NCBI RefSeq assembly: GCF_027105095.1
Contig: NZ_CP114278.1
Span: forward strand, 930,001-994,000
Direction of reading: 5' to 3'
Length of the DNA stretch: 64,000 bases
From: Brevundimonas vesicularis
GTDB taxonomy: Bacteria; Pseudomonadota; Alphaproteobacteria; Caulobacterales; Caulobacteraceae
The position numbers were made by a program, and so were the translations under genes. Below the pieces are notes generated by a model. That model ran no database searches, was not told the DNA's origin, and worked only from the letters and a program-made list of their open reading frames with translations. This document shows positions 1 to 64,000 of the stretch, in pieces (position 1 is the stretch's first letter; each line of letters starts with the position of its first letter).

Positions 1-1
1 C

Positions 2-142
2 GACCGCATCGTCTGCGTCGAGGCCGTCAACGCCCCACCCGAGTTCATGGCCGGCAAACAGTTGATCGCCAAGGCGACGCCTGTGGACGTGGACAAGCTG
101 GCCGATCCGGCGGTGTCGATGAAGGCGGTGGCCGTCGGATAA
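2..142 (+). CDS. C-terminal end of an unidentified protein (partial)
   Basis: An open frame enters from the left edge and ends at TAA 140-142, giving 46 residues that end in KAVAVG. Codon use (G/C in third position) fits a real gene. No domain can be assigned from this tail. It ends 80 bases before the ATP-grasp operon on the same strand, with a small inverted repeat between them. Confidence 0.55.
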   Translation, partial: DRIVCVEAVNAPPEFMAGKQLIAKATPVDVDKLADPAVSMKAVAVG

Positions 143-156
143 GGCGTCGCCGCAGT

Positions 157-172
157 GCAACAAAACTGTTGC
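157..172. promoter_or_regulatory. Inverted repeat upstream of the Anbu/ATP-grasp operon
   Basis: Two perfect 6-base arms, GCAACA and TGTTGC, flank AAAC. The repeat lies 15 bases after the upstream stop codon and 50 bases before the ATG at 223. No T-run follows, so it is more likely an operator or a weak hairpin than an intrinsic terminator. Function is inferred from position only. Confidence 0.3.
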
Positions 173-222
173 GCTTTACGTTCGTGACCGTTCAAGCTGC
201 GACTTCAACGCGGCGGGGGCGG

Positions 223-1644
223 ATGACGAGAGCTTTCGACGAAATGAATGGCGGCGGATCGGGTGCGATCCGCGACAGCTACAAGACGCTGGCGGCTTGG
301 CTGGAAAACGCGCCGGCCGATCTGCTGCAAGCGCGCTCGCGCCAGGCGGAGCTGTTCTTCCGTCGCATGGGCGTGACCTTCGCCGTCTATGGCGACGAGG
401 AATCCAACGAGCGGCTGATCCCCTTCGATGTCGTGCCGCGCATCATCGGTGCGGACGAGTGGGGCGGTCTGGAAAAGGGGCTGAAGCAGCGCGTCACCGC
501 CATAAACGCCTTCCTCAAAGACATCTATGGGCCGCAGGACTGCATCAAGGCGGGCATTGTCCCGGCCGATCTGATCCTGACCAATCCGCACTATCGGCCG
601 GAGATGCAGGGGCGTCGTCCACCGGGCGACGTCTGGTGCCATATCTCGGGCGTGGATCTGGTGCGCACCGGCGAGGACGGCTTCTACGTACTCGAAGACA
701 ACTGCCGCACGCCGTCGGGCGTCTCCTATATGCTGGAGAACCGCGAGATGATGATGCGGCTGTTCCCGGACCTGTTCGCGGAACACGCCGTGCGACCCGT
801 CGAGATCTACACCGATATGCTGTTGCGCTCGTTGCAGGCGTCCGCGCCGGCAGGGGCGGGGGCGGACCCGACCATCGTCGTGCTGACGCCTGGCCCCTTC
901 AACTCGGCCTACTACGAGCACAGCTTCCTGGCCGACAAGCTGGGCGTCGAGCTGGTTCAGGGCACGGACCTGTTCGTCAATGACGACACTGTCTTCATGC
1001 GCACGACCGAGGGGCCCAAGCGCGTCGATGTTATCTATCGCCGCATCGATGACGACTTCCTCGATCCCCTGACCTTCATGCCCAACTCTACCATCGGGGT
1101 GCCGGGGTTGATGTCGGCCTATTTCGCTGGACGGGTGACCCTAGCCAATGCGGTCGGGACGGGCGTGGCCGACGACAAGGCCGTCTATACCTACATGCCC
1201 GAAATCATCCGCTTCTTCACGGGCGAGGATGCGATCCTGCAGAACGTGCCGACCTGGCGCTGTCGCGAGCCGGACGCCCTGAAGGAAGTGCTGGATAAGC
1301 TGCCGGAACTGGTGGTCAAGGAAGTCGGCGGATCGGGCGGCTACGGCATGCTGGTCGGGCCGACCTCGACCAAGGCCGAGATCGAGGATTTCCGCGCCAA
1401 GCTGATCGCCGATCCCGACGACTTCATCGCCCAGCCGACGCTGAGCCTGTCGACGGCTCCGACGCTGAACGGCGGCGCCCTGTCGCCCCGCCACGTCGAT
1501 CTTCGGCCCTTCGTCCTGTCCAGCCCGGCCGGCGTGCGCGTCGCGCCCGGCGGTCTGACGCGGGTGGCGCTGAAGGAAGGGTCGCTGGTGGTGAACTCCA
1601 GCCAGGGCGGCGGAACCAAGGACACCTGGGTGCTGGACAACTGA
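223..1644 (+). CDS. Circularly permuted ATP-grasp protein
   Basis: This 473-residue protein belongs to the circularly permuted ATP-grasp type 2 family (former DUF404/DUF407), predicted to join a carboxylate to an amine using ATP. Typical signatures are an N-terminal part with FFRRMGVTFAVYGD, the block TPSGVSYMLENREMMMRLFP and a glycine-rich loop, VKEVGGSGGYGMLVGP. The ATG at 223 is preferred because a purine-rich stretch precedes it; upstream starts in the same frame (from 169) give an atypical basic leader. It is the first of four genes: the next starts inside its stop codon (1-base overlap), so they are probably translationally coupled. The substrate is unknown; the neighbours suggest a peptide that the downstream transglutaminase and Anbu peptidase also process. 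Confidence 0.85.
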   Translation: MTRAFDEMNGGGSGAIRDSYKTLAAWLENAPADLLQARSRQAELFFRRMGVTFAVYGDEESNERLIPFDVVPRIIGADEWGGLEKGLKQRVTAINAFLKDIYGPQDCIKAGIVPADLILTNPHYRPEMQGRRPPGDVWCHISGVDLVRTGEDGFYVLEDNCRTPSGVSYMLENREMMMRLFPDLFAEHAVRPVEIYTDMLLRSLQASAPAGAGADPTIVVLTPGPFNSAYYEHSFLADKLGVELVQGTDLFVNDDTVFMRTTEGPKRVDVIYRRIDDDFLDPLTFMPNSTIGVPGLMSAYFAGRVTLANAVGTGVADDKAVYTYMPEIIRFFTGEDAILQNVPTWRCREPDALKEVLDKLPELVVKEVGGSGGYGMLVGPTSTKAEIEDFRAKLIADPDDFIAQPTLSLSTAPTLNGGALSPRHVDLRPFVLSSPAGVRVAPGGLTRVALKEGSLVVNSSQGGGTKDTWVLDN

Positions 1645-2582
1645 TGCTTTCACGCACCGCAGACAGCCTCTACTGGACCGGCCGCTATATGGAGCGGGCG
1701 GACTTCCTCGCCCGAATTCTAGAGGCGGCGATCCGTCTCGCCGCCCTGCCGGCCAAGGATCAGGCCGCCGTCACCGCCTGGGCGGGGGCCATCGCCTCGT
1801 CGGGGGTGAAGGCGGGCTTTGATGCGACCGGCCGGACCGTGTCGGAAAAGTCCGTGCGGGAATATCTAGCCTTCGGCTTCGACAATCCGACCTCGATCAA
1901 GGCCTGCATCACCAAGGCGCGGACCAATGCGCGCTCGGTGCGCACCGCCCTGACCATCGAACTGTGGGAGGCGATCAACGGCGCCTGGAACGGTCTGAAC
2001 GAGCTGGGCGAACCGACCAAGCGCGACGACTTCACCAACTTCCTCGACTTCGTGAAATCAACGTCCCTAGCGGTCGAAGGCGCCTCGTCGCGGACCATGC
2101 TGAGGAATGACGCCTACTGGTTCCTGCGGCTGGGCATGGCGATCGAGCGAGCCGACAACACCGCACGCCTGCTGGACGTGAAATATCACCTGCTGCTGCC
2201 GCCCGGCGAACGGGTGGGCGGGCAACTGGACTACTTCCAGTGGACCACCCTTCTGCGCGAGGTTTCGGCATTGACCGCCTATCGCTGGGTTTACCGCGAA
2301 AGCGTGCGGCCTTGGCTGGTGGCGGACCTGCTGGTGCTGAACCGCCAGATGCCGCGCTCGCTGGCCTCATGTCAGGGCATGATCGTCAGCTATCTGGAGA
2401 AGCTGGCGACCGATTACGGAAGACGCGGACCGGCGCAGCGACTGGCCTCCAACCGCCTCAGCCAGTTCAACGAGGCCAAGATCGAGGACATCTTCCAGTC
2501 CGGCCTGCACGAATACATTCAGGGCTTCCTGAATGAGAACAACGCCCTGGCCGCGGCCGTCCACGAACAGTATCTGGTCTGA
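1644..2582 (+). CDS. Alpha-E domain protein (DUF403)
   Basis: A 312-residue, mostly helical protein. It opens with the family signature MLSRTADSLYWTGRYMERAD and continues with the alpha-E helices, including FLRLGMAIERADNTARLLDVK. The family's biochemical role is unknown. It is nearly always encoded with the circularly permuted ATP-grasp protein and is thought to work with it. The start codon overlaps the previous stop by one base, and the next gene starts two bases after its stop. Length is normal for the family and nothing is missing. Confidence 0.85.
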   Translation: MLSRTADSLYWTGRYMERADFLARILEAAIRLAALPAKDQAAVTAWAGAIASSGVKAGFDATGRTVSEKSVREYLAFGFDNPTSIKACITKARTNARSVRTALTIELWEAINGAWNGLNELGEPTKRDDFTNFLDFVKSTSLAVEGASSRTMLRNDAYWFLRLGMAIERADNTARLLDVKYHLLLPPGERVGGQLDYFQWTTLLREVSALTAYRWVYRESVRPWLVADLLVLNRQMPRSLASCQGMIVSYLEKLATDYGRRGPAQRLASNRLSQFNEAKIEDIFQSGLHEYIQGFLNENNALAAAVHEQYLV

Positions 2583-2584
2583 CC

Positions 2585-3427
2585 ATGCGGATCCGGATCG
2601 ATCACTCCACCCGCTACGCCTACGCCCGGCCTGCGCGCTTCATCGTCCAGATGCTGCGCCTGACGCCCAAGTCGTGTGAGAGCCAGCAGGTCCGCGACTG
2701 GCGGATCGAAACCGATGTGGACGCCCGGCTGCGGCGCAGCGAGGACGCGTTCGGCAACATCGTTCACAGCCTCTACACCGAGCGGCCGACCGACGCCCTG
2801 ACCATCCGCGTCACCGGCGAGGTCTCGACCGTCGAGACGGGCGGCGTCGTGAAAGGGCAGGCCGAACGCCTGTCGCCCATCGTCTATCTGCGCGACACCC
2901 CGATGACCAAGGCCGACGCCGGTATCGTCGATTTCGCCCGCTCCATCCCTGAGGGCGCGACGCTGGGCCGGATGCATCAGTTGATGGGCGCGCTGAAGGA
3001 CACGGTGGCGTTCCAGGTCGGCTCGACCTCCGCCTCCCACACCGCCGCTGAGGCCTTCGCCCAGAGGCGCGGCGTCTGTCAGGACCATTCGCAGATCTTC
3101 ATCTCGGCCGCACGCCTGCTGGGCGTGCCGGCCCGCTATGTCTCGGGCCACCTCAGCCGTCAGGACGGACGCCACGATCAGGACGCCGCCCATGCCTGGG
3201 CCGAGGCCTGGGTCGAGAATCTGGGCTGGGTCGGGTTCGATCCGGCCAACGGCATCTGCCCGACCGAACACTATGTCCGGGTCGCGGTCGGCCTGGACGC
3301 GCGGGGCGCCACCCCGATCCGGGGCACAAGCTATGGCGGCGGCCAGGAGCAACTGACTGTCGCCCTGAATGTGCGGCCGGTGCAACAGAGCCAGCAACAA
3401 CTGCAATCCAGCGGATGGCCCCGATAG
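2585..3427 (+). CDS. Transglutaminase-like cysteine protease family protein
   Basis: A 280-residue protein with the bacterial transglutaminase N-terminal beta domain (residues ~1-85) followed by a papain-like transglutaminase core. The catalytic Cys lies in QRRGVCQDHSQIF (~164), His in DAAHAWAEAWV and Asp in GWVGFDPANG, so the triad is intact. There is no signal peptide, so it probably acts in the cytosol, as a peptidase or amide-forming enzyme. It starts 2 bases after the alpha-E stop. In many bacteria this family, the alpha-E protein, the ATP-grasp protein and Anbu are co-transcribed. Confidence 0.85.
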   Translation: MRIRIDHSTRYAYARPARFIVQMLRLTPKSCESQQVRDWRIETDVDARLRRSEDAFGNIVHSLYTERPTDALTIRVTGEVSTVETGGVVKGQAERLSPIVYLRDTPMTKADAGIVDFARSIPEGATLGRMHQLMGALKDTVAFQVGSTSASHTAAEAFAQRRGVCQDHSQIFISAARLLGVPARYVSGHLSRQDGRHDQDAAHAWAEAWVENLGWVGFDPANGICPTEHYVRVAVGLDARGATPIRGTSYGGGQEQLTVALNVRPVQQSQQQLQSSGWPR

Positions 3428-3488
3428 GCATGACGCGCGAATCTGTTAGCGTCTGGGGATTCGCAACGCGGGGAGCGAATAGAGCGAA

Positions 3489-4274
3489 GTGACCTATTGC
3501 GTAGGCATGCTGGTGGACGACGGGTTGGCGATGATCGCCGACACACGCACCAATGCGGGCGTGGACAACATCTCGTCCTATCGCAAACTCCACATCTACC
3601 AGTCGCCGGGCGAGCGGATTCTGGCTGTCGCGACGGCGGGCAATCTGTCGGTCACCCAGACGGCGCTGGCCATGGTCGCAGCCGGGGTCAAACTGCCGGA
3701 CTCCACCGAGCTTGAAACGCTACAGACCGCCCCGACCCTGTTCCGCGCCGCCCAGCTTCTGGGTCACGCGATGGCCAGCGTGCGCGCCAGCATCAATACC
3801 CCGCCGACGCCGACCGCCGACGGGTTGAACGTCACCGCCTCCATGCTCCTGGGCGGTCAGATCGCCGGCGGCAAGATGGGGCTCTACCTGATCTACGGGC
3901 AGGGCAACTTCATCGAGTGCGGGCCCGATACGCCCTATCTGCAGATCGGCGAGCTGAAGTACGGCAAGCCCATTCTGGATCGCGCCCTGCACAGCTCCAC
4001 CTCCCTGTCCGAGGCGGTGAAGCTGGGGCTGATCTCGTTCGATTCGACCATCCGCTCGAACATCGCCGTCGGCCCGCCGCTGGACCTGATCGTCATGCCG
4101 CGCGACCAGTTGACGGGCACGGCGCGTCGCATCGAAGCGGATGATCCCTATTTCCGCGACCTGGGCCGGCGTTGGTCCGAAGCCCTGGCCGCCGCCCACC
4201 GCGCCATGCCCGATCCGACCTGGCTGGATTTGGATACGTCGGCGCCGCAGAGGAGCATCAGCGCAGTCGGCTAA
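3489..4274 (+). CDS. Anbu, ancestral beta-subunit proteasome-like peptidase
   Basis: A 261-residue Ntn-hydrolase of the Anbu family, related to proteasome beta subunits and HslV. The GTG start at 3489 gives MTYCVGMLVDDGLAMIADTR, which puts Thr2 exactly where the nucleophile should be once Met is removed. The conserved proteasome-type core follows (IADTRTNAG, AVATAGNLSVTQ, GGQIAGG, YLIYGQGN). Known Anbu proteins assemble into rings or helical open-ring oligomers; a dedicated unfoldase is not established. It lies 61 bases after the transglutaminase gene and closes the ATP-grasp/alpha-E/transglutaminase/Anbu operon. Confidence 0.85.
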   Translation: MTYCVGMLVDDGLAMIADTRTNAGVDNISSYRKLHIYQSPGERILAVATAGNLSVTQTALAMVAAGVKLPDSTELETLQTAPTLFRAAQLLGHAMASVRASINTPPTPTADGLNVTASMLLGGQIAGGKMGLYLIYGQGNFIECGPDTPYLQIGELKYGKPILDRALHSSTSLSEAVKLGLISFDSTIRSNIAVGPPLDLIVMPRDQLTGTARRIEADDPYFRDLGRRWSEALAAAHRAMPDPTWLDLDTSAPQRSISAVG

Positions 4275-4279
4275 TTAAG

Positions 4280-4298
4280 ATTGCGATTTGTTCGCAAT
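4280..4298. promoter_or_regulatory. Fur-box-like operator 1 before the TonB receptor
   Basis: A 19-base palindrome with perfect 7-base arms, ATTGCGA and TCGCAAT, around a 5-base spacer. It sits 72 bases before the receptor ATG. The same half-site and spacing recur at 4328-4344 and, with one change, at 7535-7551, all before iron-uptake genes. Size and symmetry fit a Fur-type repressor site; the regulator's identity is inferred. Confidence 0.55.
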
Positions 4299-4327
4299 TG
4301 TCTTGTGCCTTCCTGTGGAGCTGGTTA

Positions 4328-4344
4328 TTGCGAGCGCATCGCAA
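4328..4344. promoter_or_regulatory. Fur-box-like operator 2 before the TonB receptor
   Basis: TTGCGA and TCGCAA arms are separated by 5 bases, as in the site 48 bases upstream. It ends 25 bases before the receptor ATG, where bound protein would block the promoter or the leader. Two identical half-site pairs in one 95-base region argue against chance. Confidence 0.55.
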
Positions 4345-4369
4345 AATCAGACCAAAAGGTCGCAAGACT

Positions 4370-6739
4370 ATGTCCGAATCCCGCGCCGCCGCGCTCCGCT
4401 CGCTTCTGTTCGCCTCCAGCGCCGCTAGCATGCTGGTCGCCGCCCCCGCCATCGCCGCTGACGTGACCGCCGAGGACGGCGTGGTCGTCACGGCCGACCA
4501 GTCCCAGCCCGCCAATCTGGGCACGATCGACGTCAACGGTCAGTTCAAGAAGCCGGCCCCTGTCAGCCCCGAGTTCGTCGCGCCCCTGGTGGACACGCCG
4601 CGCGCCGTGACGGTCATCCCCCAGGCCATCATCGAACAGACCTCGGCCTCGTCCTTACAGGACCTGCTGTCCAACTCCCCCGGCATCACTTTCGGGGCAG
4701 GCGAGGGCGGTCAGCCCTTGGCCGATCGTCCCTTCATCCGGGGTCAGTCGTCGGGCAACAACATCTTCGTGGACGGCATTCGCGACACGGGCGGGCAGCA
4801 GCGCGAGGTCTTCAACCTGGAACAGGTCGAGGTCATCAAGGGGCCGGACGCCGTCTATTCGGGACGCGGCTCGGGCGGCGGCAGCATCAATCTGGCCTCC
4901 AAATCGCCCAAGCTGAACGCCTTCACCAATGTCAGCGCGGGCGCGGGCACCGACGGCTATCTGCGCGGCACGGTCGACGCGAACCTGCCACTGGGCGAGA
5001 CCGCCGCCCTGCGCATCAACCTGATGGGCGCCCAGGGCGACGTGCCCGGCCGCGACGCCGTCGATTACGACAAATGGGGTGCGGCCATCAGCCTGGGCGC
5101 CGGCCTGGGCACGCCGTCGTCGATGGTCTTCAGCTACTACCACCTGACCAGCGACCAGATGCCCGACTACGGCATTCCGCTGTTCACCAAGATCCAGTCG
5201 CGCACGACCGACAGCGGCGTTCTGGATGTGCCCTACGACAGCTTCTATGGGCTGAAGGCGCGCGACTACCTGACCAATGAGGTGGATACCTTCACCTTCA
5301 AGGCCGAGCATCGCCTCAACGATTTCGCCACGATCCGCAACGTCAGCCGCTATTCGCAGACGCTGAACGACTACATCGTCACCAACCCCGGCGACGGCGG
5401 CTATGTTGGACGGGCGGCGGACGGGACCTACTGGATGAAGCGGGGCACCAAGACCCGTTGGAACCCGGTCACCACCTTGGCCAATGTGACGGATGTCTTC
5501 GGCCAGTTCGCCACCGGTTCGATCAAGCACAGCTATGACGTCGGCGTGGAGCTGTCGCGCGAGCACAACAGGAACGCCTCCTATTCGACCTACACCACCT
5601 CGGGCTCGGCTTGTCCGACCGGTCTGACGACGGTGTCGGGAACCTATCCGACCGCCACAGGCGCTTCGGGCGCCGGCGACTGCACCCCGGTCTATAACCC
5701 AAACCCCGATGACGCTTGGACCGGCGTGATCAATCGCGGCCCCACCAGCTCCAACACGACCGAGGCCATCGGCGTCTATGCGAACGACAGCATCACCCTG
5801 ACCGAGCGACTGATCCTGAACCTGGGCGTTCGCTGGGACCGATATTCGGTCAAGGGGGGCAATGCCGTTTTGGGTTCGCCTTCGTCCACGGCTGGCGTCT
5901 GGAATGTCACGGGCTATACGGCCGTTCCGGAACAGACCTGGGAGTTCACCAACTATCAGGTCGGTCTGGTGTTCAAGCCGACGCAGAACAGCAGCGTCTA
6001 TGCGTCCTGGTCGACCTCTTCGACGCCGCCGACCATTTCGGCGGGCGACCAGAACGCCTCGGGCGGTACGGGCACGGTCAATGGCGTCGCCAACACCGTT
6101 CTGGAGCCGGAAGACACCGAAAGCTTCGAGGTCGGCGCCAAGGCCAATGTCTTGAACGACCGTCTCGCCCTGTCGGCGGCCGCCTTCCATCTGACCCGCA
6201 AGAACGCCCTGATCCTGGTTGAGCCCAACATCTTCCGTCAGGAAGGCGAGGCCGAGGTCAACGGGTTCGAGCTGGGCGTGTCGGGCAGCATCACGCCGAA
6301 GTGGACCGTGTTCGGCGGCTATACCTACATGGACTCCGAACTGACCAAGGCGGCCGTGGTCGTGTCGGGCACGCCGCCGATCGCCATCGTCAATCCGCTG
6401 CAAGGCCTGCCGCTGGCCAACACGCCCAAGCACAGCGCCAGCCTGTTCACCACCTATCGTGTTCTGCCCCGGCTGACGGTCGGCGGCGGCGTCTACTACA
6501 CGTCCAAATCTCTGGGCGGGAACCAGGGCGGCGCGGGCGGCGGGAACAACCGCATCTATGCGCCCGAATGGACCCGCGTGGACGCCTTCGCCGCCTATGA
6601 TCTGACGGATCGCGCGACGCTTCAGCTGAACGTCAAGAATGCGACGGACGAGGAATACATCATGCGCACCAATGGCGTTCACCACGCCGACGTGGCCGCA
6701 GGTCGCCAGGCTATCCTTGCGCTGAACCTGCGCTTCTAA
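4370..6739 (+). CDS. TonB-dependent siderophore receptor
   Basis: A 789-residue outer-membrane receptor that imports a ferric siderophore using TonB/ExbBD energy. The ATG at 4370 gives a Sec signal peptide (about 30 residues, ending AAPAIAAD). The plug domain follows (DTPRAVTVIPQAII, LQDLLSNSPGITFGAGEGG, EVIKGPDAVYSGRGSGGG), then a 22-strand barrel ending in the usual aromatic signature, LALNLRF. The frame stays open upstream to 4172 but that part overlaps Anbu and lacks a signal peptide. Two Fur-like palindromes lie just upstream. The plug resembles the FhuA/Fiu catecholate-hydroxamate group; the exact ligand cannot be read from sequence. Confidence 0.9.
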   Translation: MSESRAAALRSLLFASSAASMLVAAPAIAADVTAEDGVVVTADQSQPANLGTIDVNGQFKKPAPVSPEFVAPLVDTPRAVTVIPQAIIEQTSASSLQDLLSNSPGITFGAGEGGQPLADRPFIRGQSSGNNIFVDGIRDTGGQQREVFNLEQVEVIKGPDAVYSGRGSGGGSINLASKSPKLNAFTNVSAGAGTDGYLRGTVDANLPLGETAALRINLMGAQGDVPGRDAVDYDKWGAAISLGAGLGTPSSMVFSYYHLTSDQMPDYGIPLFTKIQSRTTDSGVLDVPYDSFYGLKARDYLTNEVDTFTFKAEHRLNDFATIRNVSRYSQTLNDYIVTNPGDGGYVGRAADGTYWMKRGTKTRWNPVTTLANVTDVFGQFATGSIKHSYDVGVELSREHNRNASYSTYTTSGSACPTGLTTVSGTYPTATGASGAGDCTPVYNPNPDDAWTGVINRGPTSSNTTEAIGVYANDSITLTERLILNLGVRWDRYSVKGGNAVLGSPSSTAGVWNVTGYTAVPEQTWEFTNYQVGLVFKPTQNSSVYASWSTSSTPPTISAGDQNASGGTGTVNGVANTVLEPEDTESFEVGAKANVLNDRLALSAAAFHLTRKNALILVEPNIFRQEGEAEVNGFELGVSGSITPKWTVFGGYTYMDSELTKAAVVVSGTPPIAIVNPLQGLPLANTPKHSASLFTTYRVLPRLTVGGGVYYTSKSLGGNQGGAGGGNNRIYAPEWTRVDAFAAYDLTDRATLQLNVKNATDEEYIMRTNGVHHADVAAGRQAILALNLRF

Positions 6740-6763
6740 AGGCCTTTTCCCCGGCCTAGTTTG

Positions 6764-6792
6764 ACGGTCCCGCGATCCACCCGCGGGGCCGT
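6764..6792 (+). terminator. Hairpin between the receptor and piuC-like genes
   Basis: Stem ACGGTCCCGCG pairs with CGCGGGGCCGT (one G-T pair) around a 7-base loop. It starts 25 bases after the receptor stop and is followed by the T-rich TTTCGTCTTT. It probably reduces read-through into the hydroxylase gene at 6816. Confidence 0.5.
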
Positions 6793-6815
6793 TTCGTCTT
6801 TCAGCGAGAACGCCC

Positions 6816-7502
6816 GTGCTGCTGCAGATTCCGGAAGTCTTCTCCAAGGCCGAGGTCGCGGCTCTGCGTGCGCGGCTGGACGCCGGGCCGTGGGCGGACG
6901 GCAACGCCACCTCGGGCCATCAATCGGCGACGGCGAAGAAGAACCTTCAACTGCCCGAAGAGTCGGATGTAGCGAAAGAGGTCTCGGCACTTGTAGTCCA
7001 GGCGCTGAACGCCAATCCGATGTTCGTGGCGGCGGCCCTGCCGCACACGATCTTTCCGCCTCTATTCAATCGGTACGAGGGCGGGGGTGAGTTCGGCCTG
7101 CACGTCGACAACGCCATCCGCCAGTCCCGCACCGGCGGGGCGATGCGCATTCGCAGCGACCTGTCGGCGACCTTGTTCCTGTCCGAGCCCGAGGACTACG
7201 ACGGCGGCGAGCTGATCATCGAGGAGATGTACGGGTCGCAGGCGATCAAGCTGCCGGCTGGCGATCTGGTCCTCTATCCGTCCAAGAGCCTGCACCGGGT
7301 CACGCCGGTGACGCGTGGGGCGCGGGTGTCGTCCTTCATGTGGATGCAGAGCCTAGTCCGCGATGACTCCGATCGCGAGACCCTGTTCCGTCTGGACATC
7401 GCCACCCAGCGCGTGGCGACCGAGAGGGGACCGAAGGATCAGGCGGTGATCGAACTGACCGGCGTCTATCACAATCTGCTGCGGCGCTGGACCGAGCTCT
7501 GA
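6816..7502 (+). CDS. PKHD-type Fe(II)/2-oxoglutarate hydroxylase, PiuC/YbiX family
   Basis: A 228-residue dioxygenase of the PiuC/YbiX family, found beside siderophore receptors. The iron ligands are visible: H-x-D in [13 protein letters not shown] (~98-100) and the distal His in [16 protein letters not shown] (~160), with the oxoglutarate-binding Arg in the same stretch. The N-terminal [15 protein letters not shown] is typical of the family. The GTG start at 6816 is chosen because no ATG lies nearby and the family usually begins M-L/M-[LIV]-x-I. The substrate is unknown; it may modify a siderophore or receptor component. It follows the receptor gene after a 76-base gap holding a hairpin. Confidence 0.85.
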
Positions 7503-7534
7503 CGCACAAGGCGCCGCGACGTCGCTAAATGCTA

Positions 7535-7551
7535 TTGCAACCCGTTCGCAA
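7535..7551. promoter_or_regulatory. Fur-box-like operator 3 before the PepSY gene
   Basis: TTGCAA and TCGCAA arms surround CCCGT. This differs from the two sites before the receptor by one base in one half. It sits 18 bases before the GTG start at 7570. This suggests the reductase operon has its own iron-regulated promoter in addition to that of the receptor. Confidence 0.5.
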
Positions 7552-7569
7552 CAATGGCACAGCGACCTC

Positions 7570-8247
7570 GTGACCGAACTCGCCACACAGCGTCAGGCCG
7601 AAACCGCAGCCAAGGGCCCCAAACCCAAGGCGGCGCTGAACGGCGCGCGGTCGTTCTGGCTGAAACAGCTGCATAGCTGGCACTGGATTTCGGCGGCGGT
7701 CAGTCTGGTCGGCATGATCCTGTTCGCGGTCACCGGCATCACCCTGAACCATGCGGCCTCGATCCCCGGCGATCCGGTGACGGTCGAACAGACTGCGACC
7801 CTGCCGGCGCCCCTGCTGCAGCGGCTGGCCAGCTTCCCGCAGGAGACGACCGATCCCGTCCCCGACGCGGTCGCCCGCTGGGCGTCCGAAACGCTGAAGG
7901 TCGAGATCGCCGGCAAGCCGACCGAGACGACGGCGGAAGAGGTCTATGTCGCCCTGGCCATGCCCGGCGGCGACGGCTGGGTCACCATCGACCGTTCGAC
8001 CGGCGAGACGCTGCACGAGAAGACGACGCGCGGCTGGATCGCCTACCTCAACGACCTGCACAAGGGCCGCAACGCCGGCGTGGTCTGGTTCTGGTTCATC
8101 GACGTCTTCGCGGCGGCCTGCGTCATCTTCGCCCTGACGGGGCTGGGTCTGATGGTCCTGCACGCCAAGGGTCGGCCCTCGACCTGGCCGCTGGCGGCGC
8201 TGGGCCTGCTGATCCCCGTCGTCATCGCCCTGATCTTCATTCACTGA
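7570..8247 (+). CDS. PepSY-associated transmembrane protein
   Basis: A 225-residue inner-membrane protein with a PepSY_TM-like layout. TM1 contains HSWHWISAAVSLVGMILFAV (~35-58) and leads into TGITLNH. A periplasmic segment (~60-165) carries the PepSY-like fold. TM2 is GVVWFWFIDVFAAACVIFAL and TM3 is LGLLIPVVIALIFIH at the C terminus. His residues in TM1 and near TM2 could ligate haem, as in PiuB-type ferric reductases. The GTG start at 7570 follows the third operator. It heads the run PepSY-DUF2271-DUF4198-ApbE-reductase, whose close spacing suggests one transcript. Confidence 0.8.
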   Translation: MTELATQRQAETAAKGPKPKAALNGARSFWLKQLHSWHWISAAVSLVGMILFAVTGITLNHAASIPGDPVTVEQTATLPAPLLQRLASFPQETTDPVPDAVARWASETLKVEIAGKPTETTAEEVYVALAMPGGDGWVTIDRSTGETLHEKTTRGWIAYLNDLHKGRNAGVVWFWFIDVFAAACVIFALTGLGLMVLHAKGRPSTWPLAALGLLIPVVIALIFIH

Positions 8248-8258
8248 CGAGTTTTCCG

Positions 8259-8771
8259 ATGCGCCTTCTTCCCGTCGTCATCACCACCGTCGGCCTGGCC
8301 GCCGCCGCTGCGCCCGCCATGGCCGCCGACCTGACGGTGTCGGTCGAAATCCCCCGGCTCAACACCGCGTCCTATCATCGCCCTTATGTCGCCGTGTGGA
8401 TCGAGAAGCCGGATCAGTCCGCCGAACGCACCCTGGCCGTCTGGTATCAGCAGACACGCAATAACGAGGGCGACGGCAAGGACTGGCTGAAGGATCTGCG
8501 CACCTGGTGGCGCAAGGGCGGTCGGGCCATGACGCTGCCGGCCGACGGCGTGTCCGGCGCCACGCGCGCGCCAGGTCGCCAGACCGTCACCGTACCCGCC
8601 GCCCGCCTGCGCAACCTTCAGCCCGGCCAATACAACATCGTCGTCGAGGCGGCCCGCGAACTGGGCGGGCGCGAGGTCGTGCGCGTGCCCTTCCGCTGGG
8701 GCGCGGCCAACACCGGCGCCGGAACCGGCTCCACCGAACTGGGCGCCGTGCGCGTCGCCGTCTCTCGCTAA
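8259..8771 (+). CDS. DUF2271 periplasmic protein
   Basis: A 170-residue secreted protein with a signal peptide (MRLLPVVITTVGLAAAAAPAMA). The mature part begins ADLTVSVEIPRLNTASYHRPY and contains YVAVWIEKPDQ, both typical of DUF2271. The fold is predicted beta-sandwich; the biochemical role is unknown. DUF2271 genes usually accompany PepSY, DUF4198 and ApbE genes, so it is likely a periplasmic partner of the ferric reductase. Spacing is 11 bases to the PepSY gene and 5 to the next. Confidence 0.8.
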   Translation: MRLLPVVITTVGLAAAAAPAMAADLTVSVEIPRLNTASYHRPYVAVWIEKPDQSAERTLAVWYQQTRNNEGDGKDWLKDLRTWWRKGGRAMTLPADGVSGATRAPGRQTVTVPAARLRNLQPGQYNIVVEAARELGGREVVRVPFRWGAANTGAGTGSTELGAVRVAVSR

Positions 8772-8776
8772 GGATC

Positions 8777-9583
8777 ATGACCATGAAGAAGACGATCGCC
8801 CTGCTGACGCTGGCCGCAGCGCTGGCCGCCCCCATGGCCGCCCAGGCCCACCGCGCCTGGCTGGCGCCGACCGCCACGACCCTGTCGGGCACGGACGCCT
8901 GGGTCGGATTCGACGCCGGCATGTCGAACCAGGTGTTCAACCCCGACCACGCCGCCATGCGCCTGACCGGCCTGACCATCACCGCGCCGGACGGCTCGGC
9001 GGTCCAGCCCGAGAACACCATGCAGGGCCGCTATCGCTCGACCTTCGACGCCCATCTGACCCAGAACGGCACCTACAAGATCGCCAACGTCATGAACGGC
9101 GTCATGGCCAGCTACACCCTGAACGGCGAACAAAAGCGCTGGCGCGGCGCGGCCTCGGACTACCCGGCGGGCCTTCCCGAGGGCGCGACCAATGTTCAGG
9201 CGACCCGCACCGCCAGCCGCATCGAGACCTTCGTCACCCTGAACAACCCCACCGACACCGTCTTCAAGACGACCGGCGAGGGGCTTGAGCTGGTTCCCGT
9301 CACCCACCCGAACGACCTGGTCGTGGGCGAACCCGCCACCTTCAAACTGCTGAACAACGGCCAGCCGGCGGCTGACATCGACGTCACCGTGGCGCGCGGC
9401 GGACTGCGCTATCGCGACAACCCCGAAGAATCGACGCTCAAGACCAACGCCGAGGGCGCCTTCACCATCACCTGGCCGGAAGCGGGCATGTACTGGCTGA
9501 ACGCCTCGGTCCGCACCGAAGGCCAAGGCGAAACGCTGGGTTCCAACGCCAGCTATGTGGCGGCGATGGAAGTCCTGCCCTAA
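8777..9583 (+). CDS. DUF4198 periplasmic protein (CbiK-like, metal uptake)
   Basis: A 268-residue secreted protein. The ATG at 8777 (second ATG at 8783) opens a signal peptide ending MAAQAHRAWLAP. The mature N terminus starts with His, which is typical of DUF4198/CbiK-like proteins and suggests metal binding. A carboxypeptidase-like beta domain follows (GQPAADIDVTVARGG, LKTNAEGAFTITWPEAGMYWL). It sits between DUF2271 and apbE, 5 bases after the former. A role in periplasmic iron handling is inferred from context. Confidence 0.8.
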   Translation: MTMKKTIALLTLAAALAAPMAAQAHRAWLAPTATTLSGTDAWVGFDAGMSNQVFNPDHAAMRLTGLTITAPDGSAVQPENTMQGRYRSTFDAHLTQNGTYKIANVMNGVMASYTLNGEQKRWRGAASDYPAGLPEGATNVQATRTASRIETFVTLNNPTDTVFKTTGEGLELVPVTHPNDLVVGEPATFKLLNNGQPAADIDVTVARGGLRYRDNPEESTLKTNAEGAFTITWPEAGMYWLNASVRTEGQGETLGSNASYVAAMEVLP

Positions 9584-9593
9584 GCGAAGGGCC

Positions 9594-10700
9594 ATGTCCG
9601 ACATTCCCCCTTCGCGCGGTTCACGCGCCGCCCCGCCAACGGTCAACATCGGCGACGCCGCCCCTCTGGGCGACCGCGTCGACAACCGCGTCCTCGTGCC
9701 TGCGATCGAAGGCGCGCCCCCTCGTCCGCCCAGCGACCTGATCCGTTCGCTGGGCGGCGAGACCATGGGCACGACCTGGAGCGCGCGCATCATCGCCCCA
9801 CCAGGCGTGGGCGAGGCCGACCTCCAGGCGGCGATCGAAGAGGAATTAGCGACCGTCGTCGGCCTGTTCAGCCCGTGGGAGCCGACCAGCGAAATCAGCC
9901 GCTTCAACACCGCGCCCGCCGGCGTCTGGGCGGTGTCCCAGCCGTTCTGGGATCTGCTGGATGCGGCGATGACCCTGGGCGACGAAACCAACGGGGCGGT
10001 CGATCCGACCCTGGGCGCCTTGGTCGATCTGTGGGGCTTCGGCCCGCCCGGACCACGTTCGGCCTTGTTGCCCGTCCCGGCCGAAGATGAGATCGCGGCG
10101 GCTGCGGCCGTGTCGGGATGGCAGAAGCTGCGGCTGAACGGCGACGCGCGGGCGGTGATGCAGATGGGCGGGATGAGGCTGGACTTCTCCGGCATCGCCA
10201 AGGGTCATGCGGTGGACCGCGTGTCCGACCGGCTGATGGCCATGGGCGCGACCTCGCACCTGATCGAGATCGGCGGCGAGTTGAAAGGGCGCGGCGTCAA
10301 GCCGGACGCTCAGCCGTGGTGGGTCGAGATCGAGCGGGTCGAGGGTTCGCCTGCGCCCCACACCGTGGCGGCCCTGTTCGATCTCGCCGTGGCGACCAGC
10401 GGCGACTATCGTCGCGCGTTCCGCCACGACGGGCGTCTTTACCCCCACACCATCGACGGATCGACCGGGCGGCCGGTCAGCAATAATCTGAGTTCGGTCA
10501 CCGTCCTGCACCCCTCGGCCATGATGGCCGACGCCTACGCCACGGCTCTGACGGTCATGGGGCCGTTCGAGGGGCCGGACTACGCCGAGGCCGTCGGCCT
10601 GATGGCCCATTTCGTCGAACGCACCGAGCGCGGTCCGGTCGAGCGGATGTCGCCGGCCTTCGCCGCCTTGCTTGACGACGACGGAGATCGTCCGGGGTGA
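9594..10700 (+). CDS. apbE: FAD:protein FMN transferase (ApbE)
   Basis: A 368-residue ApbE-family protein that transfers FMN from FAD onto Thr or Ser residues of target flavoproteins. Family motifs are GGETMGTTWSARII, ISRFNTAP, DPTLGALVDLWGFGP, the nucleotide-binding MRLDFSGIAKGHAVDRV, and YPHTIDGSTGRPV. No clear signal peptide: residues 1-50 are Pro/Arg-rich, and the ATG at 9594 follows an AGCGAAGG site. The likely target is a flavoprotein of this ferric-reductase system, though the downstream reductase binds its flavins non-covalently in known relatives. Its stop overlaps the next start (GTGA). Confidence 0.9.
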   Translation: MSDIPPSRGSRAAPPTVNIGDAAPLGDRVDNRVLVPAIEGAPPRPPSDLIRSLGGETMGTTWSARIIAPPGVGEADLQAAIEEELATVVGLFSPWEPTSEISRFNTAPAGVWAVSQPFWDLLDAAMTLGDETNGAVDPTLGALVDLWGFGPPGPRSALLPVPAEDEIAAAAAVSGWQKLRLNGDARAVMQMGGMRLDFSGIAKGHAVDRVSDRLMAMGATSHLIEIGGELKGRGVKPDAQPWWVEIERVEGSPAPHTVAALFDLAVATSGDYRRAFRHDGRLYPHTIDGSTGRPVSNNLSSVTVLHPSAMMADAYATALTVMGPFEGPDYAEAVGLMAHFVERTERGPVERMSPAFAALLDDDGDRPG

Positions 10701-12061
10701 CAGCCGATCCGCAGCGCTGGCTGTGGGCGGTCGGGGCCTTGGCGCTTTGGCTGGCCCTGATCGCCGTCATCGTCTGGCGCGAACGCAAGGCCAGGGCGGC
10801 GGCCCACGCGCGGTCTGATGCTCTGGCGGGCGCGGGCGAGGGACGGCCGCTGCTGATCGCCTTCGCCAGCCAGACGGGCTTCGCCGAGGAACTGGCGTGG
10901 ATGACGGCGCGCGCCTTAAGCGACGGCGGCGTGGGCGCGCGGGTGCTGTCCTTCGCCGATCTGGATGTGCAGACCCTGAAGGCGGCGGACCGCGCATTGC
11001 TGATCGTCTCCACGACCGGCGAGGGCGATCCGCCCGACAGCGCCGCTCGGTTCGTGCGTAAGGTCATGGGCGAGGCGACGAATCTGTCGGAACTGCGTTT
11101 CGGTCTGCTGGCGCTGGGCGATCGCAGCTACGATCATTTCTGCGGCTTCGGCCACGCGGTGGACGGCTGGCTGCGACGCGCGGGCGCCGAGCCGCTGTTC
11201 GACATTGTCGAGGTCGACAACGGCGAGGCCGGCGCCCTTCGCCGCTGGCAGCACCAGTTGAACCAGATCACCGGCAGCGTGACCGCCCCCGACTGGACCC
11301 CGCCCGCCTACGACCCCTGGCGGCTGGTCGAACGCACCCTCGTCAATCCGGGCAGTCCCGGCGGAGAGGCCTGGCATCTGGCGTTCGAGGCCGTGGGCGC
11401 GACGCCCGACTGGTCCGCCGGCGACATCGCCGAGGTCGGCCTGCCGGAACGCGACGGCGTCACGCCCGGCTCGCGCGAATATTCCATCGCCTCTCTGCCG
11501 TCGGACGGCCGGGTCGAGTTCCTGATCCGCCTGATGCGCCACCCCGACGGCGCCCCGGGTCTGGCGTCGGGATGGCTGACGCAGGATCTTTCGCTGGGCG
11601 ATCAGGCTGGAATGCGCCTGCGCGCGAACCGCAGCTTCCACGGCCCGGCGGACGAGACGCCGATGGTCCTGATCGGCAACGGCACGGGCATCGCCGGTTT
11701 GCGCGCGCATCTGAAAGCGCGGGCGGCGGAGGGCGGGGCCTGGCTGCTGTTCGGAGAACGCACGCAAGCGCATGACGCCTTCTTCGATGCGGAGTTGCAG
11801 GCCTGGCTGGCGTCGGGCGTGCTGCGGCGGCTGGATCGGAGCTTCTCGCGCGACGCCGGCGACGGCCGATATGTGCAGGACCTGGTCGCGGCTGCAGCCG
11901 ACGAACTGCGTGCCTGGGTCGCGCGCGGCGCGGCGATCTACGTCTGCGGCAGTCTGGAAGGCATGTCGCAAGGCGTGCATGCCGCGCTGGAAAGCGCGCT
12001 GGGCGCGGACGTGGTGCTGACCATGCTGGAAGACGGCCGCTACCGCCGCGACGTGTACTGA
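10697..12061 (+). CDS. Membrane-anchored flavodoxin/NADPH reductase (sulfite-reductase-flavoprotein type)
   Basis: A 454-residue diflavin reductase. One N-terminal TM helix (WLWAVGALALWLALIAVIVW) is followed by a flavodoxin domain (IAFASQTGFAEELAW; VSTTGEGDPPDSA; ALGDRSYDHFCGFG). Then come a short FAD domain (REYSIAS) and an NADPH domain (IGNGTGIAGLRAHLK, LLFGERTQAHD). The end, LEDGRYRRDVY, is typical of CPR/SiR-alpha relatives. It is predicted to pass electrons from NADPH via FAD and FMN to the membrane PepSY protein for ferric reduction. It starts with GTG overlapping the apbE stop and is the last gene of the block. Confidence 0.85.
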   Translation: MTADPQRWLWAVGALALWLALIAVIVWRERKARAAAHARSDALAGAGEGRPLLIAFASQTGFAEELAWMTARALSDGGVGARVLSFADLDVQTLKAADRALLIVSTTGEGDPPDSAARFVRKVMGEATNLSELRFGLLALGDRSYDHFCGFGHAVDGWLRRAGAEPLFDIVEVDNGEAGALRRWQHQLNQITGSVTAPDWTPPAYDPWRLVERTLVNPGSPGGEAWHLAFEAVGATPDWSAGDIAEVGLPERDGVTPGSREYSIASLPSDGRVEFLIRLMRHPDGAPGLASGWLTQDLSLGDQAGMRLRANRSFHGPADETPMVLIGNGTGIAGLRAHLKARAAEGGAWLLFGERTQAHDAFFDAELQAWLASGVLRRLDRSFSRDAGDGRYVQDLVAAAADELRAWVARGAAIYVCGSLEGMSQGVHAALESALGADVVLTMLEDGRYRRDVY

Positions 12062-12083
12062 ACGCCGTCCTTGCCGATGGCGG

Positions 12084-13481
12084 CTACCGGCCTAGACGCC
12101 CCAACAGTTCCGCCGCGAAGGTCGACAGGGTGTCGTCGCGCGCGCCCATGACGATGATCCGGTCGCCCGGCTTGGCGATCTCGACGATCCGGTCACCGCA
12201 ATCGGCGCGCGTCGCCAGCGCCTCAGCCTGACGGCCGGCGGCGCGGACGCCGGAGGCGATGTCTTCCGATCCCACGCTGCGGTCGGTGGTGCCGCCGTAA
12301 TAGACCGGCTCGGGCATCAGCAGCACGTCGTCCTCGCGCATCAGGCCGGCGAAACCGTCGATGAACTCCGACTTCATCAGCTTCAGCGGGCCGAACCCAT
12401 GCGGCTGAAACAGGATCAGCAGCCGGCCGTCGAAGGCGTGCAGAGTCTTCAGCGTGGCCGCGATCTTGTCCGGGTTATGGGCGAAGTCGTCGATGACGGT
12501 GATGTTGCCGGCGGTCCCGACGACTTCCATACGGCGACGGATGCCGGCGAAGGTCTCCAACGCCTTGACCGCCTTGGCCGTCGGCACGCCCAGCGCTCGC
12601 GTCGCCGCCAGCGCGGCCAGGGCGTTGGCGACATTGTGGGCGCCGGGCACGTTCAGAACCACGTCGTGTTCGCTCCAGCCCTCGATCAGCCGGAACCGCA
12701 TGCCCGTCGGCAGCGGCTGAAGATCATGGCCGGACAGGTCGGCCTTCTCTTCGCCCAGGCCGAAGGTGATCGCTTTCCCAGCCGGCAAGGTCTGGGCCAG
12801 GGCCGCCGTCTCGGGATTGTCCAGGTTCAGCACGGCCGTCGTCGCCCGCGCGGTGAAGCCCCCGAACAGGTCGCGCAGCTCCTCCATCGACTTGTGATCC
12901 AGCGAGATGTTGGACACCACCGCCACCGTTGGATCGTAGCGGGCGATCGAGCCGTCGCTCTCGTCCACCTCCGACACGAACAGGTCCGGCCCGCCGATCA
13001 GGGCGCTGGCGAACGGATGGTCGGCGTCGGCGAAGTTTTTCATCACCGCCCCGTTCATGACGGTCGGCTCGCGGCCCGTCTGATGCAGGATCCAGGCGAT
13101 CATGCCGGTGATGGTGGACTTGCCGCTGGTGCCCGCGACCCCGACCGAGGTTGGGGCGGCGTTGAAGAGTTCGCTGAGCAGTTCGGGCCGGGTCTTGATC
13201 GTCGCGCCCGCGCGCCTGGCCGCGCCGATGTCGGGCACCGTCTCCTCGATGGCGCCGGTGGCGATGACGGTCTGATCCGCGCGGGTCACGCCCGATCCGT
13301 CCTGGGGGTGCAGGTTCACGCCGTGGGCGCGCAGCCAGTCGAACTTCTCGGGCGTACGGCCCTGGTCCAGCGCCCGGTCCGACCCTTCGATCACGGCGCC
13401 GCGCGCCTGGACGATCATGGCCAGGGGCAGCATGCCCGACCCGCCGATGCCGCAGAAGAAATAGGAGGCGTCTTGGTTCAT
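12084..13481 (-). CDS. Mur ligase family protein (Mpl/MurC-like UDP-muramate:peptide ligase)
   Basis: A 465-residue Mur ligase. Domain 1 is Rossmann (FFCGIGGSGMLPLA). The ATP site is VGVAGTSGKSTITGMIAWIL, the Walker-B-like part is LFVSEVDESDGSI, then SNISLDHKSMEEL, and a C-terminal domain with DDFAHNPDKIAATLK. Length and layout fit MurC or Mpl; the P-loop GTSGKST differs from the usual GTHGKTT. A second gene type, LD-carboxypeptidase, starts 69 bases away on the other strand. This favours a recycling role (attaching recovered peptides to UDP-MurNAc), but an L-alanine ligase role is not excluded. Confidence 0.75.
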   Translation of the reverse strand: MNQDASYFFCGIGGSGMLPLAMIVQARGAVIEGSDRALDQGRTPEKFDWLRAHGVNLHPQDGSGVTRADQTVIATGAIEETVPDIGAARRAGATIKTRPELLSELFNAAPTSVGVAGTSGKSTITGMIAWILHQTGREPTVMNGAVMKNFADADHPFASALIGGPDLFVSEVDESDGSIARYDPTVAVVSNISLDHKSMEELRDLFGGFTARATTAVLNLDNPETAALAQTLPAGKAITFGLGEEKADLSGHDLQPLPTGMRFRLIEGWSEHDVVLNVPGAHNVANALAALAATRALGVPTAKAVKALETFAGIRRRMEVVGTAGNITVIDDFAHNPDKIAATLKTLHAFDGRLLILFQPHGFGPLKLMKSEFIDGFAGLMREDDVLLMPEPVYYGGTTDRSVGSEDIASGVRAAGRQAEALATRADCGDRIVEIAKPGDRIIVMGARDDTLSTFAAELLGRLGR

Positions 13482-13550
13482 GCCCCCTTAGAACAGGGGA
13501 TCGGGCCGGTCCGCCAGTGGGGGATCGCAAAAACGACGAAGAAGACGGAC

Positions 13551-14387
13551 GTGGATACCAACAGCTTCAAGATCGGCGTCGTCTGCGCCAGCTCGCGCTT
13601 TGCGAAAGAGCGCGCCGAGGCGGTCGAGGCCTGGATGGCGCAGAACCACCCCGACCGCGATGTGGCGGTCGTCTTCCACCCCGCCTGTTTTCTGAAACAC
13701 GGCCATTTCGCCGGCGACGACCGGGCGCGCGCCGACGCCTTCGTGGAGTTCGCCAACGATCCCCGCATCGACGCCATCTGGTTTGCGCGCGGCGGATACG
13801 GTTCGTGCCGCATCGCCGACGCGGTGATCCCGCGCCTGGACGCTGTCGCCCGCAAGAAGCGCTACATGGGTTATTCCGATGCCGGCAGCCTGCTGGCCGG
13901 GATGTACAAGGCCGGGTTCCAGCATCTGGCGCACGGACCGATGGCCTCGGACTCGGTGCGCGACGACGCGACCGCGCGCGGCGCCCTGTCCTGGCTGACC
14001 ACCGAACGCACCGACTGGATCGAGCCGTCGCTGGCGACCGATCCGCGCCCGGCCGTCGCCTTCAACCTAACCATCCTGAACGAACTGACCGGCACGCCGC
14101 TTGAGCCCGATCTATCCGACCACGTCCTGATGTTGGAGGAGGTATCCGAGGCCGCCTACCGGATCGACCGAATGATGTTTCACTTGACCAGCCAGGCCAG
14201 CATCCGACGAGTGGCCGGGATTCGCCTGGGACGGGTCTCTGACATCACGCCAAACGATCCCGACTTTGGTCAGACTCCGGAGGAAATCGTTCGATACTGG
14301 TGCCTGCGTTCGGGCATACCCTTTCTGGGCAGCGCCGATATCGGGCATGACGCCGCCAACAAGGTCGTCCCCTTCGGTCGCCCGTAA
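13551..14387 (+). CDS. LD-carboxypeptidase (peptidase S66 family)
   Basis: A 278-residue S66 peptidase. The family motifs are IWFARGGYGSCRI, the nucleophile region YMGYSDAGSLLAGM, and the late acid/His part IPFLGSADIGHD. Members remove the terminal D-Ala from tetrapeptides recovered from peptidoglycan in the cytosol; no signal peptide is present here. GTG at 13551 is the only good start and follows GAAGAAGACGGAC. The upstream frame stays open by chance across the antisense of the Mur ligase. It is divergent from the Mur ligase, an arrangement consistent with joint peptidoglycan recycling. Confidence 0.8.
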   Translation: MDTNSFKIGVVCASSRFAKERAEAVEAWMAQNHPDRDVAVVFHPACFLKHGHFAGDDRARADAFVEFANDPRIDAIWFARGGYGSCRIADAVIPRLDAVARKKRYMGYSDAGSLLAGMYKAGFQHLAHGPMASDSVRDDATARGALSWLTTERTDWIEPSLATDPRPAVAFNLTILNELTGTPLEPDLSDHVLMLEEVSEAAYRIDRMMFHLTSQASIRRVAGIRLGRVSDITPNDPDFGQTPEEIVRYWCLRSGIPFLGSADIGHDAANKVVPFGRP

Positions 14388-14652
14388 GACGAATGGCGCG
14401 CGACGAAAAGGACACAGTCTCGCCTCTATTCGCTAAGGCGAGGCCGCCCGCCTCTCGACAGAACGCCGGTCCTGACCTCAGATGCCGGTCCGCGAGGCGT
14501 TAGGACTTCGTTAGCCAAGGCGTTGGGGGACGCTGCGGTTTGCGCCTTCTGCGATGCGGCGGTTCGTTCGGATATCGGGGGATGCCCGGACGAGCCGCCT
14601 GATGGTCTTTCCATCCATCGACGTTGAGGGCCGCAGGGCTTAAGGATCGCGG

Positions 14653-16530
14653 GTGCGTTTCGACGAGAGATTCATCGATGAACTGAAGGCTCGCCTTCGG
14701 CCGTCCGACGTGATCGGGCGGACGGTGAAGCTGAAACGTCAGGGTCGCGAATACGTCGGCCTGTCGCCCTTCTCGAAGGAGAAGTCGCCGTCCTTTTTCG
14801 TCAATGACGACAAGGGCTTCTTCCACGACTTCTCGTCCGGCAAGCATGGCGACATCATCTCCTTCCTGCAGGAAACCGAGCGGCTCAGCTTCGTCGAAGC
14901 GGTGCAGCGCCTGGCCGGCGAGGCGGGGATGCAGCTTCCCGCCGAAGACCCCAAGGAGGCCGAGCGCGAGCAGAAGCGGGCGGGACTGTCCGACTGGATG
15001 GACCTGGCCCAGAAATGGTTCGCCGCCAATCTGCGCCGCACGCCGGGCAAGGCGGCGCGTGAATATCTGGACAAGCGCGGCCTGCCCGAGGATCAGTGGG
15101 AGCGGTTCGGGCTGGGCTATGCGCCCAACGACCGCGAGGGGCTGAAACAGGCCTTGGTCCAGCGCGGCGCCAAGCCCGCCGAACTGGTCGAGGCCGGGCT
15201 GCTGATCTCGCCCGAAAGCGGCGGCCAGCCCTATGATCGCTTCCGCGACCGGCTGATGTTCCCGATCCTGGATGCGCGCGGCCGGATTGTCAGCTTCGGC
15301 GGCCGGGCCATGAACCCCGACGACCGCGCCAAATATCTGAACGGCCCGGAAAGCCCGCTCTTTCATAAGGGCGCGACCCTCTACGGCCTGCCCGAGGCGC
15401 GGCGCATCCTGGGCGCGGAGAGCAAGAACGACCAGGCCATCATCGTGGTCGAAGGCTATATGGACGTCATCGCCTGCCAGCGCGCGGGCCTGCCGGCCGT
15501 GGCGCCGATGGGCACGGCTCTGACCGAGGAGCAGATGGCGTTGCTGTGGCGGGTCAGCTCGGAACCTATCCTCTGCTTTGACGGCGACCCGGCAGGCCAG
15601 AGAGCCGCTTTCCGTGCCGTCGAACGCGCCTTGCCTCTTTTGAAACCAGAGCGAAGCTTTCGCTTCGTGACACTCACTGGGGGGCAAGATCCAGATGATA
15701 TGTTGAGGGAGAAAGGTGCGCCGGCGCTGCGTGAAGCGATGAGCGTAACCAATCCATTTTCGCGAATGCTGCTCGACCGGGAGATGGCCGAGGTTGGGGC
15801 TCTCGATACACCCGAGAAAGAGGCGGGGCTTCTGGTTCGGCTACGTAAAGCAGCAGCGACTATCGCCGATCCAGATCTGGCGAGGACTTACAAAGACTTT
15901 CTCGTAGGCGCCTTTTATCAGCGAGTTCGCCCTTCACCTGAAGAAAAAAGAGCCGCGAACAGGGTCATATATAGGGACCGAAAAGCACGTTCGATGGCTC
16001 CAATTATGGATGTGACGCCGGAGGCGCGCGCTGCCGCCATCACCCTGGCGCGTGCGCCTCGTCCGGTCTTGGCTGCCATTGTGGAAGGTCTGATCGCTCA
16101 TCCTGACACGGTCAACGAACGTGGCGAAACATTAGCGACCCAAAGTTTCGGCGACGTCGGCCTTGATCGTTTGGTCAGTGACCTCGTGAGGCTGACCTAT
16201 GAAGCGCAGGCTATGAGCAATGGCCTGCTGAGGTCACGATTGTTGGCAATGGGACACGAGGAAACGCTCAGGCGGATAGACCGCACTGCCGCAATAGCCC
16301 ATGCCCCGTTTTTGGACAGCGCCGCATCGCTTGAAGTTGCGGCAGCGGGACTGAGCCGCGCAGTGGATGTTCTGCTTCAGTCCATGGCGCTCAGTCGAGC
16401 GATGAATGAAATGAAGTCCGAGGAAAGCTTTGATAGCCAGGCGTTCATTGGTTTGAAGGGACAACGTGACGCCTTGGACCGCTTCATATCCAGCGGCGAA
16501 ATCTGGACAGATACGGCCACCCTGCACTGA
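14653..16530 (+). CDS. dnaG: DNA primase DnaG with a compositionally foreign C-terminal half
   Basis: A 625-residue primase starting at GTG 14653. The N-terminal zinc-ribbon region reads GLSPFSKEKSPSFFVNDDKG then FFHDFSSGKHGD, where the usual Cys-His-Cys-Cys ligands are replaced. The catalytic core and TOPRIM domain follow (VVEGYMDVIACQRAG, ~266; CFDGDPAGQRAA, ~310). From about 15600 the DNA changes: a hand count gives 70% GC at 14941-15000 but 53% at 15901-15960 and 57% at 16201-16260. The foreign part covers the helicase-binding domain. A toxin-antitoxin pair and a native-like copy of the dnaG 3' end follow, which indicates replacement of the 3' half by recombination. The reading frame is intact. 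Confidence 0.9.
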   Translation: MRFDERFIDELKARLRPSDVIGRTVKLKRQGREYVGLSPFSKEKSPSFFVNDDKGFFHDFSSGKHGDIISFLQETERLSFVEAVQRLAGEAGMQLPAEDPKEAEREQKRAGLSDWMDLAQKWFAANLRRTPGKAAREYLDKRGLPEDQWERFGLGYAPNDREGLKQALVQRGAKPAELVEAGLLISPESGGQPYDRFRDRLMFPILDARGRIVSFGGRAMNPDDRAKYLNGPESPLFHKGATLYGLPEARRILGAESKNDQAIIVVEGYMDVIACQRAGLPAVAPMGTALTEEQMALLWRVSSEPILCFDGDPAGQRAAFRAVERALPLLKPERSFRFVTLTGGQDPDDMLREKGAPALREAMSVTNPFSRMLLDREMAEVGALDTPEKEAGLLVRLRKAAATIADPDLARTYKDFLVGAFYQRVRPSPEEKRAANRVIYRDRKARSMAPIMDVTPEARAAAITLARAPRPVLAAIVEGLIAHPDTVNERGETLATQSFGDVGLDRLVSDLVRLTYEAQAMSNGLLRSRLLAMGHEETLRRIDRTAAIAHAPFLDSAASLEVAAAGLSRAVDVLLQSMALSRAMNEMKSEESFDSQAFIGLKGQRDALDRFISSGEIWTDTATLH

Positions 16531-16554
16531 CAAGTCGTTGGGTGTTGACGTGGT

Positions 16555-16574
16555 ATAGGTTAGGATCAAACTAT
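16555..16574. promoter_or_regulatory. Possible toxin-antitoxin operator at the antitoxin start
   Basis: ATAGGTT and AAACTAT form 7-base arms with one mismatch around AGGATC, overlapping the antitoxin ATG at 16573. A TTGACG hexamer lies at 16545-16550 but has no good -10 partner. Autoregulation is common for such antitoxins; the site itself is a weak prediction. Confidence 0.3.
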
Positions 16575-16818
16575 GGATGGTTCTCAACCTGTCAGGATCA
16601 CGCGAGACGGCGACCATCAGGTCGTCCATCTGCCCAGCGGCGTGTCAGTCCCAACCGACGCGGTGGTTCGTCAGGAAGGCGGGCGGTTGATCATCGAACA
16701 AGCCGGGACTGGCTTGGGATCGGTTGAACGACTGCTGGCAGTGCTGGCGACGATGGAGCCGATCGACGAGCGTCTCGACCCGATCGATGATCCGCTACCT
16801 GAGCCGGTCGATCTTTGA
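16573..16818 (+). CDS. VapB/AbrB-type antitoxin
   Basis: An 81-residue protein whose N-terminal half (VRITRDGDHQVVHLPSGVSV, then RQEGGRLIIEQ) has the swapped-hairpin AbrB/MazE pattern of VapB antitoxins. The C-terminal half is acidic and proline-rich, as expected for a toxin-binding tail. It starts 42 bases after the dnaG stop and its stop codon overlaps the toxin start. It would bind the toxin and repress its own promoter. Assignment depends on pattern plus the adjacent PIN toxin. Confidence 0.7.
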   Translation: MDGSQPVRITRDGDHQVVHLPSGVSVPTDAVVRQEGGRLIIEQAGTGLGSVERLLAVLATMEPIDERLDPIDDPLPEPVDL

Positions 16819-17222
16819 GCGGATATATGCTGGACACCAATGCGGTGTCGGACCTGATGTATGATCCGCTAGGTCCAGTCGGGCAGCGTATGGCTATGGT
16901 CGGCTCAGGGGAAATCTGCGTCAGCCTGATTGCGGTCGCTGAGTTGAGGTTTGGTGTCGCCAAGTCTGGCTCGGTGCGCTTGGCCGCTCAGTTGGACAGG
17001 GTGCTGTCCGGCTTGGCCGTCAAGGCATGGGATGCGCCTGCCGATCATGTTTACGGCGATATCCGCACCGATTTACACAAGCGTGGCCAGCCTATCGGCG
17101 GCAATGATCTGCTGATCGCCGCGCATGCCTTGGCACTCGACTGCATCCTCGTCACCGACAATGAGCGCGAGTTCTCGCGCGTGCCCGGCCTGCGGGTTGA
17201 AAACTGGTTGCGGAGCGATTGA
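16815..17222 (+). CDS. vapC: VapC-type PIN-domain toxin
   Basis: A 135-residue PIN ribonuclease. The acidic residues are in place: Asp in MLDTNAVSDLMYD, Glu in VSLIAVAELRFGV, and the pair in GGNDLLIAAHALA and CILVTDNEREF. VapC toxins cleave tRNA or rRNA and are held by the cognate antitoxin. The TTG at 16815 overlaps the antitoxin stop and is the preferred coupled start; ATG 16827 would shorten it by four residues. It appears intact. The next frame (dnaG remnant) opens at a TTG overlapping its stop. Confidence 0.8.
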   Translation: MSGYMLDTNAVSDLMYDPLGPVGQRMAMVGSGEICVSLIAVAELRFGVAKSGSVRLAAQLDRVLSGLAVKAWDAPADHVYGDIRTDLHKRGQPIGGNDLLIAAHALALDCILVTDNEREFSRVPGLRVENWLRSD

Positions 17223-17545
17223 ACCTCGCGCCGCTTGACTCCGCCGCCCTGCGACGCCATCTGGCGCAATCGGGTCATGATGCCTTAGTGCGCGAGGTCG
17301 AGAAGGCGGCGGCAAAGTCCGGCGCGCCATTCCTGGCCGCAAATGCGCCCCTCGCCGAGGCAAGGGTCCGATGGTCGCAGGCGTTCGACGCTTCGACGCG
17401 GGTCGCCGCGTTGGAGGACGCCTTGGCCCATGCACGTGATGTGCCTGGGCAGGATGAGGCGTTCCGCCGGCTGAAGGCCGAGCGGGATGCGCTTCGCCGT
17501 GCGATCAAAGCCGGGACGATTTGGGAAGACAGCGCGGGCACGTAA
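17219..17545 (+). pseudogene. Remnant of the original dnaG 3' end
   Basis: An open frame of 108 codons from a TTG at 17219. Its product aligns along its length with the last ~105 residues of the DnaG encoded just upstream: GHDALVREVEKAAA with GHEETLRRIDRTAA, AKSGAPFLAA with AIAHAPFLDS, and [20 protein letters not shown] with LKGQRDALDRFISSGEIWTD. Its GC content is native. It ends 74 bases before rpoD, where dnaG ends in related genomes. It is best read as the stump of the displaced gene; whether it is translated is unknown. Confidence 0.8.
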
Positions 17546-17619
17546 CCTTACGGCACGCCAAGCATTGTATTTTTCGCCGGGGCGGACTGATCACCCTCTC
17601 GGCTGGAGACAGACTGACT

Positions 17620-19566
<1,947 letters not shown>

Positions 19567-19573
19567 TACGATC

Positions 19574-19604
19574 AAGGGCGGCCCCGACGGGCCGCCCTTT
19601 TTTC
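19574..19604 (+). terminator. Intrinsic terminator of rpoD
   Basis: A perfect 11-base stem (AAGGGCGGCCC with GGGCCGCCCTT) around a 4-base loop is followed by a T-run. It starts 8 bases after the rpoD stop. Confidence 0.9.
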
Positions 19605-19616
19605 TTGGCAGGCGAC

Positions 19617-19793
19617 ATGGCCCGAAAGCACGTCAATCTCGGTAAGGCGCCGGCCAAGTCCGACCTGCCGCAAAAGCTCTGCGCCGCCTGCGGTCTGCCG
19701 TTCGCCTGGCGCAAGAAGTGGGCGCGGGACTGGGAGCAAGTGCGGTTCTGTTCGGATCGGTGCCGGGCCAAAAGCGCGTCCGAAGAGCGCTGA
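19617..19793 (+). CDS. DUF2256 small zinc-finger-like protein
   Basis: A 58-residue basic protein with [20 protein letters not shown] and VRFCSDRCR, the DUF2256 pattern. Four Cys in two CxxC-type pairs suggest a zinc knuckle. Function is unknown. It starts at ATG 19617, just past the rpoD terminator; an in-frame TTG at 19605 would lie in the T-run. Small DUF2256 genes are widespread beside unrelated genes, so context gives no job. Confidence 0.75.
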
Positions 19794-19852
19794 TAGATGG
19801 CTCTCCGCCTCGTGACCACGGCGGCGGCGGGAATCAGCTAAGCGTCGCGGCC

Positions 19853-20596
19853 ATGCTTCCCGTGTCGCGCGTCTCTCCCTTTCTCATCGGCCTCGGCGTC
19901 CTGCTGATCCTCAGCGGCTGCGTACGGCGGCCGCCTGAGCCATTGCGGCAGCCATCGCCCTATCCGTCGCGCACCGAGGCGCCGCTGGTCGGGGGGCTGG
20001 TGGACCGGATGATCGACGGGGGGACTCAGGCCCTGGTCGTGCGCGAAGGCGGCGATCTGGGCCGGTGCCTTGCCGAGCTGAACGCCGCCCGCGTGCGGTT
20101 CAGTCCCGTGCCGGATCGCCAGAACACCGCAACCTGCGGCCTGCATCAAGGCGGGGTGCTGGGCGCCGACCTGGGGACGGTAGCGCGCATGGCGCCGGGC
20201 GATGTGGAGATGACCTGCCAGACCGCGCTGGCGCTGAGCATCTGGCGTCGCCAGTCGCTGGAGCCGGCGGCGCGAGAGATCCTGGGCTCTGACGTCGTGC
20301 AGATCGACCACATGGGGGCCTATGCCTGTCGCAACGTGAACAACGGCGTGGGGTCGAATCGGATCAGCGCCCATTCCCAGGCGGCGGCGCTGGACTTCGC
20401 CGGGGTGCGGCTGAGGGACGGGCGGCGCATCACCGTGACCAGGGACTGGAACGGCGACACGCCCGAAGCACGCTTCCTGAAGCGTATCCGCGACGACGCC
20501 TGCCGCATCTTCGGCACGACGCTCAGCCCCGACTACAACGCCGTCCACTACGACCACCTGCACCTCGAGGCGACCGACACGCGCTTCTGTCGCTGA
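19853..20596 (+). CDS. Extensin-like C-terminal domain lipoprotein
   Basis: A 247-residue protein with a lipoprotein signal (lipobox LILSGC, Cys ~23) and an extensin-like C-terminal domain. The domain has CLAELNAARVRF, CGLHQGGVLG, ACRNVNNGVGSNRISAHSQA, ALDFAGVRLRDG and HYDHLHLEATDTRFC, with conserved Cys, His and Asp. The HS..A.DF and H.DH.H motifs resemble D,D-peptidase-like metal sites, so a cell-wall enzyme is plausible but unproven. ATG 19853 is the only start that gives a lipobox. Confidence 0.8.
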   Translation: MLPVSRVSPFLIGLGVLLILSGCVRRPPEPLRQPSPYPSRTEAPLVGGLVDRMIDGGTQALVVREGGDLGRCLAELNAARVRFSPVPDRQNTATCGLHQGGVLGADLGTVARMAPGDVEMTCQTALALSIWRRQSLEPAAREILGSDVVQIDHMGAYACRNVNNGVGSNRISAHSQAAALDFAGVRLRDGRRITVTRDWNGDTPEARFLKRIRDDACRIFGTTLSPDYNAVHYDHLHLEATDTRFCR

Positions 20597-20630
20597 GGCA
20601 ACGCTTTGGCGCGGGGCGGATTACGCCAAT

Positions 20631-23204
20631 ATGCGCGGTGAACTGAAGACCTATCAGGCCAAGCGGCGGTTCGGCGAAACGCCCGAGCCGAAGGGCGCCA
20701 AGGGCAAGCGCGCGAAGGGCGGCTTCCGCTATCTGATCCAGCGCCACGCGGCGACGCGGCTGCACTACGACTTCCGCATCGAGGCGGACGGGGTGCTGAA
20801 ATCCTGGGCCGTGACCAAGGCGCCGTCGCGCGACACAGCGGTGAAGCGGCTGGCGGTCGAGGTCGAGGATCATCCGCTGGATTACGGGTCGTTCGAGGGG
20901 ACGATTCCCGACGGCAACTACGGCGCCGGCACGGTGCAGATGTGGGATGTCGGCACCTGGGAGCCGCAGGAGCCGGACCTGGAGGCGGCCTGGGCCAAGG
21001 GTCAGATCAAGATGATCCTTCACGGCGAACGGCTGAAGGGCAAATGGGCTCTGATCCGGCTGAAGAGCGATCGGGGCAAACCCTCCAAACGCAGCAACTG
21101 GCTACTGCTGAAGGAGAAGGACGACTTCGCCGTCGCGGGGGAGGGCGATGCGCTCGCCGAAATCGACGCCTCGGTGACGACCGGGCGGTCGCTGGCCGAG
21201 ATCGCGGACGGGACCAAGGAATGGACGGCGTCCAAGCCGACGGGGCGTAAAGGTCCGGCCAAGCCCAAGCCCTCGAAAGCGGCGGCGAAGGCCAAGAAGC
21301 CGCCGGCCTTCGTGCCGATCCAGCTGTGCAAGGTGACCGACCATCCGCCGGGCGGGACGGGCTGGGCGCACGAGATCAAGTTCGACGGCTATCGCATCCA
21401 GATCGGCGTGGGCGGCGGTCGGGCGGTTTTGCGGACGCGCAAGGGTCTGGACTGGAGCGACAAGTTCTTGAATCTGGCGGCGGACGCGGCGACCTGGCCC
21501 GACGCGGTGATCGACGGCGAGCTGTGCGCGCTGGACGACGATCACATGCCGGACTTCGGGGCGTTGCAGGCCGCCATTTCGGACGAGAAGACGGAAGGCC
21601 TGGTCTATTTCGCCTTCGATCTATTGTTCGAGGGGGCGGAGGATCTGCGCAAGCTGCCGCTGTCGCATCGCAAGGCGCGGCTGCAGGCCTATGTGGACCG
21701 GATCGGCGCTTCAGAGTCGGGGGCGGCCGCAGGGCGGCTGCGCTACGTCGAACATTTCGCCTCGACCGGCCAGGCGGTGCTGGAGAGCGCCTGTCGCATG
21801 GATCTGGAAGGCGTAATCTCCAAGAAACTGGACGCCCCCTATCATGCTGGGCGGTCATCGACCTGGTTGAAGTCCAAGTGCCGGGGGCGCGACGAGGTGG
21901 TGATCGGCGGCTGGTCGTCCGAGGGCGGAACGCGGTTCCGCTCCTTGCTGGTCGGGGTCAGGGAAAAGGGCGGCCTTCGCTATCTGGGCCGGGTCGGGAC
22001 CGGCTATGGCGAGGCGGTGACGAAGCTGCTTGTTCCGGCGCTGAAGGGCGTGGCGACGCAGAAGTCTCCCTTCGCCGGGGCGGGCGCGCCTAAGGCGGCC
22101 AAGGACATCCATTGGATCAAGCCGGTGCTGGTCGCCGAGGTCGAGCACGGCGGTTATACCGAATCCGGCTCGCTGAGGCAGGCGGCCTTCAAGGGTTTGC
22201 GGGAAGACAAGACGGCCGCCGAGGTCACCGAGGCGCCGCAACCGCCCACGGACATGGGCGACGCGAAGAAAGCCACGACGACGGTGCGACCGGCTGGAAA
22301 GCCCGGCAAGGTGGTCGTGGCGGGGGTGACCATCTCCAGCCCCGACAAGGTGTTGTGGCCTGCCGTCGGCGACCGGCCGGCAATCACCAAGGCCGATCTG
22401 GCCCGATATTACGAGGCGGCCGCCGAGCGGATCCTGCCCCATGTGGCGGACCGGCCGACATCGATCATCCGGGCACCCGAGGGGATCGGCGGCGAGACCT
22501 TCTTCCAGCGGCACGCCATGGCGGGGTCGAACCCGCGGCTGAAGCTGATCGACGTCAAGGCCCGCACCCCTTACGTCGCCGCCGTCGATGTCGGCGGCAT
22601 GGTCGCCATCGCCCAGTCGGGCGGGCTGGAACTGCATCCATGGGGGTGTGCACCCGACCAGCCGGAAGTCCCCGATCAGATCACCTTCGACCTGGATCCG
22701 GACGAGGGGCTGAACTTCGCCGACGTCATCGCCGCGTCCAAGGTCGTGAAGGCGAAGATCGAGGCGCTGGGTCTGGCCGCCTTCGTCAAGACGACCGGGG
22801 GCAAGGGGCTGCACGTCGTCGTGCCGATCAAGACCGACGCCCGCTCGCGCGTGACCTGGGATCAGAACAAGGCCTTCGCCAAGGCAGTGGCCGAGGCCAT
22901 CCGCGCCGAGGCGCCGGACCGGTTCACCACGACCCTGGCCAAGAAGGCGCGGGGCGGAAAGATCTTCATCGACTATCTGCGCAACGGGCGAATGGCGACG
23001 GCGGTCGCGCCCTGGTCGCCGCGCGCCCGGCCGGGGGCGGGGATCGCCTTCCCGCTCTCGTGGGGGCAGGTGAAGGCCGGGCTGGATCCGGCCGCATTCA
23101 ACCTCTGGACCTATGCGGCCTTGCTGAAGAAGCCCGATCCCTGGGCCGAATTCCGCGCCTCAGCGGTCAGTTTGAAATCGGCGCTGAAAAAGATGGGCGT
23201 CTAG
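20631..23204 (+). CDS. ligD: Multifunctional DNA ligase D
   Basis: An 857-residue non-homologous end-joining protein in PE-LIG-POL order. The 3'-phosphoesterase domain lies at ~1-160 (HAATRLHYDFRIEADGVLKS, DYGSFEGTIPDGNYGAGTV). The ATP-dependent ligase is at ~240-540 with nucleotidyl-transfer Lys in HEIKFDGYRIQI. The primase/polymerase is at ~560-857 (DLDPDEGLNFADV, TTGGKGLHVVVPI). All three catalytic parts appear complete. It is convergent with ku, and the two stop codons overlap in one CTAG, so both repair genes end at the same point. Confidence 0.95.
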   Translation: MRGELKTYQAKRRFGETPEPKGAKGKRAKGGFRYLIQRHAATRLHYDFRIEADGVLKSWAVTKAPSRDTAVKRLAVEVEDHPLDYGSFEGTIPDGNYGAGTVQMWDVGTWEPQEPDLEAAWAKGQIKMILHGERLKGKWALIRLKSDRGKPSKRSNWLLLKEKDDFAVAGEGDALAEIDASVTTGRSLAEIADGTKEWTASKPTGRKGPAKPKPSKAAAKAKKPPAFVPIQLCKVTDHPPGGTGWAHEIKFDGYRIQIGVGGGRAVLRTRKGLDWSDKFLNLAADAATWPDAVIDGELCALDDDHMPDFGALQAAISDEKTEGLVYFAFDLLFEGAEDLRKLPLSHRKARLQAYVDRIGASESGAAAGRLRYVEHFASTGQAVLESACRMDLEGVISKKLDAPYHAGRSSTWLKSKCRGRDEVVIGGWSSEGGTRFRSLLVGVREKGGLRYLGRVGTGYGEAVTKLLVPALKGVATQKSPFAGAGAPKAAKDIHWIKPVLVAEVEHGGYTESGSLRQAAFKGLREDKTAAEVTEAPQPPTDMGDAKKATTTVRPAGKPGKVVVAGVTISSPDKVLWPAVGDRPAITKADLARYYEAAAERILPHVADRPTSIIRAPEGIGGETFFQRHAMAGSNPRLKLIDVKARTPYVAAVDVGGMVAIAQSGGLELHPWGCAPDQPEVPDQITFDLDPDEGLNFADVIAASKVVKAKIEALGLAAFVKTTGGKGLHVVVPIKTDARSRVTWDQNKAFAKAVAEAIRAEAPDRFTTTLAKKARGGKIFIDYLRNGRMATAVAPWSPRARPGAGIAFPLSWGQVKAGLDPAAFNLWTYAALLKKPDPWAEFRASAVSLKSALKKMGV

Positions 23205-24067
23205 GCCGCTGTCTTCTTCTTTGCCGCAGCCTTCTTGGGCGTCGCCTTCTTTGCCGGGGCCTTCTTTGCGGCTGGCTTCTTCGTCCCCGTCGCCGACCCT
23301 TTCAGGCTGTTCCGCAATGCGGCCATCAGGTCGATGACATTGGTGTCGTCGGGTTCGGCGACATCGACCACGCCCTTGCCGCCTTTGGACTTGGCCTTGA
23401 TCATCGCGCGCAGAGCGTCGTCGTAGCCGTCCTTGAAGTCCGTCGGGTCGAAGTCCGCCTCCTTCTGCCCGATGATGCGCGCGGCGATTTCGACCATGTC
23501 CGGATCGGCCTTTACCGTCGGAATGTCGTCGAAGTATTCGTCGGAATCGCGCACCTCGTCATGGGCGCGCAGGGTGTAGGCGATCAGCCCCTTGCCCCGG
23601 ACCTCCAGCGCCAGCTGACGCTCCTTGCCGCGCAGCACCAACTGGCCCAGCGCCACCTTGCCCTGTTTCTTCATGGCGTCGCGGATGACGGCGAAGGCTT
23701 CGACGCCCGCGCCTTTCTCGGGGACCACGAAGAAGGGATCGTCCCAATAGAGCCGGTCGATGTCGTCCTCATCGACGAACTTATCGATCGAAATGGTCTT
23801 GGTGCTTTCCAGCTTCACCTTGTCGAAGTCGGCGTCCTCGAACAGGACGTATTCGTCCTTGGACACCTCATAGCCGCGCACCAGATCGCTGCGCTCGACC
23901 GGCCCGGCGTCCGGATCGGTCGGCACCATGCGAATGCGATTGTTGGTGTCGGGATTGATCAGGTGAAACCGCACGTCGTTCGTGCTGGTCGTCGCCGTGT
24001 AGAGGGCCACCGGACAGGTGACCAGCGACAGCTTCAGATGTCCTTGCCAAGTGGGGCGGGCGGCCAT
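23201..24067 (-). CDS. ku: Ku, DNA-end-binding protein for NHEJ
   Basis: A 288-residue bacterial Ku homodimer subunit. The Ku core runs from WQGHLKLSLVTCPVALYTAT through HLINPDTNNRIRM and VRGYEVSKDEYVLFEDADFD to about residue 250. A Lys/Ala-rich tail, built of repeated AKKA-type units (~255-288), matches the basic C terminus known to help end binding and LigD recruitment. It is convergent with ligD. The upstream region contains no recognised regulator site. Confidence 0.95.
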   Translation of the reverse strand: MAARPTWQGHLKLSLVTCPVALYTATTSTNDVRFHLINPDTNNRIRMVPTDPDAGPVERSDLVRGYEVSKDEYVLFEDADFDKVKLESTKTISIDKFVDEDDIDRLYWDDPFFVVPEKGAGVEAFAVIRDAMKKQGKVALGQLVLRGKERQLALEVRGKGLIAYTLRAHDEVRDSDEYFDDIPTVKADPDMVEIAARIIGQKEADFDPTDFKDGYDDALRAMIKAKSKGGKGVVDVAEPDDTNVIDLMAALRNSLKGSATGTKKPAAKKAPAKKATPKKAAAKKKTAA

Positions 24068-24136
24068 GTCGGTTCTCCTCGATCCCTGACAATGCGTCAG
24101 GGCGATTTGCGTTCGAACAGGGCCGCCGCCTGGGCA

Positions 24137-24490
24137 TCAGGCCTTGCCTTCGAAGGCGACGCTGAAACCGCCCCACATCATGCGCTTGCCGTCGAAGGGC
24201 ATGTCCATGTTCGCAAAGTCGGGGTCGTCCTGCATCTTGCCGAAACAGGCGTCGGCTGTGGCGCGGTCGGGCCAGGTGACCCAGGAGAAGACGACGACCT
24301 CGCCCTCTTGCAGCTTCACCGCCATGGGAAAGCTGGTCAGCTTGCCGTCCGGCACGTCCTCGCCCCAGGTCTCGACCTGCGACAGGGCGCCGTATTTCTG
24401 AAACAGGGGCCAGGAGGCCTCGGCGGACTTGACGTAGCGCGCCTTGTCCTCGGTTTTCACGGGGGTCAGGAAGCCGGTCACATAGGTCAT
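24137..24490 (-). CDS. DUF1428 family protein (YbaA-like)
   Basis: A 117-residue protein of the DUF1428 family with MTYVTGFLTPVKTEDKARYV, ETWGEDVPDGKLTSFPMAV, EVVVFSWVTWPDRATAD and a C-terminal KRMMWGGF. It has a dimeric alpha-beta barrel fold by family. Function is unknown. It is the last gene of the VOC/SRPBCC operon, 22 bases after the preceding gene. Confidence 0.85.
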   Translation of the reverse strand: MTYVTGFLTPVKTEDKARYVKSAEASWPLFQKYGALSQVETWGEDVPDGKLTSFPMAVKLQEGEVVVFSWVTWPDRATADACFGKMQDDPDFANMDMPFDGKRMMWGGFSVAFEGKA

Positions 24491-24512
24491 CGGTCGTCTC
24501 CTCTTTCTGGAT

Positions 24513-24998
24513 TCAAACGTCGGCGACGGCGCGGTCCAGCGCCGCGATGTCGATCTTGATCATACCCATCATGGCCTGCATGGCGGCCTTGGCGCGCGCG
24601 GGGTTCGGATCGGTGGTCAGTTCCATCAGGCGACGGGGCGTGATCTGCCAGGACAGGCCCCAGCGGTCCTTCAACCAGCCGCAGGCGTTTTCGCTGCCGC
24701 CGTCGGCGAGCAGGGTGTCCCACAGCCGGTCCGTCTCGGTCTGATCCTCGGTCATCACCATGAAGGAGACGGCCTCGGTGAAGCGAAAGTTCGGTCCGCC
24801 GTTTAGCGCCAGATACTGACGACCCGCCAGCACGAACTGCACCGTCAGGACCGATCCTTCAGGACCGGACGGCGTATCGACCGGCGAGCGGTTGACGGCG
24901 GTGATGCGGCTGTCGGGCAGCAGGCTGACATAAAAGGCGGTCGCAGCCTCGGCGTCGCCGTCGAACCACAGGCAGGGGATGACCTTGTCGGCCATCAT
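24513..24998 (-). CDS. VOC family protein (PhnB/3-demethylubiquinone-like)
   Basis: A 161-residue vicinal-oxygen-chelate fold protein with KVIPCLWFDGDAEAATAFYV, YLALNGGPNFRFTEAVSFMV and CGWLKDRWGLSWQITPRRL. The pattern matches the PhnB-like subgroup, which often lacks a complete metal site. The start ATG 24998-24996 overlaps the upstream stop (ATGA), showing translational coupling. Substrate is unknown. Confidence 0.8.
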   Translation of the reverse strand: MMADKVIPCLWFDGDAEAATAFYVSLLPDSRITAVNRSPVDTPSGPEGSVLTVQFVLAGRQYLALNGGPNFRFTEAVSFMVMTEDQTETDRLWDTLLADGGSENACGWLKDRWGLSWQITPRRLMELTTDPNPARAKAAMQAMMGMIKIDIAALDRAVADV

Positions 24999-25444
24999 CC
25001 GCGCTCCTGCGGGAAGGTGTTGACCAGCCAATCCTTGCCAAACCGGTCGCGCGCCATGCCGAAGCCGGGGGACCAGGACGTGGCGGCGAAGGGCATCTGG
25101 ACCAGGCCGTCTTCGCTCAGCCGGTCGAAGATTTGGCGCGCCCGGTCGGCGGTATCGAAATGCAGGGCGATGGCGGTCTGGGTGGGCGGCGCGCGCCGGG
25201 TTTCGGTCCCCGAACCGCCCGCGTCGCCGCAGACGCCCGGCGGATTGTCGGATCCCATGATCGCCTGGTCTCCAACCTGCATCCACGCGTGGGCGATCTT
25301 GTCCTTCCAGTCGGGGCCGACCGGGGCGTCGGGCATGTCGGCGAACGTGATCAGGTTCAGTTGATCAGCGCCCAACACCTCGGCGTAAAAGCCGAAGGCT
25401 TCGCGCGCATTGTCTTCGAACGTCAGATTGGGGGTGATCTTCAT
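24995..25444 (-). CDS. VOC family protein (PhnB-like)
   Basis: A 149-residue VOC/PhnB-like protein with MKITPNLTFEDNAREAFGFY, GDQAIMGSDNPPG, TAIALHFDTADRARQIFDRL and GFGMARDRFGKDWLVN. It resembles the gene that follows and may be an old duplicate. Start and stop overlap the neighbouring genes (ATGA at both ends). A role in handling reactive metabolites is possible from context but not demonstrated. Confidence 0.8.
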   Translation of the reverse strand: MKITPNLTFEDNAREAFGFYAEVLGADQLNLITFADMPDAPVGPDWKDKIAHAWMQVGDQAIMGSDNPPGVCGDAGGSGTETRRAPPTQTAIALHFDTADRARQIFDRLSEDGLVQMPFAATSWSPGFGMARDRFGKDWLVNTFPQERG

Positions 25445-25917
25445 TGGGTTTCTCCTGTCGCCTGTTCTGTCTCTGCAAGAACGGCCAGCTGATCGGCGAC
25501 CGCGCCCCAGCCCTGTTCGAAGCCCATGGCCTTGTGGGTTTCGGCAGCTTTTTCGTCCCAGTGCCGGGCCGTGGCGGTGTAGCGGGTTGCGCCGGCCTCG
25601 GGCTCGAAGGTGTCGATGCGCACGAAATTCATGTCGCCGGCCTGCGGAACCCAGCCCTCGGTGAAGGCCCCGGTCGAGACCAGTCTGCGGCCCGGAACCA
25701 CCTCCAGAAACACGCCGGAATAGGGATGCCGCTCGTCCTCGGGCGAGGCCATTTCCACATTGGCCCGCCCGCCGACGCGCAGGTCCCAATCCACGACCGG
25801 CGTGGTCCAGGGGCGAGGACAGAACCACTCGCCGGTGCGCTCGGTATAGATCTTCCACACCGTTTCCGGCGAGGCCTTGATCAGACGGCTGATGCTCAGT
25901 TCGCGACTGTCAGCCAT
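25441..25917 (-). CDS. SRPBCC (START-like, AHSA1-type) family protein
   Basis: A 158-residue protein of the SRPBCC/AHSA1 group: ELSISRLIKASPETVWKIYT, WDLRVGGRANVEM, SGVFLEVVPGRRLVSTGAFT and the C-terminal helix around KAMGFEQGWGAVADQLAVLA. These proteins bind hydrophobic ligands in a helix-grip fold. The ATG at 25917 is preferred over an in-frame GTG one codon upstream. It overlaps both neighbours, so it is part of the coupled operon. Confidence 0.8.
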   Translation of the reverse strand: MADSRELSISRLIKASPETVWKIYTERTGEWFCPRPWTTPVVDWDLRVGGRANVEMASPEDERHPYSGVFLEVVPGRRLVSTGAFTEGWVPQAGDMNFVRIDTFEPEAGATRYTATARHWDEKAAETHKAMGFEQGWGAVADQLAVLAETEQATGETQ

Positions 25918-26360
25918 CACGACACCATGGCGTTGGCGGCGAAGGCTTCGGGACCGGCGGCGACGGCGGCCGGGTCCATCCACATCGGCTCCCATATATG
26001 GCCGTCCGGGTCGGCATAGCCGCGACAATACATGAAGCCGTGATCCTGAATTGGATTGGGGTCCATCATACCGCCCGCCCCACCCGCGCGTTCGACCACT
26101 GAATCCACAGCCTCCCGGCTGTCGAACGAAATGCACAGCGACATCTGCGCCGAGGCATGGGCGTCGGGGATCGCGCGGTCGGTGAAGGTGCGCCACTTGT
26201 CGTGGGTCAGCAGCATGACGTGGATCACGTCCGACACCACCATACAGGCGGCTGTGTCGTCGCTGAACATCGGGTTCCTGGTCGCGCCGACCGCTTCGTA
26301 GAAGGCGATTGATCGAGGCAGGTCGGTGACCGGCAGGTTGATGAAAATCAGCTGAGCCAC
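25917..26360 (-). CDS. VOC/glyoxalase family protein
   Basis: A 147-residue VOC protein: QLIFINLPVTDLPRSIAFYE, VSDVIHVMLLTHDKWRTFTD, SLCISFDSREAVDSVVERA and GYADPDGHIWEPMWMD, the last being the typical metal-side glutamate strand. The GTG at 26360 follows AAGGAGAGGAAACGCC, a strong ribosome site. It is the first gene of the five-gene operon that runs away from the HxlR-type regulator. Confidence 0.8.
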   Translation of the reverse strand: MAQLIFINLPVTDLPRSIAFYEAVGATRNPMFSDDTAACMVVSDVIHVMLLTHDKWRTFTDRAIPDAHASAQMSLCISFDSREAVDSVVERAGGAGGMMDPNPIQDHGFMYCRGYADPDGHIWEPMWMDPAAVAAGPEAFAANAMVS

Positions 26361-26408
26361 GGCGTTTCCTCTCCTTGTTATTTGCGAAACCTGACTCCGA
26401 TGATTACG

Positions 26409-26420
26409 ATAGTCAACTAT
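26409..26420. promoter_or_regulatory. Small palindrome at the HxlR-type regulator start
   Basis: ATAGT-CA-ACTAT overlaps the regulator ATG (26419) and lies in the 58-base divergent region with the VOC operon. It could be the regulator's own operator. The repeat is short and the prediction is weak. Confidence 0.3.
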
Positions 26421-27102
26421 GAAGTTAGAAAAGATAACCGATAAGGCGGGCCGAAAATACCATGATGCTTGCGGCGCCGCGCACGGACTGGACCTGATCG
26501 GCGAGCGCTGGGCCCTGCTGGTGATCCGCGAACTGATGATGGGCCCGCGTCGGTTCGGTGATATGAGAAAGGATCTGCACGGCATTTCCGCCAACGTGCT
26601 GACTCAGCGGCTGGAGGGGCTGGAGGCTTCGGGCATCGTCACCCGCCGCAAGCTGCCGCCGCCCGCCTCGGTCCAGGTCTATGAGCTGACGCCGTGGGGA
26701 TACGAGATCAAGCCGGTCTTCATGCTGTTGGGCGGTTGGGCCGCGCGCTCGCCCCGCCATGACCCGACCCTGCCGCTCAGCGCCGTGTCCATCATGATGT
26801 CGTTCGAGACCATGTTCGATGCGGCCCGGGCAGGGGACGCGGCGATGACCGTCGGCTTCGTCTTCGGCGACGAACCTTTTGTCGTTCAGATCGAGAAGGG
26901 GACGATCACGACCCGTCGCGGCGCCACGGACGCCGCCGACGTCGTCCTGACGACCCAACCGCCACTGGTCGCGGCCTGCGTTTATGGCAAGGTCCCGCCT
27001 GCCGCCTTCGAGGCTGACGGCCTGATGACCCTGACCGGCGACCGGGCTGTGTTTGACCGCTTCGTCGCCTTCTTCAACCTGCCGGAGAAGGCGCCGGTCT
27101 GA
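26419..27102 (+). CDS. HxlR-family regulator with C-terminal SCP2-like domain
   Basis: A 227-residue protein. The winged helix-turn-helix HxlR domain is at ~12-105 (CGAAHGLDLIGERWALLVIR, MGPRRFGDMRKDLHGISANV, LEGLEASGIVTRR). The C-terminal ~120-225 resembles an SCP2/sterol-carrier fold (ADVVLTTQPPLVAACVYGK). Cys18, just before the recognition helices, sits where HxlR proteins such as HypR/YodB use a thiol to sense electrophiles. It is divergent from the VOC/SRPBCC operon and probably controls it. Confidence 0.8.
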   Translation: MKLEKITDKAGRKYHDACGAAHGLDLIGERWALLVIRELMMGPRRFGDMRKDLHGISANVLTQRLEGLEASGIVTRRKLPPPASVQVYELTPWGYEIKPVFMLLGGWAARSPRHDPTLPLSAVSIMMSFETMFDAARAGDAAMTVGFVFGDEPFVVQIEKGTITTRRGATDAADVVLTTQPPLVAACVYGKVPPAAFEADGLMTLTGDRAVFDRFVAFFNLPEKAPV

Positions 27103-27106
27103 GGCT

Positions 27107-27316
27107 TCAAGCCAGCATGTCGAGCAGCGTGCCGGTCATGTCGTCGGCGGTGCGCAGAACGGCGGCGTTGGCGCTGAGGGCGGTCTTGGCCTGGATCCGC
27201 TCCACAGTTTCCTCAGCGAGATTGTCCAGCGGCGCGGTTGCGGTGCGACGCGCGCTGTTGTCGAACCGGTTCTGCGCGGTCGTCATTCCGGCGGCGGCGA
27301 TAGAAAGCGCTTGCAT
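27107..27316 (-). CDS. Mini flagellar rod/hook-like protein (terminal D0 segments only)
   Basis: A 69-residue protein that joins an N-terminal rod/hook signature (MQALSIAAAGMTTAQNRFD) to a C-terminal one (NLAEETVERIQAKTALSANA, then RTADDMTGTLLDM). In FlgC, FlgF, FlgG and FlgE these two ends form the D0 coiled-coil and are separated by large central domains, which are absent here. It could be a small axial component or a decayed duplicate; the intact frame and coherent ends favour a working gene. No other flagellar gene is in the window. Confidence 0.6.
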   Translation of the reverse strand: MQALSIAAAGMTTAQNRFDNSARRTATAPLDNLAEETVERIQAKTALSANAAVLRTADDMTGTLLDMLA

Positions 27317-27446
27317 GGCGAAGCTCCGGACGCGGTGGGTTCGATCGCCAGACTGCGTCTTTCAGGTCAACGTCGCCTGAAGGAACAGGGTGAACGGCGT
27401 TTTCCGCCCCGCTTGCGCCCTTATTGATGTATAGAGCGCCATCATT

Positions 27447-27478
27447 CGCCCGGCCTGAGGTCTGACCTCGGCCGGGCG
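27447..27478 (+). promoter_or_regulatory. Large hairpin in the helicase leader
   Basis: CGCCCGGCC and GAGGT pair with ACCTC and GGCCGGGCG around a 3-base loop with one bulged T. It ends 45 bases before the helicase ATG. No T-run follows directly. Leaders with strong hairpins are common in DEAD-box helicase genes, where the helicase may unwind its own messenger; that role is inference here. Confidence 0.45.
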
Positions 27479-27522
27479 CGGTCGTTTCGGCGACCGCCCT
27501 TGTCCGTTGTCCCAGGTTTCCT

Positions 27523-29421
27523 ATGCCCTTTCCCGCCGTCCATCCCGCGCTCGACCGCGCCCTGATCAACAAGGGCTATGCCGAACCCACTCCGGTTCAG
27601 GCCGCCGTGCTGGAGGCGGAGCATGCGGATCGCGACCTGCTGGTCTCGGCCCAGACGGGTTCGGGCAAGACCGTGGCTTTTGGTCTGGCCGCTGCGCCGA
27701 CCCTGCTGGGCGACAAGGCGATCTTCGGACCCGGCGGCGCGCCGCTCTGCCTGGCCATCGCGCCCACGCGGGAACTGGCCATGCAGGTCGCGGCCGAGTT
27801 GCAATGGCTGTACGCCGACGCCGGCGCCAAAATCGCCACCTGCGTCGGCGGCATGGATGCGCGCCGTGAAGCCCGCGCGCTGGGCTTCGGCGTCCATATC
27901 GTCGTCGGCACGCCCGGCCGCCTGAAGGATCACATCGACCGGGGCAATCTGGACCTGTCCGAACTGAAGGTCGCCGTCCTCGATGAGGCCGACGAGATGC
28001 TGGATATGGGCTTCCGCGAGGACCTGGAGCACATCCTGGACCAGGCGCCGGCCGAACGCCGCACCCTGCTGTTCTCGGCGACCATCGCGCGCGAGATCGC
28101 CACCCTGGCCAAACGCTATCAGAAGGACGCGGTCCGCATCGACGCGACCGACAAGACGCGCCAGCACGCCGACATCGAATACCGCGCCTATCGTATCGCG
28201 CCCAACGAGATCGAGCACGCGGTGGTCAATACCCTGCGCTGGTTCGAGGCGCCGCGCGCCATGGTCTTCTGCTCGACCCGCGACAGCGTGCGTCACCTGC
28301 AGTCGTCGCTGCTGGAGCGCGGCTTCTCGACCGTCAGCCTGTCGGGCGAAATGGGTCAGCGCGAGCGTACCGACGCGCTTCAGTCGCTGCGTGACGGCCG
28401 GGCCCGCGTCTGCGTCGCCACCGACGTCGCCGCGCGCGGTCTGGATCTGCCGGACCTGGGTCTGGTCATCCACGCCGAACTGCCGATGAACCGCGCCGGC
28501 CTGCTGCACCGTTCGGGCCGGACGGGCCGGGCGGGCAAGAAGGGCATCTCGGTCATGCTGGTTCCGCACTCGCGCCGTCGCAAGGCCGAGCGGCTGTTGG
28601 ACGAGGCCGGTATCGACGCCGTCTGGACCGGCGCCCCGACCTTCGACGAAATCCGCAAGGCCGACGAGGATCGCCTGCTGTCGCCGTCGCACTTCGAGGC
28701 CGAGGTCTCGGACGAGGACATGGTCGTCGCCAAGCGGATGATCGCCGAGCGCACGCCCGACGAAATCGCCGCCGCCCTGGTGCGCCTGCTGCGCAAGGAA
28801 CAGCCGGCGCCGGAAGAACTGTCCGATCCGGGTTCGGATCGCGGTCCGGCCAGGCGCGATCGCATGGTCCGCAACGATGACGGCACGGCGGCCCAGCCTT
28901 GGCCGGGCGAGCGCCTGGGCGCCGACGACGTGGTCTGGTTCCGTCTGGACGTGGGCCGCAACAAGAACGCCGACCCCAAATGGCTGATCCCGCTGATCTG
29001 CCGCATCGGCGGCATTTCCAAGCCCCAGATTGGCGCCATCCGCACCTTCCCCGAAGAGACGCGGTTCGAGGTCGCCAAGACCCACGAGAAGGCCTTCCGT
29101 GAAGCCGTCGCCGCCTCCAAGGACGAGGTGAAGATCACGCCGTCGGAAGCCCCGACGCCCGGCTCGATGAAGGCCAGCCGCTTCGCCGGCAAGCCGCGCG
29201 AGGATGGCGACCGCCCCTTCAAGAAGACCCCCTACAAGCGCGCCGATGGCGGAGAGGGCGACGCCCGCCCGCCGTTCAAGAAGAAGCCTTGGGCGCCGAA
29301 GAACGATGGCGGCGCCAATCCGCGCTCGAACGCCTCGGGCGACAAACCCTATGCCAAGAAGCCCTTCAAGGCCAAGCCGGGCTTCAAAAAGGATGGATTC
29401 AAGGGCAAGCCCAAGGGCTGA
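27523..29421 (+). CDS. DEAD-box RNA helicase with DbpA-type RNA-binding domain
   Basis: A 632-residue ATP-dependent RNA helicase. Motifs seen: Q motif (GYAEPTPVQ), I (AQTGSGKT), Ia (APTRELA), Ib (GTPGRL), II (DEADEML), III (SAT), IV-VI (VFCSTRDSV, TDVAARGLDLP, HRSGRTGRAGK). A DbpA/CsdA-type RNA-binding domain follows at ~455-540 (WFRLDVGRNKNADPKWLIPL). A Lys/Pro/Phe-rich basic tail (~550-632) contains repeated KKP-type units. This layout suggests ribosome assembly or cold-adaptation work. The ATG is preceded by a strong hairpin in the leader. Confidence 0.95.
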   Translation: MPFPAVHPALDRALINKGYAEPTPVQAAVLEAEHADRDLLVSAQTGSGKTVAFGLAAAPTLLGDKAIFGPGGAPLCLAIAPTRELAMQVAAELQWLYADAGAKIATCVGGMDARREARALGFGVHIVVGTPGRLKDHIDRGNLDLSELKVAVLDEADEMLDMGFREDLEHILDQAPAERRTLLFSATIAREIATLAKRYQKDAVRIDATDKTRQHADIEYRAYRIAPNEIEHAVVNTLRWFEAPRAMVFCSTRDSVRHLQSSLLERGFSTVSLSGEMGQRERTDALQSLRDGRARVCVATDVAARGLDLPDLGLVIHAELPMNRAGLLHRSGRTGRAGKKGISVMLVPHSRRRKAERLLDEAGIDAVWTGAPTFDEIRKADEDRLLSPSHFEAEVSDEDMVVAKRMIAERTPDEIAAALVRLLRKEQPAPEELSDPGSDRGPARRDRMVRNDDGTAAQPWPGERLGADDVVWFRLDVGRNKNADPKWLIPLICRIGGISKPQIGAIRTFPEETRFEVAKTHEKAFREAVAASKDEVKITPSEAPTPGSMKASRFAGKPREDGDRPFKKTPYKRADGGEGDARPPFKKKPWAPKNDGGANPRSNASGDKPYAKKPFKAKPGFKKDGFKGKPKG

Positions 29422-29426
29422 TTTGA

Positions 29427-29571
29427 TCCTCCCTCGTGAAACGGGGGAGGGGGACCGCGCGTAGCGGGGTGGAGGGGGCGGATACGGATCGGGTGTGACA
29501 CGGTTGTCGTAGCGCTCGCCTTCGCCCCCTCCACCGCTTCGCGGTCCCCCTCCCCCGCGGGCGGGGGAGGA
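29427..29571. repeat. Intergenic imperfect palindrome, about 145 bases
   Basis: Left arm (29427-29480) and right arm (29523-29571) are imperfect reverse complements: TCCTCCC near the left edge mirrors GGGGGAGGA at the right edge, and GGTGGAGGGGGCG mirrors CGCCCCCTCCACC. The centre (29481-29522) is unrelated. Such G/C-rich palindromes are frequent between genes in Caulobacteraceae and look like non-autonomous mobile repeats. It starts 6 bases after the helicase stop and may also act as a terminator. Confidence 0.7.
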
Positions 29572-29613
29572 TAGGCGCTTGCCACCTACGCGATGCTGGC
29601 GCACCCTCCGCCC

Positions 29614-29937
29614 ATGAGTACGCCGTCCGCACCTGAGGGCCGTTACGCCTCGTTCGAGGCCTTCTATCCCTATTACATCCACGAGCATTCCAACCGGACG
29701 TGTCGGCGCATCCACGTCGTCGGCACCTTTCTGGTGATCTCGGCCTTCGTCGCCTTCGTGGCGACGCGGAACGCCTGGTGGCTGCTGGCCATGCCGCTGC
29801 TGGGCTACGGCTTCGCCTGGGTTGGGCATTTCTTCTTCGAAAAGAACCGGCCCGCGACGTTCAAATATCCGCTGTGGAGCCTGATGGGCGACTTTCGCCT
29901 GTTCTTCGAGACGGTGACGGGCAGGCGCCGCTTCTGA
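29614..29937 (+). CDS. DUF962 (Mpo1-like) membrane protein
   Basis: A 107-residue membrane protein of the DUF962/Mpo1-like family: FYPYYIHEHSNRTCRRIHVV, then two TM segments (GTFLVISAFVAFVAT and WWLLAMPLLGYGFAWVGHFF), and the tail EKNRPATFKYPLWSLMGDFR. Yeast Mpo1 is an iron-dependent dioxygenase of 2-hydroxy fatty acids; the conserved His residues (HEHSNR, RIHVVG, GHFF) are mostly present. ATG 29614 is preferred; ATG 29593 adds seven residues. Confidence 0.8.
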   Translation: MSTPSAPEGRYASFEAFYPYYIHEHSNRTCRRIHVVGTFLVISAFVAFVATRNAWWLLAMPLLGYGFAWVGHFFFEKNRPATFKYPLWSLMGDFRLFFETVTGRRRF

Positions 29938-30020
29938 GACCGCATTTCAAGCTGCACGGTTCGGCGAAACGGATTAACCTCCGCCTGCGGCATGGCGCCG
30001 CTGCTGCTGGAGGGAGCAAC

Positions 30021-30911
30021 ATGAAATCCATCGCCGTCATCGCCGCTGCGTCCGTGCTGCTCGCCCCTGGCGTCAGCCTGGCGCAGAAGAGCGGGGCCAA
30101 GCCCGACTTCACCCTGGACCCCAACTACGGTTCGGTGCGGCTGGAGACCGGCTTCACGCCCGATCCCTGGACCAAGTCCATCCTCGCGGGCGGTTCGATC
30201 GCCGCCTCGGCCGCGCAGTCGGGTTGCGAGGGCAAGGTCAGCGCCGCGCCCGACCTGCAACTGAATTTCGAAGCCGGGGATCTGGACCTGACCATCAAGG
30301 CGGTCGCCAGCGAGGACACGACGCTGCTGGTCAACAGCCCCGGCGGCCGCTGGTACTGCGACGACGATAGCGGCGGCGACCTGGACCCGATGGTGACCAT
30401 CTCCAATCCCGAGAGCGGCCGCTACGACATCTGGCTGGGCACCTATAACGACAACATGGTCCAGTCGACGTTGCAGATCAGCGAACTGGGCGGCACGGAA
30501 ACGGCGGCGGGCGCGGCGCCCAACATCGATCTTGAGCCCAACTACGGCACGGCCAATCTGCGTGGCGGCTTCACGCCCGACCCCTGGACCAAGTCGATCC
30601 TGGCCGGCGGTTCCTCGCCCGCCTCGGCCGCGAAGGCGGGCTGCGAAGGCTCGGTCAGCTCGGCTCCCGACATCCAGATCTTCTTCGAGCCGGGCGACGC
30701 CGATCTGACCTTCCGCGTGCGCGCATCGGAAGACACGACCCTGCTGATCAATACGCCCAACGGCCGCTTCTACTGCGACGACGACGGCGCGGGCGGCGTC
30801 GATCCAAAGGTGACGATCACCAATCCGCAGAGCGGCCGCTACGACATCTGGGTCGGCACCTATAATGGCTCGATGGTGCAGTCCACGCTGGAAGTGTCCG
30901 AGATGGACTGA
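30021..30911 (+). CDS. Secreted protein of two tandem ~125-residue repeats
   Basis: A 296-residue exported protein with signal peptide (ending GVSLAQ). The mature part is a tandem duplication. Each copy has LxPNYG, then GFTPDPWTKSILAGGS, GCEGxVSxAPD, SEDTTLL(V/I)N, YCDDD and SGRYDIW(L/V)GTYN. The copies share most positions, so the duplication is recent or strongly conserved. Each copy has two Cys (GCEG and YCDDD), probably one disulfide. The domain resembles pre-peptidase C-terminal-like beta sandwiches with no protease present. Function is unknown. Confidence 0.75.
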   Translation: MKSIAVIAAASVLLAPGVSLAQKSGAKPDFTLDPNYGSVRLETGFTPDPWTKSILAGGSIAASAAQSGCEGKVSAAPDLQLNFEAGDLDLTIKAVASEDTTLLVNSPGGRWYCDDDSGGDLDPMVTISNPESGRYDIWLGTYNDNMVQSTLQISELGGTETAAGAAPNIDLEPNYGTANLRGGFTPDPWTKSILAGGSSPASAAKAGCEGSVSSAPDIQIFFEPGDADLTFRVRASEDTTLLINTPNGRFYCDDDGAGGVDPKVTITNPQSGRYDIWVGTYNGSMVQSTLEVSEMD

Positions 30912-30933
30912 TCGGCGTAAGCCATCAGACACG

Positions 30934-30971
30934 AAAACGCCGGCTGACCTTCGCGGTCAGCCGGCGTTTTT
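30934..30971. terminator. Bidirectional intrinsic terminator
   Basis: A perfect 16-base stem, with AAAACGCC at its base and GGCGTTTT opposite, encloses the loop TTCGC. A T-run follows on both strands. It serves the secreted repeat protein (plus) and the 3D-domain gene (minus), whose stops are 22 bases before and 15 bases after it. Confidence 0.9.
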
Positions 30972-30985
30972 CATGATCGGCCGGA

Positions 30986-31543
30986 TCAGTTGGACGCGGT
31001 GGTCCAGGCGGGGGGGCAACCGTCGAAGTCGCCGGCGTCCACGATGGTCAGGGTGCGCATGTTCAGGCGCTGCGCCTGGTTCATCGAGCCGCGACCGTTG
31101 CCGGTGTAGAGATCGATCTTCTGGCCCTTGATCGCGCCGCCGGTGTCGGAGGCGTACCAGTAGCCGTCGTGGATGGTTCCGTCGGCCAGACGCAGGCCGA
31201 CCGTTTCGCGGATGAACAGCTTGGTGCGGCGCGGGATCACGCGGGGATCGACCGCGACGGTGCGCATGGCGATCGGGCGGCAACCCAGCGAATCGTTGCC
31301 CGTCGCGCCGCCGCCGCCTGCGTGATAGAGGCGCGCCGACGCGCGCCAGTCGGGATCGGAGGCCATCAGTTCGGCCTGTTCGGCGCTTAGAGCGGTCTCG
31401 ACTTCATCGGAACCGACGATGGCGGCAGGGGTTTCAGTCCTGACTTGATCCGCCGCTACGACGTCATTGTAGGGGACAGGCCCGCTCGTCACAGACGATA
31501 CGGCAGCCCAAAGCATGGCGATAGCAGCGGAGGCGCCGATCAT
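30986..31543 (-). CDS. 3D-domain (MltA-like double-psi barrel) protein
   Basis: A 185-residue exported protein with an N-terminal hydrophobic segment (MIGASAAIAMLWAAVSSV). The C-terminal 3D domain contains RTVAVDPRVIPRRTKLFI, YWYASDTGGAIKGQKIDLYT and GNGRGSMN; the three Asp that name the domain are present. 3D domains occur in lytic transglycosylases and resuscitation-type factors, so cell-wall cleavage is likely. The linker (~70-90) includes a Gly run. It is read toward the shared terminator. Confidence 0.75.
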   Translation of the reverse strand: MIGASAAIAMLWAAVSSVTSGPVPYNDVVAADQVRTETPAAIVGSDEVETALSAEQAELMASDPDWRASARLYHAGGGGATGNDSLGCRPIAMRTVAVDPRVIPRRTKLFIRETVGLRLADGTIHDGYWYASDTGGAIKGQKIDLYTGNGRGSMNQAQRLNMRTLTIVDAGDFDGCPPAWTTASN

Positions 31544-31728
31544 GAGTTTCGCTCAGGAGACACCGGCTCCCAACGCCGCCGGCGCTGGCCTTGTCGCGTT
31601 AACCTGTGGCGAGAAAGTGGCGAAACCGCTGTTGGCGCCATCTGTTACGATTTGTTTCTAGGTTAACACCCTGTTTTGCATAACCTATTTATTCCCAGCC
31701 TTCGCGCATCGGGACGACTTCCCAGGCG

Positions 31729-32397
31729 TCAGAACCTGAAGTTCAGGCCCGCCTGAAGCACCGGCAGGACCTTGTAATCATCGGCCTCGGCCTGAATCTC
31801 ACGCTCTTCCTGATCCAGACGCGAACGGAAGGTAGGGTCGTTCGACAGCGTCCCGCCGCGAGCGTCCAGATCCACTTGCGGCGCATCGCCAAAGGCCGCG
31901 CCGGCCAGAATGCGGAAGCCGAGTCTTCCGCCGCGCGTAAAGGTGTTGTCATAGCCCAGGCCGACGAAGGGCGCGGTGCTCTCCAGGTCGATGCGGCCGG
32001 TCAATGTCCCGACCTGGGCCGGGGTGAAGGTCGCCCCGCCGACATTGACGTTGCCGGTGGGCGTGGCGTCCAGATCGACCTTGCGATCGCCGAAATAGGC
32101 CCCGCCCGAGACCAGAAAACCGTTGCGGAACGGATGCAGGTCCACAAAGGCGCCCGGCGATTTGAAGTCGATCTTGGCGTCGTAATCGATGCCCTTGTAG
32201 GTCTGATCCCGATCCCATTTCAGCACGTCATAGCCGCCGCGCAGCACCACGACCGGGCTGAGCGCGAACTGCGCCTGAAGGCCCGCGCCCGGCGTGCCGA
32301 CCTGCGCGCCGACGGCGAACCGGCCGTCGGCCTGCGCCAGGGCTGATGTGGCGGGCAGGGCGGTCGCGATGACGGCGGCGATCAGCAGGGTCTTCAT
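31729..32397 (-). CDS. Outer-membrane beta-barrel protein
   Basis: A 222-residue protein with a clean signal peptide (ending TSALAQADG). The mature part is built of alternating polar/hydrophobic strands: FAVGAQVGTPGAGLQAQFAL, VVLRGGYDVLKW, FLVSGGAYFGDR, APFVGLGYDNTF, LGFRILAGAAFG, ending in LQAGLNFRF. It looks like an eight-stranded OmpA/OmpW-type barrel. Ligand or role is unknown. Confidence 0.75.
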   Translation of the reverse strand: MKTLLIAAVIATALPATSALAQADGRFAVGAQVGTPGAGLQAQFALSPVVVLRGGYDVLKWDRDQTYKGIDYDAKIDFKSPGAFVDLHPFRNGFLVSGGAYFGDRKVDLDATPTGNVNVGGATFTPAQVGTLTGRIDLESTAPFVGLGYDNTFTRGGRLGFRILAGAAFGDAPQVDLDARGGTLSNDPTFRSRLDQEEREIQAEADDYKVLPVLQAGLNFRF

Positions 32398-32458
32398 GGC
32401 GTGCAGGTCCGAAACGGCAGGGTTCTCTTAACCTTGCCAGCCGGCTCTGAAGATTGGG

Positions 32459-33490
32459 TTACGCCGCCCAGTCGCCGGGCGCCGTATCGCGCCTCGCCTC
32501 GGCCTCGCGCACAGCCTCCGCTGCGCGGTCCAGCACCTCCAGACCGGCGCCGGGCTTGATCGCCTCGACCGTCAGGATGCGACGGAACGCCCGCGCGCCC
32601 GGCCGGCCGTGCATCAGACCCAGCATGTGCCGCGCCATGGCGGGCAGGGCGACGCCCTCGTCCAGACGCGCGGCCATATAGGGCCGATATCGCTCCAGCG
32701 CGGCGAAGGCGTCGGTGTCCTCGGCCGGCTCGCCATACAGGCGACGATCCGCCTGACCCAGGATGGCCGGCTCGTGATAGGCGGCGCGACCCAGCATGAC
32801 CCCGTCCAGCTTGACGCCGTCGACCTCGGCTAAATGCGCCTCGGCGGCGTCCATCGAGGCGATGCCGCCATTGATCGAGACGTTCAGATGCGGCCGTTCG
32901 CGCTTCAGCCGACGCACCAGATCATAGTCCAGCGGCGGCACGTCGCGGTTCTCCTTGGGCGACAACCCCTTCAGCCAGGCCTTGCGCGCATGGACGACGA
33001 AAGCCTCGATCCCGACGGCGGCGCAGGCGTCCACCGTGGCGAACAGGCTGACGGTCGGATCCTGATCGTCCACGCCGATGCGGCATTTGACGGTCGCGGG
33101 CACGCTGACCGCCCCCTTGATCGCCGCCATACAGTCGGCCACCAACTCCGGCTCGCGCATCAGGCAGGCGCCGAACTTGCCCGACTGCACCCGGTCCGAC
33201 GGGCAGCCGACGTTCAGATTGATCTCGTCATAGCCGAACGCCTCGCCGACCTTGGCGGCCTCGGCCAGCTGAGCCGGATCCGATCCGCCCAACTGCAAGG
33301 CCACCGGATGCTCCAGCGCATCGAACCCCAGCAGCCGCTCGCGATCCCCATGCAACACCGCCGGCGCCGTCACCATCTCGGTGTAGAGCAAGGCCCTGCG
33401 CGTCAGCGCCCTGTGAAACGCCCGGCAATGCCGATCGGTCCAGTCCATCATCGGGGCGATGGACAGCGTGCGGGAGGCGTTCAGGGACAT
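32459..33490 (-). CDS. dusA: tRNA-dihydrouridine synthase A
   Basis: A 343-residue FMN-dependent enzyme that reduces uridine at positions 20/20a of tRNA. Motifs: SIAPMMDWTDRHCRAFHR at the FMN site, INLNVGCPSDRVQSGKFGAC with the catalytic Cys, VKCRIGVDDQD, FVVHARKAWLKGLSPKENRD and INGGI with DGVMLGRAAYHEP. Domain order and length are typical of DusA. ATG start at 33490. It stands alone between a barrel protein and a secreted helical protein. Confidence 0.92.
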   Translation of the reverse strand: MSLNASRTLSIAPMMDWTDRHCRAFHRALTRRALLYTEMVTAPAVLHGDRERLLGFDALEHPVALQLGGSDPAQLAEAAKVGEAFGYDEINLNVGCPSDRVQSGKFGACLMREPELVADCMAAIKGAVSVPATVKCRIGVDDQDPTVSLFATVDACAAVGIEAFVVHARKAWLKGLSPKENRDVPPLDYDLVRRLKRERPHLNVSINGGIASMDAAEAHLAEVDGVKLDGVMLGRAAYHEPAILGQADRRLYGEPAEDTDAFAALERYRPYMAARLDEGVALPAMARHMLGLMHGRPGARAFRRILTVEAIKPGAGLEVLDRAAEAVREAEARRDTAPGDWAA

Positions 33491-33596
33491 GGGGTTGCGG
33501 CTTGACCAGCGGTACAGGGGCGAATGAGGCGGCCCATACGCGATTTCCGGCCCGGCGTGAAATCAGAGACCCCAATGCACAAGCGTGGCCCGATAG

Positions 33597-33624
33597 GCGT
33601 CCCGCGCCGGATCGCGCGGGACGC
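33597..33624 (-). terminator. Possible terminator hairpin
   Basis: GCGTCCCGCG and CGCGGGACGC form a 10-base stem just after the stop of the helical periplasmic protein gene. No T-run follows, so it is only a possible terminator. Confidence 0.35.
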
Positions 33625-33635
33625 TTGGTCACGGC

Positions 33636-34514
33636 TTAGCGACGGGCGCGCATTTCCAGTTCGCCGATGCGGCGGCTCAGGTAGGCCGCGTCGTCGAACG
33701 AGGGGCTGGTGCGGCTGTAGGCGGCGTCCAGGCGAGCGAGATCGCCGGCCTCGACGCGGATATCGGCGGCCTCTGTGCGGCTGACGGCGCCCGAGCGTTC
33801 GGCGACGGTCAGGGCGGTTTCCAGGTTCGCCAGACGCGTGCGGGCGGGCAGGTTGGCCGACGGCGTCTGTCCGGCCGGGCCGTCGCCGACACGCAGGTCC
33901 AGAGCGTCCAGACGGGCGTCCAGATCGGCGCGCTCGCTGGCGCTGATGGAGCCGTCGGCGCTGTAGCGGCTCTCCAACTGGATCAGGGCTTGATAGTCGG
34001 ACTTCAGGCGCGTCGCCTCGGTGCGGGTGATGCGGCGCGCGGTCACGGCGGCGTTGACGCGGGTCTCGAAGTCCGCACGGCCCTGGGCCACGGTGTCCAT
34101 GTCGGCATAGCCGGACGCGCCGGCTTCCAGCGTCTGCGTCAGGGCGGTGTAGCGGGCGTTCAGATCCGCGCGTTCCTGGGCCGAAATGCCGCCAGCGGCG
34201 TAGCGGTTTTCGAGATCGACCAGGGCCGAATAGTCGGCGCGCAGCCGGGTCGCGGCCGAGGCGGAGACGCCGCCGGCGCGCACGCTGGCGTCCACGCGGG
34301 TCGAGAATTGGCTTTGGCCGTCACGCAGCGGACGGCCGCCGCGCAGCCAAGCCTGATCCATCGCCGACAGGCCCAGACGATCGCCGAACAGGGCGCCCAC
34401 GACCGCGCCCAGCCGATCCTGGGTCGTCGAAGGGTATTGCGTCTGGGCGACTGCGGCGCCGCCTGCGAGGGTCAGGGCGGTGGTGGCGATCAGGGCGAGG
34501 CGGACGTTGCGCAT
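33636..34514 (-). CDS. Secreted helical repeat protein of unknown function
   Basis: A 292-residue exported protein with signal peptide (ending GGAAVAQTQ). The mature part holds about three helical repeats, each of the form RV-A-V-x-x-x-x-T/S-x-x-EAT/ATRLxxDY, LVxLExRY, followed by an acidic loop such as SADGSISASERADLDAR. The loops resemble degenerate EF-hand-like segments. No enzyme motif is visible. It is rich in Ala, Arg and Asp and has no Cys. Seen mainly in Caulobacterales-type genomes by recollection; not checked. Confidence 0.65.
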   Translation of the reverse strand: MRNVRLALIATTALTLAGGAAVAQTQYPSTTQDRLGAVVGALFGDRLGLSAMDQAWLRGGRPLRDGQSQFSTRVDASVRAGGVSASAATRLRADYSALVDLENRYAAGGISAQERADLNARYTALTQTLEAGASGYADMDTVAQGRADFETRVNAAVTARRITRTEATRLKSDYQALIQLESRYSADGSISASERADLDARLDALDLRVGDGPAGQTPSANLPARTRLANLETALTVAERSGAVSRTEAADIRVEAGDLARLDAAYSRTSPSFDDAAYLSRRIGELEMRARR

Positions 34515-34585
34515 GGGGAGGCTTCTTGTCGGTTGATGTCAGCCGACAAAACGGCGGTCGTCCGGCTTGGTTGCCTGCCGGCGTC

Positions 34586-35752
34586 TCAGTCGCGGATGAA
34601 GTGCGGCACGAAGCGCGAGGTGTTCCGGGTGATGCGGCCCGTATCCTCGCGCAGGCTGATGCCCGCCGGCTCCGTTCCCACCACCCACGACCCGACGATC
34701 ACATGATTGCCGTCGAACAGGGGCGGATCGCACAGCGCCTGGCGGATGTGACGCCCTGCGCCATAGCCGCCGTCCACCACCTCTGCGGCGCTGACGCCCT
34801 GGTCGATCAGTTCGACATTGTCGCCTTCGCGCGAGAACAACGGCTTGCGGACGTAGGATGAGCCCAGCGCCGCCTCGGCCGGATCGCCCTCGAAATAGCT
34901 TTCCAGCAAGTTGGGGTGGCCCGCATGCCGCTCCCACAACAACGGCAGTATGGCCTTGTTGGACAGGATGCTCTTCCACGCCGGCTCCAGCACGGTCACG
35001 TCGGCGGTCGGCAGGGGCGCGGCGTAGTCGTCGCGCAGCATCTGCTCCCATGGATAGAGCTTGAACATCGCCTGGATGATCCAGTTCTCGTGATCGACGA
35101 ACCGGCCGTCGGCGTTCAGCCCGATCTGGTCGATGGCGACGAACTGGGGCTCCAACCCGGCCTGCTGGGCCAGGTCTTCCAGGAAGCGCACAGTCTGGCG
35201 GTCCTCGACGAAATCGGCGTCGGAGGCGAAATGCACGAAGCCGCCGTCCGGGAAGATGGCGCGGAAGCGATCGACCAGCTTTTCATGCAGGCTGTTGAAC
35301 TGATCCGCATCGGCGGGCAGGGCGCCGGCCTTGATCTGATCCTCCAGCCACAGCCACTGGAACACCGCCGTCTCATAGATGCTGGTCGGGGTGTCGGCGT
35401 TGTATTCATACAGCTTGGCCGGCCCCGTCCCGCCATAGGCGAAGTCGAACCGGCCATACAGGGACGGATCGCCCCGCTTCCAGCTGTCGGCCACATAGTC
35501 CCGCATGGTCTCCGGGATATCGAGCTGTTCCATCAGTCGCTCGGACTGAACGGCCTCGTTGACCAGCTCCAGGCACAGGCCGTGCAGTTCCTCGGTCGGC
35601 GCCTCGATCTCGTCCTCGATCTCGGCCAGCGAGAAGGCGTAGGCCGCCGACTCGTCCCAATAGGGTTTGCCGTCGGTATGGCGCCAGGTGAAGCCGAGCT
35701 CCTCGGCCTTGGCGTCCCAGTCGGTTCGGGGATCGAAGCGCAGACGCTCCAT
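34586..35752 (-). CDS. yjfC: Glutathionylspermidine synthase-like ATP-grasp ligase (YjfC/YgiC family)
   Basis: A 388-residue ATP-grasp enzyme of the glutathionylspermidine synthase C-terminal family, here without the amidase domain. Key parts: WDESAAYAFSLAEIEDEIE, FDFAYGGTGPAKLYEYNADT, ENWIIQAMFKLYPWEQM, SNKAILPLLWERHAGHPNLL, SSYVRKPLFSREGDNVEL and VVGTEPAGISLREDTGRIT. These match E. coli YjfC/YgiC, whose substrate is unsettled. It is the last gene of the minus arm, 3 bases after pspA. The locus (DUF2170, PspA, channel, DUF2491, DUF350, DUF1190) supports the YjfC assignment. Confidence 0.85.
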   Translation of the reverse strand: MERLRFDPRTDWDAKAEELGFTWRHTDGKPYWDESAAYAFSLAEIEDEIEAPTEELHGLCLELVNEAVQSERLMEQLDIPETMRDYVADSWKRGDPSLYGRFDFAYGGTGPAKLYEYNADTPTSIYETAVFQWLWLEDQIKAGALPADADQFNSLHEKLVDRFRAIFPDGGFVHFASDADFVEDRQTVRFLEDLAQQAGLEPQFVAIDQIGLNADGRFVDHENWIIQAMFKLYPWEQMLRDDYAAPLPTADVTVLEPAWKSILSNKAILPLLWERHAGHPNLLESYFEGDPAEAALGSSYVRKPLFSREGDNVELIDQGVSAAEVVDGGYGAGRHIRQALCDPPLFDGNHVIVGSWVVGTEPAGISLREDTGRITRNTSRFVPHFIRD

Positions 35753-35755
35753 GGG

Positions 35756-36496
35756 TTATGCCGGGTCCTTGTCGGGGGTCGATTGGCCGATGCGCGGCGT
35801 GACCACCGTCACCTCCGGCTGGCTGAGGCGGGCCAGGACGTCGTCGGCCGAGGAATGTCCGGGCAGGATGCCGGCCTCGCGCAGCTTGGCGTCCAGGTCC
35901 GCGCCGGTGCGGCGATCCTCCAGCGCCTGGCTGGCGTTCAGCTTCTCTTCCTGGATCGCCTGGCGCTGCTTGATGCGTTGCAGGCTGTCCGCGGCCGAGC
36001 CGATGCGCGACTGGGCGCCGGCCGAGTTCAGGGCGACGGAGGTCTGGGCCTTCTGGACGGAATCGTTGACCTTGACGATGTCGATCTCGCGACGAAGCGT
36101 CTCGATCTTCTGGTCGGTCGAGGCGATGGCTGTGCGCAGGCGCGTCTCGGCGGTCTTCATGTCCTCGATCAGCGGGCCGCGGCTGGTGATCTCGACTTCC
36201 AGCTCGGCGATGCGGCCGGCGACTTCGCGCGCCAAGTCGGTCTTGCCCTGACCCAGGGCGGTGCGGGCCGAGCTTTCGTATTTGGCGATCTGGTCCCTGA
36301 ACGATGCAAGTTCGTTTTCGGCCATGCGGCGGCGCGCCACCAGGCCGGCCAGGTCATCGCGGGCCTTGCCTTGGGCGTTGTCAGCGTCGCGGATTTCCTG
36401 GTCGAGGATCTTCAGCGCATTGGCGTCGACGACGCCCTGGGCCGCATCGTGGGCCGTGCCGCGGAACAGGGCGGACAGTTTTCTGAGCATGGACAT
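35756..36496 (-). CDS. yjfJ: PspA/IM30 family protein (YjfJ-like)
   Basis: A 246-residue PspA/IM30 protein, mostly long coiled-coil (about residues 25-200). It starts MSMLRKLSALFRGTAHDAAQ and contains ALKILDQEIRDADNAQGKAR, typical of the family's first helices. PspA-type proteins bind stressed membranes and remodel them. The tail carries EVTVVTPRIGQSTPD. Start ATG 36496 is preferred for its conserved N terminus. It lies between yjfI and yjfC in one operon, as in E. coli yjfIJ...C. Confidence 0.85.
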   Translation of the reverse strand: MSMLRKLSALFRGTAHDAAQGVVDANALKILDQEIRDADNAQGKARDDLAGLVARRRMAENELASFRDQIAKYESSARTALGQGKTDLAREVAGRIAELEVEITSRGPLIEDMKTAETRLRTAIASTDQKIETLRREIDIVKVNDSVQKAQTSVALNSAGAQSRIGSAADSLQRIKQRQAIQEEKLNASQALEDRRTGADLDAKLREAGILPGHSSADDVLARLSQPEVTVVTPRIGQSTPDKDPA

Positions 36497-36512
36497 GGTC
36501 GGTCTTCCGGGA

Positions 36513-37193
36513 TCAGGCGGCGTCGGCGCCGAAGGTTTCACGCAGTTCGGTGGCGTCGATCGCATTCTCGGCCAGGGTGCGCAGTTCGATCAGGATGGTC
36601 TGAAGCGTCGTCTTGCAAGAGAGTTCGCCCATCAGTTCATACACGTCTTCGCCACCGACATTGGTGATGGCGAAGTTGGACAGGGGCACCACGCGCTGGG
36701 CCTTCAGCAGGAACTCGTTGAAGGCATGGCGGTCCTTCTGCTCCGACACCGGCCACAGCAGGACCGAACAGACGATCTGGGCGCCGCCGACGCTCAGATA
36801 GACCGGCAGGTCGCCGTATTCGTGCATGGTCGCCAGCAGCACCGGCTCGGCGCCCTCGACCACGCGCAGGGTCATTTCGCCGTCACGCAGCAGGGTTGAG
36901 CCGTCCAGCGCCGCCTTGATGGCGGGCACAGTCCAGGGGGTCTCGATCACGGCGTCCATTTGATGGTCGTCTCCAGAGGTGATGGAATCGGAAGTGGGGC
37001 GGCGCGGGCGCCCCGCAAGCTGTGGCCCGCGCGTTGAGTCGGTGACGATGGCGCGCACGGCCGCCTTGACGTCGTCGCGGGCAGCGGCCGGCACCCAAAG
37101 CTCCAGCTTGACCAGGCCCGCCTCACGACGCGCCTGTCGCCACGCACGAATGCGGTCGTTGGCGGCGGAAGGGGGCGATGAGTCGTTCGGCAT
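36513..37193 (-). CDS. yjfI: YjfI/DUF2170 protein with an N-terminal antitoxin-like segment
   Basis: A 226-residue protein. The C-terminal ~149 residues are DUF2170/YjfI (TPWTVPAIKAALDGSTLLRD, HEYGDLPVYLSVGGAQI, FNEFLLKAQRVVPLSNFAI, DVYELMGELS). The N-terminal ~78 residues include IRAWRQARREAGLVKLELWV, a pattern like DNA-binding MazE/RHH antitoxin starts, joined by an Arg/Ser/Thr linker. Start choices are ATG 37193 (used), ATG 37214 and internal ATG 36961, which would leave only DUF2170. A palindrome covers the first two starts. It is the first gene of the minus arm, 16 bases before pspA. Confidence 0.75.
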   Translation of the reverse strand: MPNDSSPPSAANDRIRAWRQARREAGLVKLELWVPAAARDDVKAAVRAIVTDSTRGPQLAGRPRRPTSDSITSGDDHQMDAVIETPWTVPAIKAALDGSTLLRDGEMTLRVVEGAEPVLLATMHEYGDLPVYLSVGGAQIVCSVLLWPVSEQKDRHAFNEFLLKAQRVVPLSNFAITNVGGEDVYELMGELSCKTTLQTILIELRTLAENAIDATELRETFGADAA

Positions 37194-37215
37194 GTTACAT
37201 GAAACGCGTAACATG
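37191..37215. promoter_or_regulatory. Operator-like palindrome at the yjfI start
   Basis: Perfect 8-base arms CATGTTAC and GTAACATG surround 9 bases and overlap both candidate yjfI start codons. Protein bound here would block yjfI translation or transcription. It lies in the 76-base divergent region. The antitoxin-like head of YjfI makes it a candidate ligand; that is inference. Confidence 0.5.
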
Positions 37216-37227
37216 AACGCTTGACTT

Positions 37228-37255
37228 CGTCTAGAGGTCTGGGTTCATCTAGACG
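37228..37255. promoter_or_regulatory. Second palindrome in the yjfI-channel divergent region
   Basis: Perfect 8-base arms CGTCTAGA and TCTAGACG surround 12 bases. It ends 14 bases before the channel ATG. Its sequence differs from the neighbouring palindrome, so two different regulators, or one promoter core and one operator, are possible. Confidence 0.5.
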
Positions 37256-37269
37256 CGAGGGAAGGACAT

Positions 37270-38313
37270 ATGCTGCTGCCGCGAATGAAGCTGGCCGTGA
37301 TTTTCGACCGGGCGTTCCACGCCATGGCCGATATGCACTGGCGTATGCTGGGCAGTCTGATCCTCTTTCACGCCGTTTCGTCGTGGCTTCTCCTGGCCAT
37401 CGCCCACGAAGCGGAACTGCACGATCCGCTGGCCTTCTTCTACTGGTACGCGACGACAGCCTACACCGTAGGTTATGGAGACCTCAGTCCGCAAGGCGTC
37501 GGCGGGCGGCTGATCACGGCCTTGTGGATCTTTCCCGGCGCCATCGCGGCTTTCACGACGGTCGTGGCCAAGGTGCTGGCCGGGATCGGCGACATCTGGC
37601 GCGCCCGGAGATCGGGCAAGGGAGACTATTCAAGGATGACCGATACGATTCTGCTGGTCGGCTATCACCCCGTTCGAACGCCCAAGATGGTCGAGGAACT
37701 GTGTGCGGAGCTGAACCGGTCGCAGACCCTGGTGCTACTGACGCGGCAGGCGGTGGCGGACGTCGATCCGCGCATTCGCTATGTCCAGACGGAAAGCCTG
37801 ACCTCGACGATAGGGCTGACGCGCGCGGGTGCAGCGAACGCCAGTCGCATATTGATCCACGCCAGCAATGACGCCGACACCCTGACCGCCACCCTGGCCG
37901 TCTCGGCGATAGCCCCGGACGCCGCGCACATCGTCTGCTTCTTCGATGATGCCGATAGCGCGCGGCTGCTGGCGCAGCATTGTCCCGGGGTCGAGATCGT
38001 CCTGTCGTCCGCACCGGAAATGCTGGCCCGCGCCGCGCGCGATCCGGGTTCCAGCCAAGTCATCAGCGCCTTGACCAGCCACCTCGACGAAGGCGCAACG
38101 CTGTTCAGCCTGAGATGGGCCGGTGCGAGTCGGTCGGTCGGCGACCTGACGCAGCGTTTCCTCCAGCACCGCGCGACCCTTCTGGCGCATCAGCCGGACG
38201 GCGCGGATTCGCCGCGTTTCAATCCCTCGCCGGAAACAGGCGTGGAACAGGGCGACCGCCTGTTCTATGTCTCGGCGGCCCGGCTGAGCCAGCCGAGCCT
38301 GGCCGGATCCTGA
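37270..38313 (+). CDS. Potassium-channel-like protein with C-terminal regulatory domain
   Basis: A 347-residue two-TM ion channel. TM1 is LGSLILFHAVSSWLLLAIAH (~27-46), the pore helix and filter are FFYWYATTAYTVGYGDLSP (filter TVGYGD at 66-71), and TM2 is ITALWIFPGAIAAFTTVVAK. A cytosolic RCK/TrkA-N-like domain follows (DTILLVGYHPVRTPKMVEEL, NASRILIHASNDADTLTATL, AAHIVCFFDDADSARLL). It lacks a classic GxGxxG, so ligand binding is uncertain. It heads the plus arm and ends 7 bases before yjfK. Channel genes commonly join yjf-type loci. Confidence 0.85.
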   Translation: MLLPRMKLAVIFDRAFHAMADMHWRMLGSLILFHAVSSWLLLAIAHEAELHDPLAFFYWYATTAYTVGYGDLSPQGVGGRLITALWIFPGAIAAFTTVVAKVLAGIGDIWRARRSGKGDYSRMTDTILLVGYHPVRTPKMVEELCAELNRSQTLVLLTRQAVADVDPRIRYVQTESLTSTIGLTRAGAANASRILIHASNDADTLTATLAVSAIAPDAAHIVCFFDDADSARLLAQHCPGVEIVLSSAPEMLARAARDPGSSQVISALTSHLDEGATLFSLRWAGASRSVGDLTQRFLQHRATLLAHQPDGADSPRFNPSPETGVEQGDRLFYVSAARLSQPSLAGS

Positions 38314-38320
38314 TCGTCCT

Positions 38321-38968
38321 ATGTTCAAGAAGCTTTTCGGATCGTCGGAGAAGGCCGCGCCTGCCAATCGGCTGGCGACGGTGCGCAACATCACCGTCGG
38401 CCGCACCGTGTCGCTGGATCCGCTGGCCTGGCGCCGGCTGGGCGACGAGACCCATTTCACCCTGGATCGCGACGTGCTGGACATCTCGGCGCAGGGGTTG
38501 GTCAGCCTGGACAGCGGCCAGTTCGTCCATCGCTTCTACACCGACGACCACGTCATGTTTCAGGCTATGAGCGACGACGAGGCCGGGCTGGAATCCTACG
38601 ACTTCAGCCTGTTCGTGCCCTGGACTTCGGCCTATCCGCCGGGCGAGCGCGAACGCCGCATCTGGCGCGACCGCCTGTCGGCGCCGGTCTTTCACGGCGC
38701 GGCCGAGGAGTTGCCCGACTATCCCCGCTTCTGGTTCGCCGAGAGCGACGCCATCCAGCCGCCCGTCACCCTGTGGGAGACGATCTGGGACGACCGCGCC
38801 GCGACCGCGCCCTATGCCAAGATCTTCCAGACCTGCATGCTGTATGCACGCGAGCTGGGCGGCGGGCGCGAACTGATGCTGGCGCTTGAGCAGCAGCCCG
38901 AGGGCGGCGACACCACGCACGAAATCATGATCGGCATTCCGCTGGAAATGGCCGAATTCCGCGCCTGA
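38321..38968 (+). CDS. yjfK: DUF2491 family protein (YjfK-like)
   Basis: A 215-residue soluble protein of DUF2491: MFKKLFGSSEKAAPANRLAT, ITVGRTVSLDPLAWRRLGDE, FVHRFYTDDHVMFQAMSDDE, YDFSLFVPWTSAYPPGE, and MLYARELGGGRELMLALEQ. Function is unknown. It starts 7 bases after the channel stop and belongs to the plus arm of the Yjf locus. E. coli YjfK lies in the matching position between yjfJ and yjfL. Confidence 0.85.
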   Translation: MFKKLFGSSEKAAPANRLATVRNITVGRTVSLDPLAWRRLGDETHFTLDRDVLDISAQGLVSLDSGQFVHRFYTDDHVMFQAMSDDEAGLESYDFSLFVPWTSAYPPGERERRIWRDRLSAPVFHGAAEELPDYPRFWFAESDAIQPPVTLWETIWDDRAATAPYAKIFQTCMLYARELGGGRELMLALEQQPEGGDTTHEIMIGIPLEMAEFRA

Positions 38969-38994
38969 GCGCGCAATCCGAGGGGGCAAGACCG

Positions 38995-39408
38995 ATGTTC
39001 GACTGGTTCATTTTTCAGCAGGGGGCGATCGCCTTCCTGATCGCCTTCGCCATGGCGGGCGCCTTCACCCTGGCCTTCAAGCTGATCTACCAGTGGGTCA
39101 CGCCGTATCACGAACATACGCTGATCCGTGAGGGGAACACGGCCGCCGCCATCGCGTTGGGCGGCGCCCTGATCGGCTATGTCCTGCCGCTTGCCTCGGC
39201 CCTGTCGCACACCGTCAGCCTGATGGAGTTCGCGGCCTGGGCCCTGCTGGCCGGCGTGATCCAGATCGTCGTCTTCGTCGCCATCAGCCGCATGGCCTTC
39301 CGCAACCTGGTCGCCCGCATCGAGGCGGGCGAGATCGCCGCGGCCGTCTATCTGGCCTCCATCTCCATCTGCGTCGGCCTGCTCAACGCCGCCTGCATGA
39401 CGTCGTGA
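38995..39408 (+). CDS. yjfL: DUF350 membrane protein (YjfL-like)
   Basis: A 137-residue inner-membrane protein with four TM helices: WFIFQQGAIAFLIAFAMAGA, AAIALGGALIGYVLPLASAL, EFAAWALLAGVIQIVVFVAI and EIAAAVYLASISICVGLLNA. This is the DUF350/YjfL pattern of two repeated helix pairs. Its function is unknown; small channel or coupling roles have been suggested for the family. It follows yjfK by 26 bases and precedes yjfM by 4. Confidence 0.85.
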   Translation: MFDWFIFQQGAIAFLIAFAMAGAFTLAFKLIYQWVTPYHEHTLIREGNTAAAIALGGALIGYVLPLASALSHTVSLMEFAAWALLAGVIQIVVFVAISRMAFRNLVARIEAGEIAAAVYLASISICVGLLNAACMTS

Positions 39409-39412
39409 ACCC

Positions 39413-40039
39413 ATGACCGACCCCAAAGATCTGCCCCAGAACCTGGCCAAAACCGACACCATGCGCCGGCTGAAGCGCTCGCGCGTCCTGCACGTCAGCA
39501 GTCTGATGGCGACCGCCAGCTTCTCGCTGGCCGCCTGCGGTTCGCCCCAGCGCGTGCCGGCGCCCGAGCCCGAGCCGACCCTGGCCTATCAGTCGCTGGA
39601 CGAGTGCAAGGCCGCCAACGACATTCCCGACAACGAATGCGACGCCGCCCTGGCCAAGGCTCAGCAAGAGGCCGCCAAGACCGCGCCGCGCTACGCCACC
39701 CGCGAGGAGTGCGAGGGCCAGTGGGGACCGTCGCAGTGCCAGCCGAACACCAACGGCGGCTCCTTCTTCAGCCCGCTGCTGACCGGCTTCATCGTCGGCC
39801 AGATGCTGAACGGCGGCGGCTATCGCGGCGGCGGCCCGCTGTATCGTGACCGCGAGGGTCAGCTGTCCAACGGCTACGGCGGCGGCTATGCCTACCGCGA
39901 TTATCGCACCGGCAAGACCCTGACCAATGCGCGCGAGCATGGCGACGTGGCCCGTCAGGCCCCGACGCGGGTGCAGAGCCGCACAACCGTCGTCTCGCGC
40001 GGCGGCTTCGGCGGCGGCGGCCGGGGCTACGGCGGCTGA
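39413..40039 (+). CDS. yjfM: DUF1190 family protein (YjfM-like)
   Basis: A 208-residue protein with an N-terminal charged leader, a hydrophobic stretch ending LAACG (lipobox-like, VSSLMATASFSLAACG), and the DUF1190 domain. That domain has two Cys-containing halves, YQSLDECKAANDIPDNECDA and YATREECEGQWGPSQCQPNT, then a Gly/Tyr/Arg-rich tail. DUF1190 is found in E. coli YjfM and YgiB. The protein is likely an envelope lipoprotein. It is the last gene of the plus arm. Confidence 0.8.
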   Translation: MTDPKDLPQNLAKTDTMRRLKRSRVLHVSSLMATASFSLAACGSPQRVPAPEPEPTLAYQSLDECKAANDIPDNECDAALAKAQQEAAKTAPRYATREECEGQWGPSQCQPNTNGGSFFSPLLTGFIVGQMLNGGGYRGGGPLYRDREGQLSNGYGGGYAYRDYRTGKTLTNAREHGDVARQAPTRVQSRTTVVSRGGFGGGGRGYGG

Positions 40040-40120
40040 TACAGTTCTGGCGCCGGGCGCCGGTCTTCCCCTAATAGGGATCGCGCCTACGCTTCACGAC
40101 AGACCGGACCGCCCCGCCTC

Positions 40121-41092
40121 ATGACCGCATCGCCGCCCCCGAATGGAGGCTTGGACGTCGAAAGCTGGGGCGACCCCGAGGATCCCATCGTCCTGCTGAT
40201 CGGCGCGCCCGAGCGTCTGTCCGGCGACTGGCGCCGGTCGGTGCGCGCGCTGGTCGAGGCCGGCCGCCACGTCATGCTGACCGCCCACTTCGACGAGGCG
40301 GACGACAGCTCCGCCGCCCTGCGTCGACTGCTGACCGAGCTTCCCTCTCGCCCGGCCATCGTCTGTTCCGACACGACTCTGGAGGCGGTCGCGCCTGCGC
40401 TTTCCGTCACCGGCCCGGCCCTGGCCAGCTGTCTGGTGGTCGTCGCCGAAGGGCAGGGGGCGGTCTCGCCCAAGCTTGAGGCGCAGCTGGCCGGCGTCCC
40501 GATCCAGACGATCGCGCGAGCCCAGGCGCCGGACGCGGTCGAGGCCGAGAACGCCGCCCTCCTGGGCTTCCTCGAACGCCACGCCCCGCGCGACGCCCTG
40601 CATTATCAGGCCGGCTCCGACCCGCGCACCCTGCGCGACGCCCTGGGCTGTTTCGCCACCGGGGTCACGGTGGTCACGACCCTGGACGAGGCCGGTCAGC
40701 CCGTCGGCCTGACCGCCAACTCCTTCTCCTCGGTGTCGCTGGACCCGCCGCTGATCCTGTTCTGCCTGGCCCGCTCGTCCACCAATGTCGACCGCTTCCG
40801 CAAGGCCGAACATTTCGCCATCAATGTCCTGCATATCGGCCAGCAGCCGACCTCCGGCGTCTTCGCCCGGTCCCAGGCCGACCGCTTCCAGGACGTGGCG
40901 TGGGAAACTTGGGACACCGGCGCGCCCATCCTGTCGGGCGCCCTGGCCAGCTTCGAATGCGGAACCGAGCAGATCGTCGAGGCAGGCGATCATCTGGTCA
41001 TCATCGGCCGGGTCCGGCGCGCCCGGTTCGAGCCGCGCCGCGATCCGCTGCTCTATTTCCGGGGCAAGTATCGGCGGCTGCACTTTTCCTGA
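40121..41092 (+). CDS. Flavin reductase fused to a degenerate alpha/beta-hydrolase-like domain
   Basis: A 323-residue protein. Residues ~165-323 form a flavin reductase domain (FMN-binding split barrel): ALGCFATGVTVVTTLDEAGQ, GLTANSFSSVSLDPPLILFC, HFAINVLHIGQQPTSGVFAR and YFRGKYRRL. Such domains supply reduced FMN to monooxygenases. Residues ~10-150 read as an alpha/beta-hydrolase-like unit (DVESWGDPEDPIVLLIGAPE, RPAIVCSDTTLEAVAPALSV), but no Ser nucleophile motif G-x-S-x-G and no clear Asp/His pair are seen. The joined frame is continuous. The partner monooxygenase is not in this window. Confidence 0.75.
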   Translation: MTASPPPNGGLDVESWGDPEDPIVLLIGAPERLSGDWRRSVRALVEAGRHVMLTAHFDEADDSSAALRRLLTELPSRPAIVCSDTTLEAVAPALSVTGPALASCLVVVAEGQGAVSPKLEAQLAGVPIQTIARAQAPDAVEAENAALLGFLERHAPRDALHYQAGSDPRTLRDALGCFATGVTVVTTLDEAGQPVGLTANSFSSVSLDPPLILFCLARSSTNVDRFRKAEHFAINVLHIGQQPTSGVFARSQADRFQDVAWETWDTGAPILSGALASFECGTEQIVEAGDHLVIIGRVRRARFEPRRDPLLYFRGKYRRLHFS

Positions 41093-41139
41093 CCGGCCGG
41101 GATCGCTATCTCTCGCGCGAAATAGAGGAAGCCGTCCCC

Positions 41140-42336
41140 ATGTCCGCGACCCCGTCCGCCGATCCCGTCGTCATCGTCTCCTACGCCCGCACCCCGATGG
41201 GTGGTTTCCAGGGCGTGCTGTCCGACGCCAAGTCCACCGACCTGGGCGCCGTCGCGGTCAAGGCGGCGCTGGACCGCGCGGGCCTGGATCCGCAAAAGGT
41301 CGAGCAGATCATCATGGGCTGCGTCCTGCCTGCGGGCCTGGGCCAGGCGCCGGCGCGTCAGGCGGGTATGGGCGCGGGCCTGCCCGTCTCGACCGAGGCG
41401 ACCACCGTCAACAAGATGTGCGGCTCGGGCATGCAGGCGGCCATGATGGCGCACGATGCGCTGGCCGCCGGTTCAGCCGATGTGATCGTTGCGGGCGGGA
41501 TGGAGTCGATGACCAACGCCCCGTATCTGATGCAAAAGCACCGGGGCGGCGCGCGCATCGGCCACGACGTCATTTCCGACAGCATGTATCTGGACGGGCT
41601 GGAGGACGCCTACACCCCCGGCAAGCTGATGGGTCAGTTCGCCGAGGACACGGCTAGAGATTACCAATTTACCCGTGAACAAATGGACGCCTACGCCGTC
41701 GCCAGCGTCGAACGCGCCAAAGCGGCCCAAGGCTCGGGCGCCTTCGATAGCGAGATCACGCCGGTCGAGGTCAAGACCCGCAAGGGCCCCATCGTCGTCG
41801 ACCGCGATGAACAGCCGACCAAGTCCGACCCCTCCAAGATCCCCAATCTGAAGCCCGCCTTCGGCAAGGACGGCGCCATCACCGCGGCTTCCGCCGCCTC
41901 GATCTCGGACGGCGCCGCCGCCCTGGTCATGATGCGCCAATCGACGGCCCAGGCCCTGGGCCTGACGCCGGTCGCCCGCGTGGTCAGCCAGGCCGCCCAT
42001 GCCCACGAGCCGCACCTGTTCACCACCGCCCCGGTCTTCGCCCTGCAAAAGGCGCTGAAGAAGGCGGGCTGGAGCGCCGACGACGTCGATCTTTGGGAGG
42101 TCAACGAGGCCTTCGCCATCGTGCCGATGATCGCCATGCAGGAACTTGGCATCCCCCACGACAAGATCAACGTCAACGGCGGCGCCTGCGCCCTGGGCCA
42201 CCCGCTCGGCGCCTCCGGCGCGCGTGTCCTGACCACCCTGCTGTCCGCCCTGAAAGCCCACGGCAAGACCAAGGGCATGGCCGCCCTCTGCATCGGCGGC
42301 GGCGAGGCTACGGCGATGGGCGTGGAGTTGGTATAG
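41140..42336 (+). CDS. Acetyl-CoA C-acetyltransferase (thiolase)
   Basis: A 398-residue thiolase that joins or splits acetyl-CoA/acetoacetyl-CoA. The catalytic Cys lies in NKMCGSGMQAAM (~93). The second half has WEVNEAFAIVPM, the His of which family acts with the second Cys in GGACALGHPLGASGARVL; both are present. The pattern matches biosynthetic acetoacetyl-CoA thiolases (PhaA/AtoB). The ATG at 41140 fits length; the open frame upstream overlaps the flavin reductase. A PHB role is possible but no phaB/phaC is in view. Confidence 0.9.
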   Translation: MSATPSADPVVIVSYARTPMGGFQGVLSDAKSTDLGAVAVKAALDRAGLDPQKVEQIIMGCVLPAGLGQAPARQAGMGAGLPVSTEATTVNKMCGSGMQAAMMAHDALAAGSADVIVAGGMESMTNAPYLMQKHRGGARIGHDVISDSMYLDGLEDAYTPGKLMGQFAEDTARDYQFTREQMDAYAVASVERAKAAQGSGAFDSEITPVEVKTRKGPIVVDRDEQPTKSDPSKIPNLKPAFGKDGAITAASAASISDGAAALVMMRQSTAQALGLTPVARVVSQAAHAHEPHLFTTAPVFALQKALKKAGWSADDVDLWEVNEAFAIVPMIAMQELGIPHDKINVNGGACALGHPLGASGARVLTTLLSALKAHGKTKGMAALCIGGGEATAMGVELV

Positions 42337-42419
42337 GGCGTCTTGCGGGTCGTCATAGCGGACGCAGCGCCCTTTCGTCAGCGGGGCTTGCAGATTGTTT
42401 CGCGATCGGGCTGCTTCCG

Positions 42420-42995
42420 CTAAGTGCGTCTAATCGTGAATGAAATAACGGTTTGGGCGCCGTTCTCGTGAAATGAGATGTCGCGCCCATCCACCTGAAG
42501 ACGACTGCCGCAGCCAAGCAAGTCCCAACTGGCGGTCGCGGGCTTGCCAACGGCCGAAGGCCATCGTGCGTATGGCAGATCTCGAGGCGGAGTGAGCGCA
42601 TCGCAGGGCCGTAGCAAAGCGGATTCGACAGCCGACCTGATCTCTGGGTCTCTAAATAATGCGCTGCTCAATGTGAGCCGGATGCAAAGCTCCAGTTCGC
42701 GGCAGTCTTGATCGTCGCCTGGACCGAGCAGCGCGCATCCTTGCTGCTGCGATAAGAACTGCTGGAGCGAGTCCTCCGCGCAAAGGCCGGACTTGCCTAT
42801 CGTATAAGCCTTGTCCCCGAAGGCTTCGTAGAAGCCCTTTCCCAGCTTTTTCCGGATGACTGCTTCCGTCGCCGCCGCCCGGAATGCGTCGCCGTAAGGC
42901 GCCGGATCGTACCCGATCAAAGGCGGCCCTTTCGGAAATGGAGCGCATCCAGCGAGAGTGAGGAGACCAAGGGCGAAAAGGGATCGGAGGCTCAT
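42420..42995 (-). CDS. Hypothetical lipoprotein
   Basis: A 191-residue protein with a lipoprotein signal (MSLRSLFALGLLTLAGC, Cys 17). The mature part has eight Cys (for example KSGLCAEDSL, QQGCALL, DCRELELC, LRPCDAL, LGCGSRL), suggesting disulfides. No known domain is recognised. Base composition is a little lower in GC than the neighbours. ATG 42995 is chosen for the signal peptide; the open frame upstream runs into the histidine kinase in antisense. Confidence 0.6.
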   Translation of the reverse strand: MSLRSLFALGLLTLAGCAPFPKGPPLIGYDPAPYGDAFRAAATEAVIRKKLGKGFYEAFGDKAYTIGKSGLCAEDSLQQFLSQQQGCALLGPGDDQDCRELELCIRLTLSSALFRDPEIRSAVESALLRPCDALTPPRDLPYARWPSAVGKPATASWDLLGCGSRLQVDGRDISFHENGAQTVISFTIRRT

Positions 42996-43117
42996 AAATG
43001 CACTCTGATCGGGCCGCCGAAAAAGCTCAACAGTTCGCGCTCGCAGCCTACGGGCAGAAGGTCTCGGATATGCCGAAAACCGCAGCAGCTTTTCGGCTGG
43101 CCATATATGCCAAAGCC

Positions 43118-45520
43118 TTAAGCCGCGAACGCCGCCCGAATCGGCTGCACGGTCTGATCCGGGCGCTTCACCGGCAGGTCGAAGCTGACGACCGTGCCGA
43201 CGCCTGGCTGGCTTTCCATGCTCAGCTGGCCGCCGTGCATCTCGATCAGGGATTTGGTCAGGGCCAGGCCCAGGCCGGTGCCTTGCGTGGTCTTGGAATG
43301 CTGGCCCTCGACCTGTTCGAACGGGCGGGCGAGGCGGACCAGGTCCTCGGGCGCGATGCCGATGCCGGTGTCTGCGCAGGCGACGCGAACGCGGTCCTCG
43401 CCCTGCGCGCCAATGAAGGGTTTCAGCGACACGACGATGGAGCCGCCCTCGGGCGTGAACTTCACGGCGTTCGAGATCAGGTTCAGCATCACCTGTTTGA
43501 CGCCGCGTTGATCGGCCTCGATGTCGGGCAGGTCGCCGGCCTCGACCGCGATCTTCAGGCCCGCATCCTGCACCTTGCCGCGCATCAGCCGCACCGCGTC
43601 CTCGCACACCTCGCGCAAGGACACCGGCTCATAGTGCAGGGTCATCTTGCCGGCCTCGATCTTGGCCATGTCCAGCACGTCGTTGATCAGGCTAAGCAGG
43701 TGCTGGCCCGACTTCAGGATGTCGCCGGCGTATCCCTTGTATTTCTCGTTCAGCGGCCCGAACAGCTCGCTGGCCATGATTTCCGAGAAGCCGTTGATGG
43801 CGTTCAGAGGCGTGCGCAGTTCGTGGCTCATATTGGCCAGGAACTCGGACTTGGCCTGGTTGGCGGCCTCGGCCCGGGTCATGGCGACCTCGTATTTGCG
43901 GGCCAGCAGCGACAGCTTCTCCTGGCTGGACTCCAGCTGGTCGACGGTAGCCCGCAGATCGTCGGCGGCGCGGCGGCGCTCGGCCTCCTGACGTTTGATG
44001 GCGGTGATGTCGGCGGCGGTGACGACCGAGCCGCCTTCGGAGGTGAACCGCTCGGACAGTTGCAGCCAGCGGCCGTCGTTCAGCTCGACCTCCCGCAGGC
44101 CCGCACGACCGCTGGCCGGCCGGTGTTCGGCCTTGATGGCCAGGCCGGCGATCCGGTTCAGTTCGTCCTTCAGCGCGCCGCGCCGCACCACCCCGTGCTC
44201 GAAGTTGAAGGCGTCCTCGAACGCCTGATTCCACAGGATCAGCCGCCCCTGACGGTCGAACAGGACAAAGGCCTCGGAGATGCTCTCCACCCCGTCGCGC
44301 AGCCGGCTTTCGGCGGCCTGGGCGGCGGCCTTGGCGCGCCGGGCCTCGGTGATGTCCAGCGCGACGCCCAGGATGGCGGAAAAGCCCGTATCGCCGCGCT
44401 CGCCACGCGCCTGACCCCTGGCGTCGATCCACCGCGCCCGCCCGTCCGGCCCAGCCACCGGGAAGGTGACCTCAAAGGCGCCATAGGCGGCGGCTTGTCG
44501 CAGGGCGTGGCGGACCTCTTCCTGAAAGCGTGGATGGACGCGGCCGATCACATCCTCGGCGTCGGTCACGCCGCCGCGCGGATAGCCCAGCAGGGCGGCC
44601 ATATAGTCCGACAGCGAAACCTCGCCCTTGGCCACATCCCACTCCCACACCCCGCACCGCGCGGCTTCGACGGCGATGCGGAACCGTTTCTCGGTCGCCA
44701 CCCGCTCGCGATGCTGACGCGTCTGGCGCAGGCCGTAGAGGATGAACAGGACGACGACGCCAAGACCCAGGAGCAGCGGCACGACGATCACCCAGGCGTC
44801 GTCGAAGAAGGAGGCGGTCGTCTCCTCAGAGACCGCGACCACAAACGGACCGCCCGGGCGCGTCGCGGCGGCGCTCGCCATCCGAGGCTCGCCGCCCAGA
44901 GTCACAGCGCGTGGTTCTGCCCCATCGGCCAGGGCTGAAGCGTCAACGCCGATCAGAGTGCGGATGGGCTGGCCGATCTCGGCGGCGCGCGCCGAGGCTA
45001 GCACCACGCCGCCCGCCGACACGATCCGCGCTTCGCCGCCATTCGGCAGGACGGGCGCGATCCGCGCCTCCAGCCTCAGGCCGTCGACATTCGCCTGGCC
45101 GGCGACGACCGAACCTTCGCCCTTGAACGCCTGCACCGTCTCGCCGGGACCGACGAGGGTGAAGGCGACCTTGGGCGCGGCGGCTTGTGCGGCCTCCACG
45201 ACTTCGATGGGCGGGCGCTTGGCGGCGATGGCGGTGCGGCCGGCGGCCAAGCCCGCCTCGGCCGACTGGATCAGGACGGCGGTCTGGCTGGCGGCCAGTT
45301 CGGCGTTGAGCTTGAGGTTTTCGGCTTCCAGGCGGCTGATTTCGCGGGTCGGTCGGCTGACTTCGCGCGACGCCATCAGGGCATAGCCGGCCGCGATCAG
45401 CGCCAGGACCAGAACGGCGATCCGCAACCAGGCGGGCGCGCCGGCGGCGCGGTCGGAGGCGCGCCGCCCCGACCGATTTTCGCGCCGCTCCTCGTCCCGC
45501 AAGCCCTGGCCCTCCGACAA
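43118..45520 (-). CDS. PAS-domain sensor histidine kinase
   Basis: An 800-residue membrane kinase. TM1 is LRIAVLVLALIAAGYALMAS (~32-51), a periplasmic or sensor region of about 190 residues follows, and TM2 is VIVVPLLLGLGVVVLFILYG (~245-264). Two PAS-like regions lie at ~275-400 and ~410-520, then a short coiled coil. The HisKA domain has FLANMSHELRTPLNAINGFS with phospho-accepting His near 560. HATPase has NLISNAVKFTPEGG, DTGIGIAPEDL and TGLGLALTKSL. It starts at TTG 45520. The layout resembles PleC-type kinases of Caulobacterales; no response regulator is adjacent. Confidence 0.9.
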   Translation of the reverse strand: MSEGQGLRDEERRENRSGRRASDRAAGAPAWLRIAVLVLALIAAGYALMASREVSRPTREISRLEAENLKLNAELAASQTAVLIQSAEAGLAAGRTAIAAKRPPIEVVEAAQAAAPKVAFTLVGPGETVQAFKGEGSVVAGQANVDGLRLEARIAPVLPNGGEARIVSAGGVVLASARAAEIGQPIRTLIGVDASALADGAEPRAVTLGGEPRMASAAATRPGGPFVVAVSEETTASFFDDAWVIVVPLLLGLGVVVLFILYGLRQTRQHRERVATEKRFRIAVEAARCGVWEWDVAKGEVSLSDYMAALLGYPRGGVTDAEDVIGRVHPRFQEEVRHALRQAAAYGAFEVTFPVAGPDGRARWIDARGQARGERGDTGFSAILGVALDITEARRAKAAAQAAESRLRDGVESISEAFVLFDRQGRLILWNQAFEDAFNFEHGVVRRGALKDELNRIAGLAIKAEHRPASGRAGLREVELNDGRWLQLSERFTSEGGSVVTAADITAIKRQEAERRRAADDLRATVDQLESSQEKLSLLARKYEVAMTRAEAANQAKSEFLANMSHELRTPLNAINGFSEIMASELFGPLNEKYKGYAGDILKSGQHLLSLINDVLDMAKIEAGKMTLHYEPVSLREVCEDAVRLMRGKVQDAGLKIAVEAGDLPDIEADQRGVKQVMLNLISNAVKFTPEGGSIVVSLKPFIGAQGEDRVRVACADTGIGIAPEDLVRLARPFEQVEGQHSKTTQGTGLGLALTKSLIEMHGGQLSMESQPGVGTVVSFDLPVKRPDQTVQPIRAAFAA

Positions 45521-45592
45521 ACACTTCGTTGCGGGAATCTAGGCTGCGTCGCGGATTCGTGTCGAGGCTCGGCGCGCGCTTTTAACGGGTTT

Positions 45593-46159
45593 TTATGCGG
45601 CGGCGGGCGCCGTCAGGCGGTCCGGCGCGGGCTCCAGCACACGCGTCACATCCTGCAGGGTGTCGCGCGCCTGTCGGGCCAGGGTCAGGACGGCAGGCGG
45701 CGCATCGTCCGGCGTCTCGGCGACCAGATCGACCAGATCCTGGGCGATGCGCATCAACTGCGGCGCAGCGGCGATCAGGCGGGCCTGAAACTCGATATGC
45801 TGCGGGTCGCGATCATATTCGGCCCCCGGCACGCGCCAACCGCCCCAGTCCGCCCGATCGGTGACGACGACCGGATAGGTGCCGGGGTGGGGATGATGCA
45901 GGCAGTCCTCGGGCAGCTGCCACTTGTTGCGCGCGCGCAGCAGCCGCCACTCGCCAGGCCCCTGATCCGAGGCGGGATCGTCGGCCGCCAGCATCAGTTC
46001 ATTGGCGGTGAACTCGCGCCCCAGACCGACGTCATAGGTGACGCGCACGGGCTCCTCGAAGCCTTTGGCCCAGACGGGCTGGACCTGTTCGATGAAGGCC
46101 CATGCGCCGACGCACTCGACCCAGACCTTCTGACCCTTCTGGAACTGCGCGCGCGCCAT
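45593..46159 (-). CDS. Conserved hypothetical protein
   Basis: A 188-residue soluble protein beginning MARAQFQKGQKVWVECVGAW, with a beta-rich N half that looks SH3/KOW-like (VRVTYDVGLGREF), then RARNKWQLPEDCLHHPHPGT and WGGWRVPGAEYDRDPQHIEF. The C half is helical. No enzyme motif is seen. Codon usage is native. It precedes the kinase gene on the same strand after a 72-base gap, so a shared transcript is possible. Confidence 0.6.
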   Translation of the reverse strand: MARAQFQKGQKVWVECVGAWAFIEQVQPVWAKGFEEPVRVTYDVGLGREFTANELMLAADDPASDQGPGEWRLLRARNKWQLPEDCLHHPHPGTYPVVVTDRADWGGWRVPGAEYDRDPQHIEFQARLIAAAPQLMRIAQDLVDLVAETPDDAPPAVLTLARQARDTLQDVTRVLEPAPDRLTAPAAA

Positions 46160-46234
46160 GCCACTCTCCGAAACCCGCAGCCAGAATGAATCAAGATCAT
46201 TGACGGCGGGTGTCGGGGCGCGGTTACGCAGGTC

Positions 46235-46642
46235 TTAACGTGAGATGCTTTCCAGCGTCTCGCCGGCGTATTTCTCTTTCACGCGCGTCGACAGGTCGCC
46301 CAGCGACACCACGCCGACCACGCGGCCATGCTTGTCCACGACCGGGGCGCGACGGATCTGCTTGGAGCCCATCAGGTCCAGCACGATCTTAAGGTCATCG
46401 GTGTCCAGCACGGTTTGCGGATCACGCGTGATGAACTCGACCACCGCTGCCGACGGGGCCGCGCCGGTCGCCAGGGCGCGCACCACGATGTCACGGTCGG
46501 TGATCGTGCCGATCAGCTGATCGCCGTCCGCCACGGGCACGAAGCCGAAGTCGCCCTTGGCCATGCGGCTGGCCACATCCTGGAGGGTGTCGGCGGGCCG
46601 GGCCAGATGCACGTCTTTGGTCATCACGTCGCGGATCTTCAT
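46235..46642 (-). CDS. CBS-domain pair protein
   Basis: A 135-residue protein made of two CBS domains: IRDVMTKDVHLARPADTLQD and FVPVADGDQLIGTITDRDIV, then VVEFITRDPQTVLDTDDLKI and RRAPVVDKHGRVVGVVSLGD. CBS pairs bind adenosine ligands (AMP, ATP, S-adenosylmethionine) and regulate partner proteins. There is no partner domain here. The matched gene is flanked by VWA and hypothetical genes on the same strand. Confidence 0.9.
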   Translation of the reverse strand: MKIRDVMTKDVHLARPADTLQDVASRMAKGDFGFVPVADGDQLIGTITDRDIVVRALATGAAPSAAVVEFITRDPQTVLDTDDLKIVLDLMGSKQIRRAPVVDKHGRVVGVVSLGDLSTRVKEKYAGETLESISR

Positions 46643-46703
46643 GGCGGGTTTCCTTTGCTTGAAGCGTTGCGCTGAAAACCCGCCGCGAGCGTGGCGGTTC
46701 CGG

Positions 46704-48518
46704 TCAGGGCGTCCGCATAGGGGGAAGGCCTTGTGCCGCCCGCACCAGCTGAACGAACTCGGCCCGGTCGCCATAGGGATCTTCGCCCCTGGCCCCCTGC
46801 GCCTGATCGATGATCCGGTCCCAGCCATAGTCGGCCGTCATCCACGGATCGCCCCGCAGCTTCTGACCGAAGCCGGCGACCGCGATGGCCCAGCGCGTGG
46901 CCTCGGGCGGCTGGGCGCTGACCGGCTCGCCCGCGCGGTTGTTCAGCGGCTGCTGGATCAGGTCCGAGCGGCTCTGGCCCGGCTGTTTGTAGCGCACCTG
47001 GATAAAGCCGATCTCGCCGTTCGGATCGCCGCCGCCGACCCCAATACGGTTGTCGGGATAGCGCCTTTCGGGAACCTGGGTCGGGCCGCCGACGGGGGTG
47101 ATCTCGTACAGGGCCGTGACGCTGGCGCCGGATCCGACCTCGCCTGCATCGACCTGATCGTTGTTGAAGTCTTCCTCGTTCAACAGCCGGGTCTCATAGC
47201 CGATCAGCCGCCATTCGGCGACGCGGGCGGGATTGAACTCGACCTGGATCTTGACGTCGTCGGCGATGGGGAAGGCCCCCTTGTCGAAGGCCGGCCCGAA
47301 CAGCCGACGCGCATCCCTCAGGTTCCCGACATAGGCCGCGACCCCATTGCCCGCCTGGGCGATGGTCTGCATCCGCGCGTCCTGATAGTTGCCGCGCCCG
47401 AAGCCATAGACCGACAAATAGATGCCTGTCCCGCGCTTGTCGGAGACATAGTCCTCCAACCGCTTGTTGTCGGTCACACCGACATTGAAGTCGCCGTCAG
47501 TGAACATCAGGATGCGGTTGACCTTGTCGCGGGCGAAGTTCGCCTGGGCCTGGTCATAGGCGTTAGTCATGCCGGTCGCCCCGGCCGTGCCGCCTGAGGC
47601 CTTCAGGCTGGCGACCGCGCAGCGCATCTTCAGCTTTTCGTCGCCCTTCGTAGGCTGCAAGGTCGTGCCCGCGCCTTCCGCATAATAGGTCACCGCCAAG
47701 GTGTCCTGTGGCCTCAGCCGGTCGATCGCCAGGTTCATCGCCTTCTTGGCCAGGTCCAGCTTGTCGGGACTGCGCATCGAGCCGGAGACGTCGACCAGGA
47801 AGGTCAGATTCAGCGGACGCTGCTCGCCCGCCGGCAGTTCATAACCTTGCAGGCCGATGTGCACGATCTGACGCCCGTCAGCCCAGGGCGAGGCCGCGAC
47901 CGCCGTGGTGATGGCGAAGGGCCGGGTCTGGCTGGTCGGCCGGGCATAGTCATAGTCGAAGGCGTTGATCAGCTCCTCGACCCGCACCGCATCCTTGGGC
48001 GGCGCACGACCCTCGTCGATAAAGCGCTTCACGTTCGAATAGGACGCCGTGTCCACATCGATGGAGAAGGTCGAGACCGGCTGATCGCTGGTCCGCTTCA
48101 CCGGATTGGGCGTCGCGTCGGGATAGCGCTCGGTGTCGACCGGCGCGGGCGCCGGCATGATGGCCGAAACCCGAGAGCCGGTAACGACCACATTCCCCGC
48201 CATCGCTGCAGGGGGAGGCGGCGCAGGAGGCGCTGGCGGCGGCGGTGGAGGAGGGGGCGGGGGCGGGGGCGGGGGCGCGCCATACGGAACGCGATCCGCC
48301 TTTCGGGTCGGGGGGACGTTCACGGGCGGGGGAGGTGGCGGCGTGGCCACGAAAGCAGGTGGCGGCGGCGCCAGCTCGAACCCCAACGGTCGGCACGCCG
48401 CCGGCGTCGGCTCGCCATCCAGCGGCTTGGCCAGGGCGACGCTCGGCACGGCGACCGGCGGCGCGGCGAACGACAGGCTCAGAACGGACAGAGCCGCGAT
48501 CCTGATGATGCGTGACAT
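46704..48518 (-). CDS. VWA-domain protein with DUF3520 and a polyproline stretch
   Basis: A 604-residue exported protein. The signal peptide ends ~30 (PSVALA). A proline-rich region at ~50-105 includes a run of fifteen Pro, broken by GA/AP pieces. A YfbK-type N-terminal domain follows (SIDVDTASYSNVKRFIDEGR), then a VWA domain with MIDAS DVSGSM, downstream Thr and FTDGDFNVGV (~250-420), and the DUF3520-type C terminus (GEIGFIQVRYKQPG, DRAEFVQLVRAAQ). YfbK/YfbK-like proteins are membrane-facing and of unclear role. The family's full length matches. Confidence 0.85.
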   Translation of the reverse strand: MSRIIRIAALSVLSLSFAAPPVAVPSVALAKPLDGEPTPAACRPLGFELAPPPPAFVATPPPPPPVNVPPTRKADRVPYGAPPPPPPPPPPPPPPAPPAPPPPAAMAGNVVVTGSRVSAIMPAPAPVDTERYPDATPNPVKRTSDQPVSTFSIDVDTASYSNVKRFIDEGRAPPKDAVRVEELINAFDYDYARPTSQTRPFAITTAVAASPWADGRQIVHIGLQGYELPAGEQRPLNLTFLVDVSGSMRSPDKLDLAKKAMNLAIDRLRPQDTLAVTYYAEGAGTTLQPTKGDEKLKMRCAVASLKASGGTAGATGMTNAYDQAQANFARDKVNRILMFTDGDFNVGVTDNKRLEDYVSDKRGTGIYLSVYGFGRGNYQDARMQTIAQAGNGVAAYVGNLRDARRLFGPAFDKGAFPIADDVKIQVEFNPARVAEWRLIGYETRLLNEEDFNNDQVDAGEVGSGASVTALYEITPVGGPTQVPERRYPDNRIGVGGGDPNGEIGFIQVRYKQPGQSRSDLIQQPLNNRAGEPVSAQPPEATRWAIAVAGFGQKLRGDPWMTADYGWDRIIDQAQGARGEDPYGDRAEFVQLVRAAQGLPPMRTP

Positions 48519-48665
48519 GGCTTCCTCCGGTTGTTTCTTGACGCCAGTCGCGGGTCGTCTTGGGGCGAAACTTTGGCGCCGGCTCGGATTCAGGTCGCGT
48601 CCGAATATCGCCAGCAGCGAGCGTGGCTTTCATGCCAAACGGCGTCGCCACACAGGGAGATAGGC

Positions 48666-49478
48666 ATGACCGATCAGATTCGACGCGCCGAGGCGTTCAG
48701 GGAGCAACATCACAAGGGCTGTCTGATCCTGCCGAATTGCTGGGACGCCGCCAGCGCGCGAATATTCCAGACCACCGGTTTCTCCGCCGTGGCCACGACC
48801 AGCGCGGGCGTCGCCTGGGCCTGCGGCGCGCGGGACGGCCAGGGGCTGGATCGCGAGGCGATGATGCGGGAGATCGCGACCATCGCGCGATCCATCGACC
48901 TGCCGCTGAACGCCGATGTCGAGGCAGGCTATGGCGCAGCCGCAGCCGATGCGGCCGAGACGGGACGCCAGGCCTGGGCGGCGGGCGCCGTCGGGATCAA
49001 TTTTGAGGACGCCGATCATGCCGCGCCGGGCGAAGTGATCGAGGTTGGGGCCCAGCAGGCCCGCATCGCCGCCCTTCGCGAGGCCGCGCCTGACCTGCTG
49101 ATCAACGCCCGGACGGATGTTTTCCTGCTCAGGCTGGGCGACGACGAGGAACAGCGGATCGAAATGGCGATCGAACGGGGGCGCGCCTGGCTGGACGCAG
49201 GGGCCGAAGTGGTCTTCCTGCCCGGAACGACGGATCCCGCTGTCGTCCGCAGACTGGCTGACGGAATCGGCGGCCCGATCAGCCTGATGGCGGGCCCCGA
49301 CGCACCGCCTGCGAAGACTCTGTTCGACGTGGGCGCCTGCCGCATCAGCACCGGCCCCTATCCGATGCTGGCGATGCTTGAGCGGTTAAAGACCTTGGCC
49401 GACGGACTGGCCGACGACTGGGCAGTCATGAAGCCTGCCGGAGACGGTCTCACGAAGATCGGATCGGTCTTCGGCTGA
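48666..49478 (+). CDS. Isocitrate lyase/PEP mutase superfamily enzyme
   Basis: A 270-residue TIM-barrel enzyme of the PEP mutase/methylisocitrate lyase family. Motifs: LILPNCWDAASARIFQTTGF, ADVEAGYG (Mg-binding Asp/Glu), GINFEDADH (Glu-Asp), INARTDVFLL and SLMAGPDAPPAKTLFDVGA. No K-[RK]-C-G-H lyase loop is present, so classic isocitrate lyase activity is unlikely. Substrate is not resolvable from sequence. It starts 6 bases after GGAGATAG-type ribosome signal. It is divergent from the VWA gene. Confidence 0.85.
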   Translation: MTDQIRRAEAFREQHHKGCLILPNCWDAASARIFQTTGFSAVATTSAGVAWACGARDGQGLDREAMMREIATIARSIDLPLNADVEAGYGAAAADAAETGRQAWAAGAVGINFEDADHAAPGEVIEVGAQQARIAALREAAPDLLINARTDVFLLRLGDDEEQRIEMAIERGRAWLDAGAEVVFLPGTTDPAVVRRLADGIGGPISLMAGPDAPPAKTLFDVGACRISTGPYPMLAMLERLKTLADGLADDWAVMKPAGDGLTKIGSVFG

Positions 49479-49538
49479 ACAGGCTCGCAAAATCGGTTCC
49501 GCTTCCCCACTATTGTCGTTCGCGGACAGGGGGATGCG

Positions 49539-51401
49539 ATGGCCGAGGCGACGACGGGACTGGATCTGGGCGCGGCGGCCGCTCTGCTGGCCGCAGGCGT
49601 GCTCGCCGTGCCGGTGTTCAAGCGCATCGGCCTGGGATCGGTGCTCGGCTATCTGGCGGCGGGCCTGGCTATCGGTCCGTACGGCCTGAAGCTTTTCCGC
49701 GAGCCCGAGACCATCCTGCACGTCGCGGAGTTCGGCGTGGTCATCTTCCTGTTCATTATCGGGCTGGAGATGCGGCCCAAACGTCTGTGGGGGCTGCGCA
49801 AGGAAATCTTCGGCCTCGGCGCGGCTCAGGTGCTGTTCTGCGGCCTGATTCTGACGCTGACGGCCATGCTGGCCGGGTTCTCAGCGCCGGTCGCCTTCGT
49901 CGGGGCCATGGGCTTTGTCCTGTCGTCCACCGCCGTCATCATGCAGATGCTGGAAGAGCGCGGCGAGATCGCGGGCGGGCCGGGCCAGCGGGCAGTCTCC
50001 ATCCTTTTGCTCGAGGACCTGGCCATCGTGCCGCTCCTGGCCATCGTCGCCGTCCTGGCCTCGGTGCTGGGCGTGGCCAACGAACAGGCGCCGCCCCTTT
50101 GGCGGACCGTCGGCTTCGCAGTCACGGCGGTCGGCGGTGTGCTGCTGGCCGGCAAATATCTGGTCAATCCCGTCTTCCGTCTCCTGGCCCAGTACGGCGG
50201 GCGCGAGGTGATGACGGCGGCCGCCCTGCTGGTCGTGGTCGGCGCCGCCTGGGCCATGTCGCTGGGCGGCCTGTCCATGGCCATGGGCGCTTTCCTGGCC
50301 GGGGTCCTGCTGTCGGAATCCACCTTCCGTCACCAGCTGGAGGCCGACGTCGAGCCGTTCCGCGCCATCCTGCTGGGCCTCTTCTTCCTCAGCGTCGGCA
50401 TGTCGCTGGACCTGTCGGTGGTGGTCGCCGACTGGCGTCTGGTGCTGGGCGGGGTCGTGGCCTTCATGCTGGTCAAGGGCGTGGGCATCTACGCCGTCGC
50501 GCGCCTGTTCAAGGCCTCGCACCATGAGGCGGTCGAGCGTGCGGGACTGTTCGCGCAAGGCGGCGAGTTCGCCTTCGTCCTGTACGGTGCCGCCGTCGCC
50601 GCCGGCCTGTTCGACGCCCGCATCGGGGCGATGATGTCGGCGGTGGTCATCCTGTCGATGGCCCTGACGCCCCTGACCTCGCTGTTGATCGCGCGGCTGT
50701 CGCCCAAGCCGGTCCAAGACGCCGAAAGCGCCGAGGGCGTCGACTTCGCCAAGGACCTGCGCGGCCAGGTCCTGATCATCGGCTTCGGCCGCTTCGCCCA
50801 GGTCGTGTCCCAACCCCTGCTGGCCCGCGACGTGGACGTGTCTATCATCGAGAACGACGTGGAGATGATCCAGGCCGCCTCCCAGTTCGGGTTCAAGGTC
50901 TACTACGGCGACGGCGCCCAGCTGCACACCCTGCGCGCGTCAGGCGCGGAGGAGGCCGAGATCGTCCTGGTCTGCGTGGACAAGCCCGAGGCCGCCGACC
51001 GCATCGTCGAACTGGTCAAGTCCGAGTTCCCGACCACCCGGATCATGGCCCGCGCCTTCGACCGAGGCCATTCGATGCGCCTGATCCAGGCCGGGGTTGA
51101 CTACCAGATCCGCGAGACATTCGAGTCGGCGCTCAAGTTCGGCGAGCGCGCCCTGGTCGAACTGGGCTTGGACGAGCATGAGGCGGCCGAGACCATCGGC
51201 GACGTGCGCCGTCGCGACGAGGCTCGACTGGACCTACAGCTGACCGGCGGGTTCAAGGCGGGCCGCCAGCTTATGCGCGGCAATATGCCGACACCTCAGC
51301 CCGCCCCCTACATCAAGCCCCGCCGCGAAGGCCGTCTGCTGAACGAGGACGAGGCGGGCCCGGCCGCGCCGGACACCCGGCGCGAGCCCGCAGACACCTG
51401 A
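49539..51401 (+). CDS. CPA2-type cation:proton antiporter, KefB/KefC family
   Basis: A 620-residue membrane transporter. About twelve TM helices occupy ~10-395 (e.g. VVIFLFIIGLEMRPKRLWGL, MGFVLSSTAVIMQMLEERGE, LLLEDLAIVPLLAIVAVLAS, LGLFFLSVGMSLDLSVVVAD, AQGGEFAFVLYGAAVAAGLF). A TrkA-N/RCK domain then follows (QVLIIGFGRFAQVVSQPLLA, VYYGDGAQLHTLRASGAEEA). This fits glutathione-gated potassium efflux, or a related potassium/proton exchanger. The C-terminal ~40 residues are Pro/Arg/Glu-rich. KefF/KefG partners are not adjacent. Confidence 0.9.
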   Translation: MAEATTGLDLGAAAALLAAGVLAVPVFKRIGLGSVLGYLAAGLAIGPYGLKLFREPETILHVAEFGVVIFLFIIGLEMRPKRLWGLRKEIFGLGAAQVLFCGLILTLTAMLAGFSAPVAFVGAMGFVLSSTAVIMQMLEERGEIAGGPGQRAVSILLLEDLAIVPLLAIVAVLASVLGVANEQAPPLWRTVGFAVTAVGGVLLAGKYLVNPVFRLLAQYGGREVMTAAALLVVVGAAWAMSLGGLSMAMGAFLAGVLLSESTFRHQLEADVEPFRAILLGLFFLSVGMSLDLSVVVADWRLVLGGVVAFMLVKGVGIYAVARLFKASHHEAVERAGLFAQGGEFAFVLYGAAVAAGLFDARIGAMMSAVVILSMALTPLTSLLIARLSPKPVQDAESAEGVDFAKDLRGQVLIIGFGRFAQVVSQPLLARDVDVSIIENDVEMIQAASQFGFKVYYGDGAQLHTLRASGAEEAEIVLVCVDKPEAADRIVELVKSEFPTTRIMARAFDRGHSMRLIQAGVDYQIRETFESALKFGERALVELGLDEHEAAETIGDVRRRDEARLDLQLTGGFKAGRQLMRGNMPTPQPAPYIKPRREGRLLNEDEAGPAAPDTRREPADT

Positions 51402-51404
51402 TCC

Positions 51405-52025
51405 CTACTGGCTGGCGCCCTTCTCCAGACGCGCGCCGGCCAGTTGCGCCTTGGCCTGAAGATAGGGCGTCGCGGAGACCAGTTGCGAGATGGCGTTGAA
51501 ACGCTCGGTCGTCAGGCCGGACGCCTGGACCGCCGCCGTCAATTTGGCGCTCTGCTCGGGCGTCGCCTGGTTGTTCTGCACCTCGGCCGTGACAGCGCGA
51601 ATCTGCGTCATGGCGGTGACGAAGCGGTTGAGTTCGTCATCGGTCACGGCGGCGGCTGGCGTGCCGGGCGCTGGCGGCGTGGCGTTGACCACCCGAATGC
51701 GCGCGGCCAAGGCCGGATCGGCGGCGACGGCATTGGACAGGGTGTTGAAGCGCGTCACCTCCAGCCCCGAATCCTGCACCGCGGCGGCCATCTGCGCCTG
51801 CTGTTCCGGCGTCGGCTGGGCGCCGTTCAGCGTGTCGCTGACGGCTCTCACCTTCGCCATGGCGTCGTCGAACTTCTTCAACTCGTCATCGGTGAAGGTG
51901 GTCGAGCTGGCCATCGGCGCGGCCGTCGGCGTCTGTGGCGTCGTCGATGCCTCTTGGGCGTGAGCGTTTGCGGCGGTCGCAAGAAGGGCGACGGAAGCAA
52001 GAAGGGCGATGCGGGGCGTGCGCAT
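51405..52025 (-). CDS. DUF4168 protein with two tandem copies
   Basis: A 206-residue exported protein (signal ends ANAHAQE). Two DUF4168 units lie in tandem: FTDDELKKFDDAMAKVRAVS to VQDSGLEVTRFNTLSNAVAA, and VTDDELNRFVTAMTQIRAVT to VQASGLTTERFNAISQLVSA. Most DUF4168 proteins have one or two such units; function is unknown, with an envelope or stress link suspected. Its stop (51405) lies 4 bases past the antiporter stop on the opposite strand (convergent). Confidence 0.8.
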   Translation of the reverse strand: MRTPRIALLASVALLATAANAHAQEASTTPQTPTAAPMASSTTFTDDELKKFDDAMAKVRAVSDTLNGAQPTPEQQAQMAAAVQDSGLEVTRFNTLSNAVAADPALAARIRVVNATPPAPGTPAAAVTDDELNRFVTAMTQIRAVTAEVQNNQATPEQSAKLTAAVQASGLTTERFNAISQLVSATPYLQAKAQLAGARLEKGASQ

Positions 52026-52074
52026 GGGAATGTCCTTTCGGTCTGGCGTCCACTGGAAGGGCCGTCCGACGACG

Positions 52075-52098
52075 GCGATGACGCAATCACGTCATCGC
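52075..52098. promoter_or_regulatory. Inverted repeat in the DUF4168-nuclease divergent region
   Basis: Perfect 9-base arms GCGATGACG and CGTCATCGC surround 6 bases. It lies 50 bases before the DUF4168 gene (minus) and 142 before the nuclease gene (plus). No T-run follows, so an operator is more likely than a terminator. The regulator is unknown. Confidence 0.4.
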
Positions 52099-52239
52099 TC
52101 CCCAGGAGCGTGGAGCCTGAAACAGACGAAGGGGGAGCCTTCATAACCTAGGCGCCGATGCGCCTCGCACCACCCCTTGGACGCTGGAGGCGCGATCAAG
52201 GATGCGTTAGACGGGCGTGATCCTTGTTGAGGTTTGTCC

Positions 52240-53268
52240 ATGAAACGTCTCGCCATCGCCGCCCTGGCCCTCGTCGCGGTCGTCGCGGTCGCCGCGCCGG
52301 CGGTCACCGTCACCGCCTGGGGCAACACCGGCCACCGCCTGATCGGCGTGGCGGCGATGCGGGCTTTGCCAGACGAACTGCCGGCCTTCCTTCGCACCCC
52401 CGCCGCCATCGCCGACGTGGGCGAACTGGCGCGCGAGCCCGACCGCTGGAAAGGCGCCGGCCAGCCGCACGACCGCGAGCGCGACACCGCCCACTTCGTC
52501 GATCTGGACGACCAGGGCCGCGTCTACGACCAGCGCGGCATGAGCCTCAACGACCTGCCGCGCCTGAAGTCCGAATATGACGCCGCCCTGACCAAGGCCG
52601 GACTGGACGTCAACGACGCCGGCTATCTGCCCTACGCCATGATGGACGCCTGGCAGCAGCTGGGCCGCGACTTCGCCTATTGGCGCGTGCTGAACGCCGC
52701 CGAGAAGCGCGAGACCAATATGGAGCGTCAGGCCTGGTACCGCGCCGACCGCATCCGCCGCGAGGCCCTGATCCTGCGCGACATCGGCGTCATGGGCCAC
52801 TACGTCGGCGACGGTTCGCAACCGCATCACACCAGCATTCACTACAACGGCTGGGGCGACTTCCCGAACCCGGCAGGCTTCACCAACTCGCGCCAGACCC
52901 ACGCCGTGTTCGAGGGCGAGTTCACCAACCGCGTCGCCCGTCTGGACGCGGTCGAGGCCGCCATGCCGGCCGCCAAACTGGACGGTTTCGACGTCAAGGC
53001 GCGCACCGTCTCCTATCTGACCACGACCCTGGGCACGGTGATCCCCTTCTATCGTCTGGAGAAGGCCGGAGGTTTCCGCGACAGCGACCCGCGCGGCGCG
53101 GCCTTCGTCAATGAACGTCTGGCGGCGGGCGCCGGCGAACTGCGCGACTTCATCGTCGCCGCCTGGACCGCCTCCGGCAGCGCCTCCATCGGCTGGCCCG
53201 CCGTCAAGGTCGCCGAGGTCGAGGCCGGAACCGCCGACCCCTGGATCGCCATGGTGGGCGAGGACTGA
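52240..53268 (+). CDS. S1/P1-type nuclease
   Basis: A 342-residue exported zinc nuclease. The signal peptide ends at VTVTA, so the mature protein begins WGNTGH, with the N-terminal Trp that supplies zinc ligands in this family. More metal-site parts: TAHFVDLDD, GVMGHYVGDGSQPHHTSIHY and NSRQTHAVFEGEF. It degrades single-stranded nucleic acid outside the cytoplasm and could scavenge phosphate. ATG 52240 is preferred to the upstream TTG 52234. Confidence 0.85.
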   Translation: MKRLAIAALALVAVVAVAAPAVTVTAWGNTGHRLIGVAAMRALPDELPAFLRTPAAIADVGELAREPDRWKGAGQPHDRERDTAHFVDLDDQGRVYDQRGMSLNDLPRLKSEYDAALTKAGLDVNDAGYLPYAMMDAWQQLGRDFAYWRVLNAAEKRETNMERQAWYRADRIRREALILRDIGVMGHYVGDGSQPHHTSIHYNGWGDFPNPAGFTNSRQTHAVFEGEFTNRVARLDAVEAAMPAAKLDGFDVKARTVSYLTTTLGTVIPFYRLEKAGGFRDSDPRGAAFVNERLAAGAGELRDFIVAAWTASGSASIGWPAVKVAEVEAGTADPWIAMVGED

Positions 53269-53273
53269 TTGCG

Positions 53274-54050
53274 TTGTCCGAGCTGACACCTCCCGCCGTC
53301 ATCCTCGACAAGTCGCAGATGGCCGAGAACATCGGCGCCGTGGCGCGGGTGATGGCCAACTTCGGCCTGTCAGACCTGCGTCTGGTCAGCCCCCGCGACG
53401 GCTGGCCCCAGGAACGGGCCTGGGCCACGGCCTCGGGCGCCGACTGGGTGCTGGACGGGGTGCGGGTGTTCGACAGCGCCGCCGAGGCCATCGCCGACCT
53501 GAACACCGTCTTCGCCACCACCGCCCGCCCGCGCGAGACGCGCCAGCCCGTGCGCACCCCGCGCGAGGCCAGCCGCGTCCTCTATGACGACACCGCCTCC
53601 GGCCTGAAGACGGGCCTCTTGTTCGGCGGCGAGCGCGCCGGGCTGGAAACGACCGACATCGCCCTGTGCGCCGGCATCGTCACCATTCCGATCGACCCGA
53701 AGCACCACTCGCTGAACCTGGCCCAGGCCGTGGCGATCAACGCCTATGAATGGCGCACCCTGATCCTGGACGCCCCACCGCCACGCTTTCGCGACAGCGA
53801 ACCGCCGGCGTCGAACGAGCTGCTGGTCGGCATGTACGAGCATCTGGAGGAAGAGCTGGAAAACGGCGGCTTCTTCTACCCGCCCGAGAAGAAGCGCTCG
53901 ATGAGCCAGAACCTGCGCGTCATGCTGGGCCGCGCCGCCTTTTCGGAGCAAGAGGTCGCCACCATGCGCGGCGCCATCCACGCCCTGTCGCGCGGCCGCG
54001 GCCGGGTCCTGGCCAAGCTGGCGGCCGAACGCGCGGCCAAGGAAAAATAG
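53274..54050 (+). CDS. trmJ: SpoU-family RNA methyltransferase (TrmJ-like)
   Basis: A 258-residue SPOUT (trefoil knot) 2'-O-methyltransferase. Motifs: PAVILDKSQMAENIGAVARV, MANFGLSDLRLVSPRDGWPQ, GLLFGGERAGLETTDIALC and IPIDPKHHSLNLAQAVAINA. The C-terminal helical extension, including PEKKRSMSQNLRVMLGRAA, points to TrmJ-type enzymes that modify position 32 of tRNA. It starts at TTG 53274, 6 bases after the nuclease stop, and may share its transcript. Confidence 0.85.
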   Translation: MSELTPPAVILDKSQMAENIGAVARVMANFGLSDLRLVSPRDGWPQERAWATASGADWVLDGVRVFDSAAEAIADLNTVFATTARPRETRQPVRTPREASRVLYDDTASGLKTGLLFGGERAGLETTDIALCAGIVTIPIDPKHHSLNLAQAVAINAYEWRTLILDAPPPRFRDSEPPASNELLVGMYEHLEEELENGGFFYPPEKKRSMSQNLRVMLGRAAFSEQEVATMRGAIHALSRGRGRVLAKLAAERAAKEK

Positions 54051-54052
54051 TC

Positions 54053-54157
54053 GTCATTCCGGGGCTTCGCGTAGCGAAGAACCCGGAACCCAGGACCGCA
54101 TCATCGAGCGGGGGACCGCTCTGGGCTCCGGGTTCCGCTGCGCAGCCCCGGAGTGAC
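54053..54157. repeat. Palindromic intergenic repeat (~105 bases) before a GIY-YIG gene
   Basis: The outer arms GTCATTCCGGGGCT (54053-54066) and AGCCCCGGAGTGAC (54144-54157) pair with one mismatch. Inner parts (AACCCGGAACCCA with TGGGCTCCGGGTT) continue the stem imperfectly. It lies 3 bases after the methyltransferase stop and 42 bases before the GIY-YIG gene. The GTCATTCCGGG-type ends are a frequent dispersed repeat in alphaproteobacteria. Confidence 0.7.
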
Positions 54158-54198
54158 GTCTATTGTGCAGCTTCAGCCCGCATGCTCAGGTTCTGTAC

Positions 54199-54507
54199 AT
54201 GAGAGCGGACGCCGTCATCGCCGTGTACATCATGGCGAACTTTCGCAACGGCACGATCTATACTGGCGTCACCAGCGATCTGATGCAGCGGGCATGGCAG
54301 CATCGCACTGGCGCCACGCCGGGGTTCGCTTCAGAACATGGTTGCAAGACCCTGGTCTGGTACGAGCAGCATGAGAGCATGATCGAGGCGATCCTTCGCG
54401 AAAAGGCGCTGAAGAAGTGGCGGCGGTCCTGGAAACTGGCGTTGATCGAAGCCGCAAATCCGCAGTGGCTCGACTTGGCCGCCCACTGGTATGGCGCCCG
54501 CGCATGA
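54199..54507 (+). CDS. GIY-YIG nuclease family protein
   Basis: A 102-residue single-domain GIY-YIG protein. The catalytic hairpin is [20 protein letters not shown] (Tyr-Ile then Ile-Tyr-Thr-Gly), the Arg lies in [11 protein letters not shown], and the Glu in [17 protein letters not shown]. This matches the small YhbQ/UPF0213-like group of standalone nucleases. ATG 54199 is used. The C terminus ([10 protein letters not shown]) overlaps the ynfA start (ATGA). Base composition is slightly lower in GC than neighbours. The palindrome just upstream suggests a mobile partnership. Confidence 0.85.
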
Positions 54508-54640
54508 AACCTATCCTGATCTATCCGCTGGCGGCCCTGGCGGAGATCGGCGGCTGTTTCGCCTTCTGGGCCTGGCTGAAGCTGGGCCGCTCGCCGCTTT
54601 GGCTGGCGCCGGGCTCATCCTGTTCGGCCCGAGAGGCTAG
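54504..54640 (+). pseudogene. ynfA: ynfA (small multidrug-resistance-like membrane protein) with internal deletion
   Basis: The first ~37 codons give [20 protein letters not shown] then [17 protein letters not shown], the clear N terminus of UPF0060/YnfA. The end, read in another frame, is GLILFGPRG then stop TAG 54638-54640, the usual YnfA C terminus. About 60-65 middle residues are missing and the two ends are out of frame. The junction contains GCGCCGGG, a sequence that would have occurred at both ends of the lost segment, so deletion between short repeats is likely. The continuing frame past 54640 is not a gene. Confidence 0.75.
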
Positions 54641-54849
54641 CCAGCCGATCTGCGAGACACGATCGCAGACATTTCAATCCTTTGCCTCGCGTCAGCGTCA
54701 TCTTCCTGTCCACGCCCTCCGACCGTGCGATCCTGGCTCTGTTCGCCCGCAGCGGATGCATCGCACGGTCGAGGAGGCGCGAGATCAGACGAATTAGACG
54801 AATTAGACGGTGTTTTTCCGATGCGACCGTCTGAATGGACGTTGGCGCA

Positions 54850-55683
54850 TCAGCCTGCGCCCAGCAGGTCCGACCAGCGCCAGCTGCCCTTGCCCAGAGC
54901 CAGTTGCGCGCCGCCGGGGCGGTCTTCCAGCTTCAGGACCGCGAGGCCCGTCATGCGCTGGCTTTTGCACTCGGCCGGGGCGAAGGCGACTTCCAGGGCG
55001 ATGGCCTGGCGCACGCCCGCCAGACCCTTGCCCGCCTGGTTGCGGCTTTGCAGCCAGTCGCCGTTCCAGACCAGGATGGCGCGGCCGTTCGCATCCATGT
55101 CCTGGGATGCGGCGATGACGGCGCGGCGCACGGCCTGGTCGTCGCGCACCGCGTCCTGGACCCAGCGCACCATGTCGCACGACCCGCCGCCCGAGCCTGA
55201 ACCCGCGCCGGTCCCTCCCGAACCGCCCGATCCGCCGACGCCTGTTCCGCCGCCGCCGCCCGAACCTGCGCCGACCGTCATGGTGCCGGCGATCTGGGCC
55301 GCGCCCAGCAGGGGCAGGGGCGGACCCGGCGGCGCGGGCGCGGCCGGCAGGGGTTCGACGTCCGGCGGGCGTTTGCTCACCACCAGTCGCGGTCGCGCCG
55401 CCGCCACGGCCGGCGGTCGCCGCTGGGGCGCGGGCTTGGGCGGCGCAGCCGCCTGGGCGGCGGCGGCCGGCGCGTCGGGCTTGGGCGAGGGGGCAGGCGC
55501 GATCACGCGCGCGGGCGGGGGAGGCGGCGGGGGCGGCTCGACCAGTTCGACCATCATCGGCGGCGTCTGCGGCGCCTCGACCATCGGCTCCGCGCGGGCG
55601 TGCATCAGCAGCGCCAGCCCCAGATGCGCGGCCAGGATCGGCGTCGCCGCCAGCGCCCAGCGCCGTGTGCGCGCCGCGCTCAA
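54850..55683 (-). CDS. TonB-like periplasm-spanning protein
   Basis: A 277-residue protein. One N-terminal membrane helix (WALAATPILAAHLGLALLM, ~9-27) is followed by MVELVEPPPPPPPPARVIAP and an Ala/Pro/Lys-rich arm (~45-120), the usual TonB design. A Gly/Ser-rich linker (~135-165) leads to a C-terminal domain (~168-277) with CDMVRWVQDAVRDDQAVRRA and ECKSQRMTGLAVLKLEDRPG. The C-terminal domain is not a clear TonB box. No exbB/exbD is adjacent, so calling it TonB itself is unsafe. Confidence 0.6.
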   Translation of the reverse strand: MSAARTRRWALAATPILAAHLGLALLMHARAEPMVEAPQTPPMMVELVEPPPPPPPPARVIAPAPSPKPDAPAAAAQAAAPPKPAPQRRPPAVAAARPRLVVSKRPPDVEPLPAAPAPPGPPLPLLGAAQIAGTMTVGAGSGGGGGTGVGGSGGSGGTGAGSGSGGGSCDMVRWVQDAVRDDQAVRRAVIAASQDMDANGRAILVWNGDWLQSRNQAGKGLAGVRQAIALEVAFAPAECKSQRMTGLAVLKLEDRPGGAQLALGKGSWRWSDLLGAG

Positions 55684-56058
55684 TCGCCTATCCGTGATGG
55701 GAGTTGAACACGCCGCCGCATGGTCATCGGGACAAAACGCCTGTAAAAACCGCCAGGCTCCGTTGAAAACATTCGGTCGCGTCAGGAAAGTGGCGTCGTC
55801 GTGAATACAACCGCGCGACGGCGCAGAGCGGCGATAGATGAGAGTGTCCGCCCTCCGGCATCGGCCGTCGGCGGCGCAACGTCTTCACTGAGGCGATGGT
55901 TCCATCCTCATGCAAGAATAACGCGAATATTCGATCTGCTTATGGTCAAGCTGACATGATGCCGCCCAAAGCGCGTCATTACTCCGCCTTGTCTCATACG
56001 CCATTTTCATCTTGCGCATGAACTGGGTGTGGCGCTCCCGGCAAGAAGGAGACAGAAC
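55684..56058. other. Noncoding stretch between the TonB-like and OmpA genes
   Basis: A 375-base gap between divergent genes, presumably holding both promoters. A perfect 10-base palindrome, CGAATATTCG, lies near 55923-55932. No convincing ORF, tRNA or repeat was seen. GC is lower here than in the flanking genes. Confidence 0.5.
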
Positions 56059-56610
56059 TTGAGCAGATCGAAACTCAGGACGGCGGTCGTCGGCGGCGCC
56101 CTCATCGCCCTCGGCTTTGCGGCCAGCGGCTGCGCCAGCCATCGTTTCGTGCGTGATCAGGTCGAAGTCGTCGACAACCGCGTGACTACCGTCGAAGGCA
56201 CCGCAGGCCAGGCCCTGCAACGCGCCAACGACGCGCACAAACTGGCCGAGGGCAAGTTCCTCTATCAGGTCGTGCTATCGGACGATTCCGTAAAATTCCC
56301 CACCGACGCGGCGGCCCTGTCGCCCGAGGCCGAGCAGCGCTTGGCCCAGTTCGCCCAGCGTCTGCAGGGCGAGAACAAGAACGTCTATCTGGAAATCCAG
56401 GGCTACACCGACTCGACCGGCACGCCCGAGCATAACGACCAGCTGGGCGAGCAACGCGCCGAGGCCGTGCGTCGCTTCCTGAACCGCCAGGGCGTCGCCC
56501 TGAACCGCATGGCCACCATCTCCTATGGCCAGGAACAGCCGGTGGCCTCGAACGACACGCCCGAGGGCCGTTCGCAGAACCGCCGCGTGACCATCGTCGT
56601 CCTGGCCTAA
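56059..56610 (+). CDS. OmpA-family peptidoglycan-binding lipoprotein
   Basis: A 183-residue protein starting at TTG 56059, which follows AAGGAGA at 56046-56052 with good spacing. The lipoprotein signal has lipobox AASGC (Cys ~26). An N-terminal coiled-coil part (VDNRVTTVEGTAGQALQRAN) precedes the OmpA domain: ALSPEAEQRLAQFAQRLQ, YLEIQGYTDSTGTPEHNDQL, GEQRAEAVRRFLNRQGV and the end NRRVTIVVL. It anchors the outer membrane to peptidoglycan. A strong terminator follows. Confidence 0.9.
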   Translation: MSRSKLRTAVVGGALIALGFAASGCASHRFVRDQVEVVDNRVTTVEGTAGQALQRANDAHKLAEGKFLYQVVLSDDSVKFPTDAAALSPEAEQRLAQFAQRLQGENKNVYLEIQGYTDSTGTPEHNDQLGEQRAEAVRRFLNRQGVALNRMATISYGQEQPVASNDTPEGRSQNRRVTIVVLA

Positions 56611-56634
56611 GCCGCTTTCGACCTCGAACACCGG

Positions 56635-56668
56635 AACGGCGGCCGCCTTCGCAGCGGCCGCCGTTTTC
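56635..56668 (+). terminator. Intrinsic terminator of the OmpA lipoprotein gene
   Basis: A perfect 12-base stem (AACGGCGGCCGC with GCGGCCGCCGTT) around a 7-base loop, followed by TTTT. It starts 24 bases after the OmpA stop and lies before the convergent sirtuin gene's end. Confidence 0.85.
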
Positions 56669-56672
56669 GTCT

Positions 56673-57384
56673 CTACAGCGTGTCGAAGAAGGCCGGCACG
56701 GCCTGCGTCGCCGGCCCGTAAACGCCTTCGTCAAACAGGCGCCCCCGACGTAGGCTCCAGATTGATCTCCACCGTCCGCGCTCCGGCATATCGCGCCGCC
56801 TGCACGAACCCCGCCGCCGGATAGACCGCGCCGGACGTGCCGATGGACACGAACAGGTGGCAGGCCTCCAGCGCCCGCTCGATCCGCTCCATCTGAAGCG
56901 GCATCTCCCCGAACCAGACGATGTGCGGCCGCATGACGCCCTCGGGGTGATGCGGCGAGGCCTCATCCGCCGCCATGTCCCCGGCCCAGTCCATCACCAC
57001 GCCCGACCGGGTGCAGCGGCCTTTCAGCAGTTCGCCGTGCATATGGATCAGCTCGAAACCGGCGGCTGGCGGCGTCTCTTCGTGCGCCCGGTCGTGCAGA
57101 TCATCGACGTTCTGCGTCACCAGCAGGAAGTCGCCCCGTCACCGCCTCGCCAACGCCGCCAACGCCCAGTGCGCCGCGTTGGGTTGGGTGTCGGCCAACT
57201 GCCGCCGCCGCCGCTGATTGTAGAAGTCCTGCACCAGCGCTGGATCGGCGGCATAGCCCTCGGGCGTCGCTACATCCTCGACCCGATGCCCGCACCACAG
57301 CCCGTCCGACGCCCGAAAGGTCGGCACGCCGCTCTCGGCCGATATGCCGGCTCCGGTCAGGACGACGAGGTTTGTGTGTGACAT
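56673..57384 (-). pseudogene. cobB: Sirtuin NAD-dependent deacylase gene with stop and frameshift
   Basis: The reading frame starts at ATG 57384 ([32 protein letters not shown]). It stops at TGA 57139-57141, right after ALAALARR. The same frame then continues to RGDFLLVTQNVDDLHDRAH, HMHGELLKGRC and PHIVWFGEMP, ending at 56731. The true C terminus, RLFDEGVYGPATQAVPAFFD, lies in another frame and ends at TAG 56673-56675. So one nonsense codon and one frameshift beside a G5 run (56741-56745 region) break the gene. Only one Cys of the usual zinc set is visible. Either real decay or assembly error could explain it. Confidence 0.75.
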
Positions 57385-57446
57385 GACGGCTTCATACCAT
57401 CCTGCGCCTGCCCTAGAAGAGGAGGGAATCGTTCAGGAGCCCCGCC

Positions 57447-58553
<1,107 letters not shown>

Positions 58554-58555
58554 TC

Positions 58556-59248
58556 ATGGCCGCACGGGCCCCTGGCTCCATCCTGCTGATCGGGGCGTCG
58601 CGAGGCCTGGGCCTGGCCTTGGCCGAGGCCTTTCTGGAGAGGGACTGGTCGGTCGTCGCCACCGCCCGATCCGCCGTGTCGCCCCTGCACGCCCTGGCGT
58701 CGGACCATCCGACGCTAGAGATCGAGATGCTGGACATCACGGATGGCGAGCAGGTCCGGGCGCTTGCAGAGAGGCTGTCGGATCGACGCTTCGATTGTCT
58801 GTTTATCAATGCGGGCGTGGCCGATGCGCCGGCTTCCATCGCCGATACGCCGCTGGATGACTTCACCCGGCTGATGGCTACGAACGCCTGGGCGCCGCTT
58901 CAGGTGGTGGAGGCGCTGGGCGACCGTGTCGCGCCAAGCGGCGTGATCGGCGTCATGTCGTCGGGCCAGGGCAGCATCGCCAACAACAACGGCGGCGGCG
59001 TCGACGCCTATCGCGCCTCCAAGGCGGCCTTGAATATGCTGATGCGCGGCTATGCCGCGCGTCACACCGATGACCCCCGCGCGCTGTTGTTGCTGGCGCC
59101 GGGCTGGATTCGCACCGATCTGGGCGGGCCGGACGCGCCCCATACGATCGAGGACAGCATCCCCAAACTGGTCGAGATGATCCTGGCTCAAAAGGGACAG
59201 CCAGGGCTGCGTTATCTGGACCGCGACGGCCGGCCCGTTCCGTGGTGA
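58556..59248 (+). CDS. SDR-family NAD(P)-dependent oxidoreductase
   Basis: A 230-residue short-chain dehydrogenase. Cofactor motif GASRGLGLALAEAF, INAGVADAP for NAG, the catalytic Ser in GVMSSGQGSIA, and Tyr-Lys in DAYRASKAALNML are all present. Substrate is unknown. The ATG starts 3 bases after the frmA stop, so it is very likely co-transcribed. It may act on an aldehyde or its glutathione adduct, but nothing in the sequence decides this. Confidence 0.85.
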   Translation: MAARAPGSILLIGASRGLGLALAEAFLERDWSVVATARSAVSPLHALASDHPTLEIEMLDITDGEQVRALAERLSDRRFDCLFINAGVADAPASIADTPLDDFTRLMATNAWAPLQVVEALGDRVAPSGVIGVMSSGQGSIANNNGGGVDAYRASKAALNMLMRGYAARHTDDPRALLLLAPGWIRTDLGGPDAPHTIEDSIPKLVEMILAQKGQPGLRYLDRDGRPVPW

Positions 59249-59314
59249 CGGGTTCGTTGCCAAAAGAGACGGTCATGGCTATCGTCTGTCGACCATAGAT
59301 CAGGAGGGCTCGCC

Positions 59315-59698
59315 ATGTTCACCCACGTCACCGTCGGCGCCAACGACATCGAGGCGTCGCGCCGGTTCTATGACGCCGCGCTGGGCGCGCTCGGCGTCGA
59401 GCCGGGCCAGGGGCCGGACCCCAAGGGCCGCTACTGGTGGCGCACCCGCATGGGCGCCTTTGCGATCGGCGCGCCCATCGACGGCGAGCCGGCCTGCCAC
59501 GCCAACGGCGGCACCATCGGCTTTCACGCCAAGACGGCCGAGATGGTCCAGGCTTTCCACGACGCCGGCGTCGCGGCCGGCGGTCGCGCCATCGAGGATC
59601 CGCCCGGCGAACGCAAGGGCCCCTTCGGCCCCATGATCCTGGCCTATCTGCGCGATCCGTCGGGCAACAAGATCTGCGCCATGCATCGGGCGGGTTGA
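59315..59698 (+). CDS. VOC/glyoxalase-type protein
   Basis: A 127-residue VOC protein: MFTHVTVGANDIEASRRFYD, RYWWRTRMGAFAIGAPI, TIGFHAKTAEMVQAFHDAGV and YLRDPSGNKICAMHR. Metal ligands (His4 and the acidic C-terminal strand) are partly present. It resembles glyoxalase-type enzymes often placed in glutathione-linked clusters. It starts after GAGGGCTCGCC. A toxin-antitoxin pair lies between it and fghA. Confidence 0.8.
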   Translation: MFTHVTVGANDIEASRRFYDAALGALGVEPGQGPDPKGRYWWRTRMGAFAIGAPIDGEPACHANGGTIGFHAKTAEMVQAFHDAGVAAGGRAIEDPPGERKGPFGPMILAYLRDPSGNKICAMHRAG

Positions 59699-59707
59699 AG
59701 CGTTGTC

Positions 59708-59734
59708 GTCATGCTAGCGCTGTGCTATCATGAC
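59708..59734. promoter_or_regulatory. Antitoxin operator
   Basis: Arms GTCATGCTAGC and GCTATCATGAC (11 bases, one mismatch) surround GCTGT and end 2 bases before the antitoxin ATG. A long palindrome directly at a FitA/VapB antitoxin start fits autoregulation. Confidence 0.65.
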
Positions 59735-59736
59735 GC

Positions 59737-59964
59737 ATGGCTCAAGTTCTTGTCCGCGATCTGGATGATGGCGTCGTCGCCCGCCTCAAGGTGATGGCGA
59801 AGGCTCAGAACATCTCCCTCGAGCAGAAGTTCAGGGACATGGCCGTGCGTGAGGCGATGGATGTCGAGGCCCGCTTTGAAGCCGCGTCTCGACGATCCCG
59901 CGAGCAGACGCGAGGCTCGTCTCTCGATTCCACGGCCCTGATCCGCGAAGATCGCGATCGGTGA
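59737..59964 (+). CDS. FitA/VapB-type antitoxin (ribbon-helix-helix)
   Basis: A 75-residue protein. MAQVLVRDLDDGVVARLKVM is the DNA-binding ribbon-helix-helix start, then ISLEQKFRDMAVREAM and a charged tail (SREQTRGSSLDSTALIRED) that should bind the toxin. Its stop overlaps the toxin start (GTGA). A long palindrome lies just before its ATG. It appears intact although its toxin is frameshifted. Confidence 0.75.
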   Translation: MAQVLVRDLDDGVVARLKVMAKAQNISLEQKFRDMAVREAMDVEARFEAASRRSREQTRGSSLDSTALIREDRDR

Positions 59965-60376
59965 GTGCGGTTTTCGACGCCAGCGTTGTCGTCAAATGGT
60001 TCATCGACGATCCACTGGCTGACGACGCGATCGAGGCCCGTCAATCCACGCGTCTCCCGTTGCTCCGGACCTGATGTTGATCGAAGCGGCCAATGTCTTT
60101 CGCCGCTACGTGGTTCGTGGCGAACTGGAGGCTTCGTCCGCGACGGAGAACCTGTCCGTCATCCCGCAAGTCGTTGATTTGGCCGATCATCGAGAACTGA
60201 TCTCTGAAGCCTTCGATCTTGCTTGTGATCTCAATCATTCGATGACCGACTGCCTTTATGCCGTGATGGCGCGGCGGCGAGGTCTGCCTCTCGTCACCGC
60301 GGATGCCAAGCTTGCTCGGAAGCTGCACGCGGTCAGGGACATGGACGTTCGTCTCCTAAGCTCGCAGGAAATCTAG
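59961..60376 (+). pseudogene. PIN-domain toxin (VapC-type) with a frameshift
   Basis: The GTG at 59961 gives VSAVFDASVVVKWFIDDPLA, with the first catalytic Asp, and continues to DDAIEARQS. It then leaves frame and stops at 60072-60074. A second frame continues as ASPVAPDLMLIEAANVFRRY, SMTDCLYAVMARRRGLPLVT and TADAKLARKL to 60376. The two halves together make one complete PIN domain. Loss of one C near 60041 (TCCACGCG for an expected TCCCACGCG) would restore the join. It is either decayed or a sequencing error. Confidence 0.75.
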
Positions 60377-60377
60377 C

Positions 60378-61217
60378 ATGACCTTGCAGACCACCAAGAC
60401 CCACGCCGTCCACGGCGGAACCTTGCGCTATCTGAAGCACGACAGCACAGCGACCGGCACGCCGATGACGCTGTCGGTCTTCACGCCGGCGGGAGAGGGG
60501 CCTTTCCCGGTGCTGATCTGGTTGTCGGGCCTGACCTGCACCGAGGATAACTTCACCACCAAGGCGGGGGCCTATCAGGCGGCGGCCGAACACGGCGTCA
60601 TCATCGTGGCGCCCGACACCTCGCCGCGCGGAGAAGACGTCGCCGACGATCCGGCCTATGACCTGGGTCAGGGCGCCGGCTTCTATGTGGATGCGACGGA
60701 GGCGCCCTGGGCGCCGCATTTCCGCATGGAGACCTATGTCACCGAGGAACTGATCGCCCTGATCGACGCCGAGTTTGCGACCACGGGCGTCCGGTCGATC
60801 AGCGGCCATTCGATGGGCGGCCACGGCGCCCTGACCCTGGCGTTGAACCACCCCGACCTGTTCCGTTCGGTCTCCGCCTTCGCGCCGATCTGCTCGCCCA
60901 CACGATGCGCCTGGGGCGAAAAGGCCTTCACCGCTTACCTGGGTGAAGACCGCGCCGCCTGGGACCGTCACGACGCTGCAAAGCTGATGGCAGCCGGCGC
61001 GGCGCGCGGCGTCTATGACGACATCCTGATCGACCAAGGGGACGCCGACACCTTCCTGACCGACCAGCTGAAGCCGGAATTTATCCAAGCCGCCGCCGAC
61101 GCCGCCGGCCAGAAGGTCACGATCCGAATGCAGCCGGGCTACGACCACTCCTACTTCTTCATGGCCAGCTTCATCGCCGACCACATCGCCTTCCACGCCG
61201 AACGCTTGAAGACCTGA
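60378..61217 (+). CDS. fghA: S-formylglutathione hydrolase
   Basis: A 279-residue serine hydrolase of the FghA/esterase D family that releases formate and glutathione, completing the frmA pathway. Nucleophile: ISGHSMGGHGALTLAL (Ser ~147). The Asp and His follow in QGDADTFLTDQL and PGYDHSYFFMASFIADHIAF. WLSGLTCTEDNFTTKAGAYQ and FAPICSPTRCAWGEKAF are typical. It starts 2 bases after the toxin gene, so the toxin-antitoxin pair sits inside the detoxification cluster. Confidence 0.95.
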   Translation: MTLQTTKTHAVHGGTLRYLKHDSTATGTPMTLSVFTPAGEGPFPVLIWLSGLTCTEDNFTTKAGAYQAAAEHGVIIVAPDTSPRGEDVADDPAYDLGQGAGFYVDATEAPWAPHFRMETYVTEELIALIDAEFATTGVRSISGHSMGGHGALTLALNHPDLFRSVSAFAPICSPTRCAWGEKAFTAYLGEDRAAWDRHDAAKLMAAGAARGVYDDILIDQGDADTFLTDQLKPEFIQAAADAAGQKVTIRMQPGYDHSYFFMASFIADHIAFHAERLKT

Positions 61218-61243
61218 GCGGTCAGCGATGCTACAGGGCCGGC

Positions 61244-61468
61244 ATGAGCGCTCCTGATCCCTATGAACCGATGTTTTCCGCCCTTTGCCGCGAGGTGGGC
61301 TATTGCCTGCACGCCAAGGGTCAGAAGCGGGTGATCGAGGCCCTGCCGAAGGGGCTGGACGCTGCGGTGCGCGCCGTCTTCGCGGCCGAGGGCGTGGATG
61401 AACCCAATGCGCCGGGCGATGTGAAGCGGGCCGTTCGCGATTGCCTGAAGGCGAACTTGCCAGCTTGA
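61244..61468 (+). CDS. Small hypothetical protein
   Basis: A 74-residue protein beginning MSAPDPYEPMFSALCREVGY, with two Cys and a mainly helical profile. Codon use is native and a GGGCCGGC ribosome-like sequence precedes ATG 61244. No family recognised. It lies 27 bases after fghA on the same strand. Confidence 0.5.
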   Translation: MSAPDPYEPMFSALCREVGYCLHAKGQKRVIEALPKGLDAAVRAVFAAEGVDEPNAPGDVKRAVRDCLKANLPA

Positions 61469-61575
61469 CCGTTACGGGTCGATAAGTCGGAACAAATCCA
61501 GGCGCTGTCGCTTGGGTTTCATGAACGGGCGCCTAGATGAGGCGCATCGGAAACTTGTCGCGAGAGGAACCTCCC

Positions 61576-62187
61576 ATGGCCTTCACCCTGCCCCCGCTGC
61601 CCTACGCCTATGACGCGCTGGAGCCGGCCATCGACAAGGAGACGATGACCTTCCACCACGACAAGCACCACCAGACCTATGTCGACAATCTGAACAAGGC
61701 CGTCGACGCCGACGAGAGCCTGCAGGGCAAGTCGCTGGAAGAGATCTTCACCAGCATCTCCACCGCACCCAAGGCCGTGCGTAACAACGGTGGCGGTCAC
61801 TGGAACCACAGCCTGTTCTGGGAGCTGCTGGCCCCAGCCGATCAGGCGGGTGAGCCCTCGGCCGAGCTGGAGGCCGCCATCGACGCCGATCTGGGCGGCA
61901 TGGACAAGTTCAAGGAAGACTTCAACGCCGCCGGCGCCGCGCAGTTCGGTTCGGGCTGGGCCTGGCTGATCGTGCAGAACGGCAAGCTGAAGATCACCTC
62001 GACCCCGAACCAGGACAATCCGCTGATGGACGTCGTGGACGAGCGCGGCGAGGTCATTCTGGGCGCCGACGTGTGGGAGCACGCCTACTATCTGAAATAC
62101 CAGAACCGCCGCGCCGACTATCTGAAGTCGTTCTGGACGGTGGTGAACTGGAATAAGGTCAACGAACTCTACGCCGCCGCCAAATAG
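61576..62187 (+). CDS. sodB: Superoxide dismutase (Fe/Mn family)
   Basis: A 203-residue iron/manganese superoxide dismutase. Metal ligands: His in [17 protein letters not shown], His in [13 protein letters not shown], and Asp/His in [13 protein letters not shown]. Further motifs are [11 protein letters not shown] and [16 protein letters not shown]. The overall pattern is closer to iron-type enzymes but the cofactor is not settled by sequence alone. ATG 61576 follows GAGAGGAACCTCCC. It ends before a terminator. Confidence 0.95.
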
Positions 62188-62219
62188 GGCCGGTTCAGCC
62201 CAGAGATCGAGAGATGACG

Positions 62220-62249
62220 ACGCCCGCCGGAACCTCCGGCGGGCGTTTT
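62220..62249 (+). terminator. Intrinsic terminator of sodB
   Basis: A perfect 11-base stem (ACGCCCGCCGG with CCGGCGGGCGT) around a 5-base loop, followed by TTTC. It starts 32 bases after the sodB stop. Confidence 0.85.
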
Positions 62250-62281
62250 CGATTGCGTCATCGCAAACGGAGATCGAAGCG

Positions 62282-63220
62282 ATGCGGATGATGATGACGG
62301 GGGCAGCTTTCGCGGCTCTGATGCTGGCGGCCTGTAACCCCAACGCGAACCCGCAGAAGCCCGGCGATTCCGCGCCGCCGAACCCTACCCAGACCGTCGC
62401 CGCGCCGGCCGAGAAGCCGGTCTATCGCTTCAAGATCGGCGCGCTGGACGCCATCGCCCTGTTCGACGGCGAGAACCCGGTCAAGAACGACAACCAGACC
62501 TTCGGTGTCGGCCTGACGCCGCAGGCGGTCGCCGCGCCGCTCACCGCCGCCGGACAGCCGGCCGATCCGATCATGCTGGAAATCCATCCGCTGCTGCTCA
62601 GGAACGGCGTCCGCACGATGCTGTTCGACACGGGCCTGGGCGAGGGCAAGGGCCAGTTGATGGACAGCCTGCAAAAGGCGGGCGTCGACCCGGCCTCGAT
62701 CACCGACGTGCTAATCTCGCACGGCCACCCGGACCATGTCGGCGGCCTGATCCGAAATGGCGGCCTAGCCTTCCCCAATGCGGCGGTCCGGATGTCGCAG
62801 GCGGAATGGGCGTCCATCCGCGCCAATCCCGAGCTGGCCGATCTGGTGCGGATCATCACGCCCAAGGTCCAGGCTTTCGAGCCAGGCGGCGAGGTCGCGC
62901 CGGGCGTCCAGTCCCAGGACACGGCCGGCCATACGCCGGGGCACGTCGCCTATCTGATCGCCAACGGCCAGAACCAGCTGCTCTACACCGGCGACCTGAT
63001 GCATCACTGGATTCTGTCGGTCGAACATCCAGACTGGAAGATCGGCTATGACGACGATCAGGCGGCAGGCCTGAAGGCGCGGCTGGACGAGGTGACGGCG
63101 CTGCGCAACTCCGGCGCCCACATCTACGCCTATCACTTCCCGTTCCCGGGCCTGGGCAAGGTCGCGACCCGCGAAGGCCGCGCCATGTTCATTTCGGAAG
63201 CGCAGTCTGCGAAGGACTAG
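62282..63220 (+). CDS. MBL-fold metallo-hydrolase lipoprotein
   Basis: A 312-residue exported metallo-beta-lactamase-fold protein. The signal has lipobox LAAC (Cys ~18), then a Pro-rich linker. The catalytic motif is LISHGHPDHVGGL, with DTAGHTPGHV and YTGDLMHH supplying further metal ligands. Lactonases of the AiiA-like and related groups share this pattern; lipid anchoring suggests periplasmic substrates. Its TAG overlaps the stop of the small minus-strand gene (CTAG), the same design as ligD/ku. Confidence 0.85.
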   Translation: MRMMMTGAAFAALMLAACNPNANPQKPGDSAPPNPTQTVAAPAEKPVYRFKIGALDAIALFDGENPVKNDNQTFGVGLTPQAVAAPLTAAGQPADPIMLEIHPLLLRNGVRTMLFDTGLGEGKGQLMDSLQKAGVDPASITDVLISHGHPDHVGGLIRNGGLAFPNAAVRMSQAEWASIRANPELADLVRIITPKVQAFEPGGEVAPGVQSQDTAGHTPGHVAYLIANGQNQLLYTGDLMHHWILSVEHPDWKIGYDDDQAAGLKARLDEVTALRNSGAHIYAYHFPFPGLGKVATREGRAMFISEAQSAKD

Positions 63221-63438
63221 ATGCGAAAATCCACGCCGTGCCGGGTGCGCGCGTTCATGCGCTCGGCATGGTGCTGGCGGACCATGCGGCGCCGGCGCAG
63301 CATCTCGTGGATGCCGTCGGCGAGATCGAGGAGTTGGTGGTCGCTCAAAGGCTCGACCAGATCGACCAGCTGCTTCTTGAGTGTTTCCATGGCCTTGTCG
63401 GACAGGCCGGTCTGAAAGCTGTTGGGTTCGGGCTGCAT
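63217..63438 (-). CDS. Small conserved-looking protein
   Basis: A 73-residue protein starting MQPEPNSFQTGLSDKAMETL and continuing KKQLVDLVEPLSDHQLLDLA and RRRRMVRQHHAERM. Strong AAGGAGGAGTGGA precedes ATG 63438, which supports translation. It is helical and basic at the C terminus. No family recognised. Convergent and stop-overlapping with the MBL gene. Confidence 0.6.
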   Translation of the reverse strand: MQPEPNSFQTGLSDKAMETLKKQLVDLVEPLSDHQLLDLADGIHEMLRRRRMVRQHHAERMNARTRHGVDFRI

Positions 63439-63536
63439 TCCACTCCTCCTTGTCCTCATGCGTGGTTTGGTTGCATCGAAGGAAGGGTGGGGCGACGGGA
63501 TCGTTCCATGCCATCGTGCTTAACGGCCCGCCGTGC

Positions 63537-63565
63537 TTGACTCCGCCGCCCTCGCTGGCCATAAG
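63537..63565 (+). promoter_or_regulatory. Sigma-70 promoter candidate for rpsD
   Basis: TTGACT (63537-63542) is separated by exactly 17 bases from CATAAG (63560-63565). It lies about 125 bases before the rpsD ATG, leaving a leader long enough for regulation. This is a pattern match only. Confidence 0.5.
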
Positions 63566-63688
63566 CGCCGCCTTCCACGGGTCCGCTTCGGCGGGGCCGG
63601 GATGAATGACGGAAGATGCGTGGACCGCCGTTGAGATCGCATTCCCAATCCAGGGGATGCCGGGCCGTATCGTCGAAAAGAGAATAGA

Positions 63689-64000
63689 ATGTCCAAGCGC
63701 CACAGCGCCAAGTACAAGATCGACCGGGCCATGGGTGAGAACCTGTGGGGCCGCGCCAAGTCGCCGGTCAACAAGCGCTCTTACGGTCCCGGCCAGCACG
63801 GCCAGCGTCGCAAGTCCAAGGTTTCGGACTTCGGTCTGCAACTGAAGGCCAAGCAGAAGCTGAAGGGCTACTACGGCAACATCACCGAGAAGCAGTTCGC
63901 CAAGACCTATGACGAGGCTGCGCGTCGCAAGGGCAACACCTCGGAAAACCTGATCGGTCTGCTGGAATCGCGCCTGGACGCCGTCGTCTACCGCGCCAAG
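63689..64000 (+). CDS. rpsD: 30S ribosomal protein S4 (5' part)
   Basis: The first 104 codons of rpsD, cut by the window's right edge. [60 protein letters not shown] and [19 protein letters not shown] match S4, including the start of the S4 RNA-binding domain. ATG 63689 follows AAAAGAGAATAGA. It is read from a probable promoter at 63537-63565. Confidence 0.95.

Follow-up and report, generated by a model that had tools for sequence, protein, structure and literature searches.

Separation of dnaG from a promoter-like element upstream of rpoD in Brevundimonas, with VapBC as a probable passenger

Mosaic genes arise by homologous recombination, and some integrative elements restore the 3' end of the gene that they target, as SCCmec does in rlmH and ICEs do in tRNA genes. 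In the macromolecular synthesis operon of Escherichia coli, rpsU-dnaG-rpoD, the promoters of rpoD, one of them a heat-shock promoter, lie inside dnaG. The reference list of PMC3415461 contains titles on this operon.

The window analysed here is the whole stretch of 64,000 nucleotides from Brevundimonas vesicularis (genome G000), in which additional sequence lies between dnaG and rpoD. Genomes with the ordinary dnaG-rpoD arrangement are called natives, and those with a separated dnaG tail and a stump are called carriers, the term stump covering anything from an intact 3' end down to little beyond a promoter-like motif. The locus comprises the following features:

14653-15540, + strand: dnaG 5' part, host-type, with the zinc finger, the catalytic core and the start of Toprim
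15540-16530 (boundary approximate), + strand: alternative dnaG 3' part ("B-type"), covering residues from about 297 to 625, with lower GC
16531-16572, no strand: spacer from the dnaG stop to vapB, read from the sequence
16573-16818, + strand: vapB-like antitoxin gene, 81 aa, assigned by position and a weak VapB model match
16815-17222 (TTG start) or 16827-17222 (ATG start), + strand: vapC toxin gene, PIN domain
17219-17545, + strand: stump, the displaced native dnaG 3' end, with native sequence from 17234
17234-17262, + strand: promoter-like motif CTTGAC-N15-CGCCATCT, at the left edge of the native sequence
17294-17356, + strand: further conserved blocks 3' of the motif, at about +60 to +80 and +110 to +122
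17620-19566, + strand: rpoD, starting 386 nt after the motif

The dnaG gene is a single open frame (14653-16530, 625 aa) with a chimeric product, residues 1-280 being about 100% and residues 320-625 about 41% identical to the closest relatives, which bears out the replaced 3' half proposed in a preliminary description of this DNA. The fall in GC reported there within the intact frame is found again in 300-nt windows, from 0.71 at 14900-15199 to 0.55 at 15700-15999, and the switch lies near codon 295-300, at about 15.54 kb. To its left, G126, G128, G061 and G018 share about 100% of residues 1-280, and nucleotide identity to G126 is 93-100% in each of the first fourteen 60-nt windows and 88% in the fifteenth; to its right, the C-terminal part shares 46% of its nucleotides with G126. 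The tail has a GC content of 57%, a GC3 of 59 versus 86 in the N-terminal part, and falls within a group of 21 carrier rows in the C-terminal tree (SH-aLRT 99). Mis-assembly is unlikely, since the genome was assembled as one contig and the same gene order occurs in G039 and G110. Matches above cut-off to PF01807, PF08275, PF13662 and TIGR01391 mark the zinc finger, catalytic core and Toprim; the C-terminal tail, where a helicase-binding domain is expected, had no match in the Pfam search. Residues 434-625 were modelled with a pLDDT of 86.9, and the top three Foldseek hits of the tail model, all weak (E 0.59-0.85, probability 0.69-0.84), were the DnaG C-terminal domains 6cbr, 6cbs and 6cbt.

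Behind the VapBC-type pair, the 108-codon stump frame is still open in the window and overlaps the vapC stop. Its resemblance to the DnaG C terminus, noted earlier, was recovered as an alignment with residues 521-622 of the window DnaG (36% identity, E 3e-14), and its origin as the displaced native end is borne out by much closer matches: residues 6-108 match the ordinary DnaG end of eight close relatives (loci L045, L047-L049, L074, L075, L077 and L079) at 100% identity, the stump agrees over 317 nt at 100% with the dnaG 3' end of G126 and G061, and stump plus spacer agree with G126 at 99.5% over 417 nt. Wherever it can be aligned, the left edge of the stump lies at CTTGAC or no more than 11 nt away.

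The separated arrangement occurs in 32 of the 123 assessable genomes of the genus, about a quarter. Eight of the 131 genus genomes stand outside this count: G013, whose dnaG seemed broken by an AT-rich insert that is in fact a run of N; G032, G095, G111 and G112, in which contig ends cut dnaG; and G053, G064 and G096, which gave no dnaG match. A dnaG-rpoD gap of more than 300 bp, and not the motif, served to define 28 of the carriers; G101, G067, G125 and G056 were added after inspection of their loci. The gap measures 59-93 bp in natives (n=90), 305-428 bp in the 15 carriers without vapBC, 1061-1110 bp in 12 carriers with it and 2226 bp in G072. Besides vapBC, the cargo includes an FkbM-type methyltransferase gene in G072 and G101 and a hybrid histidine kinase in G204. 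On an rpoB tree of 70 hand-chosen genomes of the 131, in which G101 and G125 were labelled native, at least 18 changes between native and carrier state were counted, or 21 if types are distinguished, with no direction (gain or loss) assigned.

Separate trees for the two parts of dnaG, set beforehand as a test, differ in topology, and the stump resembles the DnaG ends of close relatives, so that neither of the two outcomes named in advance as refuting the preliminary description was obtained. Sister genomes G027 and G028 agree at 97.5% in rpoB, 94.5% in the stump and 85% in the toxin-antitoxin (TA) genes and at 46.6% in the dnaG C-terminal part; the switch from different dnaG tails to similar TA genes lies in the dnaG-vapB spacer region. 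The N part, the C part, the TA pair and the stump have separate histories.

These comparisons bear on the idea that the dnaG 3' end was duplicated in tandem within the lineage and that the promoter-freed copy in dnaG then diverged fast. Such an origin would suit the long branches of carrier tails in several genera in the C-terminal tree, the D and E tails, which remain near-native to about codon 475-500 and diverge mostly past the motif position, and the tails of G072, G101, G125 and G056, which group with natives, so that the tail of a separated dnaG is not always foreign. In the window, however, the stump is 100%, the N part 96% and the tail 46% identical to the sister DNA, and the tail, lower in GC, joins the other B tails. 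As a general account duplication is quite improbable; it could be the ultimate origin of some tail types, most likely that of G072, G101, G125 and G056.

The element that stays constant is the motif. Each of the 90 natives has CTTGAC-N15-CGCCATYT once, within dnaG; it is inside dnaG in none of the 28 carriers and between the dnaG stop and rpoD in all 28, those with decayed stump frames included, in keeping with the earlier claim that the stump retains the rpoD upstream region. In three genomes in which rpoD has been relocated (G067, G056 and G125), the motif is again upstream of the moved gene. In Caulobacteraceae natives the promoter-like element lies within the last ~104-107 dnaG codons. All 90 natives use CTT at codon 517, whereas elsewhere in these genes it makes up 318 of 5627 Leu codons, and many synonymous sites in codons 535-557 are invariant among natives. 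Since tail and N part may differ in age, a comparison within the tail was made: the ratio of tail-end to mid-part dS in the same gene has a median of 0.25 in 15 native pairs and 1.11 in 10 carrier pairs, the pairs being hand-picked (15 native, 14 carrier) and not independent, with four carrier pairs of saturated tail dS outside the rank tests. The corresponding ratio to N-part dS is 0.49 in natives and 1.59 in carriers. Synonymous change is suppressed in ordinary dnaG tails, and this constraint is lifted in carrier tails.

The consensus of E. coli sigma-32 promoters is CTTGAA-N13-15-CCCCATNT, and by its resemblance to this consensus the motif is a candidate rpoD promoter. A loose motif search of the G000 genome gave six matches versus two in the reversed control, so that a sigma-32 regulon is not recognisable in its own genome, and a sigma-70 promoter scan found nothing. 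Outside the genus, 20 genomes that had given extra DnaG matches, a non-random set, were re-searched and 20 regions fetched; the strict motif was absent from 3 of the 17 dnaG regions used and from upstream of rpoD in four of eight genomes (G289, G151, G293 and G167).

A conserved free-standing C-terminal protein was considered for the stump and rejected, its frame being decayed, lost or unrecognisable in many other carriers; G075, G119, G090, G017 and G124 have no stump match recorded beyond the motif. In 11 stumps picked as looking decayed, four of which keep open frames of 83-98 codons, identity is only 0.29 left of CTTGAC, reaches 0.82-0.89 in the blocks of the 17294-17356 region and is lower between and after them; the alignment was global, so that the identity of the motif itself is understated. 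A search for an RNA family in the stump gave nothing above the gathering score. The 11 carriers whose stump frame is intact all have a tail GC of at most 62%, as do 2 of the 17 others. The cut was chosen after the values were known, and the counts take related genomes as separate; G006, whose open frame is not dnaG-like, was classed as decayed and would make the count 11 of 12 if classed as intact. Tail GC and stump state are read together as an order of age.

The right joint is nearly constant, also in recent cases, and tighter than selection on a promoter alone requires, an observation that counts against the explanation preferred below. This constancy, together with the lower GC of recent tails and an outcome like that of target-restoring elements such as SCCmec and the integrases of tRNA genes, would fit the relic of a site-specific integrative element that targeted the dnaG 3' end, restored the gene with its own copy and was later reduced to a TA pair or to nothing. 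Yet the left switch differs among tail types (near codon 297 for B, near 475 for D and at about 420-510 for E), the G000 interval between dnaG and rpoD holds only vapBC and the stump with no integrase, the two further cargo genes that were scanned encode a methyltransferase and a kinase, and the window has no flanking direct repeat of at least 14 nt, the only such repeats in 15400-17700 lying within vapBC. An integrative origin is quite unlikely.

The toxin-antitoxin pair consists of a PIN-domain toxin (PF01850, 5.9e-14) with a small antitoxin gene directly upstream, and to judge by profile matches it is probably an ordinary type II system of the tRNA(fMet)-specific VapC branch. VapC matched the tRNA(fMet)-specific model at 8.8e-34 and another at 6.1e-22, both below curated cut-offs, and the antitoxin weakly matched a VapB model (E 0.034). 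In a PADLOC defence search, DRT models matched the N-terminal primase part only, and VapB and VapC matched none.

The preliminary description had gone further and proposed that VapBC spreads by using the dnaG 3' end as an anchor in an essential locus. The check suggested there, a search for the same vapBC behind other dnaG genes, was positive: in the genus, 12 further genomes have a VapC match at 50% identity or more, and in every one of them vapC lies right behind dnaG. The pair also co-occurs with several tail types, and reversion to the native allele would presumably cost the cell its antitoxin. Against this driving role, of the 28 carriers with rpoD at a measured distance only 13 have vapBC and 15 lack it, other cargo occurs, the toxin looks broken in 2 of 13 (a frameshift in G039, an in-frame stop in G100), and the TA core and the dnaG tail have been exchanged independently. 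Plasmids from other genera carry VapC relatives at about 58% identity, and the 12 VapCs of this locus are scattered in a tree among 120 public ones, some of which may be dnaG-linked (11 changes versus a shuffled mean of 11.6). VapBC as the general driver is thus unlikely; of the earlier interpretation, the replacement, the displaced end and the retained rpoD upstream region are supported, and TA anchoring as a general cause is not, the constant part being the promoter-like motif.

A drive-like, self-spreading allele, whose dnaG tail and vapBC, flanked by dnaG 5' sequence and stump, would convert native loci by homologous recombination, with back-conversion disfavoured because the antitoxin would be lost, appears rather doubtful. 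If true, it would create asymmetry without any recombinase, enabled by a promoter buried in a coding region.

The best explanation, which we regard as likely, is that foreign dnaG 3' ends arrive by recurrent recombination, which parts dnaG from its embedded rpoD promoter, the stump surviving as a promoter and vapBC and other genes being passengers. The dnaG 3' part would be exchanged by recombination for that of a distant homologue, lower in GC, which ends shortly before the promoter-like element and makes DnaG complete again, and the old 3' end would remain only because it carries that element. The conserved dnaG 5' part and the stump would be the sites of the homologous recombination by which the arrangement spreads. 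VapBC would be a passenger in the only free spot, exchangeable like the other genes there, and may still help where it is active, since a native allele replacing the locus would remove the antitoxin.

Candidate donors of the tail were sought and rejected: the best phage match was the primase of Caulobacter phage Sansa (30% identity), plasmid matches reached 29% over 90% of the query or covered shorter parts (best 10 of 30 matches), and none was confirmed in viral contigs.

In this genus, an overlap of coding and regulatory sequence in a core operon would have been undone repeatedly, turning old coding sequence into a stand-alone regulatory relic, and sister species provide a natural experiment on dual-use DNA, with the same protein domain present with and without the embedded element. 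An essential replication gene can evidently swap its 3' half for a homologue that is about 40% identical, and an exchange of this kind can carry toxin-antitoxin genes along.

Like other VapBC systems of the tRNA(fMet)-specific branch, the pair has a PIN toxin and an overlapping antitoxin gene upstream; its sequence is ordinary, and its recurrent place between dnaG and a promoter-like relic of rpoD is what sets it apart. As with SCCmec and ICEs, the target gene receives a new 3' end, the old end is displaced to the far side and cargo lies between, but here about 100-330 codons are replaced, the left boundary is variable, the cargo is optional and the window has no integrase or flanking repeat. 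The abrupt change from host-type to distant sequence within one frame is that of mosaic genes, except that only one end behaves like an ordinary crossover, whereas at the other a part of the gene is left duplicated, with a left edge that hardly varies. As in the E. coli operon, rpoD follows a dnaG coding region that contains an rpoD promoter-like element; the difference is that here dnaG has many times acquired a new end that removes the overlap, while its former end persists as a relic.

Within a 3.12-Mb genome assembled as one contig, of which the window covers positions 930001-994000, the genes run in the order dnaG-vapB-vapC-stump-rpoD, the stump being the displaced native 3' end of dnaG:

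14653-16530, dnaG
16573-16818, vapB, a weak match to the VapB model
16815-17222, vapC, an ordinary PIN-domain VapC toxin
17219-17545, the stump, a 108-codon frame whose product aligns with the final part of the preceding DnaG
17620-19566, rpoD, the last gene in this order

Residues 1-280 of the window DnaG are ~100% identical to those of its closest relatives (genomes G126, G128, G061, G018 and others), whereas residues 320-625 are ~41% identical, and DNA comparison places the switch near nucleotide 870-900 of the gene. Judged from these alignments, the window dnaG is a chimera of a host-type 5' part and a distant 3' part (the tail), in keeping with the preliminary description, which held that the 3' half had been replaced and that the 108-codon frame is the old gene end. 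The latter is likewise borne out, as the stump and the spacer after it share 99.5% identity over 417 nt with the dnaG end of G126, in a match whose left end is exactly CTTGAC (17234), beyond which the sequences are unrelated. Identity between the window's genome and G126 is 97.8% in rpoB, 95.8% in the dnaG N part, 46.3% in the C part and 100% in the stump, which was probably a functional dnaG end until the recent past. Judged by the dnaG tail, the closest named relatives of this genome are alphaproteobacterium L41A (99%) and Brevundimonas species.

The dnaG regions of 131 Brevundimonas genomes were gathered, of which 123 were assessable and 8 were not, yielding 91 natives, in which an ordinary dnaG directly precedes rpoD, and 32 carriers, in which dnaG is separated from rpoD and its old end displaced. 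The dnaG-rpoD gap measures 59-93 bp in 90 natives versus 305-2226 bp in 28 carriers, namely 305-428 bp in the 15 without vapBC; of the 13 that have vapBC, 12 measure 1061-1110 bp and G072 measures 2226 bp. In four further carriers (G101, G067, G125 and G056), the arrangement is longer or interrupted. In the remaining native, G118 (locus L094), the gap is 173 bp, including ~100 extra nt that appear by eye to be partly self-complementary.

Separate trees for the two dnaG parts differ: carriers and natives are intermixed for DnaG residues 1-280, whereas residues 517-618, in a tree with few columns and many long branches, group 21 carriers (SH-aLRT 99) and set 7 others apart (86). The tails of G072, G101, G125 and G056 fall within the native part of this second tree. 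In-place duplication of the dnaG end may be the origin of this type, although it is not supported for the window's own case and is unlikely as the overall explanation. In a tree built from the rpoB genes of 70 selected genomes, where gain and loss of the carrier state are indistinguishable, at least 18 native/carrier changes are required, or 21 with tail types told apart. The sister genomes G027 and G028 are 99.3% identical in rpoD, 94.5% in the stump and 85% in vapBC, but only 46.6% in the dnaG tail.

The last 105 codons of the tail have at most 62% GC in all 11 carriers with an intact stump frame, compared with 2 of 17 with decayed stumps, most of which are high (Fisher p 3.6e-6, the 62% cut being set after seeing the data and kinship being ignored). 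The simplest reading is that tails would have entered repeatedly from a lower-GC pool and then adjusted to the host. In a database search, tails of the window's type (B-type, residues ~297-625) were sharply set off as 54 protein clusters at ≥49% identity, the next matches reaching at most 41%, and no donor was found in phage, plasmid or viral collections. The predicted structure of the new tail (pLDDT 86.9) best matches DnaG C-terminal domains, all weakly. Caulobacter phage Sansa has its own DNA primase (KT001913.1:60813-61598), which matches the window dnaG tail at 30% identity with 88% query coverage.

At the start of the stump lies a promoter-like motif, CTTGAC-N15-CGCCATYT, which occurs exactly once inside dnaG, 309-321 nt before the gene end, in 90/90 natives, and likewise in G118. 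These 90 natives all have CTT at codon 517, a triplet that accounts for 318 of 5627 leucine codons elsewhere in the same genes; codons 518, 524 and 525 are also invariant, and synonymous sites in the codons between these two pairs are free to vary. In carriers, the motif is found inside dnaG in 0/28 and between the dnaG stop and rpoD in 28/28, being kept even where early stops close the stump frame (for example, G017, G075, G119 and G097). In G067, G056 and G125, rpoD has moved away from dnaG and the dnaG region lacks the motif, which is found beside remains of the former dnaG end 362, 338 and 338 nt, respectively, upstream of the relocated rpoD. Against native sequence, 11 decayed stumps show an identity of ~0.29 left of CTTGAC and higher values at the motif, at ~+60 to +80 and at ~+110 to +122. 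These last two DNA-conserved blocks, 3' of the motif, correspond to 17294-17356 in the window, inside the would-be rpoD leader, and may represent a second promoter or else a leader RNA.

Outside Brevundimonas, 11 of 17 genomes have the motif inside dnaG and 3 (G319, G274 and G204) downstream of the dnaG stop, and 3 lack a strict match in the dnaG region; upstream of rpoD, a strict match is absent in 4 of 8 genomes checked (G289, G151, G293 and G167). Additionally, the dnaG matches of five genomes outside Brevundimonas each show one in-frame stop (G320, G300, G243, G284 and G178; TAG in four, TGA in one).

Synonymous change at the dnaG end is suppressed in native pairs and not in carrier pairs, the ratio of dS at the gene end to that in the middle part being 0.25 (15 native pairs) versus 1.11 (carriers, 10/14 pairs), and to that in the N part 0.49 versus 1.59. 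Since this suppression is confined to natives and the motif is retained outside the carrier dnaG, the dnaG end is read as holding an embedded candidate promoter region for rpoD. The motif resembles the sigma-32 promoter consensus, a likeness to which a genome-wide motif search (6 matches versus 2 in the control) adds no support; a sigma-70 scan gave no match and adds none to the promoter reading.

The preliminary description further proposed that vapBC anchors itself in this essential locus. Its association with dnaG stands, as VapC matches of ≥50% identity in 12 other Brevundimonas genomes lie directly behind dnaG in 12/12, whereas its absence from 15/28 carriers speaks against a general anchoring role. 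In both G039 and G100, the toxin appears defective. Between G106 and G028, the dnaG tail, vapB start, vapC end and stump are common (80-100% per 50 nt) and the vapBC core is only 46-64% identical, so the core is exchanged independently of its flanks. Other cargo includes an FkbM-type methyltransferase gene (PF05050) between dnaG and the displaced motif in G072 (L175:2622-3656), beside vapBC, and in G101 (L171:7296-8450, minus strand), where the interval gave no vapBC match. The interval between dnaG and rpoD in G204, a genome from a different genus, holds a gene for a hybrid histidine kinase of 685 aa (L182:2805-4862; HisKA, HATPase_c and receiver domains), convergent to dnaG. Given these absences, broken toxins, independent exchange and other cargo, VapBC is treated as a passenger rather than as the general cause of the arrangement, although active copies may contribute to fixing it. 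G023, without vapBC, has by eye the apparent last bases of vapC just before the stump, and three imperfect 21-nt repeats lie where vapB ends and vapC begins in the window (16756-16871).

Repeated replacement of dnaG tails is evident from these genomic comparisons. The left switch position varies among carriers, and the right joint is nearly fixed: of 22 carriers aligned to a native, 20 have native sequence starting 0-11 nt to the left of CTTGAC, the start in G082 and G006 not being alignable. A site-specific integrative element is not supported, the window having no flanking repeat and its dnaG-rpoD interval no integrase. Under tail replacement, the left crossover would fall within the conserved dnaG 5' part and the right one in the stump or at its left edge, with an intact primase and the rpoD element both under selection; this may explain the tight right joint of recent cases only in part.

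A literature search, among the titles and abstract openings listed, did not retrieve the separated dnaG/stump arrangement, an absence there that is not proof of absence. Two findings slightly lower the confidence, namely the lack of the strict motif in some other genera and the native-like character of four tails, and in-place duplication is rated marginally more likely than before; repeated dnaG tail replacement, with the stump kept for a candidate rpoD promoter and VapBC as a passenger, is nevertheless the probable explanation.
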